Assembly: GCA_035317825.1 (NCBI GenBank)
Contig: DATHGB010000030.1
Span: forward strand, 1-49,455
Reading direction: 5' to 3'
From: Candidatus Saccharimonadales bacterium
GTDB taxonomy: Bacteria; Patescibacteriota; Saccharimonadia; Saccharimonadales; Saccharimonadaceae
Length of the DNA: 49,455 nucleotides
The notes beneath the pieces are model-generated. The model searched no databases and was not told the DNA's origin. It saw nothing but the letters and a program-made list of their open reading frames with translations. The translations under genes and the position numbers were made by a program. Each line of letters opens with the position of its first letter. Within the stretch, counting starts at the first letter, position 1. Below, piece by piece: positions 1 through 49,455 of this stretch.

Positions 1-25
1 TGAAGTTATTATCAATAATAATGAC

Positions 26-145
26 TCATTCGTCATACATGGTCTCATCAACAAACAGCCGTAGATCTTCTAGCTTTTGGTAAGCATCAAGCAGGCTTGG
101 GTAAATAGTGTTCCAATTTCGAGACACTAGGTCAGCCAAGATTAT
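26..145 (-). pseudogene. C-terminal gene relic A1
   Basis: A minus-strand frame ending in TGA at 26-28 encodes a tail of about 40 residues with the pattern L-A-D-L, then N-W-N-T-I-Y, S-L-L and Q-K-L-E-D-L. It has no start codon or ribosome site and its upstream side runs into the hairpin at 157-183. Three other intergenic stretches (820-996, 2184-2339, 3366-3509) align with it without gaps around the W and the K-L pair. I read it as the surviving 3' end of a lost gene. The parent family is not recognised. Confidence 0.45.
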
Positions 146-156
146 TAACAGATGTG

Positions 157-189
157 CAGATGCCTCATTTTTTGAGGCATCTGTCTTTG
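157..189 (+). terminator. hairpin, terminator-like
   Basis: An 11-bp perfect stem (CAGATGCCTCA with TGAGGCATCTG) around a five-T loop, followed by a modest T-rich tract. It lies between relic A1 and the DUF2000 gene. No plus-strand gene upstream is visible in the window that would need it. Confidence 0.5.
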
Positions 190-373
190 TCTGGCACCCT
201 TTTCTCAAATCAGATGAATATGTAAAGGTTTCAAGCTCACGAAATAGTTGTATACTGAAAGAAATGACTAAGATAGTGCTTCGCCGAATACAACTTCTCC
301 TCGCCCCGTAGGGCGTATATTTCTCACACACTATTTTATTTCGCATAACCCTAAAGCCTAAAAGGACTAAGAC

Positions 374-805
374 ATGGACTACATTCCGACTACACACAAA
401 TTCGTTGCCGTATTGAACAAGAAAATCCCCACTGGTAACTTGATGAACGCACTGGGGCATATTACGGCAGGTTTTGCCGCTTCGTATCCTGAACCAAAAG
501 AAATGCGCTTTGACAACTACGAAGATGCTAACGGCAATACTCATCCAAATATTTCTGACAATCCCTTTATCGTTCTGCAAGCCGACAATTCGAATAAAAT
601 TCGTACCTTCCGCCAAGCGCTTACTGACGAAGGTATTCGTTTTGTTGATTTTACGAGCACTATGACTGTCGGTACCTACGCCGAGCAACAAGAAAAGACC
701 AAAACAACACCCGAGGCTGAACTTGAATATTGGGGCATTGTTACTTTTGGTGAGATAGAAAAGATTAATGCTCTGACCAAAAAATTCTCGCTCTGGCGAA
801 GTTAG
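374..805 (+). CDS. DUF2000 family protein
   Basis: 143 residues. The N-terminal K-F-V-A-V-L-N-K-K-I followed by L-M-N-A-L-G-H and A-G-F-A is characteristic of DUF2000 proteins, which have a peptidyl-tRNA-hydrolase-2-like fold. The later F-I-V-L-Q-A-D strand and the F-T-S-T-M stretch also fit. The cellular role of the family is not established. The gene stands alone, with relics of other genes on both sides. The ATG follows an A/G-rich stretch (aaaaggactaagac) that can act as a weak ribosome site. A 265-residue open frame on the opposite strand overlaps it completely and is not credited. Confidence 0.8.
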   Translation: MDYIPTTHKFVAVLNKKIPTGNLMNALGHITAGFAASYPEPKEMRFDNYEDANGNTHPNISDNPFIVLQADNSNKIRTFRQALTDEGIRFVDFTSTMTVGTYAEQQEKTKTTPEAELEYWGIVTFGEIEKINALTKKFSLWRS

Positions 806-819
806 TAGAAAGTTATTAA

Positions 820-996
820 TCATAGCGAAGGCTCGATAATAATGACATCGCCTTGGTTGTAGACAAATCCAAATTTCTTTAACTTCTGTCCGACAAGAAG
901 AAAGTCTACGACCAAGGGGTGCCAGCTGACAGACCCACCGCCAGCCAAGTAATCATTTCTAACAAAATACGTCCATTTCGGGCGTATTTTTTTATT
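820..996 (-). pseudogene. C-terminal gene relic B1
   Basis: A minus-strand frame opens just after a stop near 997 and ends with TGA at 820-822. It carries S-V-S-W-H-P-L-V, then D-F-L-L-V and Q-K-L-K-K-F-G-F-V-Y. No start codon is present. It matches relic B2 (2184-2339) over about 93 nt without gaps, and the patterns of A1 and A2 more loosely. The hairpin at 964-990 lies inside its 5' part. It is probably the remaining 3' end of a gene from the same family as the other three relics. Confidence 0.5.
964..993 (+). terminator. rho-independent terminator
   Basis: An 11-bp stem with one G-U pair (AAAATACGTCC with GGGCGTATTTT), a five-base loop and a seven-T tract. It could end transcripts from the DUF2000 gene. 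Confidence 0.65.
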
Positions 997-1012
997 TCAT
1001 CGCTCTTTATAC

Positions 1013-2017
1013 CTAAGAAGCATAACTATCTAGTACCCACTTAAGTATGTCTTCCGTTTGGTCAGCTCCAGGAATGCGCTGGGCTAGCTCATCGAAAGCC
1101 TCGACATATGATGCCGTCTGAGCCTTTGACAGTCCATCATTACTTTGACCATGAAGATTGCCATTTACATATACAATTTGTTCATTGTCATCATCCGGCA
1201 TGTCTAAAATTGAGTAAGGGTAATTCATTAACGGATATGGCCCAGCCTCGTATGGCACTACCTGGATAGTAATATGAAGGTTGAGCTGACCGTTTTTTGC
1301 GCCAGTTGTATCGTTAGAGCTGCCAGTTGAATGCAAGCTACGCAACCCGTTTATCGCTAGTGCCATAACGCTATATTTTGTCGGGTCAGAATCAGATAAT
1401 TTCTCACCACCAATTGCTCGGTGCAGAACAGTTTCGTCAAGAATGACATGTAGCTTTGGGCCGTATTGACCCAAAAGGTACGCAGCACGATTCAGTCGGA
1501 AATCATCTAGATCTCTGGCTCGTTCAGAGTCTACACCCGGCTTGAGTACTCGCGCCAATGCGTGGGCATATTCAAGTGGCTGCATCACATCGGGTAGGAA
1601 GTCTGGTTCGTATATGCGTACCGCGGATGCTTCGGCTTCATGTTTCAAAAAAGAAGTTTCAGCTTTAGAAAATAAATCATCACCCTCTCTCTTGTGTAGG
1701 TCTTTAACAAAACGCGTTTTTTCAATTAGCTCCGAAAAGGTCTCGTCTTTTATACCGTACATCTGAAGCATATTACGAGCGTCAGCAACGCCTATGGGGG
1801 TTGGACCATTTTCGATACGATGTAGTTTCGACTTAGACCAGTCGAAATATTTCTGTACATCACCCTGTGTTAAACCAGCAGCAGTTCGAAATTCTAAAAA
1901 TTGGCGTCGAAGCTCCTCTTCGGCTAAGCCAGGATGCGGTGGTTGCGTATCGACCGGATGGGCAGGATTCGCAACTAATTTGTCAAAGGGACTATCGTGG
2001 ATAGTATTAGCAGACAT
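1013..2017 (-). CDS. XRE-family regulator with DUF5753 domain
   Basis: 334 residues. The N-terminal third holds a helix-turn-helix of the XRE type (A-A-G-L-T-Q-G-D-V-Q and S-K-S-K-L-H-R-I-E-N-G). The rest fits the DUF5753 ligand or effector domain: Y-E-P-D-F-L-P-D-V-M-Q-P-L-E-Y-A, then L-D-E-T-V-L-H-R-A-I-G-G and I-Q-V-V-P-Y-E-A-G-P-Y. This architecture is very common in Actinobacteria, where many copies control secondary metabolism or small adjacent DUF397 proteins. No DUF397 partner is next to it here. The ATG at 2017 is chosen over an in-frame TTG four codons upstream because GAGGAA lies just before it. A near-consensus promoter is at 2067-2095. Confidence 0.85.
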   Translation of the reverse strand: MSANTIHDSPFDKLVANPAHPVDTQPPHPGLAEEELRRQFLEFRTAAGLTQGDVQKYFDWSKSKLHRIENGPTPIGVADARNMLQMYGIKDETFSELIEKTRFVKDLHKREGDDLFSKAETSFLKHEAEASAVRIYEPDFLPDVMQPLEYAHALARVLKPGVDSERARDLDDFRLNRAAYLLGQYGPKLHVILDETVLHRAIGGEKLSDSDPTKYSVMALAINGLRSLHSTGSSNDTTGAKNGQLNLHITIQVVPYEAGPYPLMNYPYSILDMPDDDNEQIVYVNGNLHGQSNDGLSKAQTASYVEAFDELAQRIPGADQTEDILKWVLDSYAS

Positions 2018-2066
2018 TATATTCCTCAATAAGTACTCAATAGTATAACCTTAATAACTTATTGCG

Positions 2067-2095
2067 ATCATAACCTAGATATAAATAAGTGTCAA
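2067..2095 (-). promoter_or_regulatory. sigma70-type promoter of the XRE gene
   Basis: Reading the minus strand: TTGACA, 17 bp, TATGAT. This is the most consensus-like promoter in the window. It predicts a leader of about 43 nt ending in the GAGGAA ribosome site at the XRE gene. Confidence 0.75.
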
Positions 2096-2183
2096 ATTAG
2101 TAAACTACTTTAGACAAGGTACTTTCTCCACCCCTATAGTAGCTCAATAAACAAGATACTACTTTCTGGATCTCTGCATACTT

Positions 2184-2339
2184 CTAGCTCCTACAGTCTC
2201 TAGCATATAAGATTCTACGATGATAAATAAAACCCAGTTTTTCTAGCTTCCTGGCAACAAGAATAAAGTCTTCGACCAAGGGGTGCCAGCTGAGAGACTT
2301 ACAGCCATCCAAGAAAAATGACACATGCGCAAGTATCTG
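2184..2339 (-). pseudogene. C-terminal gene relic B2
   Basis: A minus-strand frame bounded by TGA near 2342 and TAG at 2184-2186, without a start codon. It carries S-L-S-W-H-P-L-V-E-D-F and A-R-K-L-E-K-L-G-F-I-Y, close to relic B1. The closest nucleotide match between the two is the block around positions 2266-2298 (890-925 in B1). The hairpin at 2311-2350 overlaps its 5' edge, as in the other relics. The rest of the 2018-2451 gap holds only the XRE promoter and the start signals of the next gene. Confidence 0.5.
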
Positions 2340-2350
2340 TCATTTTTCTT
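2311..2350 (+). terminator. long hairpin, possibly bidirectional terminator
   Basis: A 13-bp perfect stem, AAGAAAAATGACA with TGTCATTTTTCTT, and a 14-base loop. A/T tracts inside the stem would give a U-rich 3' side in either direction. Confidence 0.5.
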
Positions 2351-2451
2351 GTTCGTGAGTTGTGCGGGCTCGAATCCCTTGTGACAATGGCATCTTACCG
2401 CCTAGTTTAATAACTCCATCTCTTCTACCAGAAGCTGGTATAATATTTCTT

Positions 2452-2691
2452 ATGGAAGAGGCTCGTAATCCGCATAAAATTATCCAGATCGCTACGGTAG
2501 GTTATGGCATGTCCAATTCTGATTATGTCGGCGCAGTGGAGCAGCTAATCGTTCTAACTAGCGAAGGCGAGCTTTTCATTAGGGACTTAAGCACGAAAGG
2601 CTCGAAGTGGAAGCCTCTCGAAGGCCCAGTCCTAGGAACCAACATCGGTGAACACGCACACGCAGATCAACAACCCCTGAGCTATGGTTAA
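2452..2691 (+). CDS. small unknown protein, first gene of a pair with DUF5677
   Basis: 79 residues and no family I recognise. A hydrophobic strand pattern (K-I-I-Q-I-A-T-V-G-Y-G and L-I-V-L-T-S-E-G-E-L-F-I-R-D-L) resembles one blade of a beta-propeller, but one blade alone would not fold as such. The ATG at 2452 is preferred because an extended -10 box (TGGTATAAT) ends 7 nt before it, giving a leaderless transcript. The stop is 2 bp before the ATG of the next gene, so the two are probably cotranscribed and translationally coupled. Confidence 0.6.
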   Translation: MEEARNPHKIIQIATVGYGMSNSDYVGAVEQLIVLTSEGELFIRDLSTKGSKWKPLEGPVLGTNIGEHAHADQQPLSYG

Positions 2692-2693
2692 TA

Positions 2694-3359
2694 ATGGCAT
2701 CAAATGAGCCTACACTTGACCAACAGTATCTTGCAGGCCGCATTCTAGAGGCAGAGATTGAAGGCATTTTAGAAGTTTTACTAAGCAACTACAAAAACGG
2801 AACGAATTACCAAAAGGCATTGGCAGCTATTTCCGTAGCCCAATGTGATCTATTTTCCGGGTTTCTAGAATTGCTTCCTAATAACTTCATCTTTAGTCGA
2901 GCCATAATTCTTAGATCGATACTCGAAAACTACGGGATGATGATTCACATAAGAGATAGTGACGATAGATCGAAAGCTTTTCTGAGCACTAACATTGAAT
3001 TCAGCTGGGAATTAAAGAATGCTTATGCCGATATCAATCCAAGAGTTGAAGACAAATTCTGGTCATCGTCATCTATTAAAGACCGAGTGAAGAAAGTTGG
3101 CACAGATTCACATTTTATTTATGACTTATTAAGTCAGTTTACGCATGGAAATAACGTCGCTAGTCTATTTACAGCTAACGAGCAGGCTGACAGTATCCAC
3201 TTTCTGATAATTAACGAGTACTTGAAAACTTTCGTTCAATTTTACTTTGTACTCGTGCATGATCTTGAAATCTCCGAAAAAATGAGAGACGGGCTTTACG
3301 CCGCAATGGAGAAGGCAAGTAAAATCGGTATCGGCCAACAAGCAGTCCAAAAGTCTTAA
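2694..3359 (+). CDS. DUF5677-like alpha-helical protein
   Basis: 221 residues, mostly helical. R-S-I-L-E-N-Y-G-M-M-I-H-I in the middle and Y-D-L-L-S-Q-F-T-H-G-N further on resemble the conserved R-x-x-x-E and S-x-x-x-H positions of DUF5677 and related AbiV/HEPN-like proteins. Many of those are found near defence genes, but their activity is mostly unknown. It starts 2 bp after the small gene upstream, with the same predicted promoter. It lies beside a Kiwa-like pair, which makes a defence role possible but unproven. Confidence 0.6.
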   Translation: MASNEPTLDQQYLAGRILEAEIEGILEVLLSNYKNGTNYQKALAAISVAQCDLFSGFLELLPNNFIFSRAIILRSILENYGMMIHIRDSDDRSKAFLSTNIEFSWELKNAYADINPRVEDKFWSSSSIKDRVKKVGTDSHFIYDLLSQFTHGNNVASLFTANEQADSIHFLIINEYLKTFVQFYFVLVHDLEISEKMRDGLYAAMEKASKIGIGQQAVQKS

Positions 3360-3365
3360 GCGAAA

Positions 3366-3509
3366 TTATTTACAATGTTCGAGCTTGCCTGACATTGAGC
3401 AACCTTGATCTAAATCTGCTAATTTCTCATGCATCACTAGCAGACTTTGATAAACAGTGTTCCAATTCTGGGCTACATGGTCAACTGGCGTTCTTATACG
3501 GACAGGTGG
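3366..3509 (-). pseudogene. C-terminal gene relic A2
   Basis: A minus-strand frame bounded by stops, with no start codon. It carries V-A-Q-N-W-N-T-V-Y-Q-S-L-L and E-K-L-A-D-L, matching relic A1 at W-N-T, S-L-L and K-L-x-D-L. Several differences between A1 and A2 are synonymous (for example CTA/TTA, AAG/AAA, TAC/TAT), which supports protein-coding ancestry. The remaining stretch to 3625 shows nothing else I can name. Confidence 0.5.
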
Positions 3510-3625
3510 TTATATCCTGACCTACGCACACGCCGCCTTCAACGATTTTCGTCGAGTACAAGAATTCCTCTTGCGCCTTGAGATCTAAGAGATATTTGGT
3601 TTCAGTAAGAGTGACGATGAGCGAT

Positions 3626-4483
3626 TTAGCTTATTTTTGCCGAACCATACGATTCCATTCGCAGACCGGTGATCTCAGACGTATAGTACCGACTTAGGAG
3701 TGCTTTGACTACTTTCGTAACGTCCTTCTTGTCTTTAAGAACGATTTTATTATTTACTATTGTGATTCCGAGGTAATCAGCATACTTGCCAACTGCATTG
3801 ATGATTTTTTGATGTTGTGATGTGTTCTCAATGTCAACTGATTCATCTTGAAGAATTGTTGCAATGCGCCTAGAGTCAATTTGACCTATACTGTCAGGGC
3901 TCACTCCTTGGTTGTCAAATACCGCACAGTCAAGGAATTTTTGTTTTTCGGATTCCGTTGCACGACGGAAGAATTCTTCAACACCAGGGAATAATGATCG
4001 AATAGTTTTAAAGCTTCTAAAGTATAATATTCCCGCACCATCATAGAACGCATGTGGTTCTCCGCTGAACTCAACAGAATTTTCTTCGGTAAAGACTTGT
4101 GCTCTTTCGGAATCAAAAAACTTCAAAATTCGTTTATTCGCAATTCGGTAACTGTCTGTGATTTTCGTAAAGACAGCTTTGCCTGCGTCAACTCGATAAA
4201 TAACTTCTACTGAGCCGTAGTCCGATTCAACGGTATGATTTAAATCCCCAGACGACTCTTCGTTTCCTATATAAGGACTGATCATAGATTCTCTTTGCTC
4301 ATCCGATAGCGTAACGTAAAACCACTGGCCGCCTTCAAGCACCTTTTCTGGGTCAAATTTAGTCGACAAGTGAATATTCGGAAAGGAGTAAAACGTGAAA
4401 TCTCTTAGTTCACTTTCGCCTGAAGCGATCAAACGGTACTGGGGAAGGTTGCGACCTTCGGATTTCATCTTTGCAAAAATCAT
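3626..4483 (-). CDS. kwaB: KwaB-like DUF4868 protein (probable Kiwa defence system)
   Basis: 285 residues. The middle carries I-L-Y-F-R-S-F-K-T-I-R-S-L-F-P-G, and the C-terminus carries V-V-K-A-L-L-S-R-Y-Y-T-S-E-I-T-G, both matching what I know of DUF4868, the KwaB family of the Kiwa anti-phage system. KwaB works with the membrane protein KwaA to sense phage at the envelope and limit phage DNA replication or late transcription. Its start codon overlaps the stop of the membrane gene upstream (TAATG), so the two are coupled. Assignment rests on this pairing plus the motifs; distant DUF4868 relatives outside Kiwa are possible. Confidence 0.7.
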   Translation of the reverse strand: MIFAKMKSEGRNLPQYRLIASGESELRDFTFYSFPNIHLSTKFDPEKVLEGGQWFYVTLSDEQRESMISPYIGNEESSGDLNHTVESDYGSVEVIYRVDAGKAVFTKITDSYRIANKRILKFFDSERAQVFTEENSVEFSGEPHAFYDGAGILYFRSFKTIRSLFPGVEEFFRRATESEKQKFLDCAVFDNQGVSPDSIGQIDSRRIATILQDESVDIENTSQHQKIINAVGKYADYLGITIVNNKIVLKDKKDVTKVVKALLSRYYTSEITGLRMESYGSAKIS

Positions 4484-5031
4484 TAGCTCTCCAAGAATGT
4501 GTAATTGTTTATCCGCCTTAAGCCCACCAGTGATTGCTTACCCTTAAGTCTATCTCTTTTTGTAATTAAAGTATAGGTGTTCTCACGGTCGCTTTTTATC
4601 TCGTAAAACCTATACCCAAAGAAGAGCCAGATTGGGTTAAAATAAAAGATTCTTTCAAGACGCATCCAGAAGAGGAACATAATGATTAATATGACAGCTG
4701 CAATAGGTGCTACGACTGAGTTTAGACCTATCGCTATTACGAATAACCCGATATAAGTTGGAACGGCGACGCTTTCAATTGGCTTAATTTCAGTCACCCG
4801 TAGCGTATCTTCTGCCTTGAACGTTCTTCTCGTAAGGATTAAAGTCAGCAACGCGAATGAAAAAAAGACTAGCAAATAAGATACTTGTCGAACTATAAAT
4901 GTATCAAAAGGCATCAACCCGAATAAGTTCATTTCCTTAACTTGTGCGTCTAGGTTTGTGAGTACGAAGAAATATAGTACGCCAGAAAATGAGCTTATTG
5001 ATAGTAACATTTTGATGAATATTGCTGCCAT
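4483..5031 (-). CDS. kwaA: KwaA-like membrane protein (probable Kiwa defence system)
   Basis: 182 residues with about four membrane segments: residues 5-27, 47-64, 91-110 and 112-128. A short cytoplasmic tail rich in charged residues follows. This size, topology and position directly upstream of a DUF4868 gene are those of KwaA. The protein alone has little recognisable sequence. It is transcribed with kwaB, whose start overlaps its stop codon. The 72-residue gene 42 bp upstream may belong to the same transcript. Confidence 0.65.
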   Translation of the reverse strand: MAAIFIKMLLSISSFSGVLYFFVLTNLDAQVKEMNLFGLMPFDTFIVRQVSYLLVFFSFALLTLILTRRTFKAEDTLRVTEIKPIESVAVPTYIGLFVIAIGLNSVVAPIAAVILIIMFLFWMRLERIFYFNPIWLFFGYRFYEIKSDRENTYTLITKRDRLKGKQSLVGLRRINNYTFLES

Positions 5032-5073
5032 TAGCTTAATGATAGCATTTCTTCATTAAATAAAAGTGTTATT

Positions 5074-5292
5074 TTAGTCGTCAACGTTATGAAGCCTGGA
5101 TAATACAAACTCGCGACCACTATTATGCTGCTCGAGGATTTGCAGAACTTCGTCGAGCGCCTTTTCGTAACCTGCGTAGTATGACTTAAGGTTTTCAACA
5201 TTCTCGTCAACAGCTATTGATCGCAGTACGCGGTAGCTCTCTGGACGGCTCGTTGTAAAGGTCTTGTCTATAAGTAAGTGCATAGTCTTCAA
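5074..5292 (-). CDS. small hypothetical protein upstream of the Kiwa pair
   Basis: 72 residues, acidic and helical in the second half (Y-Y-A-G-Y-E-K-A-L-D-E-V-L-Q-I-L-E). No family recognised. The start is uncertain: TTG at 5292 lies 4 nt after GGGAGAAG, while the internal ATG at 5283 is about 13 nt from the same Shine-Dalgarno. The GGGAG makes it likely that this frame is translated. It reads toward kwaA with a 42-bp gap and may be a third cotranscribed gene. Confidence 0.5.
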   Translation of the reverse strand: MKTMHLLIDKTFTTSRPESYRVLRSIAVDENVENLKSYYAGYEKALDEVLQILEQHNSGREFVLSRLHNVDD

Positions 5293-5388
5293 TCTTCTCC
5301 CTATTATCTATGTAGTTAAATATTATATGATTACTGTCTATTTATCCAGAGTTGGACATAACTCCTGAAGCATGGCTGCTATTTCTAG

Positions 5389-5426
5389 AAATTAAAATAG
5401 AGCGATTTCTCGCTCTATTTTAATTT
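5389..5426. terminator. bidirectional terminator
   Basis: A 16-bp perfect stem (AAATTAAAATAGAGCG and its complement) around ATTTCT. A/T runs at both ends suit termination in either direction. It separates the YegP-like gene from the Kiwa operon, both on the minus strand. Confidence 0.75.
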
Positions 5427-5512
5427 GGGAGGTGTGATTTTTCTAGCGCAGATGGGGTCGCAATTGACCCGTAGCTCTCTATAAACCAGTCACTTTTCCA
5501 TTTACCTCTTAT

Positions 5513-5701
5513 TTATTCGTCGGTGTCATCGACCACTGAAGTGGTCTTACCGTTTGCCTGAACCCATGCAATGGAGTTTTTAGCTCCTTGCTTGGAATCG
5601 TATGACTCACTGCTCATTGCGACAGTTTTGTAGTTCTCGTCAGAGCGCAACACCCAATAGTAATTATGCTGGTTGTCTTTGCGGATGATATACGTTGCCA
5701 T
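5513..5701 (-). CDS. DUF1508 (YegP-like) protein
   Basis: 62 residues from the ATG at 5701. It has the YegP/DUF1508 pattern: an N-terminal strand with Y-Y-W-V-L-R-S-D, then A-M-S-S-E-S-Y-D-S-K and A-K-N-S-I-A-W-V. One repeat unit is present, as in single-domain members. Function of the family is uncertain. An upstream in-frame ATG three codons earlier is possible; I prefer 5701 because family members begin near M-A-x-Y-x-I and GAGGAA precedes it. Confidence 0.75.
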   Translation of the reverse strand: MATYIIRKDNQHNYYWVLRSDENYKTVAMSSESYDSKQGAKNSIAWVQANGKTTSVVDDTDE

Positions 5702-5901
5702 TTTCCTCATAGCCCCTTCTTGCTATTCTATAACCCTGTGTGACGTAAGCAATACGTCATCTCGACCTCGGTTTTTGTGTTATTCCTGTCTTTTAGCAGG
5801 TTCACATGACCGCTCCTATTTTACCATAAACAGGTTGTTTGTGCGAATCTATACCGACATTGGAAAGCTAAGATTTGCATATTTTTCAGAACATTGTATA
5901 G

Positions 5902-5930
5902 TTGACTTTTGAATATACGTGTGTTACTAT
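5902..5930 (+). promoter_or_regulatory. promoter of the HNH endonuclease gene
   Basis: TTGACT, 17 bp, TACTAT. The expected start of transcription is the A of the ATG at 5937, so the mRNA should be leaderless. Confidence 0.7.
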
Positions 5931-5936
5931 TTCGCT

Positions 5937-6515
5937 ATGATAGCGCCTCAACATAGTCAATCAAGTTTGATCCTACAGTACTATAAAATGCGACCGAACG
6001 AACCCGTGCCCCACTCGGAGGCGGTAGACTGGGCAATTGCTGAATGGCTGAGTCTTACTGGTAAAATATTTCGCGATCCTGACAGAGCTGTGCGAGACCT
6101 CTCTCAGAAAGGCATCTTGATTAAGGTAGAAAAGGGTGTTTACATGTACGACCCAGACCACGTCAGGCGTAATGACCTTTATGACTTCACTCCTCAGCAA
6201 AAAGCCGAGATACTATTGCGTGATAATTACCGCTGCGTGGTTTGTGGAAATGGCAAGGCTGAAGGTGTAGACCTACAGGTTGACCATGTCAAACCAAAAG
6301 AGAAGGGTGGACGAGCAACCATAGGGAATGGCCAAACATTGTGCGGACAACATAACTTTATCAAAAAGAATTATTCACAAACCGAGGCTGGCAAAAGGTT
6401 TTTCCTGAAGATGCGTGAACAAGCTGTCTCTCTCGATGATGCCAATATGATCGCTTTCTGTGACGATGTACTCGCTATGTACCAAAAGTACGGATACGAC
6501 ACCCGGATTAGCTAA
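5937..6515 (+). CDS. HNH restriction endonuclease
   Basis: 192 residues. The N-terminal half looks like a winged-helix DNA-binding region. The C-terminal half is an HNH nuclease: Y-R-C-V-V-C-G around residue 100, V-D-H-V-K-P, G-x-N-G-Q-T-L-C and H-N-F-I-K-K. The two Cys pairs probably hold zinc and the V-D-H histidine is the expected catalytic residue. It faces a C5 cytosine methyltransferase tail to tail with an 8-bp overlap, so it is most simply the type II endonuclease of that pair. The recognition site cannot be read. The ATG at 5937 coincides with the predicted transcript start; a GTG at 5919 lies upstream of it and would be untranscribed. Confidence 0.8.
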   Translation: MIAPQHSQSSLILQYYKMRPNEPVPHSEAVDWAIAEWLSLTGKIFRDPDRAVRDLSQKGILIKVEKGVYMYDPDHVRRNDLYDFTPQQKAEILLRDNYRCVVCGNGKAEGVDLQVDHVKPKEKGGRATIGNGQTLCGQHNFIKKNYSQTEAGKRFFLKMREQAVSLDDANMIAFCDDVLAMYQKYGYDTRIS

Positions 6516-7515
6516 GAACTTTTGCCATCTTCTTTGCGACCGCAGACACTACTGGTACGACTATTGAATTGCCGAATTGTCTGTACATCTGAGTTCTCGA
6601 TACGGGAATCTTATAGTCGGTAGGGAATCCCATTATTGCCTTACATTCACTTTCCGTAAATAAGCGCATTCCAGTTTCACCATCACTTACGAACGTGCCA
6701 GTTAGCCGTTGGATCTTATGGTATGACGCCACTAATGTCTTAACGTGCACTGCAGTACTGTGGTCTACTAGCATAGGCCTTCCGTCATCAAGTTTGCGCA
6801 TATAGCCATCTTGCAACTTTTTACTAATAGAGTACCCGACCGCATCACGCTCCAGGAACTGATTGATATATACGTCCTTCTTCATTCCTACTGGAAACTC
6901 AAAATCAAAATCATCCGCGACAAGTTCCTTCCTGAACCCGACGATATAAATGCGCTTACGTTGCTGTGGCACGCCAAACTCAGCTGAGTTCAGAACCTTA
7001 TAACCTACTGTGTAACCGATTTCATCGAGGGTTTTCTTGATGATTTCAAACGTCTGGCCTTTGTCGTGAGTTAATAGTCCAGGCACGTTTTCTAGCATAA
7101 ATGCCCGAGGCTGCTTATCTTTTATTATTCGGGCAACATCGTAAAATAAAGTACCCTGTGTCGCGTGTTCAAACCCCTGGCGTCTACCTATACTACTGAA
7201 TGGCTGGCATGGGAAGCCTGCTAATAGTACGTCAAAATCTGGTATATCAGACGTGTGTATTTTCGTGATGTCTCCGTGGGGTTTGTCGCCGAAATTTGCC
7301 TCGTATGTTTTCTGGGAAAAAGTATCCCATTCGGATGTAAATACACATTTGCCACCAGCTGATTCGAAACCAAGCCTAGTACCGCCAATACCCGCGAACA
7401 AATCGATGAAAGTGAATTTAGTCTTTCGTGAACTTTTTACTGGTTTTATCGTCATACTATCTAATACGCCATCCAGATTAATATCTTCTTGTTCTGTTAT
7501 TGTTGCAGTTTTCAT
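6508..7515 (-). CDS. C5 cytosine DNA methyltransferase
   Basis: 335 residues with the ordered motifs of the Dcm class: D-L-F-A-G-I-G-G (I, AdoMet binding), G-F-P-C-Q-P-F-S (IV, catalytic Cys), E-N-V (VI), Q-Q-R-K-R-I-Y (VIII) and F-G-N-S-I-V (X). The target-recognition stretch between VIII and IX is short, about 80 residues. It methylates cytosine in DNA, protecting the cell from its partner, most likely the HNH endonuclease whose 3' end it overlaps. A Vsr gene lies 1 kb away. Confidence 0.92.
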   Translation of the reverse strand: MKTATITEQEDINLDGVLDSMTIKPVKSSRKTKFTFIDLFAGIGGTRLGFESAGGKCVFTSEWDTFSQKTYEANFGDKPHGDITKIHTSDIPDFDVLLAGFPCQPFSSIGRRQGFEHATQGTLFYDVARIIKDKQPRAFMLENVPGLLTHDKGQTFEIIKKTLDEIGYTVGYKVLNSAEFGVPQQRKRIYIVGFRKELVADDFDFEFPVGMKKDVYINQFLERDAVGYSISKKLQDGYMRKLDDGRPMLVDHSTAVHVKTLVASYHKIQRLTGTFVSDGETGMRLFTESECKAIMGFPTDYKIPVSRTQMYRQFGNSIVVPVVSAVAKKMAKVLS

Positions 7516-7678
7516 CAGTTTATACCCCTTATACTTAAGTCAATAATATCATATTAACTGATAAATGTTACGGACGATTAGTAGTATTATTTACAATATT
7601 TATGATTACTGAATGTCAAAGATATCATAGTACCTCGGAAGACTAGAAAAAGCGGTTTCTGCAGCCATTTACCTACAA

Positions 7679-7708
7679 GATAACTACACTCCCCGAAATG
7701 TAGTTATC
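7679..7708 (+). other. hairpin in the gap between methyltransferase and 7822 gene
   Basis: A 10-bp perfect stem (GATAACTACA with TGTAGTTATC) and a ten-base loop, followed by TCGCTGCTTTTT. It is terminator-like on the plus strand but lies upstream of the 7822 gene, so it could be an attenuator or an insulating terminator. The rest of 7516-7821 is AT-rich without a recognisable gene. Confidence 0.45.
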
Positions 7709-7821
7709 TCGCTGCTTTTTACCCTTTAAACACTCCTTTTCTTTTCTCTCTTCTTAATATATAAATATATAGAAGGAAATAAATGTATGGATAATGGATA
7801 AGTTGTAGTAGGTAAGTAGTT

Positions 7822-8580
7822 ATGGATAGGTTAGAACTAACATACAGACAAGCGTTAAATAATGAACAAGTACAGATACTAGAATTATTGTATAAGTTCC
7901 GGTTCGTGACGGTAGCGACGTTGAAGGAATATTTTATTGAATCAAATCCAGGCATGGATGTATTTAGAAGACTGGAAACATTAGAGCAACAAGGCTTTAT
8001 AGCGAAACGCTATTTTGACAATTACAAGCTTCTACATAAACCAGTCGCGTATTATTTGCTGCCGGCTGGAGCGCGTAAGCTTGGCGAATACCGCGATGAA
8101 GATGATACGGATGAGATTAACATCAAAGGTATTTACCGCGACAGTATGGTGCGCGAGCAGTTTGTCATGCACTGTGTGGCTGTGTTTGGGCTTTATAGCC
8201 AGCTGATGGCTGATTATGGCGATGGGCTGGACTTCCTATCTAAAAGTGACCAATATGTTTTGAATAACTTACCAAAACCTCTACCCGACGCCTATTTGAC
8301 GCTTCAGACGGACAACATGAAGTATTTCTTCCTTGATATCGTAGACGATGATGCGCATCTGCTTATTGATGTCTCAAAGAAGATTAAACGTTATTTCGAT
8401 TACCGGATGAGTGGTGAATGGGCTGCAATTGGTTCGGAGTTCCCGGTCATTGTGTTTATCTGTAGGTCAGAAGCTGCCTGCAAGAAAGTACGGAAACGTT
8501 GTGATGCGGCAATTCGCAAAGCTTGGATACGTGATATTGAATTCAGAGTAATAACAAAAAATACGGTCAGCCTAGACTAA
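7822..8580 (+). CDS. replication-relaxation-like protein
   Basis: 252 residues. The N-terminus is a winged helix (I-L-E-L-L-Y-K-F-R-F-V-T-V-A-T-L, then R-L-E-T-L-E-Q-Q-G-F-I-A-K-R). The C-terminal half carries P-D-A-Y-L-T-L and a strand pattern with F-F-L-D-I-V-D, similar to replication-relaxation family proteins of plasmids and integrative elements. These sit near relaxase or T4SS genes, which fits the T4SS that follows. Its 3' end overlaps vsr by 9 bp. No good ribosome site is visible before the ATG; the leader is AT-rich. The family match is by pattern only. Confidence 0.55.
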   Translation: MDRLELTYRQALNNEQVQILELLYKFRFVTVATLKEYFIESNPGMDVFRRLETLEQQGFIAKRYFDNYKLLHKPVAYYLLPAGARKLGEYRDEDDTDEINIKGIYRDSMVREQFVMHCVAVFGLYSQLMADYGDGLDFLSKSDQYVLNNLPKPLPDAYLTLQTDNMKYFFLDIVDDDAHLLIDVSKKIKRYFDYRMSGEWAAIGSEFPVIVFICRSEAACKKVRKRCDAAIRKAWIRDIEFRVITKNTVSLD

Positions 8581-9009
8581 ATTTCTTCCATCAATTAAGA
8601 AATTAGCAATGTGCTCGAGCGCCTCGTCACGAGTTGACTTCCTTAGTATTTCACGCTCCCAAACACGTGATATTCGCCATCCCGAGGCCGCGAGTATTGC
8701 TTCTTGGCTGTGATCACGCTCTACATTGCGGGTAATCTTGGCTATCCAGTAATCATCGTCACTCCCGCCCCGTCTGATCCTTAACTGATCCAGAGTACGA
8801 CCGTGCCAGAAGTCGCCGTCGATGAATACAGCCAACTTACGGCGTGGTAGTGCCACGTCAGGTTTTCCTGGGGCTCGGCCATAGTGCTTCTGGAAGTATA
8901 TATGGCGTTGACGCAAGTAACGGAACGTTATTATTTCCGCTTTTGTATTTTTGCTCCTAATAAGACTCATAACTTCGCTGCGTTTTTCTCTACTGAAGAT
9001 GTCTGCCAT
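8572..9009 (-). CDS. vsr: Vsr mismatch endonuclease
   Basis: 145 residues, the usual Vsr length. It has K-R-S-E-V-M-S-L-I-R-S-K-N-T, P-G-K-P-D-V-A-L-P, F-I-D-G-D-F-W-H-G and K-I-x-R-N-V-E-R-D. The D-G-D-F-W-H-G block holds the active-site aspartate and the histidine of the family; the Cys often seen at the third position is Asp here. Vsr nicks DNA at T:G mismatches left by deamination of 5-methylcytosine, so it belongs with the C5 methyltransferases of this window. A TTGGAG ribosome site precedes the ATG. Confidence 0.9.
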   Translation of the reverse strand: MADIFSREKRSEVMSLIRSKNTKAEIITFRYLRQRHIYFQKHYGRAPGKPDVALPRRKLAVFIDGDFWHGRTLDQLRIRRGGSDDDYWIAKITRNVERDHSQEAILAASGWRISRVWEREILRKSTRDEALEHIANFLIDGRNLV

Positions 9010-9142
9010 TTAATTAACTCCAACTATCAGGTTGCTCTTTATAGTATAAGGGATGTCGTTGAGGTATTACGCGTCGTTGACTTCCATCGTTCAATAGCAT
9101 AAATAATCTGATGCTAAAAAGTATACGGGCTAGAATCTGAGC

Positions 9143-11536
9143 CTATGTAATGCTTTTTTTGCGGTGTGTTTTCAGTTTATCCTTCTTTTGGACTGCTTGT
9201 TTAGTAACTCTGCTCTCGCTACTTTGCTTCGGGTTCTCTTTTTCAGTTTCCATCATTGGTGGAATATATTTTCTAGCGTACTGTAACTTTGAGAATCCAA
9301 TAACTCTTTCAGCCATTTCTTCGCTACCAGCATCGTCCAATAATAGTGTCTCGCCCGAAAACGGTTCTTGTGGCTTGGTCGCGGATATACGCATATAGAA
9401 ATTGTACGGCGGCAAGTTTGAGATACCGCCTTCTTCGAGATATGGGCTGAACAGTGGCAGTATGAGTTTTTCGTCGGCTGGGTTGCCAGTGCGGAAACAG
9501 ATGACCGTGCCGACATTCGCAAGGATTATATTAACCATGTTCTGGTCATCTTGTTGCGATGTGGACTGTTCGGCCATGACAAGAAATAACTTATACTTAC
9601 GCGATTCAGATAGCATTTGTACGAAAGAGACGGTCGCGAAGTTCTGAAATTCATCAACATAAAGATAAAATGGAATACGCTGCTTTTGTGGTAGGCGAGC
9701 GCGTCGCAAGGAGGCGAGTTGCAGTTTGGCAAGAACCGCGATGCCGAATAGCTCTGAGGTGTCTTCACCGATTAACCCCTTAGAGAAGTTACATATTAAA
9801 ATCTTACCGTTAAGAATATCATCGAAGTTGATAGTAGATTTTGGTTGCTCGAGAACACGTTTTGCGGACGCAGAGAATAAGAAGCGCCCAATCTTTGCGG
9901 TAATACCGGCAACCATTTTAACCTGTTGCATGCCGCCAGCTTTGCCCATTTCATTTATCCAGAAGTTCTTGAGGTCTTTATTTTCGAGCTTGCCAACAAC
10001 TTTGTATCTATAATCTGGATCATTTAGTAAATCATAGATCGTAAACAGCGTGGCGTCTTCTACGGTAAGGGCTGTATGGACGGCACTTCGGAGAACATAC
10101 TCAATACGATGCCCGCCATTATCATCATCGGAGAATATCTTACGAAATATCGAGATGACAGATTCTGTCACAAGATCTCGTTCCCGCAGCGCATCTTCTT
10201 CATCAAGCCCAGGTGTCAGTTCTAGCAAGTTAAGCCCAATTGGGTAAGAGAGATCATCAGGATTAAAGTAAATAACATCCTTCTCGCGTTCTTCTGGAAT
10301 TGAGTTAAGCAATGACTCGGCTAAGTCGCCATGCGGATCAACGATGGCAACACCTTTACCATTTTGGATATCCTGCACTATGCCATACTCAAGCAACGTC
10401 GTCTTGCCGTTTCCAGTTCCACCGATAATATAAACATGCTTTTCCCGCTCCTTGGCGGTTAATCCAATGTCTATATAGACGCCCCGATGAAAGTTGCGGC
10501 CTAAAACAACGTCGTAATCCGTGTTGTTAATAATCGAGAGAGGCGGTGCTAAAGAGCGGCTTAGTGACACGACGAGGTTTTCTGTCGACGTTTGGCTCGC
10601 AGGGAAGTGATAGAGATTCGCGAGTTCGAGCGATGAAAATATATTTGAGTTACGCGGTATCAGTGACGGCATACGGTGTGCAAAAGCCCATTCGCGGTAA
10701 CGCCCACGCAAAGCTTGAGGGAAATTATAGCGGGCTTTGAGCGTCTGCACTTTCGGGATACTAAATGAGGCAATTGCGGATTCGATGCCGTGGAGTCGTT
10801 CGTCTTTACGCTTCGAGCTGGTAGCGACAACGCGAACCCGTAGCTCGGAGCGGAAGAGGTGGCCGTAACCTTTGTTGTGCGTCGCATCTGATACCTTATA
10901 GAATTCATGATAGCGATCGACAATCGCCGCCATATTACGAATACGAGCTGGTGAAATAACGAGTTGCAGTGTTACCTGTTCGTCGTCGGAAAGCCTATTC
11001 ATAGCGCCAGTGACATAGGCAATCGGGTCATGCTGTTCAAAGGTAGCCTGCGTCCGAATTGGCAACGCGAAGTGCTTTGTTTGCTTAAACTCTTTTACCT
11101 TCGTAAAAGCATTCTTCCGAAGTAACGGATCATCAATTCTCTTTACTCGTGAGTCACTAAGAAATGCTGCAATACTCCGTTCAATCGAATCAGCTTCACG
11201 CTCACTCGTTCCGATAACGTAACGCACGCCTTCATGTCGGGTCGATGTTACTTCAAGAGAGAATATGTTACTCCGACGCAATAATTTTTGTTTAAGCTTT
11301 TGGGTTGCGCCTGCGCCGTGAAGAATGTGGAATAACTGCTCCATTGCCTCGGGGGTTTTACTCGCCTCATACGGCGGGGTTACTTCTATGAAGACTGTCT
11401 TTTGCTGGTACACTCTTTTAAGATCAATGAAACGAATGTAGATCATAAAGAGGAGTACAGCCGCAAGCATAGCAATACCAATTACTACATAAGTAATCAT
11501 AGTTTCGCTACTACCGATTCGTAAAATATATTCCAT
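9143..11536 (-). CDS. T4SS coupling-type ATPase (TraG/VirD4-like)
   Basis: 797 residues. One membrane segment near residues 12-33 is followed by about 350 residues of variable sequence. The motor domain has Walker A G-G-T-G-N-G-K-T-T, D-P-H-G-D and Walker B Y-L-Y-V-D-E-F-Q-N-F, with A-E-Q-S afterwards, as in TraG/VirD4-like proteins with a TraM-recognition-type domain. It would select and feed DNA or protein to the secretion channel at the inner membrane. The ATG at 11536 is chosen because AGGAG lies 8 nt before it. It is the last gene of the T4SS operon, 4 bp after the peptidase gene. Confidence 0.85.
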   Translation of the reverse strand: MEYILRIGSSETMITYVVIGIAMLAAVLLFMIYIRFIDLKRVYQQKTVFIEVTPPYEASKTPEAMEQLFHILHGAGATQKLKQKLLRRSNIFSLEVTSTRHEGVRYVIGTSEREADSIERSIAAFLSDSRVKRIDDPLLRKNAFTKVKEFKQTKHFALPIRTQATFEQHDPIAYVTGAMNRLSDDEQVTLQLVISPARIRNMAAIVDRYHEFYKVSDATHNKGYGHLFRSELRVRVVATSSKRKDERLHGIESAIASFSIPKVQTLKARYNFPQALRGRYREWAFAHRMPSLIPRNSNIFSSLELANLYHFPASQTSTENLVVSLSRSLAPPLSIINNTDYDVVLGRNFHRGVYIDIGLTAKEREKHVYIIGGTGNGKTTLLEYGIVQDIQNGKGVAIVDPHGDLAESLLNSIPEEREKDVIYFNPDDLSYPIGLNLLELTPGLDEEDALRERDLVTESVISIFRKIFSDDDNGGHRIEYVLRSAVHTALTVEDATLFTIYDLLNDPDYRYKVVGKLENKDLKNFWINEMGKAGGMQQVKMVAGITAKIGRFLFSASAKRVLEQPKSTINFDDILNGKILICNFSKGLIGEDTSELFGIAVLAKLQLASLRRARLPQKQRIPFYLYVDEFQNFATVSFVQMLSESRKYKLFLVMAEQSTSQQDDQNMVNIILANVGTVICFRTGNPADEKLILPLFSPYLEEGGISNLPPYNFYMRISATKPQEPFSGETLLLDDAGSEEMAERVIGFSKLQYARKYIPPMMETEKENPKQSSESRVTKQAVQKKDKLKTHRKKSIT

Positions 11537-11540
11537 ACGA

Positions 11541-12167
11541 CTAACTCCTGGGAGGCGGATTGCCAATCATAAATACCCGAGGGTTAACAGGAATATGAGC
11601 AATCCGTATCTCAAAGTGGAGATGCGCGCCCTCAGCCCAGCCTTCAGCGCCTTCTTGCCCGATAACATCGCCTGGTTTTACGGTTTGTCCGACCTGAACC
11701 GTATGCGCTGACATATGGGCATAGACCGAATTAATACCAAAGCCGTGGTCTACGATCACGCAGTGCGACCCACAGCCTGCGAGCGCATTGTCACCAACCT
11801 TGATAACTTTGCCCAGCATAAAAACCGTTACGGATGAGCCAAAACCACCGTCAATATCAATACCGCTATGAGCCGTTTGATAGGGCGGGTTAGGATGGCC
11901 GAACTCCTGTGTCACCACTCCTTTGATTGGCCACGCTGTTGTAGCGTCCATCGTTGTTATAAGCGCGCCCTTAGCGTCGCGCACTTCAACTTTGTGCGTT
12001 ACGGGATTAACAGAGACTAAAGCATCTGACGCGCCCTGAACGCCGTTGTTAAGCAGCCCGATGGTAGCAAATATAGGTAAGACAAGAATTGCTACAAGCA
12101 CACCAATAACAACGCCTATTTCTCGGCGGAAAGAATAGAGGGTAGTTACTATTCGGACATAATGCAT
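11541..12167 (-). CDS. membrane-anchored M23 (LytM) peptidase
   Basis: 208 residues. A membrane segment near residues 17-39 anchors an extracytoplasmic M23 domain. Zinc-site motifs are visible: H-S-G-I-D-I-D (H-x-x-x-D), H-M-S-A-H and H-L-H-F-E-I. The domain cleaves peptidoglycan cross-bridges. Within a T4SS operon it most likely opens the cell wall for the channel, the role of VirB1-type hydrolases. It starts 3 bp after the virB4 stop and precedes the coupling ATPase. Confidence 0.88.
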   Translation of the reverse strand: MHYVRIVTTLYSFRREIGVVIGVLVAILVLPIFATIGLLNNGVQGASDALVSVNPVTHKVEVRDAKGALITTMDATTAWPIKGVVTQEFGHPNPPYQTAHSGIDIDGGFGSSVTVFMLGKVIKVGDNALAGCGSHCVIVDHGFGINSVYAHMSAHTVQVGQTVKPGDVIGQEGAEGWAEGAHLHFEIRIAHIPVNPRVFMIGNPPPRS

Positions 12168-12170
12168 AGG

Positions 12171-13922
12171 CTAGTCGTCTTGCCTGGTTAACGTTTCTAA
12201 TGGGTTAGTCGTAATGAGAGGATGTTCTTCTTCAGAGGCGGTGACATGAAGGGAGACATGTTGCTGATCAGCAATGATCAATGCGTCACCTCGGTCACTC
12301 GTAAGAAGATATGACTTCTCGTAATCACTCAACCGAAACTCTCTTGTTACTTGCTCGATAGTCGTCGTATCTTGACGCATAAGAATACGGAGTGAACTCT
12401 GCGAGGCAATAGCCCGGCCATACTTATTAGATAAGAAGTCATTGGCCTGTTGCGTAATAATTGACACACCTAGACCATACTTGCGTGCGCGCCGAACGAG
12501 GCCAGCGACAAAACGCGCCGTCTCTTCATGCTCAAGCAGCATCCAACCTTCATCAATCACAAGCATACGTTTCTGCGGGTTTAGCTTAACGGTATTTTGC
12601 ACAAAGTTAGCAACGATCATCATCATGATTTGTCGGATTGATTCCGGCAAATCCTTAATGTCAAACACCACAAGGCGGTTCTCCAGATTAATACTTGTCT
12701 GGTGATTGAAGACGTTGGCAAGCGATCCCGTTATATATTTCTCCAGGCGTTTACAAAGCTCTGCCTCTTTCACCTTCTTGAGCTGCTTGTATAGATCTTC
12801 AAGGATTGGTGGTTTCTTCGATTTAAGGGAGTAGACGGCGAGTATGGCTTTATCCAGTGCTGCTTTTTCCGGCGCGTTTAATCCATCAACCATTAAAGCA
12901 ATCACATCGGTTAAGTCTTGAGCATGAGAAGATAATTGCCCTGAACTGCGTGAAGTAGTCGCCATATCAAAAGGATTAATCTTTTGATCCGATTGAGCCG
13001 ATAACTTAACATACGATCCACCGACAGAACTTGTAAGGTTCTGGTATTCACGCTCAGGGTCGATAACAATCACTCTCGTTCCTTGCATAAGCTGGCGAAG
13101 GATTTCTACTTTTGTCGTGTAGCTCTTACCACTTCCAGACTGCGCAAAGGTAATACTGTTGGCGTTGTGCAGGCTAAACCTGTCGATAATAACCAGCGAG
13201 TTGTTTGAGTTATTAACCCCGTAAAGAATACCCCCTGGCTGAACGAGCTCAGATGAGACAAACGGAAAGGTTAAGGCTGCGGTTTCACTATCTAAGTTAC
13301 GGCGCTGCGCAAGCACATTTTCACCACGAGGCAGAGTAGACTGCAATCCTTCAATTTGCTGATACTGTGCAGTTTTAATATAGAACAAACGGGCACTTAG
13401 CGAAGACTTCAGGCTATTCGTCGTATCGTTTAACTCCTCAAGTGAATCAGCAATGAGGGTCGCGTAAATGGAAACATGAAAAAGCTTTTGTTGGCCGCGA
13501 CGGATAGCGTCACGTAGCTCCATCGCAGAATCGAGAGGGTCGGTAATCTCTGGGCCAATGATTCCACCATCTCGTAGCCTAGCGCGTTTCATTGATTCGA
13601 GCTGCGTAATCTTTTTTTCAAGCTTCTTGAGGGCTTCGTTTGAGTCAGCTTGCTCGACATGATATGAAACGTCGATATCATGGTTCAGGTGAGTTAGGGA
13701 GTCAAGCCAACCGACTTCCGCCGTGAATGGATAACCCGATAAGAAAATAGTACGACGAAACTGCCCGTCGATTATGAGGTGGTCAGGCTGCTCCTTCATG
13801 CCAGCATAGGAAATAATATCCATCGGGTCTTGTTCGCCAAATGAAAGAATATGCTGTTTTGGCTTCGCATCACGTTCGCGCTGAATTTCTTTGATTTTCG
13901 TGAGAGGATTTATTAAGTTCAT
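12171..13922 (-). CDS. virB4: VirB4-like T4SS ATPase
   Basis: 583 residues. Walker A is F-A-Q-S-G-S-G-K-S, followed by V-I-D-P-E-R-E-Y; Walker B is L-V-I-D-E-G-W-M-L-L and the later I-T-Q-Q is also present. This matches the C-terminal motor of VirB4/TrbE/TraC. The protein is shorter than classical VirB4 (about 800 residues). The small protein encoded just upstream may supply the missing N-terminal domain. It powers assembly and substrate transfer at the inner face of the membrane. Confidence 0.9.
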   Translation of the reverse strand: MNLINPLTKIKEIQRERDAKPKQHILSFGEQDPMDIISYAGMKEQPDHLIIDGQFRRTIFLSGYPFTAEVGWLDSLTHLNHDIDVSYHVEQADSNEALKKLEKKITQLESMKRARLRDGGIIGPEITDPLDSAMELRDAIRRGQQKLFHVSIYATLIADSLEELNDTTNSLKSSLSARLFYIKTAQYQQIEGLQSTLPRGENVLAQRRNLDSETAALTFPFVSSELVQPGGILYGVNNSNNSLVIIDRFSLHNANSITFAQSGSGKSYTTKVEILRQLMQGTRVIVIDPEREYQNLTSSVGGSYVKLSAQSDQKINPFDMATTSRSSGQLSSHAQDLTDVIALMVDGLNAPEKAALDKAILAVYSLKSKKPPILEDLYKQLKKVKEAELCKRLEKYITGSLANVFNHQTSINLENRLVVFDIKDLPESIRQIMMMIVANFVQNTVKLNPQKRMLVIDEGWMLLEHEETARFVAGLVRRARKYGLGVSIITQQANDFLSNKYGRAIASQSSLRILMRQDTTTIEQVTREFRLSDYEKSYLLTSDRGDALIIADQQHVSLHVTASEEEHPLITTNPLETLTRQDD

Positions 13923-13931
13923 GATGAGTCC

Positions 13932-14546
13932 TTAAAAGTAATTCTTCTGCAACAAATCAATCGTTTGCTGTGATAGAGGTTGTTGTTTTGCGTCGGCTGC
14001 ATTGTATGAACTATAGAATAAATCCAGTAGCTCAAGACTGCTCAGGAGGCGCGTCTTAATACCAACGTTTCCCAGACCTTTTTCTGCTATTGCAAGACGG
14101 TTAGCTAGTTGTTCGCGAGCAAATTCAATACTTTCTTTTCCTTTAGTATGATAGGGAATAACAATATAAAACTGCCTGGAAAGAATCTTGTTTGTCTTAA
14201 CGAGAGACTTTACGTATTTCGTGTAGCCATCAATCTGGTTCTTATATACCTCAACCGTTTCGCTTTTCTTCTTGTCCTCGAAGCTTTGTAGGTAATCATC
14301 CAGATCAAGAGCCCGAACCTTTTGTAGGATTTGAATAGGGAACGAAAGAGAGTTCAAGAATGCTTTATAGATATCTACTACGGCATCCTGCTCATCTTCA
14401 CTCATCAAATGAAAGTTAATGGACGACGTTTCGATAACGACCCTATACTCATCGTTAGGTAATATTAAAACACCGTCTTCAACGCCTTTTATAGCGATCT
14501 GATGACGCGACGAACCTTTCTTACTTAACTTCGGTAACGCGAACAT
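13932..14546 (-). CDS. T4SS protein, possible split VirB4 N-terminal or TraC-like domain
   Basis: 204 residues from the ATG at 14546, which has AAAGGAG six nt before it. I see no membrane segment. The sequence (V-E-D-G-V-L-I-L, Y-R-V-V-I-E-T-S-S-I-N-F, S-F-P-I-Q-I-L and F-Y-I-V-I-P-Y) has the strand order of the VirB4 N-terminal region, where S-x-P-x-Q-I-L-x-x-x-R is typical. It overlaps the PrgI gene by 26 bp and ends 9 bp before virB4, so all three are cotranslated. Function as the separate N-domain of VirB4 is an inference. Confidence 0.65.
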   Translation of the reverse strand: MFALPKLSKKGSSRHQIAIKGVEDGVLILPNDEYRVVIETSSINFHLMSEDEQDAVVDIYKAFLNSLSFPIQILQKVRALDLDDYLQSFEDKKKSETVEVYKNQIDGYTKYVKSLVKTNKILSRQFYIVIPYHTKGKESIEFAREQLANRLAIAEKGLGNVGIKTRLLSSLELLDLFYSSYNAADAKQQPLSQQTIDLLQKNYF

Positions 14547-15030
14547 TGAGTTCTCCTTTCTTTCCAACTTTAAACTTCATTCCAGCCCTTGAATCGGTAG
14601 CAAACTGTTCAAGACGAACAAATTCTTTTGGCGAGATGCTATGTGAAGCTACAATTGGTTTTTTAACTGGTTGGATATCAGCAATCACTTCCCGTACGGA
14701 GACTTCTACGGTCTCTGAGCGGCGGAGATACGTTGAATTCTTGTCATAGACATAGTGAAGTGGTCGGGCATAATATACGGCAAGTAACTTAAGCCACTGT
14801 GCGACAATCCGGTCTTTTATACGTATTGCTAGCGAGCCGAATATGACAAAGAGGGTGAGGACGATGGCTATCTTATAGGCGACAAACTGTCCTGAAGGGG
14901 GAAATACCAAAGCGATGATAAAACCGATTAGGATAGGAACACCGAGTAACATTGCCTGCTGAACGGAAACGTTTCCAGCGATCTTATCTTCGACTGTCGT
15001 AATTTGGGCTGGAACGATTGAAACTCTCAC
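14521..15030 (-). CDS. PrgI family (VirB3-like) T4SS membrane protein
   Basis: 169 residues. The N-terminus V-S-I-V-P-A-Q-I-T-T-V-E-D-K-I with two membrane helices at residues 26-45 and 50-68 is the PrgI/VirB3 pattern. A soluble C-terminal tail of about 90 residues follows. VirB3-type proteins bind VirB4 at the membrane and the gene lies just upstream of virB4, as usual. Its first base overlaps the last base of the VirB6-like gene. Confidence 0.8.
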   Translation of the reverse strand: MRVSIVPAQITTVEDKIAGNVSVQQAMLLGVPILIGFIIALVFPPSGQFVAYKIAIVLTLFVIFGSLAIRIKDRIVAQWLKLLAVYYARPLHYVYDKNSTYLRRSETVEVSVREVIADIQPVKKPIVASHSISPKEFVRLEQFATDSRAGMKFKVGKKGELNVRVTEVK

Positions 15031-16475
15031 TATTTTCCTCCTTTTGGAATTCGAGGGGTTTTTCTAGCCGGTGTTCTGGTGACGGTAATGCTCGGCTTTC
15101 GGGCGCTACCAGACCTGGATACTTTGCGAGGAGTAGTCTGCTTATGCGTTAATTCAGCAGCTGCTTTCTGCGTAGGTGTCCGGCGAGTTTCACTTGGAAC
15201 AAACGCGTAGCTCGCAGGTATTGCTGGTCGTGCACCCGCCGCAGCGGGGCTGAGAGTGCGGGACACCGACACGGTAGGTCTAGCGGATGATTGCTTGACG
15301 GAACTCGCGACATGACTAACCCCGCGCACGAATGTATTTCCAAGTTTCCGCATTCCGTGACCACCGACACTCACCATCGTCAGATGGTTCATCGTCCTGT
15401 TTGTCGACAGTAGGACGGAAAGGGTAGCGATGACTAATAGCGCAGTCATCATCGGATCACCGTCTCCTTTTACTAGGCCGGAAAACAATGAGACGGCGAG
15501 CATAAGTACGACCACTTGTACGAACAACGCGAATATTGTCGTTATATACATCTTCGCCGAAGATACGGCAAAATCCCTAAAACTTGGCAGTAGCCAGAGC
15601 AAAGCAATGAGCGGCGACAGCACAGCGCCAATGTATAAAACAATAATACGCTTGAGATAGTAGACGAGAAGCATCACGGCGAAAATGACAGCTATAACAA
15701 TCAAAATGAGAATGCCAATATTAGCGCTTGCCGCAGTAGCGATAAGACCACCCAGGGCTGCCCATATAATGTCATTGGACATGCCAATTAATAACGCCTG
15801 TATCATCGCATTAGAAACTGAAATAATTGCGTCAATCGCGAATATTGAGACATTCGCGATTATAAAAACAAGAATGATTTGAGGAATGAGTGATCGGATA
15901 TCGACATCTTCAAACCCTACCACCGACGAACTCATGATTCGAAATCCAATAAGACCGATAACAAGCAAGAATAGAACATCGGCAATTGCTACTATTACCA
16001 TCCATAAATTAAATACAGAGCCGTTTTGTGCCATAAGAGGAGTGGCGGTCGTAAATTGTTTTAGTGCATAGACTATCGGTTTTCCAATTGATTCTATCGT
16101 GACTTTCATGAAGCCTTTAATTGCCTCATTAACAACATCCCCTATGCCGACAGATTCTTCACCTTTTGGTTGTTGAGTAACAATCTGAACCGGGCTTACT
16201 GGTTTAGACGAGTACGCGTTTTGCATGACAGCCACGAGCGCTCCAGCTCCTAAAACCACCACAACTCCGATAAACGCATTTCGAAGCGTTTTTTTTGCGC
16301 GTTCAAGCTTTTCTGGATTACCTGAACTCGTCATATAGTAATAGCCGCCGAATACGACAAACAAGATACACAAAACAGCCGCTATGGTAATCATAGTAGA
16401 GAATAACGGTGAAATACTCGACTTCAATGTTTCAGAAGCGGCCTGTGCGTCCGCAAATAAAATGAGGCTTGGCAT
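15030..16475 (-). CDS. VirB6/TrbL-like channel protein with a pilin-like N-terminus
   Basis: 481 residues. Residues from about 25 to 95 resemble a VirB2-type pilin, with Y-Y-M-T-S-S-G-N-P-E-K-L and A-K-K-T-L between two hydrophobic helices. The following 250 residues hold five or more membrane helices like VirB6/TrbL. The C-terminal 90 residues are Arg/Ser/Pro-rich and basic. VirB6 forms part of the inner-membrane channel. The start at 16475 is chosen because GGAGG, which overlaps the stop of the pilin gene, lies 11 nt before it; an upstream start would extend into that gene. Confidence 0.8.
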   Translation of the reverse strand: MPSLILFADAQAASETLKSSISPLFSTMITIAAVLCILFVVFGGYYYMTSSGNPEKLERAKKTLRNAFIGVVVVLGAGALVAVMQNAYSSKPVSPVQIVTQQPKGEESVGIGDVVNEAIKGFMKVTIESIGKPIVYALKQFTTATPLMAQNGSVFNLWMVIVAIADVLFLLVIGLIGFRIMSSSVVGFEDVDIRSLIPQIILVFIIANVSIFAIDAIISVSNAMIQALLIGMSNDIIWAALGGLIATAASANIGILILIVIAVIFAVMLLVYYLKRIIVLYIGAVLSPLIALLWLLPSFRDFAVSSAKMYITTIFALFVQVVVLMLAVSLFSGLVKGDGDPMMTALLVIATLSVLLSTNRTMNHLTMVSVGGHGMRKLGNTFVRGVSHVASSVKQSSARPTVSVSRTLSPAAAGARPAIPASYAFVPSETRRTPTQKAAAELTHKQTTPRKVSRSGSARKPSITVTRTPARKTPRIPKGGK

Positions 16476-16482
16476 CAATCTA

Positions 16483-16821
16483 CTAGCCTCCGAAAGATGA
16501 CTTAGCCATACCGGCGACAAAATCTACGATCGTATATGCTGCGAGCACGATTACAAGGCCGATACCCGAATAGAGAAGTGTTTTCTTTGCCTTATCAAGT
16601 TTCTCAGGATGTCCTGAGCTGGTTATGTAATGAAAGCCGCCAATCACCATAAACACGACTGCGACTGCTCCCGCAATACCCACCAGAGTTTTTACGATGT
16701 TCTTAATGAAGTTCTCTGTTTGTGCCGCCCCGTCTACAGCCAGTGCTGTATCCGCATTGAATAAAGCCGCCACTATTCCAATAACGCCAACAATAAGTAT
16801 GGCACTCCTAATATTTCTCAT
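16483..16821 (-). CDS. T4SS pilin (VirB2/TrbC-like)
   Basis: 112 residues. A signal peptide ends near A-L-A at residue 28. Two hydrophobic helices flank F-H-Y-I-T-S-S-G-H-P-E-K-L and A-K-K-T-L, the same motif that is repeated in the N-terminus of the next gene. Length and topology fit a VirB2-type pilin. A six-G ribosome site (GGGGGG) precedes the ATG. It is the first gene of the T4SS operon. Confidence 0.8.
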   Translation of the reverse strand: MRNIRSAILIVGVIGIVAALFNADTALAVDGAAQTENFIKNIVKTLVGIAGAVAVVFMVIGGFHYITSSGHPEKLDKAKKTLLYSGIGLVIVLAAYTIVDFVAGMAKSSFGG

Positions 16822-16866
16822 TTTTTATTTCCCCCCAAATAAAACTTATAGATATATGATAACAGA

Positions 16867-16899
16867 TTTATATTAAGGAAATAGATTCCTTAATATAAA
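16867..16899. terminator. terminator between the 17.3-kb gene and the T4SS operon
   Basis: A 14-bp perfect AT-rich stem (TTTATATTAAGGAA and complement) with a five-base loop. It lies just downstream of the minus-strand gene ending at 16916. Confidence 0.6.
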
Positions 16900-16915
16900 C
16901 TTATGCTAAATGGAT

Positions 16916-17308
16916 CTAGAAGTCTTTACAATTTGAGTTAATGTAGGCTGTTCGCCGACTTTCTGAGGCACTCATTCCAAAACCTGAGCTAAGAGTGTCA
17001 GAGGGATGTTTAATGATCTCTTCGTATCCTTTTCGTATCGTTATGATATCTGACCGAATATCATCAGGAGAGACACTTTCTAACTTCTCATAGGTATTAA
17101 AACGTTTTTCATAATTCACGTCTCCAACAAGCACCGATTTCTCTTCCTTTGCTACACGACAAAAACTAGCTATTGATCGTTCTGGTTGCGTAAAGAATAT
17201 AAAACTCATAATAACAACTACAGCAGCAGTGACTCCACCTATAATTATTAAGTTTTTCCGTTTGGTAAATTGATTAAAATCATACCCAACCTTGTCCTGA
17301 TGTTTCAT
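16916..17308 (-). CDS. hypothetical single-pass membrane protein
   Basis: 130 residues. A basic N-terminus, one membrane segment near residues 18-39, then a small outer domain with two cysteines (A-S-F-C-R and N-S-N-C-K-D) that may form a disulfide. No family recognised. It precedes the T4SS operon on the same strand but a terminator separates them, so a role in secretion is only suggested by position. Confidence 0.6.
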   Translation of the reverse strand: MKHQDKVGYDFNQFTKRKNLIIIGGVTAAVVVIMSFIFFTQPERSIASFCRVAKEEKSVLVGDVNYEKRFNTYEKLESVSPDDIRSDIITIRKGYEEIIKHPSDTLSSGFGMSASESRRTAYINSNCKDF

Positions 17309-17384
17309 CTGAAATATTCCTTACACTAAAGGTTCTTACATTAATCATACCTCAGCTCATTATTATGAGAGATCGAGATTTTGT

Positions 17385-17448
17385 CATGATATCCTTTTTA
17401 CTTCTATGGTTTTCTTTATTTTAGCACGGAGATACTAGAGCGAGACAG
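17385..17448 (-). repeat. orphan copy of the DUF2200 promoter and leader
   Basis: About 64 bp that closely match 26621-26682, the upstream region of the DUF2200 gene, including the promoter-like TAAAAT, the AAAAGG ribosome site and the ATG. Here the ATG opens only an 11-codon frame. The gap 17309-17613 otherwise holds two short hairpins (TCTCC/GGAGA near 17522; GAGATTAT/ATAATCTC near 17533-17568) and the promoter of the next gene. Confidence 0.7.
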
Positions 17449-17555
17449 TCTGACACAATGAACAAAACATACTCGCCGCTAGTCTCCGTTAGGAAGGTTC
17501 TGAAGTGCTAAATACGGTATTCTCTCCTTGCAGGAGATTATATTTTAAATGATTA

Positions 17556-17584
17556 TTTACATAATCTCAAATTAATGTTACAAT
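17556..17584 (+). promoter_or_regulatory. promoter of the 17.6-kb membrane gene
   Basis: TTTACA, 17 bp, TACAAT with TGT before the -10 (extended). It probably drives the small membrane protein and the glycosyltransferase together. Confidence 0.65.
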
Positions 17585-17613
17585 ATGTAAAGTTAATCAA
17601 ACAGGAGATTCAT

Positions 17614-17778
17614 ATGTACTCAAATGAAAGTGCCGTCCTCGGTACTTCTACCGTTGCGGCTCCAACTATACTCGGTATAGTCCTTTGGCCAAATCTAACC
17701 CTTGTATTTGTTGGTGTAGCTTTTGCGTTACTAGGGGTATTATATCTATTATTTAAAAGGCGCGTGCGCCGGAGCTAG
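17614..17778 (+). CDS. small membrane protein upstream of glycosyltransferase
   Basis: 54 residues from the ATG at 17614, which has AGGAG eight nt upstream. After a Ser/Thr/Ala-rich start, two short hydrophobic stretches (residues 17-23 and 28-46) end in K-R-R-V-R-R-S. This looks like a membrane anchor with a positive-inside tail, but no sorting motif is present. It lies 11 bp before the glycosyltransferase and may be its partner, as small membrane subunits often are. No family recognised. Confidence 0.6.
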   Translation: MYSNESAVLGTSTVAAPTILGIVLWPNLTLVFVGVAFALLGVLYLLFKRRVRRS

Positions 17779-17789
17779 GTTTTTCAAGG

Positions 17790-18980
17790 GTGGATATACT
17801 CATTACAATCGTCACCATTTATATCGTATTTGGTTTCATACGAGCGATTTACCGTTTGGCAACTGGCTTCTTATATACTCCATTAGCGAATAATTCAACA
17901 GATGATAAAAAGTACACACCGTTAGTGACCGTAGTCATTCCAGCCTGGAACGAAGCAGTTGGCATCACCAGCACAGTGCGTTCAGTCATTAACAATGGCT
18001 ACCCGAAATTAGAGATAATTATTGTAGACGATGGATCGACAGATACTACCGCTACGAAAGTAAAAGAGATCATTAAAAAAAGCCAGCAGTTGGTTAAACT
18101 GATAACACAAGTAAATAGTGGAAAATCAGGAGCTCTAAATGCCGGCATCGCTAGAGCAGAGGGCGAACTTATACTTACGCTTGATGCAGACTCCTATCTC
18201 GAGCCAGGCAGTATCGCTAAAATGGTTAAAGCTCTTGCTGATGACGCCTACAGTGTAGCAATTGGTGAAGTTGTGGTCGGAAACACAAACACATGGCTTG
18301 GACGCGCGCAACATTACGAGTATTCTGTTGGTTTTCATATAAAACGAGCTCAGCATGTATTCGACTCCGCATACATCTTCCCCGGTGCATTAACGATGTT
18401 TCGCACTACAGTATTGCAAGAAGTTGGTGAATTTACTGATTATAGTAGCACTGAGGATTTAGATATTTCTATGCGCATCAAGATGGCAGGCCACAAGATT
18501 GCTTATGTAGACTCGGCTATCTGCGTAACAGAAGGAGCATCTACTGTACGCGGTTTGCTAAATCAACGAACACGCTGGCGTCATGGCTATCTTGAGTGTT
18601 TGCTCCATCATAAAGATTTCTTGCTCTCTCCGAAGAAAGGTTGGTATCTCACGCTTGTAGATTTACCTTTGCAGATATTTGGCGTAATTGAAGTTCTTAT
18701 GTTCCCTCTGATTCTAGGCCTTTTATGCTATCTGCTGGCGGCAAATATAAATCCTCTAGCACTTGTTGCTGCATATTGTTTAGTCCCATTTATACTTTTG
18801 ATGCTAGGCGACCTGCGTGAAAAATATCAACAGTTAAACTTGTGGATATTCGCGGTACCGATCATGCTGATTTTCATAGAGACTATTGAGTATATAGCTT
18901 TACTCAAGTCACTTTACCGCACAGTATATCGAAAACGTACAGTATGGACAGTTTGGCAACGTACTGGTGTGGATAACTAG
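17790..18980 (+). CDS. processive family 2 glycosyltransferase
   Basis: 396 residues. Membrane segment near residues 2-22, then a GT-A catalytic domain with V-V-I-P-A-W-N-E, D-D-G-S, T-L-D-A-D-S, S-T-E-D-L-D and Q-R-T-R-W-R-H-G (the Q-x-x-R-W motif), then three or four C-terminal membrane helices. This is the layout of processive synthases such as those for poly-N-acetylglucosamine, hyaluronan or cellulose. The sugar is not predictable. The start is GTG at 17790, downstream of the small membrane gene. It probably makes a surface polysaccharide. Confidence 0.88.
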   Translation: MDILITIVTIYIVFGFIRAIYRLATGFLYTPLANNSTDDKKYTPLVTVVIPAWNEAVGITSTVRSVINNGYPKLEIIIVDDGSTDTTATKVKEIIKKSQQLVKLITQVNSGKSGALNAGIARAEGELILTLDADSYLEPGSIAKMVKALADDAYSVAIGEVVVGNTNTWLGRAQHYEYSVGFHIKRAQHVFDSAYIFPGALTMFRTTVLQEVGEFTDYSSTEDLDISMRIKMAGHKIAYVDSAICVTEGASTVRGLLNQRTRWRHGYLECLLHHKDFLLSPKKGWYLTLVDLPLQIFGVIEVLMFPLILGLLCYLLAANINPLALVAAYCLVPFILLMLGDLREKYQQLNLWIFAVPIMLIFIETIEYIALLKSLYRTVYRKRTVWTVWQRTGVDN

Positions 18981-18985
18981 GCAGT

Positions 18986-19013
18986 AAAAAAGCGGCAGAA
19001 ATGCCGCTTTTTT
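18986..19013 (+). terminator. rho-independent terminator
   Basis: A 12-bp stem AAAAAAGCGGCA with its complement, GAAA tetraloop and a T-run, 5 bp after the glycosyltransferase stop. Confidence 0.9.
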
Positions 19014-19077
19014 TATGGGGTGTTTCACGAGGCGAGGGGAGTCTAGAACTCTACGAGAAGGATTGCAATACTAATCA

Positions 19078-19551
19078 TCACGCTTCCTTAATATATTCAA
19101 CATAATACGGTTTAAAACCATATTTTTCATGGAGTTTTTCGGACGCGGTATTGCTGGCGTAAATTCCAGCCTTAAAACGATCTGCATGCTGTTCCTCGAC
19201 AGCCCAGCGTTCGGCTTCTTCGAGAAGTCGCGCCGCAATGCCAAGGCCGCGTAGTTGGGGCTCGACATAGATGGCTTCAAGATGACATTCTCTGTTTTTG
19301 TCCGCGAGATAGTCGAGTACTTCAATATAACTATACTGATACCCGACGATCGAGCCACTACGTTCCGCAACGATAATGTGCGCTGCGTCATTTTTAAGTT
19401 CTGAAGCATAGTACGACATCGCCTCGTCCGCGTTAAATGTTAACCCTGGCTCAAACTGGCGCGATTCCGCCTGAAGTCCTTCACTCATGGAGATAATCCT
19501 GTTAAGATCTTCGTGCTTGGCACTTCGTATAGAGACTTCCGTATCTGTCAT
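19078..19551 (-). CDS. GNAT family N-acetyltransferase
   Basis: 157 residues. Acetyl-CoA-binding core: L-E-A-I-Y-V-E-P-Q-L-R-G-L-G-I-A-A-R-L-L, matching Q/R-x-x-G-x-G/A. The C-terminal A-S-N-T-A-S-E-K-L-H-E-K-Y-G-F is also typical. Substrate unknown. The frame stays open far upstream, but ATG 19551 lies 7 nt after a TACTAT box preceded by TGA and aligns with the domain start, so I take it as a leaderless start. Divergent from the membrane protein at 19643. Confidence 0.85.
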   Translation of the reverse strand: MTDTEVSIRSAKHEDLNRIISMSEGLQAESRQFEPGLTFNADEAMSYYASELKNDAAHIIVAERSGSIVGYQYSYIEVLDYLADKNRECHLEAIYVEPQLRGLGIAARLLEEAERWAVEEQHADRFKAGIYASNTASEKLHEKYGFKPYYVEYIKEA

Positions 19552-19642
19552 GTACCCTATAGTATCATGACTATCTGGGTAGAACTTAATCTCCCTGTTG
19601 CCCGGGTAAGATTCAATTGTCCTGGTGTTATATACTGTGAAT

Positions 19643-20158
19643 ATGCCACAGCCCCCTAACGACAGAAAAAACGAAGATACGCCCGCCAGCCGGCTAGACC
19701 TTAATAAAATGTATCCGAGAGCAAAATCATTTGATGAATTAGCCCATGAAAGGGAGGAGACCGACAGGCTGCATGCCCAACGCGCGCCAAAACATGTCAT
19801 TTTACTCATTGGTCTTAAAATCTACAGTATACTGATTGGCTTCGCTCTAGCCCTTACTATTAGCTTTGCTATCATACCGACGAATATCATCGCCGGCGTT
19901 TTCTTAAGCTTTTTTATCGGCCTGGTCTGGCTTGGATACACCGTATGGATGCTCACCAGCATCTCAAACTCATTCCAAAGATTTGGGTTTAGCGCAGAAC
20001 CCTTTTTCCAATTATATGCGCTCGTCTATTCGATATTGGCGTGTGCTTCCTACTATTTTGTCGCCCACATTTCACTCGTCATATTCCTGACGCTAGCTAC
20101 ATGCCTCCACTTTATACTGGTGTATGTTCTACTGAGGACAAAGCTCAAGGCTTCTTGA
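19643..20158 (+). CDS. hypothetical membrane protein
   Basis: 171 residues. A hydrophilic N-terminus of about 50 residues with a charged helix (F-D-E-L-A-H-E-R-E-E) is followed by four membrane segments. No family recognised. The -10 box TATACT ends 6 nt before the ATG, so the mRNA is predicted leaderless. The promoter region is shared with the divergent GNAT gene. Confidence 0.65.
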   Translation: MPQPPNDRKNEDTPASRLDLNKMYPRAKSFDELAHEREETDRLHAQRAPKHVILLIGLKIYSILIGFALALTISFAIIPTNIIAGVFLSFFIGLVWLGYTVWMLTSISNSFQRFGFSAEPFFQLYALVYSILACASYYFVAHISLVIFLTLATCLHFILVYVLLRTKLKAS

Positions 20159-20307
20159 GATATATTTATTACTTTAGCAATATCTTACTTTTACATGGAT
20201 AGTTTGGAACATCTCAGGATAATATAGTGTCTCGTATTCGATTCGTTCATCCGCAAATTTAATTATTACTCTGGACCCACTACAACAATTGCTCTATAAT
20301 GAATTAT

Positions 20308-21633
20308 ATGACGAAAAATAATCTAATGACCGTTAAATATATAGACCTTTTTGCCGGACTTGGCGGGACGAGAATTGGATTAGAACAAGCCTTAAAAGAA
20401 AACGGGTTTCTAGGAGAGTGCGTATTCACGTCAGAAATCAAGCCACACGCGGTAAAAGTCTACGAGGATAACTTCAAAGGCGAAGAGGTGAGTGGCGATA
20501 TAACCCAAATTGACGCGAAAGACATACCTGACTTTGATTTCCTGCTAGCCGGATTTCCGTGCCAGCCTTTTAGCTCAGCAGGAGTGAGAAGAGGCTTCAT
20601 GGATACAAGGGGAACGCTCTTTTTTGATATCGAAAGAATATTAAAAGAGAAACGTCCACGGGCATTCTTACTGGAAAATGTCGAGGGTTTAGTGCTTCAC
20701 GATAGAGTTGATAGAAGCCGTCCGATTGGACGTACTCTTGAGACCATTATTAATCATCTGGAGAATTTGGGGTACGAAGTAAATTGGAAAGTACTGGACG
20801 CGAGTGAATACGGCGTACCTCAAAAACGTAAACGTATTTATATTACCGGATCCCTCTCCGCGAAAACGGATTTAAATGACCTGAATAAAAATAGCTCAAA
20901 ACTTGCGAATGTTTTAGAAAAAAACCTTCCTCAGTCAGCCTATCTTAATGACAGCGTCTTAGTTAAGAAATTACTTGAACACTATAGCGTTGACCAGATG
21001 AAAGGAAAACAAATAAAAGACAAGCGCGGCGGCGCAAACAATATACATAGTTGGGACGTTGAATTAAAAGGACCTGTCTCGGAAGAACAGAAGGCACTTC
21101 TAGACGAAATGCTAAAACAGCGCAGACGAAAATCCTGGTCACTATCCAAACAAATCCCGTGGTCGGATGGCATGCCGTTAACGTTAGAGGAAATAGCGAC
21201 GTTCCATACCCAAACATTGTTCGAGCATAAAATGTCAGATAAGAAATACCTGGTGCATCTAAAATCAATCCTGGACGACCTCGTAAAAAAGAAGTATCTC
21301 ACATTTGAAATTCCAAAAAAGACAACGCCTGAATACCAGGTAAAAGGATACAATATCGTCGTTGGAAAGCTAAGTTTCGAAATCAGCAACATCCTAGACC
21401 CAGAGCATGTAACGCCTACGTTAGTAGCGACGGACGTTACGCGCATGGCCGTCGCGGATAAGAAAGGTCTTCGTAGGATGACAGTAAGGGAAGGACTAAG
21501 GTTATTCGGTTTTCCTGAGTCATACGAAATTGACGGCCTTAGCTATACGAAAACATTTGACCTACTCGGAAATTCAGTTAGCGTGAATGCGGTACAGATA
21601 GTTTGTGACCGGATAATTAAGGCTGCGTTTTAG
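20308..21633 (+). CDS. C5 cytosine DNA methyltransferase, second system
   Basis: 441 residues. Motifs: D-L-F-A-G-L-G-G (I), G-F-P-C-Q-P-F-S (IV), E-N-V (VI), Q-K-R-K-R-I-Y (VIII), L-L-G-N-S-V (X). The region between VIII and IX is about 190 residues, larger than in the first methyltransferase, so the target should differ. TATAAT ends 7 nt before ATG 20308, predicting a leaderless mRNA; the ATG at 20299 overlaps the -10 box. Its 3' end overlaps the endonuclease gene by 17 bp. If the partner is NgoBV-like, the site would be GGNNCC. Confidence 0.92.
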   Translation: MTKNNLMTVKYIDLFAGLGGTRIGLEQALKENGFLGECVFTSEIKPHAVKVYEDNFKGEEVSGDITQIDAKDIPDFDFLLAGFPCQPFSSAGVRRGFMDTRGTLFFDIERILKEKRPRAFLLENVEGLVLHDRVDRSRPIGRTLETIINHLENLGYEVNWKVLDASEYGVPQKRKRIYITGSLSAKTDLNDLNKNSSKLANVLEKNLPQSAYLNDSVLVKKLLEHYSVDQMKGKQIKDKRGGANNIHSWDVELKGPVSEEQKALLDEMLKQRRRKSWSLSKQIPWSDGMPLTLEEIATFHTQTLFEHKMSDKKYLVHLKSILDDLVKKKYLTFEIPKKTTPEYQVKGYNIVVGKLSFEISNILDPEHVTPTLVATDVTRMAVADKKGLRRMTVREGLRLFGFPESYEIDGLSYTKTFDLLGNSVSVNAVQIVCDRIIKAAF

Positions 21634-22291
21634 TAAACTCACTATAGGAAGCTCCTACTTCCGCCAACCATTCCTCTGCGGATGCGGTGTCACCGGTATA
21701 TTTCGCAAGCGTTTCTTCTATCGCGTTAAGAAAAGCGACTCTGCTATTGAATGGCTGAGCGCCCTTTGACATAGTCTTGAAATTATACGGCCGGATATTA
21801 TGGATTTTACCTTGCTTTACTTGAGCACGAATGGCATATTCTTTCATGCTACATGTAATTTCCCAAATCTTTTTGATCCAAATACCGTTTATCTTGATCA
21901 CGCCATTAGACAATGAATAGCCAAGTATTAAATAATCAACATCGAGTTTGTACGCTTCCGTCCTGAGCGATCTTGTGTACGCGTCAAATTGGGCTACGTC
22001 AAAATTAGGTGTTTTCGCAAAATCAAAAGCCTTCACTTCTAAAAGGTTAACGCGGTCATCTTCACTAAGATAAAAATCCGGGAATTGCTGCGTATTAGGA
22101 TTACCTCTACTGTATACGCCGTTTAAGGTCATCCATTCGCCCAGCCACTCTTGGAGTAGGTTTCCGGTTGCGCTTTTATCGTTAACTTTCAGTTCCGTAT
22201 TCAGCAGTTCCAAGCTAATTGATCCCTGCGCGCCAACGATACCCTGTCGTTTTAGTAATTCATATAGTTCAAGTGCTTTTGTTCCGTACAT
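21617..22291 (-). CDS. type II restriction endonuclease, probably NgoBV family
   Basis: 224 residues. F-P-D-F-Y-L-S followed by N-L-L-E-V-K-A-F gives a PD-(D/E)xK core (P-D, then E-x-K). The N-terminus with G-N-L-L-Q-E-W-L and the block Y-L-I-L-G-Y-S and W-I-K-K-I-W-E-I match my recollection of the NgoBV family, which cuts GGNNCC. It is tail to tail with the methyltransferase. ATG 22291 is 7 nt after CATAAT, itself preceded by TGC, so a leaderless start. The frame is open further upstream but that part overlaps the ArsR promoter. Confidence 0.75.
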   Translation of the reverse strand: MYGTKALELYELLKRQGIVGAQGSISLELLNTELKVNDKSATGNLLQEWLGEWMTLNGVYSRGNPNTQQFPDFYLSEDDRVNLLEVKAFDFAKTPNFDVAQFDAYTRSLRTEAYKLDVDYLILGYSLSNGVIKINGIWIKKIWEITCSMKEYAIRAQVKQGKIHNIRPYNFKTMSKGAQPFNSRVAFLNAIEETLAKYTGDTASAEEWLAEVGASYSEFTKTQP

Positions 22292-22441
22292 ACGGGTTAT
22301 TATGGCACAGAAGCATGTAATTGTCGCTAGACTATCCCGGCGCGCTTTCCGTACGCGTATTTCAAGTCTGGAGCTCTGTTTTTGCCGTATGGCGATCAGC
22401 ATCATCACAAAACTCCCGTTGACACGCGTAAGAATATGAGT

Positions 22442-22465
22442 ATAGTTAACATATAGGTTAACTAT
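22442..22465 (+). promoter_or_regulatory. probable ArsR operator
   Basis: Inverted repeat ATAGTTAAC, 6 bp, GTTAACTAT, ending one base before the ATG of the ArsR gene. A dimer bound here would block transcription or start of its own gene, as ArsR proteins commonly do. Confidence 0.6.
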
Positions 22466-22466
22466 C

Positions 22467-22802
22467 ATGAATATTCCTTATGACTCACTCCAGCTGGACA
22501 CAATACTCAATGCGCTTGCTAACCAAGTACGCCGTGGGATTATTCATGAATTATCACTTCACCCGGCAACGGTCGGGCAGATGGCAAAGCGTCACGGCAT
22601 TTCATTGCCTGCGATCCATAGGCATATCCGTATCCTGGAAGAGGCCGGCCTGATCGTCCGTAAGAAAGTCGGACGAACCAACTTTGTCGCTCTCAATCAC
22701 AAAACCTTAAACCTGACTCAAAAATGGCTCATGCAATACAAAACCGAATGGGGCAGCGCTGATGCCTCATTAGAAAACTATATTTCCAGGATGCAGGAAT
22801 GA
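22467..22802 (+). CDS. ArsR family transcription regulator
   Basis: 111 residues. Winged helix-turn-helix with L-A-N-Q-V-R-R-G-I-I-H-E-L, V-G-Q-M-A-K-R-H-G-I-S-L-P-A-I-H-R-H-I-R-I-L-E and a wing G-L-I-V-R-K-K-V-G-R. Metal-binding Cys residues of the classical ArsR site are absent, so it is of the non-metal type often paired with SRPBCC or YCII proteins. That fits the YCII-like gene 53 bp downstream. A palindromic operator touches its start codon. Confidence 0.88.
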   Translation: MNIPYDSLQLDTILNALANQVRRGIIHELSLHPATVGQMAKRHGISLPAIHRHIRILEEAGLIVRKKVGRTNFVALNHKTLNLTQKWLMQYKTEWGSADASLENYISRMQE

Positions 22803-22855
22803 TTTCTGGGAATTAAATAAAGGGTTCGGTTACCGGGCCAGAAGGAGAAATAACA

Positions 22856-23155
22856 ATGGGAAAATACGTGTACGTATACTACGCCGGTTCGGATACTGAT
22901 GCCGGAGACAGCCAAGCATGGGGCGAATGGTTCGGGAAATTAGGCGACAAGCTCGTTGATGCCGGAAATCCTTTCAACGAAGGTGGCCAGGCCGTGTACC
23001 AAGGCGGCGTAATGCCCGTCACGGATAAGCCGGTTACCGGGTACAGCATCGTTAGCGCTGACAGCATGAAAGAAGCCGAGGAACTAGCCAAGGGCTGTCC
23101 ACTCGTCGCTTCAAAAGATGGTGTTGTTTGTGTTTACGAAGCATTACCTATGTAA
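22856..23155 (+). CDS. YCII/DGPF-related protein
   Basis: 99 residues. W-G-E-W-F-G-K-L-G-D-K-L, D-A-G-N-P-F, G-G-V-M-P-V and S-I-V-S-A-D-S-M-K-E-A-E-E-L-A-K-G-C-P have the ferredoxin-like pattern of YCII/DGPF-domain proteins. Biochemical role unknown in most members. An AGAAGGAG ribosome site precedes the ATG. Likely one operon with the ArsR gene upstream. Confidence 0.75.
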   Translation: MGKYVYVYYAGSDTDAGDSQAWGEWFGKLGDKLVDAGNPFNEGGQAVYQGGVMPVTDKPVTGYSIVSADSMKEAEELAKGCPLVASKDGVVCVYEALPM

Positions 23156-23190
23156 AAACCGCCCACTCATGTGGTTCTGGTAGCCTACCA

Positions 23191-23226
23191 AATGAAACGC
23201 AGGTGCGGTTGCACCTGCGTTTCATT
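23191..23226. terminator. strong hairpin, probable terminator
   Basis: A 16-bp perfect stem (AATGAAACGCAGGTGC and complement) with GGTT loop, 35 bp after the YCII-like gene. The U-run is poor (TTTCATT), so it may also be a processing or stability hairpin. Confidence 0.65.
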
Positions 23227-23237
23227 ATGAGGCAGTG

Positions 23238-23375
23238 ATGTGCTGGGCACGTCTTGAGGAGAAAGAGGGTCCGCAATACTGTGAATCCTGCCCGATAGCC
23301 TACCATACCTCGTGGTGGTGGCCGACACATCGTGATCCGATAACTGAAATTGAGACTCCTGAAGCCGGGCTTTAG
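23238..23375 (+). CDS. possible 45-residue Cys/Trp-rich small protein
   Basis: An ATG five nt after GAGG opens a 45-codon frame ending in TAG. It contains Y-C-E-S-C-P, a C-x-x-C knuckle, with another Cys at residue 2, and three Trp in a row (S-W-W-W-P). It lies just after a strong hairpin and before the convergent glycosyltransferase gene. The composition is unlike random translation and the ribosome site is good, but I know no homolog. The rest of the 23156-23479 gap holds GC-rich inverted repeats near 23405-23460. Confidence 0.4.
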   Translation: MCWARLEEKEGPQYCESCPIAYHTSWWWPTHRDPITEIETPEAGL

Positions 23376-23479
23376 TACGAAAGCTGGGAGCTACGTGACC
23401 TGTCCCGCCGGACAGAATGCCGTTTTCATACACGCCTCAGAAACGGACGGGACATCGGATAACACGAAAATCTTTCTTT

Positions 23480-26062
23480 CTAGGAATAGTGCAGTAGCGA
23501 CCGTAGTCTTCGTAAAAGCCAAGTACGGCGACCTATTACCCGGCTACTCAGGTCAGACATACTCCACAAGAGGCGAGGGACAAAAGCCTGATTTTCAAGC
23601 CAGTGGTTATACAGCACCAACGCCTCGATTTTACGCAGCGTATCATTCATTTTAACGTCACCAAAAACGATCACGGAGGTCATGAAAGTTCCCGTAGGCC
23701 AGTCCAGGTGCAGCAAAAGGTTATCAGAAATTTTTTGACGGTAAGACGCTAGATCCTCTTGCGGCTCTTCGCCCGCAATAGCCAGTAGCACTTCAACCGT
23801 ACTGCCTATCGTGCTACGCATCCGCACCGTATGTTGCAGCGCCTGCTCAACCTGCGAACGCACTTGCCGGAATTCACCTCCATACGCGACGGGCACTATG
23901 ACCACATGCTTAGACTGTAAGACAAGATCCACGCCCTCGTCATTATGCACTATCGTGGTGTACTGCATATCATCAACCTCAAGCCAACTCACATCGGCAT
24001 ACGTCATCGCCACCCGAAGCCGGTGAGTCGAAGCCGCCACTTGTAGCCGCGTACGCCACGACAGACGATAAGGCGTCATTTGCCGGAGAAGCCGTTGGCG
24101 TAGCAGTTCGGTAGCCCGTAAATCTTCTGGCTCGCGTACTTGTTTCCAAGCCGATATAGGGGTAAGGCCTTTCATCAGCTTCTGCAAGCTACCCGTGCGT
24201 GTTCCATCGCCATTGATAAGATCTGCCAATATCCCACCTCGCAGCAGTTCGTTATGAGAATTAACGATAGCCACCTGATGATCTACTGAATCTACGCCTG
24301 TCTTCCAATACGAAAGCGCCATCACGCGTATAATTTCAGACTCCGGTTTTTTGCCAGACGCAGGTCCGATAGTCGAAAGGAGCCGCATGTTCGTACCTAC
24401 GGTTTCGAGCATTATCCGCGCCAACAAAAACTCACGATAGGCATCAACGTCGCTATTATTATCATGATCCACCCAGATTATAAGATGGATTGGCGCGTTC
24501 TTTTTATTCACTCGTATAACGTCTTGGGCAGCCTTGACTATAGTATCGACAGGTTCATGAGCGCGTACCACCATCACGATGGTGCCGGCTGGCTTGTTAT
24601 AACTAAGGGATCTGATCGGACGGTCATACCGCAGCCGCTGTGCCCATGTAACTACGTCTACCATAGAGAGGTGGTGGTGTTGAAGATAACGGGAAAGAAT
24701 CCACGTGGATTCCAGACCAGCTATTTGCTTGTTCGTTCGCGTTATTGGCGGTAATCCCGCTATAGCCCTGCGCATGCCTTCAGGACTATACACGCGGTAT
24801 GAAGCTGCCTCAGACGCATCATACATCTCACTAAAATCAGCTCTGTCCTCTACGCCCAAGCTGACGAGTGCCCCCTGGAGATCGGCAGCAAGAGCGTTCG
24901 TACCGGAACGAAGCCGGTCTTGCCAGGCCAACACGTCCTCAGCCCACCGTTCTATCCACTCAACGAGTGCCTGGGGCTGAATACCATCTTGTTGCTGATC
25001 ACCCACAAGAGTAGTCCGGGACGCCTCCAAGGCTGTCTTCATTCGAGCTGTCTTCCTATTGAAAAAGGACCGTTTACTATGACGAAGCAAGTCTTGAATC
25101 ACAACCGCCCGATGCAGTAGCTGCTGCTCCCAATATGACTTATCAGCTGATTGGACGAGTTTCTTCAGCCGCTCATTAAATTTGGCTTCGGGATTATCCG
25201 ATACGACCTGCATCACAAGCCGGAGTATTCCTTCGGCAAGCAGATCGCCAGCCTCTTCATGCGTAGCCCTTCGTCTCGTGAACCGGTTATAGTTGCGCTG
25301 AGGAATACTTCCTGCCCATGCGGCTTGCCCATCCGTAAGAAGATAGGGCACAAGGAAGAACCAGTCTTCGCAGTATATTTGCGGATAAAATCCGAGTACG
25401 GCCTTGCGCGTATCGACCAGTATAGCCTGGCTACTCATGTAACTGTCTACGACTACCGATCCGTAGGCCTCCAAGTAGGCACCCACTACTACGGAGTGGT
25501 CCGCTTCTTGCCTCGCGTTACTTGCAACCACTTTTGCGCCAGATCGCATAAGGTCAACCTGTTTAAGAAAGTGGCCCTCTTGGATTTCCACATCGTCGTC
25601 AACGAATAGCACGGAGGGCCAACCCATTGTCAGGGCTAGCTGGAGACCAAAATTGCGCTTATCTGAAAGATCCCAGCCTGGAGGGCAGTCAAGCACGGAC
25701 GCCGGCCGCGACAGGGCATCATGGTTATTGTCAAAAGGCCCGTCTACCGCCAGCCATTTTAGTTGCTCGAACCTACGCGCCAATAGTATTACGTCCTGCC
25801 GCTTCGCCTCACCGCTACATAGCACGACAAAATATAGCCCGTACCGTTCAGCCAGACCCATATTCCGAAGAAGAAACTGCTCGACTCCTCTTATACTGCG
25901 GGAAACCGGCATGATAATCGCGCCGACATGGGCAGAAGCATCTATATCAACCGGTGGAACATACTGGCTGGCATCACGGGCCGTTTGACGTAGGTTATCG
26001 CCCATAGCCGTGACCCGTCCGGTCGGATAGTCAGCAATAAACTCAGGCGGTGGTACCGACAT
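23480..26062 (-). CDS. large glycosyltransferase-like protein
   Basis: 860 residues. The first 300 residues look like a GT-A domain: I-I-M-P-V-S-R, S-D-K-R-N-F-G-L, L-F-V-D-D-D-V-E-I (D-x-D site) and Y-C-E-D-W-F-F-L. The middle is alpha-helical with no recognised domain. The C-terminal 400 residues hold a second alpha/beta region (T-I-V-M-V-V-R-A-H and L-I-I-W-V-D-H-D-N-N) that may be a second transferase-like unit. No membrane segment is seen. The ATG at 26062 follows GGAGA by nine nt. Acceptor and sugar unknown. Confidence 0.7.
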   Translation of the reverse strand: MSVPPPEFIADYPTGRVTAMGDNLRQTARDASQYVPPVDIDASAHVGAIIMPVSRSIRGVEQFLLRNMGLAERYGLYFVVLCSGEAKRQDVILLARRFEQLKWLAVDGPFDNNHDALSRPASVLDCPPGWDLSDKRNFGLQLALTMGWPSVLFVDDDVEIQEGHFLKQVDLMRSGAKVVASNARQEADHSVVVGAYLEAYGSVVVDSYMSSQAILVDTRKAVLGFYPQIYCEDWFFLVPYLLTDGQAAWAGSIPQRNYNRFTRRRATHEEAGDLLAEGILRLVMQVVSDNPEAKFNERLKKLVQSADKSYWEQQLLHRAVVIQDLLRHSKRSFFNRKTARMKTALEASRTTLVGDQQQDGIQPQALVEWIERWAEDVLAWQDRLRSGTNALAADLQGALVSLGVEDRADFSEMYDASEAASYRVYSPEGMRRAIAGLPPITRTNKQIAGLESTWILSRYLQHHHLSMVDVVTWAQRLRYDRPIRSLSYNKPAGTIVMVVRAHEPVDTIVKAAQDVIRVNKKNAPIHLIIWVDHDNNSDVDAYREFLLARIMLETVGTNMRLLSTIGPASGKKPESEIIRVMALSYWKTGVDSVDHQVAIVNSHNELLRGGILADLINGDGTRTGSLQKLMKGLTPISAWKQVREPEDLRATELLRQRLLRQMTPYRLSWRTRLQVAASTHRLRVAMTYADVSWLEVDDMQYTTIVHNDEGVDLVLQSKHVVIVPVAYGGEFRQVRSQVEQALQHTVRMRSTIGSTVEVLLAIAGEEPQEDLASYRQKISDNLLLHLDWPTGTFMTSVIVFGDVKMNDTLRKIEALVLYNHWLENQAFVPRLLWSMSDLSSRVIGRRTWLLRRLRSLLHYS

Positions 26063-26150
26063 AGTAAACAATCTCCATTGCCACCCTAATTATTTTATAT
26101 GATTGACGCTTATCTTAACATTAAATGCTCTAAAATTCAAGCGACCAATT

Positions 26151-26175
26151 AAAAAGACGGCTGGATTACGCCAGC
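26151..26175 (-). terminator. terminator of the DUF2200 gene
   Basis: On the minus strand GCTGG, six bases, CCAGC, then CGTC and a T-run. It lies about 95 bp after the DUF2200 stop. Confidence 0.55.
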
Positions 26176-26269
26176 ATACATACTAGGTATCTCCTAGTGA
26201 CAACAGGCTAGGGGAGCAGCCATTAGCAAAACGACTGATAAGAATTTTACACGTTTAATGCGTGCGGCT

Positions 26270-26623
26270 TTACTGCTTCCGCAAAATCTTCTCTATTGCT
26301 TTTCCCTTGGCTAACTCATCGATTAATTTATCCAGGTAGCGGATCTCCTGCATGGTTCGTTCTTTGATCTCTTCCACCCGGACACCACAGATCATGCCTT
26401 TAATTAAAGCCCGGGAAGGGTTCAGCCTGGGAGCTTCCGCAAAAAAAGTCTCGAGATCCGTTTGCTTTTCCATCTGCGCTTCTAGCTCTTTTTGGCTATA
26501 TCCTGTCAGCCAGCAAATAATTTCATCGACGTCCGCTTTCGTACGTCCTTTTTTCTCGGCCTTAGCGATATAAAGGGGATAGACTCTTGCGAAGCCCACT
26601 GTATAAATCCGAGGTTTCATCAT
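26270..26623 (-). CDS. DUF2200 family protein
   Basis: 117 residues, the normal family length. Conserved blocks: [43 protein letters not shown] and [13 protein letters not shown]. Function of the family is unknown. Its promoter, leader and start codon are duplicated at 17385-17448 without the coding part. A TAAAAT -10 box with TTGTCT 18 bp upstream precedes it. Confidence 0.9.
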
Positions 26624-26693
26624 GATATCCTTTTGCTTCTACGGTTTTCCTTATTTTAGCACGGAGGCATGAGAGTGAGACAACGGGCGGAGG

Positions 26694-26951
26694 TTACCTG
26701 CCTGGCTCAAGATCATTCTGTTTTACCACTTCGCGCATCATATTGATCATGTTTGGTAGTGCTAAAAGATCCTTGGCGGTAGTTGTTTCTTCAGGACTTG
26801 CGACGCATAGCTGTCTAACCTTTCCTTGTTCAGCAACAGCAAGAATAATGTCGTCTATCGCAAACTCATCAGCATCTTCGGAATGGTACGGCAAAAAGGC
26901 GTAAGAACCGACCTCATTATGGACGGATGTCACTTGCTCAATAGCATCCAC
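26694..26951 (-). CDS. hypothetical protein, possibly 5'-truncated
   Basis: 85 residues from a GTG with no clear ribosome site. The same frame stays open about 17 codons further upstream, reading like protein, until a stop near 27000, but without an ATG. So either GTG is the start or the gene has lost its 5' end. No family recognised. The gap to 27213 also holds a short tandem repeat (GATTAAATG twice, near 27025) and the ribosome site of the next gene. Confidence 0.4.
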   Translation of the reverse strand: MDAIEQVTSVHNEVGSYAFLPYHSEDADEFAIDDIILAVAEQGKVRQLCVASPEETTTAKDLLALPNMINMMREVVKQNDLEPGR

Positions 26952-27213
26952 AAGATGACTTGAATCAAATGCATAAATAGAAGCATTACATCCAGATATT
27001 TATTTTATCGCATATGATTCCAAGATTAAATGGATTAAATGGATTAGCTCATGGTTAAAGCTCATATTGATAACGAAATATCCTGGACTCCGGCTCACGT
27101 AGCCTGACGCAATTGATGAGACCGAATGGCCTTTATCGGTGGGCTGACTTATACTAGACATTGTTCTGAAACATAATATAAAACAGCTAATACGTTCCAT
27201 CGAAGGGAGCTGC

Positions 27214-27918
27214 ATGCCAAAGTTCAACAAGCATTTTTTACATGGTGAATCGGGAATTATCTTTTATGCGGGTATAGCGTTAGCCGTAGGAGCTTTCGGC
27301 ATAACCATCGCCAGTCTGCTTTACGCACTAACGCCCGTGGAAGCTGCGCTTCCTATCCCTAATCCAAATCTTTCGGATGCGTTTACCGCTACGAAATTAG
27401 GGCACGAAACCATGAAGGCTGCCGGTGTCATTGGAATCATTTTTGATATCGTTTTTATGGCGGCAACACTCGTACTGCTAGCTTTTCGAAAACCTAAAAC
27501 CCTATCGGTCGAACCACTAGGTTGGGCATTCGTGACACTGAGCGTTTTAATGTTTGTCGTGGCTGATGCATTAGCAGCAACCGCGCTGCCAAGGTTAGCA
27601 CTGGGATTTCAGTTAACGGACGCGTTCATAGGGTTCAAGCTTCTATTTGACATCTTTTTCGTCATGGGTAGTATTAGTTTCGGGCTGGGCGGCAGCGCGA
27701 TTTTTATCAGTGAATTAAGAGCGCAACATGCACCGCGACCGCTAAAAGTTTTGATGTGGAGTGGCCTTCTTTTTGCGCTCGCAGGGCTTATATCAGGACT
27801 GCTATATATTATGAACGTCAGTCTTCCGCTAGTAATGGGAGCGGCTATACTAGGCGGGGGATTGATCTTCTGTATCTATGGCGTACATATCGCAAACAGT
27901 ACTCGCCGCTTGCAATAA
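27214..27918 (+). CDS. membrane protein, DUF4386-like topology
   Basis: 234 residues with six membrane helices, starting around residues 14, 70, 98, 132, 176 and 202. A periplasmic loop after helix 1 is followed by a motif K-A-A-G-V-I-G-I-I-F-D at helix 2. Topology and length resemble DUF4386 proteins, but I do not see enough conserved residues to be sure. GGGAG lies five nt before the ATG. It stands alone. Confidence 0.65.
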   Translation: MPKFNKHFLHGESGIIFYAGIALAVGAFGITIASLLYALTPVEAALPIPNPNLSDAFTATKLGHETMKAAGVIGIIFDIVFMAATLVLLAFRKPKTLSVEPLGWAFVTLSVLMFVVADALAATALPRLALGFQLTDAFIGFKLLFDIFFVMGSISFGLGGSAIFISELRAQHAPRPLKVLMWSGLLFALAGLISGLLYIMNVSLPLVMGAAILGGGLIFCIYGVHIANSTRRLQ

Positions 27919-28066
27919 CTAGGGTATCGCGCATGATTTAAGTGAGGCTTTGATTCTTCAGCATCGCAATCTATATCGTCATCGTTAAAAGTTAGATTAA
28001 CGTACTGCCACTCCTGCCAGAATGATTATATTTAAATGGTCTTACTTATAGGATCTTTATTATTTG

Positions 28067-28897
28067 TTATGGTTTATCGAAGTCAGTGATTGGATCTTTG
28101 ATTGGCGGCTCACATCCAAAAAGATCTCTTGCGCCACAGCCAAGAGACTTACTGAAATAACCATAATCTTCACCAATAGATAAGTAGGATTTGTCATGAG
28201 CCACGTCATTTGGATTATATGATCGTATAAGATGAGTGGCTGTATTTCTCGATAGTCCGGATCGATTTGTTGACGGGTCGTAAAGCTTGCATGAAAGATT
28301 ATTTCCTCTTGACCAGTCTAGGAAGCCAAGAGAAAGATTACGAGGATTTGCGAAGTCGTCGTAGAAGTTGGCGCATTTGTCATCCCGACCGCTATTATAG
28401 CTGTGTGGAGTTCCAAAAACCTGAACGAGAGAGTTGCTCTCGGCCAGTTTCTGAAAGATCTCGTCCCTCGTAAGTGATGTCTCTAGTATATCGACATATC
28501 GTATGAAGCAATTTTGAGTCCAGTTAACTACTGTAAATTTATTTTTTGACTGAGAGGTAAAATAGCATGTATCCACTTTTGCTGAGTGGGTGGGTGTCTC
28601 ACTGTTAATCAATCCTGCTAGGTACAGTAACTTGATTCGATTATTTTGTTCAGCGTCGAAGCCCTGCTCTACTTCCTGTCTTGATTCTGTCAGCTCTTGC
28701 CGTATAGCGTAGCTGCTCGAAGTGACCTGTAAGAATGCAAAAAATCCTGAATAATAAGAGTATACGCCTGCTATAGCAATAAGTAGCAGTAGACCTACGG
28801 CTATAATGGTGTTACGAACCCATGTAGGGGCTTTCTCTGAGATTCTGGGCCGGCGGTTACGAGTATTCTTTTGCGTATTTTTATTTTGCTTAGCCAT
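28067..28897 (-). CDS. hypothetical membrane-anchored secreted protein
   Basis: 276 residues. A basic N-terminus (K-N-T-R-N-R-R-P-R), one membrane helix at residues 28-52, then an outer domain with paired cysteines (C-Y-F, N-C-F, K-C-A, S-C-K, G-C-G, G-C-E). Six or more cysteines suggest disulfides. No family recognised. The -10 box TACAAT, preceded by TGA, ends 6 nt before ATG 28897, so it is predicted leaderless; the GTG at 28903 would precede the transcript start. Confidence 0.65.
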   Translation of the reverse strand: MAKQNKNTQKNTRNRRPRISEKAPTWVRNTIIAVGLLLLIAIAGVYSYYSGFFAFLQVTSSSYAIRQELTESRQEVEQGFDAEQNNRIKLLYLAGLINSETPTHSAKVDTCYFTSQSKNKFTVVNWTQNCFIRYVDILETSLTRDEIFQKLAESNSLVQVFGTPHSYNSGRDDKCANFYDDFANPRNLSLGFLDWSRGNNLSCKLYDPSTNRSGLSRNTATHLIRSYNPNDVAHDKSYLSIGEDYGYFSKSLGCGARDLFGCEPPIKDPITDFDKP

Positions 28898-29015
28898 ATG
28901 CACATTGTATCATCCATACATTCTCTTCTTAAAAGACCTCCACCTTTGGTTAAGTCTATGCGTTTTGAACGTAGTGTGATATGTTCATTCTATATCTATA
29001 AGTAAGGGAGCTAAT

Positions 29016-29954
29016 ATGTCCGCAGATACGTCAGTGCTAGAAGACCCTAAAGAGCAGCAACTTGAAGATAAACCACATATGGATAGTGACGGGGAGCATC
29101 TATCCGCTTTGCCCGTAAGAGATTACGATTCCGCACCCGAGCACGTAAAGCAATTCTATTTAGACAATCACACCCACCATACGTACGAATCAACCCGTAA
29201 GCTATGGAATGACTACGCCTCACCCAAAGCAAGAACGCTTAAAGCCCCTATGTGGGATATGCTCGTCGCCGTAGGGGAGTTTTTTGACGCCAGCGATCCC
29301 GATGTCGAAGACCCGCAAATCGTCCACGCGTTCCAGAGTGCGGAATCCGCAAGGGAAAACGGGGAAGATGACTGGATGCAGGCAACCGTCTTAGTCCATG
29401 ACGTCGGTAAAATTCTCGCCACCAATCTGCTTCCAGGCAGAGAAGCCCTGCCTCAATGGTGCGTTGTGGGTGATACGTTCCCACTCGGCATAAAATTTGA
29501 TGAGCGGATCGTTCTATCCAAATACTTCTTCGAACAGCCTGCCGTGCCCGATAGCAGCGATCCTTTGCTACGCAAGGGCTGGCCAGGAAACCCTGATGTC
29601 AAGCATCCTGTCTACGGTACTGAGCAGGGCGTATACGAAGACGGCGTAGGCCTGGATAATCTTACCGTTTCATTCGGCCATGATGAATTTTTGTTCCAGG
29701 TCCTAAACGGGAACTGTAACCTGCCAGACGGCGCGCTCCGTATGATCCGCTACCACTCCCTATATCCTATCCACTCAGCAGGTGCATATAGCCGCTTGCT
29801 AGGTGAGGGTGACGACGAAATACTTGCAGGCGTCAGACGCTTCAACCAGTACGATCTCTATTCAAAGGTTGAAAAAAAGCCGGATATCGCAGCACTCATG
29901 CCTTACTACAAGAACCTGGTTGATAAGTTCTTCCCAGAACCACTTAACTGGTAG
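29016..29954 (+). CDS. myo-inositol oxygenase (MIOX)
   Basis: 312 residues. MIOX turns myo-inositol plus O2 into D-glucuronate with a di-iron centre. Signatures are intact: H-V-K-Q-F-Y-L-D-N-H-T-H, Q-I-V-H-A-F-Q-S-A-E, V-H-D-V-G-K, V-V-G-D-T-F-P-L-G, F-G-H-D-E-F, R-Y-H-S-L-Y-P and F-N-Q-Y-D-L-Y. The ligand histidines and aspartates of the HD-type site are all present. MIOX is mainly eukaryotic and sporadic in bacteria, so it is unexpected in a small genome. A GGGAG ribosome site precedes the ATG. No inositol or uronate pathway genes are nearby. Confidence 0.93.
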   Translation: MSADTSVLEDPKEQQLEDKPHMDSDGEHLSALPVRDYDSAPEHVKQFYLDNHTHHTYESTRKLWNDYASPKARTLKAPMWDMLVAVGEFFDASDPDVEDPQIVHAFQSAESARENGEDDWMQATVLVHDVGKILATNLLPGREALPQWCVVGDTFPLGIKFDERIVLSKYFFEQPAVPDSSDPLLRKGWPGNPDVKHPVYGTEQGVYEDGVGLDNLTVSFGHDEFLFQVLNGNCNLPDGALRMIRYHSLYPIHSAGAYSRLLGEGDDEILAGVRRFNQYDLYSKVEKKPDIAALMPYYKNLVDKFFPEPLNW

Positions 29955-29966
29955 GAACTGGTTTAA

Positions 29967-30000
29967 AGTAAAAGGGTGCTGTTAACAGCACCCTTTTACT
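29967..30000. terminator. palindromic terminator after MIOX
   Basis: A 34-bp perfect palindrome with halves AGTAAAAGGGTGCTGTT and its complement, 13 bp after the MIOX stop. Confidence 0.85.
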
Positions 30001-30009
30001 ACGCTAATT

Positions 30010-30038
30010 TTGTAAAATCATATAGTTAATGCTATAGT
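30010..30038 (+). promoter_or_regulatory. promoter of the phenylalanine hydroxylase leader
   Basis: TTGTAA, 17 bp, TATAGT with TGC before the -10 (extended). It ends 6 nt before the ATG of the leader ORF at 30045. Confidence 0.65.
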
Positions 30039-30044
30039 CATGAC

Positions 30045-30116
30045 ATGAAATCGTTCAACGGCAATACGTATCTATATACCGACTATATCTTGGCGGTATT
30101 TGCTGTTCGCTCGTAA
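30045..30116 (+). CDS. aromatic-rich leader peptide
   Basis: 23 codons from an ATG 6 nt after the -10 box, so translated from the very start of the mRNA. Two Phe (4, 19) and three Tyr (9, 11, 14) make up over a fifth of the peptide, with T-Y-L-Y-T-D-Y in the centre. It lies in the leader of a phenylalanine hydroxylase gene, which makes Tyr from Phe. I infer a sensing role in attenuation. Chance enrichment cannot be excluded at this length. Confidence 0.5.
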   Translation: MKSFNGNTYLYTDYILAVFAVRS

Positions 30117-30165
30117 ATTTAATTCTTATTTTTCTCAGCTAATTACCGCCTAAAGAGCGGTAATT
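30092..30165 (+). promoter_or_regulatory. candidate attenuator with alternative hairpins
   Basis: Three segments: GGCGGTA (30092-30098, inside the leader ORF just after its Tyr codons), AATTACCGC(C) (30141-30150) and GCGGTAATT (30157-30165). The middle segment can pair with the first (7 bp) or with the third (9 bp, seven-base loop, then TAAATTTT). The two pairings exclude each other. Confidence 0.5.
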
Positions 30166-30188
30166 TAAATTTTAGTAGAAAGATAATT

Positions 30189-30980
30189 ATGAAAAACGAT
30201 GCATTTAACAAACGAAAAGAACATATCATAAGTCTCGCGACCGGGCCGGTTGCTCCGCCTGTACACATCGCGTACCTTCCGCACGAAAACAAAGTATGGG
30301 AAATAGTGAGCACGACGCTTAGGCCGATTTGGGATGCCGTGGTTATTGATGAAGTGCTTGAAGCACGCGAAACCATCAAGTTACCGTTAGATTTTGTCCC
30401 GCAACTGTCGGAGGTGTCAGATAAACTTCTGGCAACGAGTGGTTTTACGTACCATGCAGTTGGAGGTCTTGCTCCTAAGGACGAATTCTTTGGCGCACTT
30501 GGCAGGAAATCGTTCCTATCAACACAATACTTGCGCCACCCGAAATCACCCCTCTACACGCCCGAGCCAGATATCATCCACGAAGTCATAGGCCACGGGA
30601 CCTGTCTTGCCAATGTTAAACTTGCCCAATTACACCAGCTGGCAGGCTCAGCGCTTGTGCGCGTATCGACCGAACAAGCCAAGCAGTTCATCGCGAACGT
30701 ATGGTGGTTCTCAGGTGAATTCGGCGTTATTCGCCATACAAAAGGCGTCAAAGCGTTTGGCGCAGGACTACTTTCTTCCGTAGGCGAGCTCCAGTCTTTC
30801 ACGAGAGAGGCGACTATACGACCGGTTAATATCAAAGAAATGGGGACAACACCATACCAGATAGATATTTTCCAACGGACGCTTTTCGCGGCCGATTCTG
30901 TCGACCACTTGCTTGCATACGTCGGCGGGTTTTTCGCCCAAGTTGACGACATAATGATAGAAGAAATGCTACGTGCGTAG
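30189..30980 (+). CDS. phhA: phenylalanine 4-monooxygenase
   Basis: 263 residues, the size of bacterial phenylalanine hydroxylases. It contains P-Q-L-S-E-V-S-D-K-L, G-F-T-Y-H-A-V-G-G, Y-T-P-E-P-D-I-I-H-E-V-I-G-H (two His iron ligands), F-S-G-E-F-G-V (the Glu ligand) and G-A-G-L-L-S-S. It makes Tyr from Phe with O2 and a pterin or alternative reductant at a mononuclear iron. No pterin-recycling gene is adjacent. No strong ribosome site precedes the ATG. The leader holds a small aromatic-rich ORF and alternative hairpins. Confidence 0.92.
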   Translation: MKNDAFNKRKEHIISLATGPVAPPVHIAYLPHENKVWEIVSTTLRPIWDAVVIDEVLEARETIKLPLDFVPQLSEVSDKLLATSGFTYHAVGGLAPKDEFFGALGRKSFLSTQYLRHPKSPLYTPEPDIIHEVIGHGTCLANVKLAQLHQLAGSALVRVSTEQAKQFIANVWWFSGEFGVIRHTKGVKAFGAGLLSSVGELQSFTREATIRPVNIKEMGTTPYQIDIFQRTLFAADSVDHLLAYVGGFFAQVDDIMIEEMLRA

Positions 30981-31104
30981 CTATCCATGACTATTAATCA
31001 AGCATCAATACGTACAGGGCAATATGTAGGACTACGCCTTGCACTACGTGCACGCCTTACTCGGATACCAGACATCAGAGATTTCGTGATTCGAGGCTAG
31101 AGTA

Positions 31105-31133
31105 TTGCATTTATTTTAGCAATATAATACAGT
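31105..31133 (+). promoter_or_regulatory. promoter of small Trp peptide 1
   Basis: TTGCAT, 17 bp, TACAGT. The same promoter and spacer recur at 41451-41479, where the boxes are TTGCAT and TATAGT. Confidence 0.65.
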
Positions 31134-31161
31134 TCACAGACTCACCTGGGGGGTGGACACC

Positions 31162-31218
31162 ATGTGTAGCGGATGGGATTGGAATCAGGAAGACGCTCCG
31201 AAGGAGTCCTGGGCGTAA
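31162..31218 (+). CDS. small Trp peptide 1 of a duplicated locus
   Basis: 18 residues, MCSGWDWNQEDAPKESWA, three of them Trp. A very strong ribosome site (GGGGGGTGG) lies five nt before the ATG. Promoter, leader and ribosome site match those of the 28-residue peptide at 41333-41419. Peptide sequences differ but both carry W-D-W. After the stop, the bases GCATAATCAAGATA and a T-rich terminator-like tract are shared with the other copy. Function unknown: secreted or modified peptide, toxin, or regulatory leader are all possible. Confidence 0.55.
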   Translation: MCSGWDWNQEDAPKESWA

Positions 31219-31258
31219 AGCCCGCCACGCATAATCAAGATATAGGGGTCTTTTCTTT

Positions 31259-31324
31259 TTAGGCAGAAATCTTTTCGATAATCTTTGGTACTGCTACGAA
31301 ACGATCAATTATGCGAATTCCACA
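31259..31324 (-). pseudogene. relic convergent to Trp peptide 1
   Basis: A minus-strand frame between stops reads I-I-D-R-F-V-A-V-P-K-I-I-E-K-I-S-A and matches the frame at 41133-41270 (L-I-D-D-F-V-S-V, I-I-E-K-I-S). It is convergent with the Trp peptide in both places. No start codon. The gap 30981-31376 also has an arginine-rich minus-strand frame at 30998-31075 of doubtful reality. Confidence 0.4.
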
Positions 31325-31376
31325 TTAATCACGGACTGTCTTATAATAAGAGTAGGATAACAGTGGAGGGTGGATC

Positions 31377-31940
31377 ATGGCAGAAGCAAATAATTCCTCA
31401 AACGAACCCGTTACGGCCGTGTTCAGCTGGACGGTAAAACAAGGTGAGGAACAGTCATTCCAGCACATGATGCATGCCGTGCATAAAGTCGCCCGTACCT
31501 TTCCAGGGCACATGGGCGTTACCACTTTAAACTCTCCTACGCGTAAAGAAAGTTTTCAGACCATATTACGGTTTGATACCACTCAGCACCTTGAAGATTG
31601 GCTGAGTTCACCCATACGTCAAAAGATGATGAAACCCCTGGCGAAGATTGCGAGTACGGATACAGCTACCAAATCAACCGGACTAGAAACCTGGTTTGAA
31701 ATTCCAGGTCAGCAAGTTACTCCACCCCCAAGATGGAAAATGGTAGTCGCTACCTTTATTGCAATCTACCCCGTAAGTTTACTCTTTTCACTCTTTTTGT
31801 CTCCGTACATTGAAGATTGGCCCATCCTGGTCCGGGCATTGTTTCTACCGATCATCGCGCCGGTTATTTTGACGTATCTATTCATGCCATTTTTGACACA
31901 GCGAATTTTAAAACGCTGGTTGTATAAAAAGGATTCGTAA
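31377..31940 (+). CDS. ABM-domain protein with C-terminal membrane anchor
   Basis: 187 residues. The N-terminal 100 residues look like an antibiotic biosynthesis monooxygenase (ABM) domain: V-T-A-V-F-S-W-T-V-K-Q-G-E-E, F-P-G-H-M-G-V and I-L-R-F-D-T, H-L-E-D-W-L-S-S. Two membrane helices follow (about 121-141 and 148-170). This ABM plus two-helix layout occurs in uncharacterised proteins of many bacteria. GGAGGG lies before the ATG. The next gene begins 21 bp later with its own strong ribosome site, so they may be cotranscribed. Confidence 0.8.
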   Translation: MAEANNSSNEPVTAVFSWTVKQGEEQSFQHMMHAVHKVARTFPGHMGVTTLNSPTRKESFQTILRFDTTQHLEDWLSSPIRQKMMKPLAKIASTDTATKSTGLETWFEIPGQQVTPPPRWKMVVATFIAIYPVSLLFSLFLSPYIEDWPILVRALFLPIIAPVILTYLFMPFLTQRILKRWLYKKDS

Positions 31941-31961
31941 TCAGGGAGGGGAGGTGTGTCT

Positions 31962-32840
31962 ATGAAAAAATCAATCGGGTTTATAGGAATCGGGACTATG
32001 GGAAGCCGGATGTCCGCCCGGTTTCTTAATGCCGGTCTGGAAGTAACCGTATTCAACCGGGATAAAAACAAAACAAAACCCTTAGTAAAACAGGGCGCTA
32101 AGGTCGCGGGTTCTATCCCGGAACTCGTAAAAGCAGCTGATTATATCTGCATATCCGTTTCAAACGACGACGCTATAAAAGATGTGGTTAGCCAAATAAT
32201 ACAGGCTGGCGTCCGCAATAAAACGATCCTCAGCCTCAGCACTATTTCTCCAGATACCGCAGTGGAACTAGATAAAAATATCTCGGACTGTAAAGCTCGG
32301 TTTCTTGACGCGCCCGTGTCTGGAAGTGCGCCTCAGGTAGAGTCAGCGCAATTACTCGTGTTCGCTTCGGGTGAGGAGAAGATATTTGAAGATGTTAAGC
32401 CAATACTGAGCGCTATAAGCAGGACGGTGTACTACCTAGGACCAGCAGGGAACGGATCACGCATGAAGCTCGTCACGAATACTCTTTTGGGACTGGGCGC
32501 CCAGTCGCTTGCCGAAGCGCTACTTCTGGGTCAAAGAATGGGGATATCCAAGGACAAAATGATCGAAGTGCTGAGTGAATCAGCAGTCGTATCGGCGTCT
32601 CAAAAAATAAAGATGCAAAATGCGCTTGCAGATGACTACCCGGTAGCATTTTCGCTGGCCAATATGTATAAAGACTACGGCCTTATCCTAGAACAAGCCC
32701 ATGCTACGAATACCCCCATGCCAGCAACAGCCGCAGCACGACAAGTCAGTGCTGTAGGTATGGCTCGCAAACTGGATGCTGACTTCGCTGTCGTTATACG
32801 GCTCCTAGAAGAAATGACACGTCCGACGACTCGAAGTTAA
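31962..32840 (+). CDS. beta-hydroxyacid dehydrogenase (HIBADH-like)
   Basis: 292 residues. Rossmann start I-G-F-I-G-I-G-T-M-G-S-R-M, then S-T-I-S-P-D-T, D-A-P-V-S-G-S (substrate binding) and G-N-G-S-R-M-K-L-V-T-N with the catalytic Lys. This is the 3-hydroxyisobutyrate / tartronate-semialdehyde / glyoxylate reductase family. The exact substrate is not predictable. The ATG at 31962 follows a long GGGAGGGGAGG ribosome site; an ATG... GTG start two codons upstream is less likely. Confidence 0.88.
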   Translation: MKKSIGFIGIGTMGSRMSARFLNAGLEVTVFNRDKNKTKPLVKQGAKVAGSIPELVKAADYICISVSNDDAIKDVVSQIIQAGVRNKTILSLSTISPDTAVELDKNISDCKARFLDAPVSGSAPQVESAQLLVFASGEEKIFEDVKPILSAISRTVYYLGPAGNGSRMKLVTNTLLGLGAQSLAEALLLGQRMGISKDKMIEVLSESAVVSASQKIKMQNALADDYPVAFSLANMYKDYGLILEQAHATNTPMPATAAARQVSAVGMARKLDADFAVVIRLLEEMTRPTTRS

Positions 32841-32910
32841 CAGAGGTCTTAATCTAAGAGCTGTAGTTCGCTTAAGAAAATATTCAGGGGTCTCTTGCTA
32901 TAATTCACCT

Positions 32911-33555
32911 ATGGAAAAAGAGTACTCCCCTCCGGAAAGTGTCACGACGCCTCACAGGTTAGAAACCTTCAGCGACGGCGTGATGGCAATTATCATCACC
33001 GTCATGGTGCTTCGTCTTAGTGCGCCGTCCGTCCCAACGCTCAGCGGCTGGCAACCGTTCCTGCCTCAGATAGTAGCCTATGTCCTTAGCTTTATTTTTA
33101 TCGCCCAGTACTGGAATAGCCACCACCAGTTGCTCCGCTTCACCAAACGGATCAGTGGAGGCGTCATGTGGGCAAACATGCATTTACTGTTTTGGTTATC
33201 GTTAATCCCCGTCGCTACGGCGTGGATTGGCGAAGATGACAATTACCTCCATGAGTCTCCGACTGTTCTATATGGGGCAATCGCGCTCATGGCCTCAATC
33301 GCGTATGCAATTCTTACGCGGCTCATAAAAAGGATCGAACCCGAGGAGGTCGCAGCGCACCACACAGTAAGGAACACGAAAAATATTACCTCTATTATTA
33401 CCTATACGGGAGGGGTTGTTATTGCCGCGCTCGGATTACCCCTCGTGGGGATTGTCTGCTACGTCCTAGTGTCGGTATTGTGGCTTATTCCTGACCGCCG
33501 TCTTGCTCGTCTGTGGCAGCGATCGCCGGTACGCACCTCCATTAGGGGTAACTAG
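32911..33555 (+). CDS. TMEM175 family (DUF1211) potassium channel-like protein
   Basis: 214 residues. H-R-L-E-T-F-S-D-G-V-M-A-I-I-I-T at residues 12-27 is the R-x-x-x-F-S-D signature of TMEM175, in the pore-lining first helix. Six membrane helices in total, as in bacterial single-repeat members, which assemble as tetramers and conduct K+. An extended -10 box TGCTATAAT ends 6 nt before the ATG, so a leaderless mRNA is predicted. Confidence 0.88.
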   Translation: MEKEYSPPESVTTPHRLETFSDGVMAIIITVMVLRLSAPSVPTLSGWQPFLPQIVAYVLSFIFIAQYWNSHHQLLRFTKRISGGVMWANMHLLFWLSLIPVATAWIGEDDNYLHESPTVLYGAIALMASIAYAILTRLIKRIEPEEVAAHHTVRNTKNITSIITYTGGVVIAALGLPLVGIVCYVLVSVLWLIPDRRLARLWQRSPVRTSIRGN

Positions 33556-33598
33556 ACGCTTTTTTAAGCAACTCAAATGCATACGCTATGATAAGATC

Positions 33599-34177
33599 AT
33601 GAACTTCGATAATTTAACAAAAGAAATTCAAAACCTACTCAGTGAAAAAGAACACGTCGTCATCGCCGTGTCCGGTTTTGGTGGCTCAGGAAAAACGACG
33701 CTCGCAGAAAGGCTAGCGTCTCACTTCAAAGACTCAACTCTTCTTCAACTAGATAATTTTCTTATCAATCGCGGCGAAGGAAGTGGCTGGAGCGGTGGCT
33801 ATGACTGGAAACGCTTCGAACACGTCCTACTAGATGCCAAAGCCGGAAAGGATCTGCATTATCAGTGGTACGACTGGCCTAAAGACGAAACGAAAGACTG
33901 GATTGACCAGCCACTACCTCCGCTTCTTATCGTGGAAGGCGTAAGATTACTTCAACCAAACCTACATCCTTACTTCGATCTAAAAATCTGGATTGATTGT
34001 TCCATCGAAACCGCGACGGAGCAGGGGAAAGCCCGCGACCGCGCAAACAAGGCCGATGCTGACTTTGATATTGAATCCCATATACGAAAATGGGATGACA
34101 TTTGGATTCCGAAAGAAAAAGAGTATCTTGCGCACTTTAGCCCAACAAAAGATGCCGATATTCTTTATACGTATTAG
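33599..34177 (+). CDS. P-loop kinase, uridine kinase-like
   Basis: 192 residues. Walker A G-F-G-G-S-G-K-T-T near residue 25, then L-L-Q-L-D-N-F-L, Y-D-W-K-R-F and L-L-I-V-E-G-V (Walker B-like), ordered as in the uridine kinase / phosphoribulokinase group. The phosphate acceptor is unknown. TATGAT ends 6 nt before the ATG, so predicted leaderless; earlier in-frame codons overlap the TMEM175 gene. Confidence 0.8.
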   Translation: MNFDNLTKEIQNLLSEKEHVVIAVSGFGGSGKTTLAERLASHFKDSTLLQLDNFLINRGEGSGWSGGYDWKRFEHVLLDAKAGKDLHYQWYDWPKDETKDWIDQPLPPLLIVEGVRLLQPNLHPYFDLKIWIDCSIETATEQGKARDRANKADADFDIESHIRKWDDIWIPKEKEYLAHFSPTKDADILYTY

Positions 34178-34178
34178 G

Positions 34179-34214
34179 TTAAGAATCAAGCTTTCCAACG
34201 CGACCAAGTTATAG
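34179..34214 (+). pseudogene. 12-codon C-terminal relic
   Basis: Right after the kinase stop, a frame reads LRIKLSNATKL then stop. It matches the last residues of the protein at 36292-36846 (RIKLSDATKL). It looks like the 3' tip of a lost paralog. Confidence 0.5.
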
Positions 34215-34240
34215 CTAATTAAAATCCATATATGAAAGCA

Positions 34241-34268
34241 GGCGCCAACGACCGTAGTCGCTGACGCC
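34241..34268 (-). terminator. terminator of the 34.8-kb gene
   Basis: On the minus strand a 12-bp stem with two G-U pairs closes a UACG tetraloop with a C-G pair. The wobble pairs only fit the minus-strand RNA, which supports that direction. Confidence 0.65.
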
Positions 34269-34291
34269 TTGGCGCTTCCGTTACTGCTTCC

Positions 34292-34798
34292 TCACTCGAA
34301 GGCGTTCACTAGGAACCGGCCGTAGTGGCCGCAGCTCAGCTTCGAGTTGAACATCTGAGCCTTCGCCAGGCTGGGACCACCGACCGTGATGTTCTGTGCG
34401 TACAGCGGAACGGACGTCTTGTAACTGTTCTGCAGGTTGGGGCACACCCGCTCGACGAAGGCGAAAAAGCCCATCGAGCGGTCTTCGTAGTAGCCCGCAC
34501 GAGCCTTGGTAGGCGCGCTGTTGATGCGCCTGATCTCGGCTTGCACGATCTTGACCTCTCGCTCGAGCAGTAGCTCTGGCATGTGCGGCAGATACCTGTT
34601 AAAGCGAAGCGAGAACCGACCTCCGACCCGTTCCACCCACATGGATGCGTCCAGCGCACCGAAGTAGACCTCGCAGAAATCGGCGAAGTGCAGATCGAGT
34701 GTGGCACGAGTGACGGCTCCGAACTCGCCCGGCTTGCTAGCCAACGCGTCGAACAGCGTCGCCGCATCGTCCTTGTCGATACTCAGATGAGTGTACAC
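34292..34798 (-). CDS. unknown GC-rich gene
   Basis: 168 residues from GTG 34798, with AAGGAG five nt before it. No family recognised; the sequence is mixed alpha/beta with F-S-L-R-F-N-R-Y-L-P and C-G-H-Y-G-R-F-L-V near the end. Codons are GC-rich compared with the neighbours. A long hairpin lies in its leader (34846-34894) and a tetraloop terminator after it. It shares this style with the genes at 42781 and 48310, suggesting a common origin or expression class. Confidence 0.65.
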   Translation of the reverse strand: MYTHLSIDKDDAATLFDALASKPGEFGAVTRATLDLHFADFCEVYFGALDASMWVERVGGRFSLRFNRYLPHMPELLLEREVKIVQAEIRRINSAPTKARAGYYEDRSMGFFAFVERVCPNLQNSYKTSVPLYAQNITVGGPSLAKAQMFNSKLSCGHYGRFLVNAFE

Positions 34799-34845
34799 GG
34801 TAGCTCCTTGCTGCCAAAAGTAGTAGAAGGTGCTCACCGTGGCAG

Positions 34846-34894
34846 AAACGGAGAGCTGTATATGCGTAAAAAGCGCACATGCAGCTCTCCGTTT
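34846..34894 (-). promoter_or_regulatory. long leader hairpin of the 34.8-kb gene
   Basis: AAACGGAGAGCTG pairs perfectly with CAGCTCTCCGTTT, and the inner bases extend the stem with G-U pairs. It lies 48 nt before the GTG, so it is either in the 5' leader or a terminator of something upstream. Confidence 0.55.
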
Positions 34895-35032
34895 AATGAT
34901 TTTAATGTACTGACTATGCATACTTTATCATAAAGTTAACATAAAATCAATAGCTACGTTCCCGACACGCATCATAACGGAGAAAAAAGCTTTCCGGTAC
35001 GATGGAGCTGTATGTTTGGTATGATAGGGTAG

Positions 35033-35887
35033 ATGTTTAACTCTTGGCAAATAAACCTGATCTTTTTTTATATCTTCACCGTCATATTCTTCCAATGCTA
35101 TAAGCTAGCAGTAAAAAACGTAAAGAACGACGGAGCCGCAACGATAGCGCTTCAAGTCATTGCGGGTATCACCGTGCTCATACTCGTGCCATTTTTTGCC
35201 ATCAATTGGCCGGCAGGAATTGGAATAATCCTATTACTCGTTGCGTCCTGCGTCTTTTACGCGATAAATGACCGGATGCAAACGACCGCCAGAAAGCACC
35301 TCGAGGTTTCTACCTTTTCGGTTATTGGACAGCTATCGACGGTTTTTGTCATCCTATACGGCTTAACGTTATTCAACGAGACATTCACATGGCTGAAACT
35401 CGCCGGAGCGGTACTGATTATCGGAGCTAACGTTTTAATTTTTTACCAGAGCCGCAAACATAAAATAGAGATTAATATTTATTCCATACTGGCAATTTTG
35501 GCAGCATTTGCGTTCGCGACCGCGCTTGCCATTGATGTCGGCATATCCAAAGAGTTTAATCTGCCACTTTATATAAGCCTGACCCTCCTCATACCGGCAA
35601 TTATGATCGCTATTGCAGGTAAGGTATCGCCCCGCCAATCGGTTACGGAATACAAAACCAACAGCAAGCTTTTCCTCGCTACTGGTATTAGCTGGGCGTT
35701 GTCTATTTTCTTTTCGCTAAGAGCCTTCCAGCTAGGCGAAATGAATACCGTCATCACTCTTGAAGCCGTTGTCGTGATATTAAACGTGCTTGCGGCATAT
35801 ATATTCTTAAAAGAGAGAGGCAAGATAAAGCGGAAAATTGCCGGGGCAATTTTAATCGTTTTCGGCGTGCTGCTCACCACGCTTTAG
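35033..35887 (+). CDS. DMT (EamA-like) transporter
   Basis: 284 residues with ten membrane helices arranged as two five-helix repeats; the end of each half (L-A-G-A-V-L-I-I-G-A-N-V-L-I and I-A-G-A-I-L-I-V-F-G-V-L-L) matches the EamA repeat. Substrate unknown: amino acids and metabolites are common in the family. An extended -10 box TGGTATGAT ends 7 nt before the ATG, predicting a leaderless mRNA. Confidence 0.8.
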   Translation: MFNSWQINLIFFYIFTVIFFQCYKLAVKNVKNDGAATIALQVIAGITVLILVPFFAINWPAGIGIILLLVASCVFYAINDRMQTTARKHLEVSTFSVIGQLSTVFVILYGLTLFNETFTWLKLAGAVLIIGANVLIFYQSRKHKIEINIYSILAILAAFAFATALAIDVGISKEFNLPLYISLTLLIPAIMIAIAGKVSPRQSVTEYKTNSKLFLATGISWALSIFFSLRAFQLGEMNTVITLEAVVVILNVLAAYIFLKERGKIKRKIAGAILIVFGVLLTTL

Positions 35888-35906
35888 TTTTTGTTATGAT
35901 AAGAGC

Positions 35907-36287
35907 ATGAAGACTTATACAACCGTTTCAGAGTTCCTTGACGATCTAGATACCGGCAAACGCCGGCAAGTTGAAGCACTCCGTAAGATTATCCTTGACT
36001 GCGTACCCGTGACGGAACACGTCAAATGGAATTCCCCAAGTTACGTATATAAAGACGAAGACCGAATAACGTTCAACCTGCATGGAGATGATATCAAGAT
36101 CCTTATTCATATGGGCGCTACCCGCAAAGAAGACAAAAAGGCCAAGCCGATCATGGACGATGAAACCGGCTTGATTAAGTGGAGCTCAAATATGCGGGGA
36201 ATCATTGCATTTAAGGATATGGACGACCTTACCGCTAAGAAACAAGACTTTGAAAATATACTGCAGCGTTGGCTGGAGGTTGAATAA
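35907..36287 (+). CDS. DUF1801 protein (YdhG-like)
   Basis: 126 residues. V-K-W-N-S-P-S-Y and F-N-L-H-G-D-D-I-K-I-L-I-H-M-G are the DUF1801 hallmarks. Family function is unknown. TGTTATGAT ends 6 nt before the ATG (leaderless). Its GGAGG near the 3' end may serve the next gene. A second, distant DUF1801 protein is at 42275. Confidence 0.85.
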   Translation: MKTYTTVSEFLDDLDTGKRRQVEALRKIILDCVPVTEHVKWNSPSYVYKDEDRITFNLHGDDIKILIHMGATRKEDKKAKPIMDDETGLIKWSSNMRGIIAFKDMDDLTAKKQDFENILQRWLEVE

Positions 36288-36291
36288 AAAT

Positions 36292-36846
36292 TTGAGCGAT
36301 TTCCGTCCTTACCGATTTAGCCCAATCACCACAAAAGAAGGCCTGCTTGAAGTAATCGGGCATATCCACTTTTCATGCTATGGATTATGCAAACAATCTT
36401 TCGGCTACTATTTGCCAAATGCCGGTAACATGGGCGTGTTTTGTCATTACGACGATGAATTCGAAATCCTAAAGAAGATCAGAAATGAAATGACCGAAAA
36501 CTCAGATAATCCTGATTTAAAATATTTCACGTTACGTGAACCAATAACGATTCCCGCAAAAGGGGATATACCCGAAATGACGTACACGCATTTATACATC
36601 CGCAAACCAGACCCATACCGTTACCAGACAGGTGATGTTGATTTCTATTTGGACAAATCCGACTATGAAAAACTCAAACAAGAAATGCTCAATGGGGAAA
36701 TTGTCACCGGCGCGCGTATATTCGAACGCCCAGACTTAGATATGATCGAACTATACAATCCTGATATTGACGCGCTTGGTTATATTAGCACTAATACAAT
36801 GGCGGAAAAGGTACGAATAAAGCTTTCTGATGCAACAAAACTGTAG
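36292..36846 (+). CDS. hypothetical protein
   Basis: 184 residues if started at TTG 36292, 12 nt after a GGAGG inside the end of the DUF1801 gene. This start is not certain; the frame extends upstream but overlaps the neighbour. No family recognised. Conserved-looking blocks are H-I-H-F-S-C-Y-G-L-C-K and T-Y-T-H-L-Y-I-R-K-P-D-P-Y-R-Y-Q. Its last ten residues recur as a relic at 34179-34214, showing that a paralog once existed there. Confidence 0.6.
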   Translation: MSDFRPYRFSPITTKEGLLEVIGHIHFSCYGLCKQSFGYYLPNAGNMGVFCHYDDEFEILKKIRNEMTENSDNPDLKYFTLREPITIPAKGDIPEMTYTHLYIRKPDPYRYQTGDVDFYLDKSDYEKLKQEMLNGEIVTGARIFERPDLDMIELYNPDIDALGYISTNTMAEKVRIKLSDATKL

Positions 36847-36910
36847 ATGATCACCATTCTAGTGAAAAGATCTGCACTTAAAGATTTCGTATGGACGCAT
36901 TTTTGTTTGC

Positions 36911-36992
36911 TATAATCAGAACTGATACGATGACCGAGAATAGGTGATAGCTTGCAAAGCTATATACGGTAGGATAATGTCTGCCTCGTATC
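36911..36992 (+). promoter_or_regulatory. extended -10 promoter and structured leader, riboswitch-like
   Basis: TGC-TATAAT (-10 at 36911-36916) predicts a start near 36923. The RNA would begin with GATACGA (36924-36930), which pairs with TCGTATC (36986-36992). Between them are ATAGCTT-GCA-AAGCTAT (36947-36963) and GGTAG/CTGCC (36968-36985). This makes a closed multi-helix element 10 nt before the ATG at 37003. It does not match a riboswitch class I know. Confidence 0.45.
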
Positions 36993-37002
36993 TCCAATTA
37001 TT

Positions 37003-37980
37003 ATGACAGCCAAACAATACTTAGAAACAAAACTCGAAGAGCTGAAACAACCGGCCGCTCTTGATATTCCCGAAAATAAAGAGTTACTTGTAGATGCAAT
37101 ATTCAAACTGCTAATGTCGAAAAAGTTTCGTAAATATGCAGCCACACCTGAATTACAAAAACACATGTTGTCGGCTATTGCATTAAACGTTGAGAACAAT
37201 GAACCAATTAACCTTACTTTTCTGCATGGCGCCTACAAACTGTGGCGCTTCGACGAAGCCCCTGAGGCTGACTGGGCGGAACTTTTTTCTCTTATGTACT
37301 ATTCAAACTGGGTTAAACCGGTATGTGCAATCTACAAACCCGGCGTGTGGTTTGATTTCTTCGTAGACGATTTAATCATCCCCGTGCTCGACAATATTGA
37401 ACCTAGTGATGTAGAGCAATATCTAGCCTCGTATCAAAACATCATGCATTTCCTAAAGCCTTACCAACCAGAAAACTTGAAGATGACGGTTACACCCGTC
37501 GGCAGTCAATTTTCATCCCCTGAAGAATTCAATAAGTCTTTACAACTGAATATTAAAAAAGTTGAATCCTCGCCTGATGGCGGCCTTCCGACTTTAACAG
37601 ATGCAGATAAGGCGATGGTAGAACTTAATACAAAAGCCACTGATGAACAAAGGAGCGATCCGCAGTGGCGAGAAAAAGTCCTGCTCATACATAACGCATA
37701 CATGTCTACAAAAGCCGAACCGGGATATCACAACCAACCGACAAAGATCAAGGTTTTCACCCAGCCACTTCCAAATGGCATGGTGATGGCGGTAGGGTCA
37801 TCAAAAGATTCAGTTGCCAAGTTTTGGGTCGGAATAGGAGCTCTTAGGCCGCGCGATGACAGTTTCCGCCAAATTATTCTGACACCCAATCAATTAAAAG
37901 AAGCGTCTTACGCAAGGGAAGCTATCGAGCTTACGGGTCTTATGGGGGAAAATTTTAAACGAATACGAATTTTATCCTAA
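37003..37980 (+). CDS. hypothetical protein
   Basis: 325 residues, soluble, no family recognised with confidence. Features: F-L-H-G-A-Y-K-L-W-R-F-D-E-A-P-E in the first third and K-P-V-C-A-I-Y-K-P-G-V-W-F-D-F-F after it. A charged Q-R-S-D-P-Q-W-R-E-K stretch follows and the C-terminus reads G-L-M-G-E-N-F-K-R-I-R. The first half recalls isocyanide-synthase-like proteins only vaguely, so I do not assign it. No ribosome site; the structured leader at 36923-36992 may control translation. Confidence 0.6.
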   Translation: MTAKQYLETKLEELKQPAALDIPENKELLVDAIFKLLMSKKFRKYAATPELQKHMLSAIALNVENNEPINLTFLHGAYKLWRFDEAPEADWAELFSLMYYSNWVKPVCAIYKPGVWFDFFVDDLIIPVLDNIEPSDVEQYLASYQNIMHFLKPYQPENLKMTVTPVGSQFSSPEEFNKSLQLNIKKVESSPDGGLPTLTDADKAMVELNTKATDEQRSDPQWREKVLLIHNAYMSTKAEPGYHNQPTKIKVFTQPLPNGMVMAVGSSKDSVAKFWVGIGALRPRDDSFRQIILTPNQLKEASYAREAIELTGLMGENFKRIRILS

Positions 37981-38004
37981 ACCACCGCTAGGAGAAGTTG
38001 CAAT

Positions 38005-38442
38005 TTATTCGATAACTTCCGCCAGCTTATTAAAGAAACCCGTCCAGCCTTTTTTCAGGTTGCCGGCATATTCTTCCGCCGGTAGATTTCCTCCGGACTG
38101 ATGAAAGATCATTTCGGTTTTACCACCCAAATCCTGCAGGTGAATATCCATGACTTCAAAAGTTGAGTCTTCTATATCATCTGGGTCAGGGAAATCAAAC
38201 TGGAGATGCGTAGGTTCATCAATAACCCGGTATACGCCAACTTGGGGATATTTTCCGCCATCAGGCATAACGGTAGTCGCGCGCCATAAACCACGAACTT
38301 TAAAATCAATCGTCACACCCGTCAATTTACCAGGCGAGCCATACCACTGGGCAAATAGTTCTGGATCAGACCAGCTTTTCCATACTTTTTCTACAGGCGC
38401 GTTAAATACGCGGGTAAGTGTCAGTGACAGATTATCTTGCAT
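38005..38442 (-). CDS. AHSA1/SRPBCC family protein
   Basis: 145 residues. F-N-A-P-V-E-K-V-W-K-S-W-S-D-P-E and F-A-Q-W-Y-G are the N-terminal signature of AHSA1/CalC-type SRPBCC proteins; the C-terminal K-K-G-W-T-G-F-F-N-K-L is equally typical. They bind hydrophobic ligands. Such genes are often controlled by ArsR regulators, but the ArsR gene here is 15 kb away. GGAGG lies 8 nt before the ATG. Confidence 0.88.
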   Translation of the reverse strand: MQDNLSLTLTRVFNAPVEKVWKSWSDPELFAQWYGSPGKLTGVTIDFKVRGLWRATTVMPDGGKYPQVGVYRVIDEPTHLQFDFPDPDDIEDSTFEVMDIHLQDLGGKTEMIFHQSGGNLPAEEYAGNLKKGWTGFFNKLAEVIE

Positions 38443-38525
38443 GATGAATCCCTCCTATAGTTTTATGATAGATCCGTCTGAGAATAATTGCCAGTACTGA
38501 ATGCCGTTAGTTTATAATCCTACAT

Positions 38526-39112
38526 ATGGCTAAAGAGTATATTAGGAACTTTGCAAAATATGGCGGGCTTGTCACTGTTTTCTTTGAATGGTTTGCCTTG
38601 CTCTTCTTTTATCTTCGCGAGCCAATATATTTTACTGGCGAGCATCCGATTAGCTATTTCGCGACGCTTCCTCAAACCCGTGTAGTGTTTACTGTTTTTT
38701 ATCTTATTGCTGCGGTTAGTTTTTGGATATTTGCAAAACATCACTTGAAAAAACACTACCAGACGCCAGTTAAAATATTCGTGTTCTCTATGATCGGTTT
38801 TGCCGGGCTTGCTTTATTTCCCTATGAACCGGCAAGTGTCCTGAGTACGGTGATTCATAATATTTTAGCCTAGTCATCATTTTGTTTGTTCCTACTCGGC
38901 ATGTATCTCATGGCTAGGAAGAGTGACGATAGGCGATTTAAGATTATTACGATTCTAGCAGTCATCCTGAGCGCTTTACTCATGGCGTCTTTCATTACTT
39001 TATTCCAAAAGACAGCCACTTGGTTTTAGGCCTCGAAGCTGGTTCGTGGTTTGTTTTTCAGCTTTGGATAATTTGGGTTTCATATCGTTCTTATAAAAAC
39101 ATGCTGACTTAA
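38526..39112 (+). pseudogene. broken DUF998-like membrane protein
   Basis: The first 115 codons encode three or four membrane helices and a F-P-Y-E-P-A-S-V-L-S-T-V-I-H-N motif like DUF998, then TAG at 38871-38873. The same frame goes on for about 50 codons of further membrane helix, stops near 39030, and continues in another frame (L-G-L-E-A-G-S-W-F, ending N-M-L-T) to TAA at 39110-39112. So one in-frame stop and one frameshift break a protein of about 195 residues. The promoter (TATAAT, 7 nt before ATG) is intact. Confidence 0.75.
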
Positions 39113-39117
39113 TACCA

Positions 39118-39145
39118 AATAATATGAAAAAATATTCATATTATT
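39118..39145 (+). terminator. AT-rich hairpin after the pseudogene
   Basis: An 11-bp stem (AATAATATGAA with its complement) and a six-base loop, 6 bp after the old stop codon. Confidence 0.5.
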
Positions 39146-39196
39146 AAGCAATGTTCCTGTGATAACGTGATATTGCCCGAGCTGGGCATATTATTT

Positions 39197-40312
39197 ATGG
39201 CAAATCACGAACACGATATAACCCGCTTCTCTTTTACTCCGTCAGCTTTACGTGACGGACCACCAGACTTGCAACGAAGGTATCCTGGATTCTTTGAGGA
39301 GGCTGAGCATTTCGGTGCGCATCTTTTCAATGGCGAAACCTATTTTAATCCAGTCTATGCCCTTGTTCTCGTTATTAGAACGAAAGATGGTGATAGATTG
39401 CTCACAGGAGTTCGCTCTAAAGATGAGAAGCGACAGCCAAATGTCGGTAGCGCCATTACCCTCCGCAGGACGCATGCTCAAGTTCGCGCCACAATGAACA
39501 CATACAGTAAGTACCGCATTCCCATATTAGGAGGCGCGATAGAGGACGAAGGCTATCATATAACCCAGCTCGATCCGCGAAATCCCGTATTAGTCGCGGA
39601 CTACGAACCTGGAGCAAAAATCTCAGCGGACGACGAGTCGTGGCCTAACGGCGATATTCCCTTTTATGACACTTTTTATTATCTTATTGAGAAAATTCAG
39701 GAACGTGGCTACGAAAATGTGAGGAATCGGGACTCACGGATCGATGACATCATGCAAGATGCTGTCATCTGGCCAGGGCCCGAGTTAATGGGTGTCAGTG
39801 AGGTCGGTATATATAACAGCAAATTCCCACTACATAGAGATATCCCGATGATAACCGATCCTGAGCTTCCACCGCCTACCAATGGTACCCGCCCATTGGG
39901 TGAAGCGATTTTAGAAGCGAATGACTTTCACACCGTTGTAGGTGCCCTCGACCTTAGCGATATGCCAGAGGCTACAGTGCGAAAGCTATTTTTCAGCCAT
40001 GCTAATGATCACTATAGCCACTTTGATCTGGCACGTCTTGACTCATTTAACTATGCGGTTAGACACAACGTAGTAGACCTTGTTGCTCCAGGATTCGAGA
40101 AGCGTAGTCGTAGTCAAAGAGACATGCTGCATCTACTGGCTTGCGCAGGAGGCTTGTGTTTACGAGCAGCAGCAGTCGGATTAGAACGCCACTATGCTTA
40201 CATTCAAAAGGTGTTGGGTGATAGTACGACTGGGGTGTACAGCTATCCAATACAGCTCAAACCGGCCAATTCCAGTATGACAATCACCAACGAGCCCATT
40301 GATCCAGCTTGA
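39197..40312 (+). CDS. hypothetical protein, convergent with Nudix gene
   Basis: 371 residues from ATG 39197; an upstream in-frame GTG at 39167 is also possible. A core of strands (Y-A-L-V-L-V-I-R-T-K-D-G-D-R-L-L-T-G-V-R) and I-L-G-G-A-I-E-D-E-G resembles the Nudix fold loosely, but no Nudix box is seen. The C-terminal half is helical. Its stop is 2 bp from the stop of the minus-strand Nudix-like gene. No family recognised. Confidence 0.6.
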   Translation: MANHEHDITRFSFTPSALRDGPPDLQRRYPGFFEEAEHFGAHLFNGETYFNPVYALVLVIRTKDGDRLLTGVRSKDEKRQPNVGSAITLRRTHAQVRATMNTYSKYRIPILGGAIEDEGYHITQLDPRNPVLVADYEPGAKISADDESWPNGDIPFYDTFYYLIEKIQERGYENVRNRDSRIDDIMQDAVIWPGPELMGVSEVGIYNSKFPLHRDIPMITDPELPPPTNGTRPLGEAILEANDFHTVVGALDLSDMPEATVRKLFFSHANDHYSHFDLARLDSFNYAVRHNVVDLVAPGFEKRSRSQRDMLHLLACAGGLCLRAAAVGLERHYAYIQKVLGDSTTGVYSYPIQLKPANSSMTITNEPIDPA

Positions 40313-40314
40313 AC

Positions 40315-41013
40315 TCAATCTTGATTAGAAATAGACAAGTCTGTCGCTTCCAGGTTGTATTTGTGTTCAATGTAATTATCCCGGCTAGATGAAGCATACT
40401 CAAATATATCAATGAGCGAACGACTAGGCGATGGAGATGCCAGAAGCTCATCCGCCATATAGAGCCGATTCACTCCCGCTTTGCTATGGTCTGTCACGAT
40501 ATAGTCGTCGGGTAGTGCACCTGTGTGGACTGCAAAAAGCTTATCATCAAAAACCTCGTCTTTATACGTATCAATTCGTCGGAAAAAGCCAAGAAGCCGA
40601 AGTGAAGGCGCAGTTCCTAAACGTTCAAGCGCGACACGAGCAGCAGCGTCAGCCATAGACTCGCCAGGCTTCACCGAACCCGTCGGCCATTCAATACGAC
40701 CAATAAAAGGCTGCGCCGTTCTATGCATAACGGCAAACTTATCGCCTTGGCGAATTACAAGCGCAACGCTCATTCGTGCCTGACGGCGCATGGTTAGCTT
40801 TTCGGTATTCGCGACAAGGAAATGTTTACCCTTAGAAAGAATCTGATATTGCCCGCGATCAATCTTTCCAATATAGCCGTCGTGTATAAGCTGGCGTATG
40901 TAATACCCGCCCAGATCGCTAGAATAATCACCAATGTTGCACATCTCAATAAAACTACATACATTTTTGTAGTAAAAACATGACAGCATCTGAAGAGATT
41001 TGCTAGAGGCCAT
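40315..41013 (-). CDS. winged-helix plus degenerate Nudix protein
   Basis: 232 residues. Residues 1-80 look like a winged helix (Y-I-R-Q-L-I-H-D-G-Y-I-G-K-I-D-R-G-Q-Y). The rest is a Nudix domain: S-V-A-L-V-I-R-Q-G-D-K-F-A-V and the box G-S-V-K-P-G-E-S-M-A-D-A-A-A-R-V-A-L-E-R-L-G. Compared with GX5EX7REUXEEXGU, only one Glu of the R-E-x-x-E-E part remains, so metal-dependent hydrolysis is doubtful. It may be a nucleotide-sensing regulator. Leaderless start: TTGCAG, 17 bp, TATAAT, then 6 nt to ATG. Confidence 0.75.
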   Translation of the reverse strand: MASSKSLQMLSCFYYKNVCSFIEMCNIGDYSSDLGGYYIRQLIHDGYIGKIDRGQYQILSKGKHFLVANTEKLTMRRQARMSVALVIRQGDKFAVMHRTAQPFIGRIEWPTGSVKPGESMADAAARVALERLGTAPSLRLLGFFRRIDTYKDEVFDDKLFAVHTGALPDDYIVTDHSKAGVNRLYMADELLASPSPSRSLIDIFEYASSSRDNYIEHKYNLEATDLSISNQD

Positions 41014-41019
41014 TTTGTT

Positions 41020-41048
41020 ATTATATAATATCGTTAACTATACTGCAA
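41020..41048 (-). promoter_or_regulatory. promoter of the Nudix-like gene
   Basis: Minus strand TTGCAG, 17 bp, TATAAT, ending 6 nt before the ATG at 41013. Confidence 0.7.
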
Positions 41049-41132
41049 AAAACAGTAGATCCTGAGTCTCAAAACCGTACCGATAGCCAGCCAAAGCGCA
41101 TTCAATTTGACGATGCAATGATAAGCTTGTGA

Positions 41133-41270
41133 TCATTCTACTCTATCATCCAGCAGCCGCACTTAGATAACGGCGATATGCGCCGAACACTAATAGATGA
41201 TTTCGTGTCGGTGCTAAATCAGATTATTGAAAAAATTAGTCCTAAAAAGAAAAGACCCCGTATCCTGTAA
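41133..41270 (+). pseudogene. relic convergent to Trp peptide 2
   Basis: A frame open from a stop at 41130-41132 to TAA at 41268-41270, with a possible ATG at 41178 giving only 30 residues. It reads L-I-D-D-F-V-S-V, then I-I-E-K-I-S-P-K-K-K, matching the relic at 31259-31324. Its last codons run into the terminator stem of the Trp-peptide gene. Confidence 0.4.
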
Positions 41271-41309
41271 GATACGGGGGATACCCAGGGCCCGGAGGCC
41301 CTGGGTATC
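41256..41309 (-). terminator. double hairpin terminator of Trp peptide 2
   Basis: On the minus strand a 13-bp GC-rich stem (41280-41309) closes a UCCG tetraloop with a C-G pair and is directly followed by a 9-bp stem (41256-41279) and the tract TCTTTTCTTTTT. Confidence 0.85.
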
Positions 41310-41332
41310 TTGATTATGCGCGTGGGACTTAG

Positions 41333-41419
41333 TTACCAGTCCCAGTACTCGTCCCCCTCGGGCTTTACCGTCGGGTCGTCCGACGGCTTGACCTGGGTGG
41401 GCGTGAAGGTTACGTCCAT
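41333..41419 (-). CDS. small Trp peptide 2 of a duplicated locus
   Basis: 28 residues, acidic and Pro/Thr-rich (T-P-T-Q-V-K-P-S-D-D-P), ending in D-E-Y-W-D-W. The ATG follows a very G-rich ribosome site (GGAGGGGGG). Promoter, leader bases TTCACAGA, ribosome site and the downstream GCATAATCAAGATA are shared with peptide 1 at 31162-31218. A two-hairpin terminator follows, so the transcript is short, abundant and probably its own unit. Function unknown. Confidence 0.6.
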   Translation of the reverse strand: MDVTFTPTQVKPSDDPTVKPEGDEYWDW

Positions 41420-41450
41420 AATGTTCACCCCCCTCCGGGTGGTTCTGTGA

Positions 41451-41479
41451 ACTATATCATATTGTTAAAATAAATGCAA
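41451..41479 (-). promoter_or_regulatory. promoter of small Trp peptide 2
   Basis: Minus strand TTGCAT, 17 bp, TATAGT; 24 of the bases from the -35 box to the leader are shared with the other copy, including the whole TTGCATTTATTTTA block. Confidence 0.65.
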
Positions 41480-41605
41480 CTACCCAAGCACATGGATCTC
41501 GAGATCCTATCGCTCCCAACAGCAACAACTGATGCTCTAGAAAAATACGCGTATGATATAGCAAGGCTACGTCCTGAACATTATCCTTGCTTGATCTGGG
41601 CGTGA
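41474..41605 (+). CDS. possible 43-residue ORF, divergent from Trp peptide 2
   Basis: An ATG overlapping the -35 box of the Trp-peptide promoter opens a 43-codon frame with A-L-E-K-Y-A-Y-D-I-A-R-L-R-P. There is no ribosome site and no -10 box in place. It may be a relic like the others in this gap. The rest of 41014-41670 holds promoters and the structures listed separately. Confidence 0.25.
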   Translation: MQLPKHMDLEILSLPTATTDALEKYAYDIARLRPEHYPCLIWA

Positions 41606-41634
41606 TCATTACAGCTATTGATACTCTGTCACAC

Positions 41635-41663
41635 TTGGTTCAAACAAGTTAATTTGATACACT
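41635..41663 (+). promoter_or_regulatory. promoter of the P-loop protein gene
   Basis: TTGGTT, 17 bp, TACACT with TGA before the -10; 7 nt to the ATG at 41671. Confidence 0.65.
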
Positions 41664-41670
41664 CTAGAAA

Positions 41671-42225
41671 ATGTCACAAGGTAGCTTTAATTTATTTGAT
41701 TTTGACACACCGCTTGTTTTCGCTGACGGCACGACATTCTGGAATAAAATCACCAATGAACACATCACTCATAGAAAAGGATTCTTTATTCTTGGCCCGT
41801 CAGGTGCTGGCAAGACACACTTCGTTAAAAACCAAAAAGAACCGCACTGGATAGACGGTGACAGTATCTGGGCTGGAAGCAATGCGTCGCCAGCAGGTGA
41901 ATGGTGGCTGCGAAGCGGCGAAGATATTGGCATTATTGACTCACGAAGTGATGTTATGACCGTACAGGCCAAACAACTCGGTCTTTGGGTTATCGGTGCT
42001 TCAAATTACTGGTTAAAACCAGACGCGATTGTCATTCCGCACTGGAGCACGCATCAAAAATATATTAAGCACCGCGAACGAAACGGATATGATGGCGGCG
42101 CAAAATCCGACGCTTTCGATCAGGTACTTTGGCATAGACGATGGATTATGAAATACGCCAAACAAGGCGTACCACAATTCAAATCAGTTCAAGAAGCAGC
42201 TGATTATCTCAAAAGTCTAGAATAG
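41671..42225 (+). CDS. P-loop NTPase, small kinase-like
   Basis: 184 residues. Walker A G-P-S-G-A-G-K-T-H near residue 43, followed by H-W-I-D-G-D-S-I-W. The pattern G-x-S-G-x-G-K then I-D-G-D is typical of gluconate- or adenylylsulfate-kinase-like and toxin-like small kinases. The C-terminus is basic and Trp-rich. No specific family assigned. Leaderless start. Confidence 0.7.
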   Translation: MSQGSFNLFDFDTPLVFADGTTFWNKITNEHITHRKGFFILGPSGAGKTHFVKNQKEPHWIDGDSIWAGSNASPAGEWWLRSGEDIGIIDSRSDVMTVQAKQLGLWVIGASNYWLKPDAIVIPHWSTHQKYIKHRERNGYDGGAKSDAFDQVLWHRRWIMKYAKQGVPQFKSVQEAADYLKSLE

Positions 42226-42274
42226 CTAACTGTCCTATCGTATTTTGTTCTATGCTATTTGATATGATAAATAC

Positions 42275-42673
42275 ATGGACATACGACTCTCAGATAAACG
42301 CATTGACCAATACATCGGTACTTTGCCTGAATGGCAGCAGGATATATGCAAACGAGTACGATCCCTCGTTCACGCAGCCGACCCAGACGTCGTCGAAACA
42401 ATTAAACGCACCGACCGGCCTTACTTTACGCTCGAAGGAAATATATGCGCGCTGCAAGCTACTAAAGACCATGTAAACATTTTTATTTATGATCCTATCG
42501 CACCAGACCCAGAAGGAATTATCAATCAAGGAGAGGAGAATCTCACCGCTCGATCTTTGCAGGTATACCAAGGTGATCAAATCAACGAAAAAGCGCTTAT
42601 TAACCTTTTCAAATCAGTCATTGCAAATAACCGTGCAGGTGGATGGCGCAAAATAAAAACTACTAAAAGCTAA
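42275..42673 (+). CDS. DUF1801 protein, second copy
   Basis: 132 residues. E-T-I-K-R-T-D-R-P-Y-F-T-L-E-G replaces the usual V-K-W-x-x-P-x-Y core, and C-A-L-Q-A-T-K-D-H-V-N-I-F-I-Y-D matches the second strand block. So this is a DUF1801 relative rather far from the 35907 protein. An extended -10 TGATATGAT ends 6 nt before the ATG. Confidence 0.75.
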   Translation: MDIRLSDKRIDQYIGTLPEWQQDICKRVRSLVHAADPDVVETIKRTDRPYFTLEGNICALQATKDHVNIFIYDPIAPDPEGIINQGEENLTARSLQVYQGDQINEKALINLFKSVIANNRAGGWRKIKTTKS

Positions 42674-42683
42674 CTTTGAAAAA

Positions 42684-42700
42684 AGTAGAGAGGTACGTCC
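42684..42700 (+). repeat. inverted repeat arm, 3' end of the 43.2-kb gene
   Basis: AGTAGAGAGGTACGTCC; the complement of 43201-43217 with one mismatch. On the minus-strand mRNA this is directly followed by a U-run (ACTTTTTTC), like the end of a transcript. Confidence 0.65.
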
Positions 42701-42780
42701 GTCAGGCGGGGAAGGAAGCTATTGTCGGCAAAGCCGGCTCACTTCTTCAGGTGGATACCTGTCCCCGCCATGGTGAAGGC

Positions 42781-43200
42781 TCATCGAGACGAAAAACGAT
42801 CTTCGAGAATGCGCTTCATGGTCGTGTCAAGTTGTCTAAGGCTGATCCGCAAGGGTTTCCCTTCGACTCCCTCGACGAAGGCATATCTGCCGCCTACGTC
42901 CACGGTCTCATCGTTGTCAATGAGCTTTTCGTACAACCCGTTGCCGATGAGTTCGATGACGGCCGCTTGGTAGGCCGGGCCCACCCCGGAGCTCAGACGA
43001 AGGCAAAGCACGTTGCTATCCGCCGGCTGGCCCTCGATAATCGGAGCGCTGTCTTCCTCAGGATCAAGGTTAGACACCAACATCAGAGGCACCAGCCCCT
43101 TGTAGTAGCCGCTAGGGAATTCTGGCATCCCATCCCACGGCAGCCACACGTACAACGCACCGTCGTCATTTGTTACGACGACATTCCACATAGGAGACAT
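42781..43200 (-). CDS. unknown GC-rich gene with complementary flanks
   Basis: 139 residues, acidic, mostly strands (L-Y-V-W-L-P-W-D-G-M-P-E-F and V-G-G-R-Y-A-F-V-E-G). No family recognised. The AGAGAGG ribosome site lies 7 nt before the ATG and is part of a 17-nt sequence complementary to the 3' end of the same transcript (42684-42700). Codon use is GC-rich like the 34.8- and 48.3-kb genes. A plus-strand frame over the same DNA is rejected because the ribosome site and GC-rich codon positions favour the minus strand. Confidence 0.65.
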   Translation of the reverse strand: MSPMWNVVVTNDDGALYVWLPWDGMPEFPSGYYKGLVPLMLVSNLDPEEDSAPIIEGQPADSNVLCLRLSSGVGPAYQAAVIELIGNGLYEKLIDNDETVDVGGRYAFVEGVEGKPLRISLRQLDTTMKRILEDRFSSR

Positions 43201-43217
43201 GGACGTTCCTCTCTACT
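43201..43217 (-). repeat. inverted repeat arm, ribosome site of the 43.2-kb gene
   Basis: Minus-strand AGTAGAGAGGAACGTCC directly before the ATG at 43200, complementary (16 of 17) to the 3' end of the same mRNA. Confidence 0.65.
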
Positions 43218-43380
43218 CGGGTAAAGGCAATGTATTACATTGCTTACAATATTATATAATCCAAATTACTCTAGGTCAACTATAGGGAGAGGGCGACTAT
43301 CCCTTGACGTCACGTAACAGATCGGCTACGCTGGTCATTCTTATCAGCTAGGTACACTTCGGTCATTCGAAATGTAACTC

Positions 43381-45618
43381 CTATATAAAAGCGCTTGTTA
43401 GTGATTGCTTTGCCTGCTTTAAGTCACGAGGTGTGCCTTCAAATATAATCCGGCCACCGTTCTTGCCTCCCTCCGGCCCCATATCGATTATCCAGTCGGC
43501 ACTACGAATAATATCGAGGTTGTGCTCAATAACGATTACCGTATTGCCTGCGTCAACCAAGCGGTTCATGATGGCAAGTAAATGGGTGATGTCTGACATG
43601 TGCAGGCCAGTTGTCGGCTCGTCCATGACGTACACGTTGCCTTTTTTGTGTAGATAACTCGCCAATTTAATACGCTGGCATTCTCCTCCTGAGAGCGTAC
43701 TGAGCGGCTGACCTAGAGTAAGGTAGCCTATGCCGACATCGCTGAGTGCCTGAAGCCTACGTACGATTTCTTTTTGTTCGAAAAATTTAAGCGCTTCAGT
43801 TATTGTTATTTCTAAAATGTCGCTAATAGATTTGCCGTTCAGCCGGTAGGCTAAAACCTCATCTTTGAAACGTTTGCCCTTACAGACTTCACATGGTGTC
43901 TTCACGCCATCTAAGAAGGCGAGGTCAGTATAAGTAACGCCTAACCCTTTGCAGTTTTTGCATGCACCTTTTGAGTTGAAGCTAAAAAGGCTGGCATCCA
44001 CATGGTTAGCGCTAGCAAACGCTTTGCGCACGTCGTCCATAATGCCAGTGTAGGTGGCGGGATTGGAGCGAGTGGATGCGCCCACAGCTGATTGGTCGAT
44101 GACAATTGCCTCTGGGTGCTGGCTAAGAAACTCTTGCAGGATCAGCGAGCTTTTACCGGAACCGGCTACGCCAGTTATAGCCGTAATGACACCAGTGAGG
44201 ATATCGACGCTAACATCCTGCAGGTTATTAGCCTTGGCGTTAGTAATCGCCAGAATGCCGCGGGCAGTGCGGAACGTGTCCTTGATCGGCAATGCTTGCT
44301 TAAGATGTATGCCGGTAAGCGTACCGGTGTTCAGAAGGTCTTGGTAACTTCCTTCGAACACAATATGGCCGCCGTTTTTGCCCGCCCGCGGCCCAACGTC
44401 GACAACGTGGTCGGCAATCTTTATAACATCCGGGTCGTGCTCGACAACAATAATCGTATTGCCTTTATCGCGCAGCTTCTTCAGGAGCTCGTTCAGTAGA
44501 TGAACGTCGCGGGGGTGCAGCCCGACGCTGGGCTCGTCAAAGATATAGGTAACGTCCACCAAGCTGCTGGTGAGGTTTTTGACCATTTTTATACGCTGGG
44601 ATTCACCACCGGAAAGCGTGTCTGTTTCGCGGTCCAGGCTCAGGTAATCCAGTCCGATATCTATAACGTGTCGCAGCCGTTCAGTAAGTGAATCCACTGT
44701 GCTTTTGGTGCGCGGATCGGTGATAACCTGAAGCGCCGGAACGAGATCGCTAACCTGCATAGCGGTCATACCGGCAATAGTGTGACCGTTAATTGTTACG
44801 CCTAGAGCGGCTGGGCTTAGCCTTGCGCCATGGCAAAGATTGCACGGTCCATACGCTATGTAAGGTGCGACCGCTTGCTGTGTACGTTCCGAAAGCGTTT
44901 TGAGATCGCGCTTAATATAGGACTGCGTAAATTTTTCGATTATACCGGCATAGGTCACATTCATAACGTTTTCGCCAACTTGCATTTTAATCTTGCGCGG
45001 CTTGCTATGCAGTAGTAAGTCCATTTCTTCGGGGGTAAAGTCGCGCAATTTTTTATTAACGTCAAAGAAACCAGAGGCACGGAAGGTATTGGTTTCCCAC
45101 GACGCAAAAACTGATACTTGCACGGCGCCTTCGCTCAGCGACTTGGACATATCAAGGAAATCGTCGGCTATAACGGTCATTTTTCTACCGACGCCACTGC
45201 ATTCCGGGCACATTCCCTGCGGGTCATTAAACGAAAACAGGTTTGAAGCGCCGATAGACGGCTTGCCGATGCGGGAGTACAGCAGCCGTAAGATCGCGTA
45301 AATGTCGGTGATGGTGCCGACCGTGGAGTGCGCACCGCCGCCAAGGCGTTTTTGGTCAACCACTACAGCCATGCTGAGATTGCTAATTGAGTCAACGTCG
45401 GGCTGGGGATACCGCGGCAGTAAGTTACGAATGAACGTACTGAAGTTTTCGTATAGCTGGCGCTGTGCCTCGGCTGCGATGGTATCAAAAACGAGTGATG
45501 ACTTGCCAGAGCCGGATACACCGGTAAAAATAGTAATTTTTTCTTTAGGTATGCGCAAAGAGACATTTTGTAGGTTATTCTCGCGCGCGCCGTGAATCTC
45601 AATATATTTGTGCGCCAT
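43381..45618 (-). CDS. UvrA-like ABC ATPase (paralog of excinuclease UvrA)
   Basis: 745 residues, shorter than UvrA (about 940). Two ABC units: Walker A G-V-S-G-S-G-K-S-S and G-V-A-G-S-G-K-S-S; signatures L-S-G-G-E-S-Q-R and L-S-G-G-E-C-Q-R; Walker B I-F-D-E-P and V-M-D-E-P. Zinc motifs C-P-E-C-S-G, C-N-L-C-H-G, C-K-N-C-K-G and C-E-V-C-K-G are present. Short UvrA paralogs of this class protect against DNA-binding drugs. ATG 45618 has AAGGAGG nine nt upstream and follows the beta-helix gene at once. A divergent PadR gene probably controls both. Confidence 0.88.
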   Translation of the reverse strand: MAHKYIEIHGARENNLQNVSLRIPKEKITIFTGVSGSGKSSLVFDTIAAEAQRQLYENFSTFIRNLLPRYPQPDVDSISNLSMAVVVDQKRLGGGAHSTVGTITDIYAILRLLYSRIGKPSIGASNLFSFNDPQGMCPECSGVGRKMTVIADDFLDMSKSLSEGAVQVSVFASWETNTFRASGFFDVNKKLRDFTPEEMDLLLHSKPRKIKMQVGENVMNVTYAGIIEKFTQSYIKRDLKTLSERTQQAVAPYIAYGPCNLCHGARLSPAALGVTINGHTIAGMTAMQVSDLVPALQVITDPRTKSTVDSLTERLRHVIDIGLDYLSLDRETDTLSGGESQRIKMVKNLTSSLVDVTYIFDEPSVGLHPRDVHLLNELLKKLRDKGNTIIVVEHDPDVIKIADHVVDVGPRAGKNGGHIVFEGSYQDLLNTGTLTGIHLKQALPIKDTFRTARGILAITNAKANNLQDVSVDILTGVITAITGVAGSGKSSLILQEFLSQHPEAIVIDQSAVGASTRSNPATYTGIMDDVRKAFASANHVDASLFSFNSKGACKNCKGLGVTYTDLAFLDGVKTPCEVCKGKRFKDEVLAYRLNGKSISDILEITITEALKFFEQKEIVRRLQALSDVGIGYLTLGQPLSTLSGGECQRIKLASYLHKKGNVYVMDEPTTGLHMSDITHLLAIMNRLVDAGNTVIVIEHNLDIIRSADWIIDMGPEGGKNGGRIIFEGTPRDLKQAKQSLTSAFI

Positions 45619-45619
45619 G

Positions 45620-47494
45620 TTACCGTACCTCCTTGCGTAAGGGATGATTATGCTCAATGCCTGCCTGCTGGGCTATGTGTTTTGCGACTGGGTTGTGCTC
45701 GATTGCCGCTTCGATCGTCTCGCTCGCAAGCACAGTATTATCTGCGACTGCCACGGTTTCGGGCGGTTTATCGTATTTATAAGGCATCTTGTCCCAGAAA
45801 TTCCCCTTGAATGTCACATTCCTAAGCGGTGGCGTAACATCCAAAACCACCGGCGTGTCGGCTCGGTAAATAATATTGTTTTCTATTTTAGTCCAAGCTG
45901 TACCATAATCGGTGTAAAGTCCAAAATTGTAAGAGGTCAGCACGTCACGGATAACGTTGCCGCTTACGACCGCACCGTCTTCATACGACGTACCTTGCGC
46001 GCCCGCAAGGTTGATGCCCCCGCCATCAGCTAACAAGTCCATACTGTTGAAGACCAAATTATTCGTAATTTTTGTCGCGCGCGTTGAGTTGTCCCCGTAG
46101 GCTACGATCCCGGAATGTGGCACATCGTTGACCTGATTATGGGTAACTACCGTATGCTGCGCTTCTACGAGTAACACTGCCGAGGAACCGTGGTATTCGC
46201 ATCCCGTATGGTGAAGCCAGTTGTTCTCGATATGATTATGCTTGGTTTCTTGGTTCGGTATTTTATCAGCCGATGTGCTGCCGAGCGTAATTGCCGTGGC
46301 CGAAATATCCTCAAAAATATTTCCGGTTACGGTATTGAATGAGCAGCCTGCCGTAAGTTCTATGCCGCCTGTCCCGAAATGGACAAAACGGTTATTTTCA
46401 AAGGTGACTGCTCGGGCGTGCTCAAAGGTGAGTGCGCTTGGCGTAAGCTCGGACGCACTCGGAACCGTCACCCACGACTCTTCGTCCAGTGGGATTTTCT
46501 GAACGCCACCCCCCGTGTAGTATGTAGCGCCATGGTAGTGCACAAAACCATTCGGCCCGCTGGGCTGTTGCCACGTTGCATGCGCAAACGTCAACCCGCG
46601 GAATGCAATGTTACGCAAGGGTGCATTTTCCGTGCCGCGGCCATGAATGAGCGTCTCCAGTACAGGGATAACAGCCCGTACTGTGCTCATGTCTTCGTCG
46701 GCTTGAGGAATGTAGTAAAGTCTGTGTGCACCGGGCTTGGAGCTGTCAAATACAAATGCGCCAGGTTCTTTTAAAAATCCAAGGCCATTCTCTATACGCG
46801 TAGGCCGGGATAAGCCGTATTCTGAGACGCTGTTTTTTCCGATATTGGCCGCGATTTTGGACTTATAAAGGCTGCTCGCCCATTCGAAAGCCGGCTGTTT
46901 CATGAGTATGATCGTAGATTCGTGGTTCGTTTTGGTGGTTTCTACGCCAATACGCGCCTCTGACCATGGGTAGATACCCGTATATACAAATTCTAGGTCA
47001 GCGGCATTGCCCCAGGCTTGCGGTTGTGCGTTGTTTACATCGTAGCCAGATACTGTTTGAACGAACGACTCTGGAATATCTTTCAACGTTGCGCGTGCGA
47101 CACGCTTGTCATTAATAAATAACTGGCGGGTTTTGGCCGCACCTATTTCCGTCATCCAGATATTTTTATCGGCATCATACAGATGCCAGTTGGCAACTTC
47201 CTTGCCCCCGCTTACAATAACTTCTTCTTGTGCATCAGTCCCGTAGCCATAGGCCTGATACATAACCCGGTATCCATTTAAGCCGGCGTCGCTCCCGGCC
47301 GTAAGTTCTAGGGGCGACGTGAGTTGGTGGGTACCTGCGCGCAGATTAATAATGATATCGGCCTGCATTGTGGAGATATATTCGCGCGCTTTTCTTTGGG
47401 CAGCGGAAAGTGTTGCGAGTGGCTGCTCGAAGGTACCGGGCGAATCATCGTTACCGTTTCGTGCTACAAATAGTTCGTTTAGCTGGTGTGTCAC
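45620..47494 (-). CDS. right-handed beta-helix protein, GH141-like
   Basis: 624 residues. The N-terminus F-V-A-R-N-G-N-D-D-S-P-G-T-F-E-Q-P-L-A-T-L and I-N-L-R-A-G-T-H-Q-L, then Q-L-F-I-N-D-K-R-V-A-R-A, is the usual start of beta-helix carbohydrate-active proteins related to GH141. Repeated turns with N-N-R/N-N-x motifs (H-I-E-N-N-W-L-H-H, K-I-T-N-N-L-V-F-N) follow. No signal peptide is seen, so it may act inside the cell or leave by another route. GTG 47494 has GAGGAG upstream. Enzyme class uncertain. Confidence 0.75.
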   Translation of the reverse strand: MTHQLNELFVARNGNDDSPGTFEQPLATLSAAQRKAREYISTMQADIIINLRAGTHQLTSPLELTAGSDAGLNGYRVMYQAYGYGTDAQEEVIVSGGKEVANWHLYDADKNIWMTEIGAAKTRQLFINDKRVARATLKDIPESFVQTVSGYDVNNAQPQAWGNAADLEFVYTGIYPWSEARIGVETTKTNHESTIILMKQPAFEWASSLYKSKIAANIGKNSVSEYGLSRPTRIENGLGFLKEPGAFVFDSSKPGAHRLYYIPQADEDMSTVRAVIPVLETLIHGRGTENAPLRNIAFRGLTFAHATWQQPSGPNGFVHYHGATYYTGGGVQKIPLDEESWVTVPSASELTPSALTFEHARAVTFENNRFVHFGTGGIELTAGCSFNTVTGNIFEDISATAITLGSTSADKIPNQETKHNHIENNWLHHTGCEYHGSSAVLLVEAQHTVVTHNQVNDVPHSGIVAYGDNSTRATKITNNLVFNSMDLLADGGGINLAGAQGTSYEDGAVVSGNVIRDVLTSYNFGLYTDYGTAWTKIENNIIYRADTPVVLDVTPPLRNVTFKGNFWDKMPYKYDKPPETVAVADNTVLASETIEAAIEHNPVAKHIAQQAGIEHNHPLRKEVR

Positions 47495-47509
47495 GCGCTC
47501 TCCTCTGCT

Positions 47510-47558
47510 TTTGAATAGTGCTACTCTGACCGTAACACAGATGACGACTCTATTCAAA
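47510..47558. promoter_or_regulatory. possible PadR operator
   Basis: TTTGAATAG and CTATTCAAA, 9-bp arms separated by 31 bp, lie between the divergent PadR and beta-helix genes. Palindromes in this position usually bind the adjacent regulator, though the wide spacing is more than PadR boxes need. Confidence 0.4.
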
Positions 47559-47586
47559 TTTGAGTACAATATGATACAGTAGCAGT

Positions 47587-48135
47587 ATGTCAGCAAGATT
47601 AATGGTACTCGGTGTTATGAAACGCGAAGGACAAGCTCACGGCTATAAGGTATATAGCGAGCTAACTTCATGGCGAGCGGAGACATGGTCAAAGACGCGG
47701 CCAGGTTCTATTTACCATGCGATTACCCAATTAGAAAAAGAAGGTTTTATACAAAAAGTAGGCAGCGCCAAAATCCAAGGTCCGTCCCGTACCAATTACC
47801 GTATTACTGTTGCTGGCGAGCAGGAACTAGCCCGCCTCATTGAGAAAGCACTTGTGGATTATGACTTAGAAGTTTTTGCTGCCGGCATGGCGTTTATGCA
47901 TGAGCTGCCGCGCGGGCGTGTTATCGAACTAGCAAGACAACGCCTTAAAGCTTACGAAGAAGTCAGCACCTTCCTAGAAGCATTACCGCAAGAAAAACGG
48001 CCGACCACACCGGCCAAACATCCAGAAATTATAGGTGCTTGGAAGTACTTTTTTGACGGTACGGGCACGTGGCAGCAGGGTTTTATTGAACGTCTTGAGA
48101 ATGGGTATTATCTGTTTGACGGTGAGGATTCGTAA
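47587..48135 (+). CDS. PadR family transcription regulator
   Basis: 182 residues. L-M-V-L-G-V-M-K-R-E-G-Q-A-H-G-Y, then P-G-S-I-Y-H-A-I-T-Q-L-E-K-E-G-F-I and Y-R-I-T-V-A-G-E are the PadR signature. The C-terminal helical domain of about 90 residues serves dimerisation. PadR proteins repress detoxification or efflux genes and respond to drugs or phenolics. Its divergent neighbours are the beta-helix and UvrA-like genes. ATG is 6 nt after TACAGT with TGA before it (leaderless). Confidence 0.9.
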   Translation: MSARLMVLGVMKREGQAHGYKVYSELTSWRAETWSKTRPGSIYHAITQLEKEGFIQKVGSAKIQGPSRTNYRITVAGEQELARLIEKALVDYDLEVFAAGMAFMHELPRGRVIELARQRLKAYEEVSTFLEALPQEKRPTTPAKHPEIIGAWKYFFDGTGTWQQGFIERLENGYYLFDGEDS

Positions 48136-48241
48136 ACTGGCCTTTAAGCCGGAGCGTGAGTAAGTTTCGTGACCGGTGGTTCAACGTGACCCGCTAACTC
48201 TCCCTACATGACGTAAGGGTATACTCGCCAGGGAGGGGACG

Positions 48242-48271
48242 TTGACAACAAGATTGATAAAAAGATATAAA
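48242..48271 (+). promoter_or_regulatory. promoter of the 48.3-kb gene
   Basis: TTGACA, 18 bp, TATAAA. It predicts a leader of about 30 nt with the GGAGG ribosome site. Confidence 0.65.
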
Positions 48272-48309
48272 TAAGCTTAGGACTGTCCCGCCAAAATTTG
48301 GAGGCCACC

Positions 48310-48627
48310 GTGGAAAACACGAACAGCCCTACGGGAAATGAGGAGTTCCCCGTGAACCTTCTCTGCGAAGCATTGAGCGAATTGGTCGTTGGTCTGCACG
48401 AGCGAGTTATCTGCTCGTGCAGCCACGGACATTCCTCACCCGGCAAGATCACAAGAGTGATCCCGCCTGCCGATTCCGAGCAGCATCCAAGCTGGCTCGC
48501 TTGGAAAGTCGAGATCACCCCGGACGACGGCACGGATCCGTGGCAGAGAGGTCTGTCCGACTACGTTGAGCCCCGGGAGCGAACCAGTCTTTTCCGCCTC
48601 TACTTCGGCGATCGGGCTCATCCCTGA
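48310..48627 (+). CDS. unknown GC-rich gene
   Basis: 105 residues from GTG 48310, five nt after GGAGG. Two cysteines close together (C-S-C-S-H-G-H) and W-L-A-W-K-V-E-I in the middle; acidic overall. No family recognised. Good promoter upstream and a 15-bp terminator after. It shares the GTG or ATG after ...CCACC/ACC spacing, GC-rich codons and strong hairpin with the genes at 34292 and 42781. Confidence 0.65.
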   Translation: MENTNSPTGNEEFPVNLLCEALSELVVGLHERVICSCSHGHSSPGKITRVIPPADSEQHPSWLAWKVEITPDDGTDPWQRGLSDYVEPRERTSLFRLYFGDRAHP

Positions 48628-48648
48628 ATGATCCGCCCCGTAAATGAC

Positions 48649-48700
48649 AGTAGAACGCCCCGCGTTCCTGCCATATGCGGGGCGTTCTACTTTACTAAAA
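48649..48700 (+). terminator. strong terminator
   Basis: A 15-bp perfect stem (AGTAGAACGCCCCGC and complement), 13-base loop, then TTTACT. Confidence 0.85.
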
Positions 48701-48774
48701 TTTTCCAAATATACATGTTTAACCCTTGTAACGTGGTATGATGGTAAAGATACAAAATAACTTGGATAATAAAT

Positions 48775-48849
48775 ATGGCTAAACACAAGAACTGGCACGG
48801 AGCATCACGCAAACGCCTTTTGAAGAAAAAAGCAAAATCACAGAAATAA
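48775..48849 (+). CDS. 24-residue basic microprotein
   Basis: 24 residues beginning M-A-K-H-K-N-W-H-G-A-S-R-K-R, with L-L-K-K-K-A-K after it; half of all residues are Lys, Arg or His. It lies between a strong terminator and another terminator, with an extended -10 box TGGTATGAT at 48737-48742 upstream. So it is a separate transcript. Such charge and size suggest a ribosome- or nucleic-acid-binding peptide. I know no family for it. No ribosome site is evident. Confidence 0.5.
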   Translation: MAKHKNWHGASRKRLLKKKAKSQK

Positions 48850-48876
48850 TATAAAAGATTCGAAGCTTTATATTAC

Positions 48877-48903
48877 AAAAAGAACTGCTTGGCAGTTCTT
48901 TTT
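48877..48903. terminator. bidirectional terminator
   Basis: A 12-bp stem AAAAAGAACTGC with its complement and TTG loop. It ends the microprotein transcript and, in the other direction, rsgA. Confidence 0.85.
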
Positions 48904-49455
48904 CTATTCATTCATTTCGTCACGCATATTTTTCAGTAAATCACGGTTTTGTTTTTTAACCGTTCGTTTCGTTTTTTCACTCGTTCGCCATGCAAGGGCA
49001 GTGGTTCGTTTTTCTAGAGCGCTTAGTTCGGTCTTCATCTTTACATACGCTTCGTAATGTGAGCGGTCAAGAGATCCGTTTTTAAGAGCCTCTTGGATTG
49101 CGCAACCATCGTCACTGCCGTGCTTGCAGGTAGAATACTTGCACTGCCGGGCAAGGGCAGCCACGTCATCAAAGTCTTCGTCAAGATCTTCCTGCGTTCC
49201 CCATAATTGCAATTCGCGGATACCCGGCATATCAACGAGCAGCCCGCCATTTGGAAGAACGAACAATTCCCGGTGAACCGTGGTGTGTTTACCCGTTTCA
49301 TCAGATTCACGAATAGCCTGCGTTTTTTGGGCCTCGCGTCCAAGCAGATGATTCGTAAGCGTCGATTTTCCAACGCCAGAAGATCCCAGGAGCACCGCCG
49401 TTTTACCGGGTTGAATAAATCCGATAATCTCATCGACGCCTTTGCCTTCGGTTGC
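48904..49455 (-). CDS. rsgA: RsgA ribosome small-subunit GTPase, partial
   Basis: The C-terminal 184 residues; the gene continues beyond the right edge. The circularly permuted GTPase motifs are G-S-S-G-V-G-K-S-T (G1) and D-M-P-G-I-R-E (G3, with T-T-V-H-R-E for switch I). The zinc knuckle C-K-Y-S-T-C-K-H-G-S-D-D-G-C gives C-x4-C-x-H-x5-C. The basic C-terminal helix follows. RsgA helps mature the 30S subunit. This is the only ribosome-related housekeeping gene in the window. Confidence 0.95.
   Translation of the reverse strand, partial: ATEGKGVDEIIGFIQPGKTAVLLGSSGVGKSTLTNHLLGREAQKTQAIRESDETGKHTTVHRELFVLPNGGLLVDMPGIRELQLWGTQEDLDEDFDDVAALARQCKYSTCKHGSDDGCAIQEALKNGSLDRSHYEAYVKMKTELSALEKRTTALAWRTSEKTKRTVKKQNRDLLKNMRDEMNE

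Follow-up and report, generated by a model that had tools for sequence, protein, structure and literature searches.

What controls phhA, a phenylalanine hydroxylase gene in a reduced bacterial genome, and to which amino acid does that control respond? We analyzed the 49,455-nt stretch of DNA that carries the gene (the window; contig C30 of genome G000, which spans 1.1 Mb in 30 contigs). The evidence, which is all computational, leads us to conclude that the 180 bases before phhA quite likely form a ribosome-mediated transcription attenuator whose signal is charged tyrosine tRNA.

PhhA and the supply of tyrosine

Although phenylalanine hydroxylase is often a catabolic enzyme, the gene content of the host genomes points to biosynthesis. 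PhhA is most likely a phenylalanine 4-hydroxylase: it matches PAH structures at 3e-35, and the metal-ligand motifs HEVIGH and GEFG are visible in its sequence. Since its score against the NCBIfam phenylalanine 4-monooxygenase model, 232.5 bits, is just under the cut-off of 247, we regard phenylalanine as its likely substrate only. Prephenate dehydrogenase (PF02153) was not found in any of six host genomes (G000, G435, G593, G772, G774, and G776; drafts, 83 to 100 percent complete), and chorismate synthase was found in G435 alone, whereas all 14 control genomes contain both enzymes. In drafts, single absences could be gaps; the absence of prephenate dehydrogenase is common to all six. With no prephenate dehydrogenase found in the six genomes, these hosts probably depend on PhhA alone to make tyrosine. 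Fitness data document that PAH synthesizes tyrosine in bacteria without TyrA (GapMind, PMC7311316), and a Tyr-sensing switch on phhA fits such a biosynthetic role.

Among 393 genomes sampled from its class, and among 393 sampled from its order in an overlapping set, no PF00351 protein other than the window PhhA turned up. In our tree it lies closest to a protein from an Acidimicrobiia MAG (L002), and the gene was therefore probably gained by lateral transfer. No homologues were found in viral contigs.

Layout and folding of the phhA leader

Directly 5′ of phhA lies a myo-inositol oxygenase (MIOX) family gene (29016-29954, + strand; PF05153, E=3e-82). It has its own strong terminator (Table 1), and phhA is therefore a separate transcription unit. 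Between the two genes, the extended -10 promoter, the 23-codon ORF with three Tyr and two Phe, the motif GGCGGTA, and the 9-bp hairpin named in the original prediction all lie where it placed them. The predicted promoter, from a consensus scan, matches at 9/12 positions and carries the TG. Its -10 element ends 6 nt before the leader ATG; if the promoter is correct, this spacing suggests that the ORF is probably leaderless, with transcription starting at or next to the ATG. The three Tyr codons, although not adjacent to one another, fall within six codons, ahead of the gene that makes tyrosine.

Table 1. Features of the phhA leader and its surroundings in the window, with leaders and terminators before phhA in four relatives
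Feature	Position	Strand	Details
Intrinsic terminator (strong) of the preceding MIOX-like gene	29970-29997	+	AAAAGGGTGCTGTTAACAGCACCCTTTT; extended hairpin -23.9 kcal/mol
Predicted promoter	30010-30038	+	TTGTAA 30010-30015, 17-nt spacer, extended -10 TGCTATAGT 30030-30038
Leader ORF	ATG 30045 to TAA 30116	+	23 codons, MKSFNGNTYLYTDYILAVFAVRS
Region 1	30057-30081	+	AACGGCAA 30057-30064 and ATACCG 30076-30081; pairs with region 2; fold of 30055-30107, -15.3 kcal/mol
Control codons, Tyr	30069-30086	+	Codons at 30069, 30075, 30084
Region 2	30088-30107	+	TCTTGGCGGTA 30088-30098, antiterminator 5′ arm; 30093-30107, 3′ arm of 1:2
3:4 terminator-like hairpin	30141-30165	+	9 bp, then TAAATTTTAG; -10 kcal/mol
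Region 3	30144-30156	+	TACCGCCTAAAGA; pairs with region 2 (antiterminator); span 30088-30156, -17.3 kcal/mol
AGAAAGA	30177-30183	+	Weak Shine-Dalgarno-like stretch
phhA	30189-30980	+	263-aa biopterin-dependent aromatic amino acid hydroxylase; Pfam PF00351 Biopterin_H, E=2.5e-46
L004 leader and terminator			MMFNTYYASSGR; CCGCTTC...GAAGCGG-T7
L005 leader and terminator			MKLSWLSSATYYYPPLGGG; CCCGC...GCGGG-ATTTTTATTTTTT
L010 leader and terminator			MYYYYCFP; CCTCA...TGAGG-T8
L012 leader and terminator			MSVSLFTSTYYYYSTRLYCKGLSL; CCACCTTACGAGGTGG-T8

The leader folds more stably than 200/200 of its dinucleotide shuffles (z -3.6) and contains a full four-part ladder of 1:2, 2:3, and 3:4 pairings. 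GGCGGTA (30092-30098) had been proposed to pair with a segment downstream, and it is indeed complementary to TACCGCC. The 2:3 antiterminator is longer, however, joining TCTTGGCGGTA to TACCGCC-TA-AAGA in 11 bp around a 2-nt bulge, and the proposal overlooked region 1, which also pairs with GGCGGTA. By computation, antiterminator and terminator are mutually exclusive, and the balance between them is set by the position of the ribosome.

To place the ribosome, we used constrained folding, in which the covered bases, extending 13 nt from the first base of the A-site codon, were removed. The probability of the terminator hairpin was 0.88 in the free leader, 0.005 with the ribosome at the first Tyr codon, 0.036 at the second, 0.999 at the third, and 0.999 at the stop codon. 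When the end of the block was moved across offsets 20 to 40, the probability never exceeded 0.06; at 50 it was 0.99. The result for the first two codons is thus independent of the exact footprint. Stalling at either codon should result in read-through and open phhA, the classical polarity. The earlier proposal was that a stalled ribosome covers GGCGGTA and favors the second hairpin. In our folds this is so at the third Tyr codon only, whereas at the first two the ribosome covers the upstream partner, so that GGCGGTA becomes free and the hairpin is lost. That a stall at the third codon would favor termination counts against the attenuator reading.

Is the 3:4 hairpin a terminator? It passes our terminator scan, yet its stem is weak and its U tract interrupted. 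Since the terminators at other gene ends of the window have the same A-GC-T style of stem and short T tails (mean 3 T in 9), it is a plausible though weaker terminator. The poor U tract would also suit translational attenuation, in which the leader ribosome governs a hairpin that masks the phhA ribosome-binding site, and AGAAAGA can pair with the upstream TTATTTTTCT in an extended stem. However, the predicted folds keep AGAAAGA paired (unpaired probability 0.02) at every ribosome position tested; stalling changes nothing, so no switch is apparent for a translational mechanism. The plain terminators with long U tracts in four relatives also argue against this mechanism, which we consider unlikely. 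We prefer transcriptional control, mostly because the relatives have these ordinary terminators.

Tyrosine runs and terminators before phhA in relatives

Searching 380 genomes of the phylum and 353 genomes of the class of one hit for PF00351 yielded seven further phhA genes above the cut-off. Four of them are preceded by a leader with a Tyr run (YY, YYY, YYYY, and YYYY) and then by an intrinsic terminator with a long U tract that adjoins phhA (Table 1). Comparison of relatives for an aromatic-rich ORF, which the original prediction had suggested as its check, therefore gave a mixed outcome, as the other three (L006, L009, and L011) have no Tyr leader. At L009 (G1018), phhA starts six bases past an extended -10 element (TGCTAATAT); this mRNA may be leaderless, with no attenuator. 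Four other PF00351 matches in the phylum (L007, L013, L038, and L039) were set aside as below the family cut-off, and L007 is antisense to a long ORF. Outside the phylum, none of eleven phhA genes (ten plasmid-borne, from Actinomycetota and Pseudomonadota, and L002) has a Tyr leader with a terminator.

The four leaders differ in sequence and share only their Tyr codons and terminators. L005 has a complete four-part ladder, and its terminator probability falls from 0.99 in the free leader to <0.001 (0.0001) at the first two Tyr codons, with the terminator about half off at the third. The switch of L012 is weaker (0.22 free, and thus partly off without a ribosome; 0.06 stalled; about 1 at the stop). 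For L004 and L010, equilibrium folding gives no switch; short competing pairings can be drawn. We saw no Phe runs in the relatives' leaders. The idea of an aromatic-amino-acid attenuator on phhA is thus supported as to leader-peptide attenuation, by the folding switch in the window and the leaders and terminators of the four distant relatives, and narrowed as to the signal, which would be tyrosine. The searched genomes contain no close relatives of the window leader.

How often would such an arrangement arise by chance? As background we took 309 other genes, located in the window and in 18 stretches of DNA that represent seven genomes of the phylum; a fold-based terminator scanner was applied alike to cases and background. 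The rule required both an ORF that begins with ATG, is 7 to 32 codons long, and contains three or more Tyr within six codons, and a terminator-like hairpin ahead of the gene. It was fixed after the relatives' leaders were known, while the hypothesis of a Tyr leader before phhA was earlier and came from the window; with this order of events, 3/7 other phhA genes and 0/309 background genes fit the rule (Fisher p = 7e-6). Lowering the minimum to two Tyr gives 4/7 and 5/309 (p = 1e-5).

These numbers bear on the possibility that the short ORF in the window is random and the hairpin unconnected with it (a plain terminator or mRNA stabilizer, for example), both preceding a laterally acquired gene, with Tyr codons that are meaningless even if the relatives have attenuators. 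The solitary phhA in the class sample, the absence of a Tyr leader at L002, its nearest protein relative, and the non-consecutive Tyr codons would all be in keeping with chance. However, when the hairpin was held and the part upstream of it shuffled, only 11/2000 shuffles gave the same free/stalled switch; the window phhA is the only case with at least three Tyr and a terminator among 310 genes scanned; and the same logic precedes the same gene in four relatives. Coincidence thus seems an improbable explanation.

Two other short ORFs deserve mention. In the window, an 18-codon ORF with three Trp (MCSGWDWNQEDAPKESWA; 31162-31218, + strand), with the G-rich Shine-Dalgarno-like GGGGGGTGG immediately 5′ and TATAAT farther upstream, could be a small peptide gene; it has no Rfam match, its fold is ordinary (z -0.38), and nothing similar was found in the fetched loci. 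At L022 (G593), a possible histidine leader (MEDFLFINIVEILHHHTGGVRWAHP) and a terminator lie upstream of a methyltransferase-like gene (6098-6964, - strand) whose sole Pfam hint, DREV, is below cut-off at 15.8 bits. GGGTGGC can pair there with GCCACCC, but no clear switch emerged under constrained folding.

Control of phhA might instead lie with a T-box, a riboswitch, or another structured RNA of a known type, with the ORF incidental, as tyrosine genes are under T-box control in other bacteria (PMC1262725). T-box leaders, too, sense Tyr-tRNA charging and control transcription, but in them the tRNA itself is read and no leader peptide is involved. The Rfam T-box model was unmatched in the window and in L004, L005, L010, and L012, and, except for a tRNA, no Rfam family reached its cut-off at these loci. 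The best sub-threshold match of the window leader is to Trp_leader (RF00513; 30085-30170, full model length, E=0.0042), at 24.7 bits, which is under the gathering cut-off of 41, and the leader has no Trp codons. With no family over its cut-off, and with leaders that have in common only their Tyr codons and terminators, control by a known RNA is very improbable.

Leader-bearing phhA genes fall in three places in the tree: f188, f72 (a fork with weak support), and the window with Acidimicrobiia. This distribution makes repeated origin of the Tyr leaders likely, the leaders being too short for descent to be tested. In 2/3 f188 loci, phhA has an uninterrupted frame only when TGA encodes a residue. 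Code 25, in which TGA is so read, is known from Gracilibacteria-type Patescibacteria, and from this reading and from genome size we infer that the phylum is Patescibacteria.

A proposed tyrosine switch and its relation to known attenuators

How might the attenuator work? We propose that the transcript begins at or beside the leader ATG. With ample tyrosine, the ribosome would reach the leader stop codon and cover region 2, the 3:4 hairpin would form, and transcription would end ahead of phhA. When tyrosine is scarce, the ribosome would stop at the first or second Tyr codon and cover region 1, leaving region 2 to pair with region 3. This pairing would block the terminator, allowing phhA to be expressed and tyrosine to be made from phenylalanine. 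The parts of the leader, the mutually exclusive pairings, and the Tyr-run leaders and terminators that recur before phhA in relatives come from computation; translation of the leader ORF, termination by the hairpin, and tyrosine as the signal in the cell are inferred.

Leader peptides have been described for Trp, Phe, His, Leu, ilv, and Cys (PMC1262725, PMC2965389, PMC8632094, PMC11802643). Like the pheL-pheA and trpL-trpE attenuators of Proteobacteria, the phhA leader combines a short ORF with control codons, a ladder of 1:2, 2:3, and 3:4 pairings, and a terminator-like hairpin before a gene that makes the amino acid presumably sensed. It differs from them in its Tyr control codons, its phenylalanine hydroxylase gene, its weak terminator U tract, and an ORF that probably lacks a ribosome-binding site, and there is no sequence match. 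The AroR leader before aroF in Corynebacterium glutamicum also encodes an aromatic leader peptide at which stalling raises transcription (PMC11802643). However, AroR contains Phe-Tyr-Phe, is reported to respond to limitation for Phe and not Tyr, and governs the first step of the shikimate pathway. The uORFC-8-2 leader before cysS (PMC8632094) is likewise a comparative-genomics case with tandem control codons and a terminator, but it uses Cys codons and is alphaproteobacterial and conserved in one order, whereas the phhA leaders all differ and recur by logic, not sequence.

The mechanism is classical; none of the papers that we searched describes it for this sensed residue, this gene, or this phylum. 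Searches for Tyr-codon attenuators, phhA leader peptides, and Patescibacteria attenuators returned nothing relevant, and we came across no account of attenuation by leader peptides in this phylum, or of a demonstrated Tyr response in any leader attenuator; as subscription papers were mostly outside the search, this is weak evidence of novelty.

We see about even chances for a broader proposal, that Tyr-specific leader-peptide attenuation arose repeatedly before laterally acquired phhA in small-genome, probably host-dependent Patescibacteria in which PAH is the sole tyrosine biosynthetic route, with some leader peptides starting at the transcription start. Recurrence of one logic ahead of one gene, across several phhA lineages, would illustrate how easily this switch evolves. 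Our findings also predict that these reduced genomes use phenylalanine hydroxylase as their enzyme for tyrosine biosynthesis.
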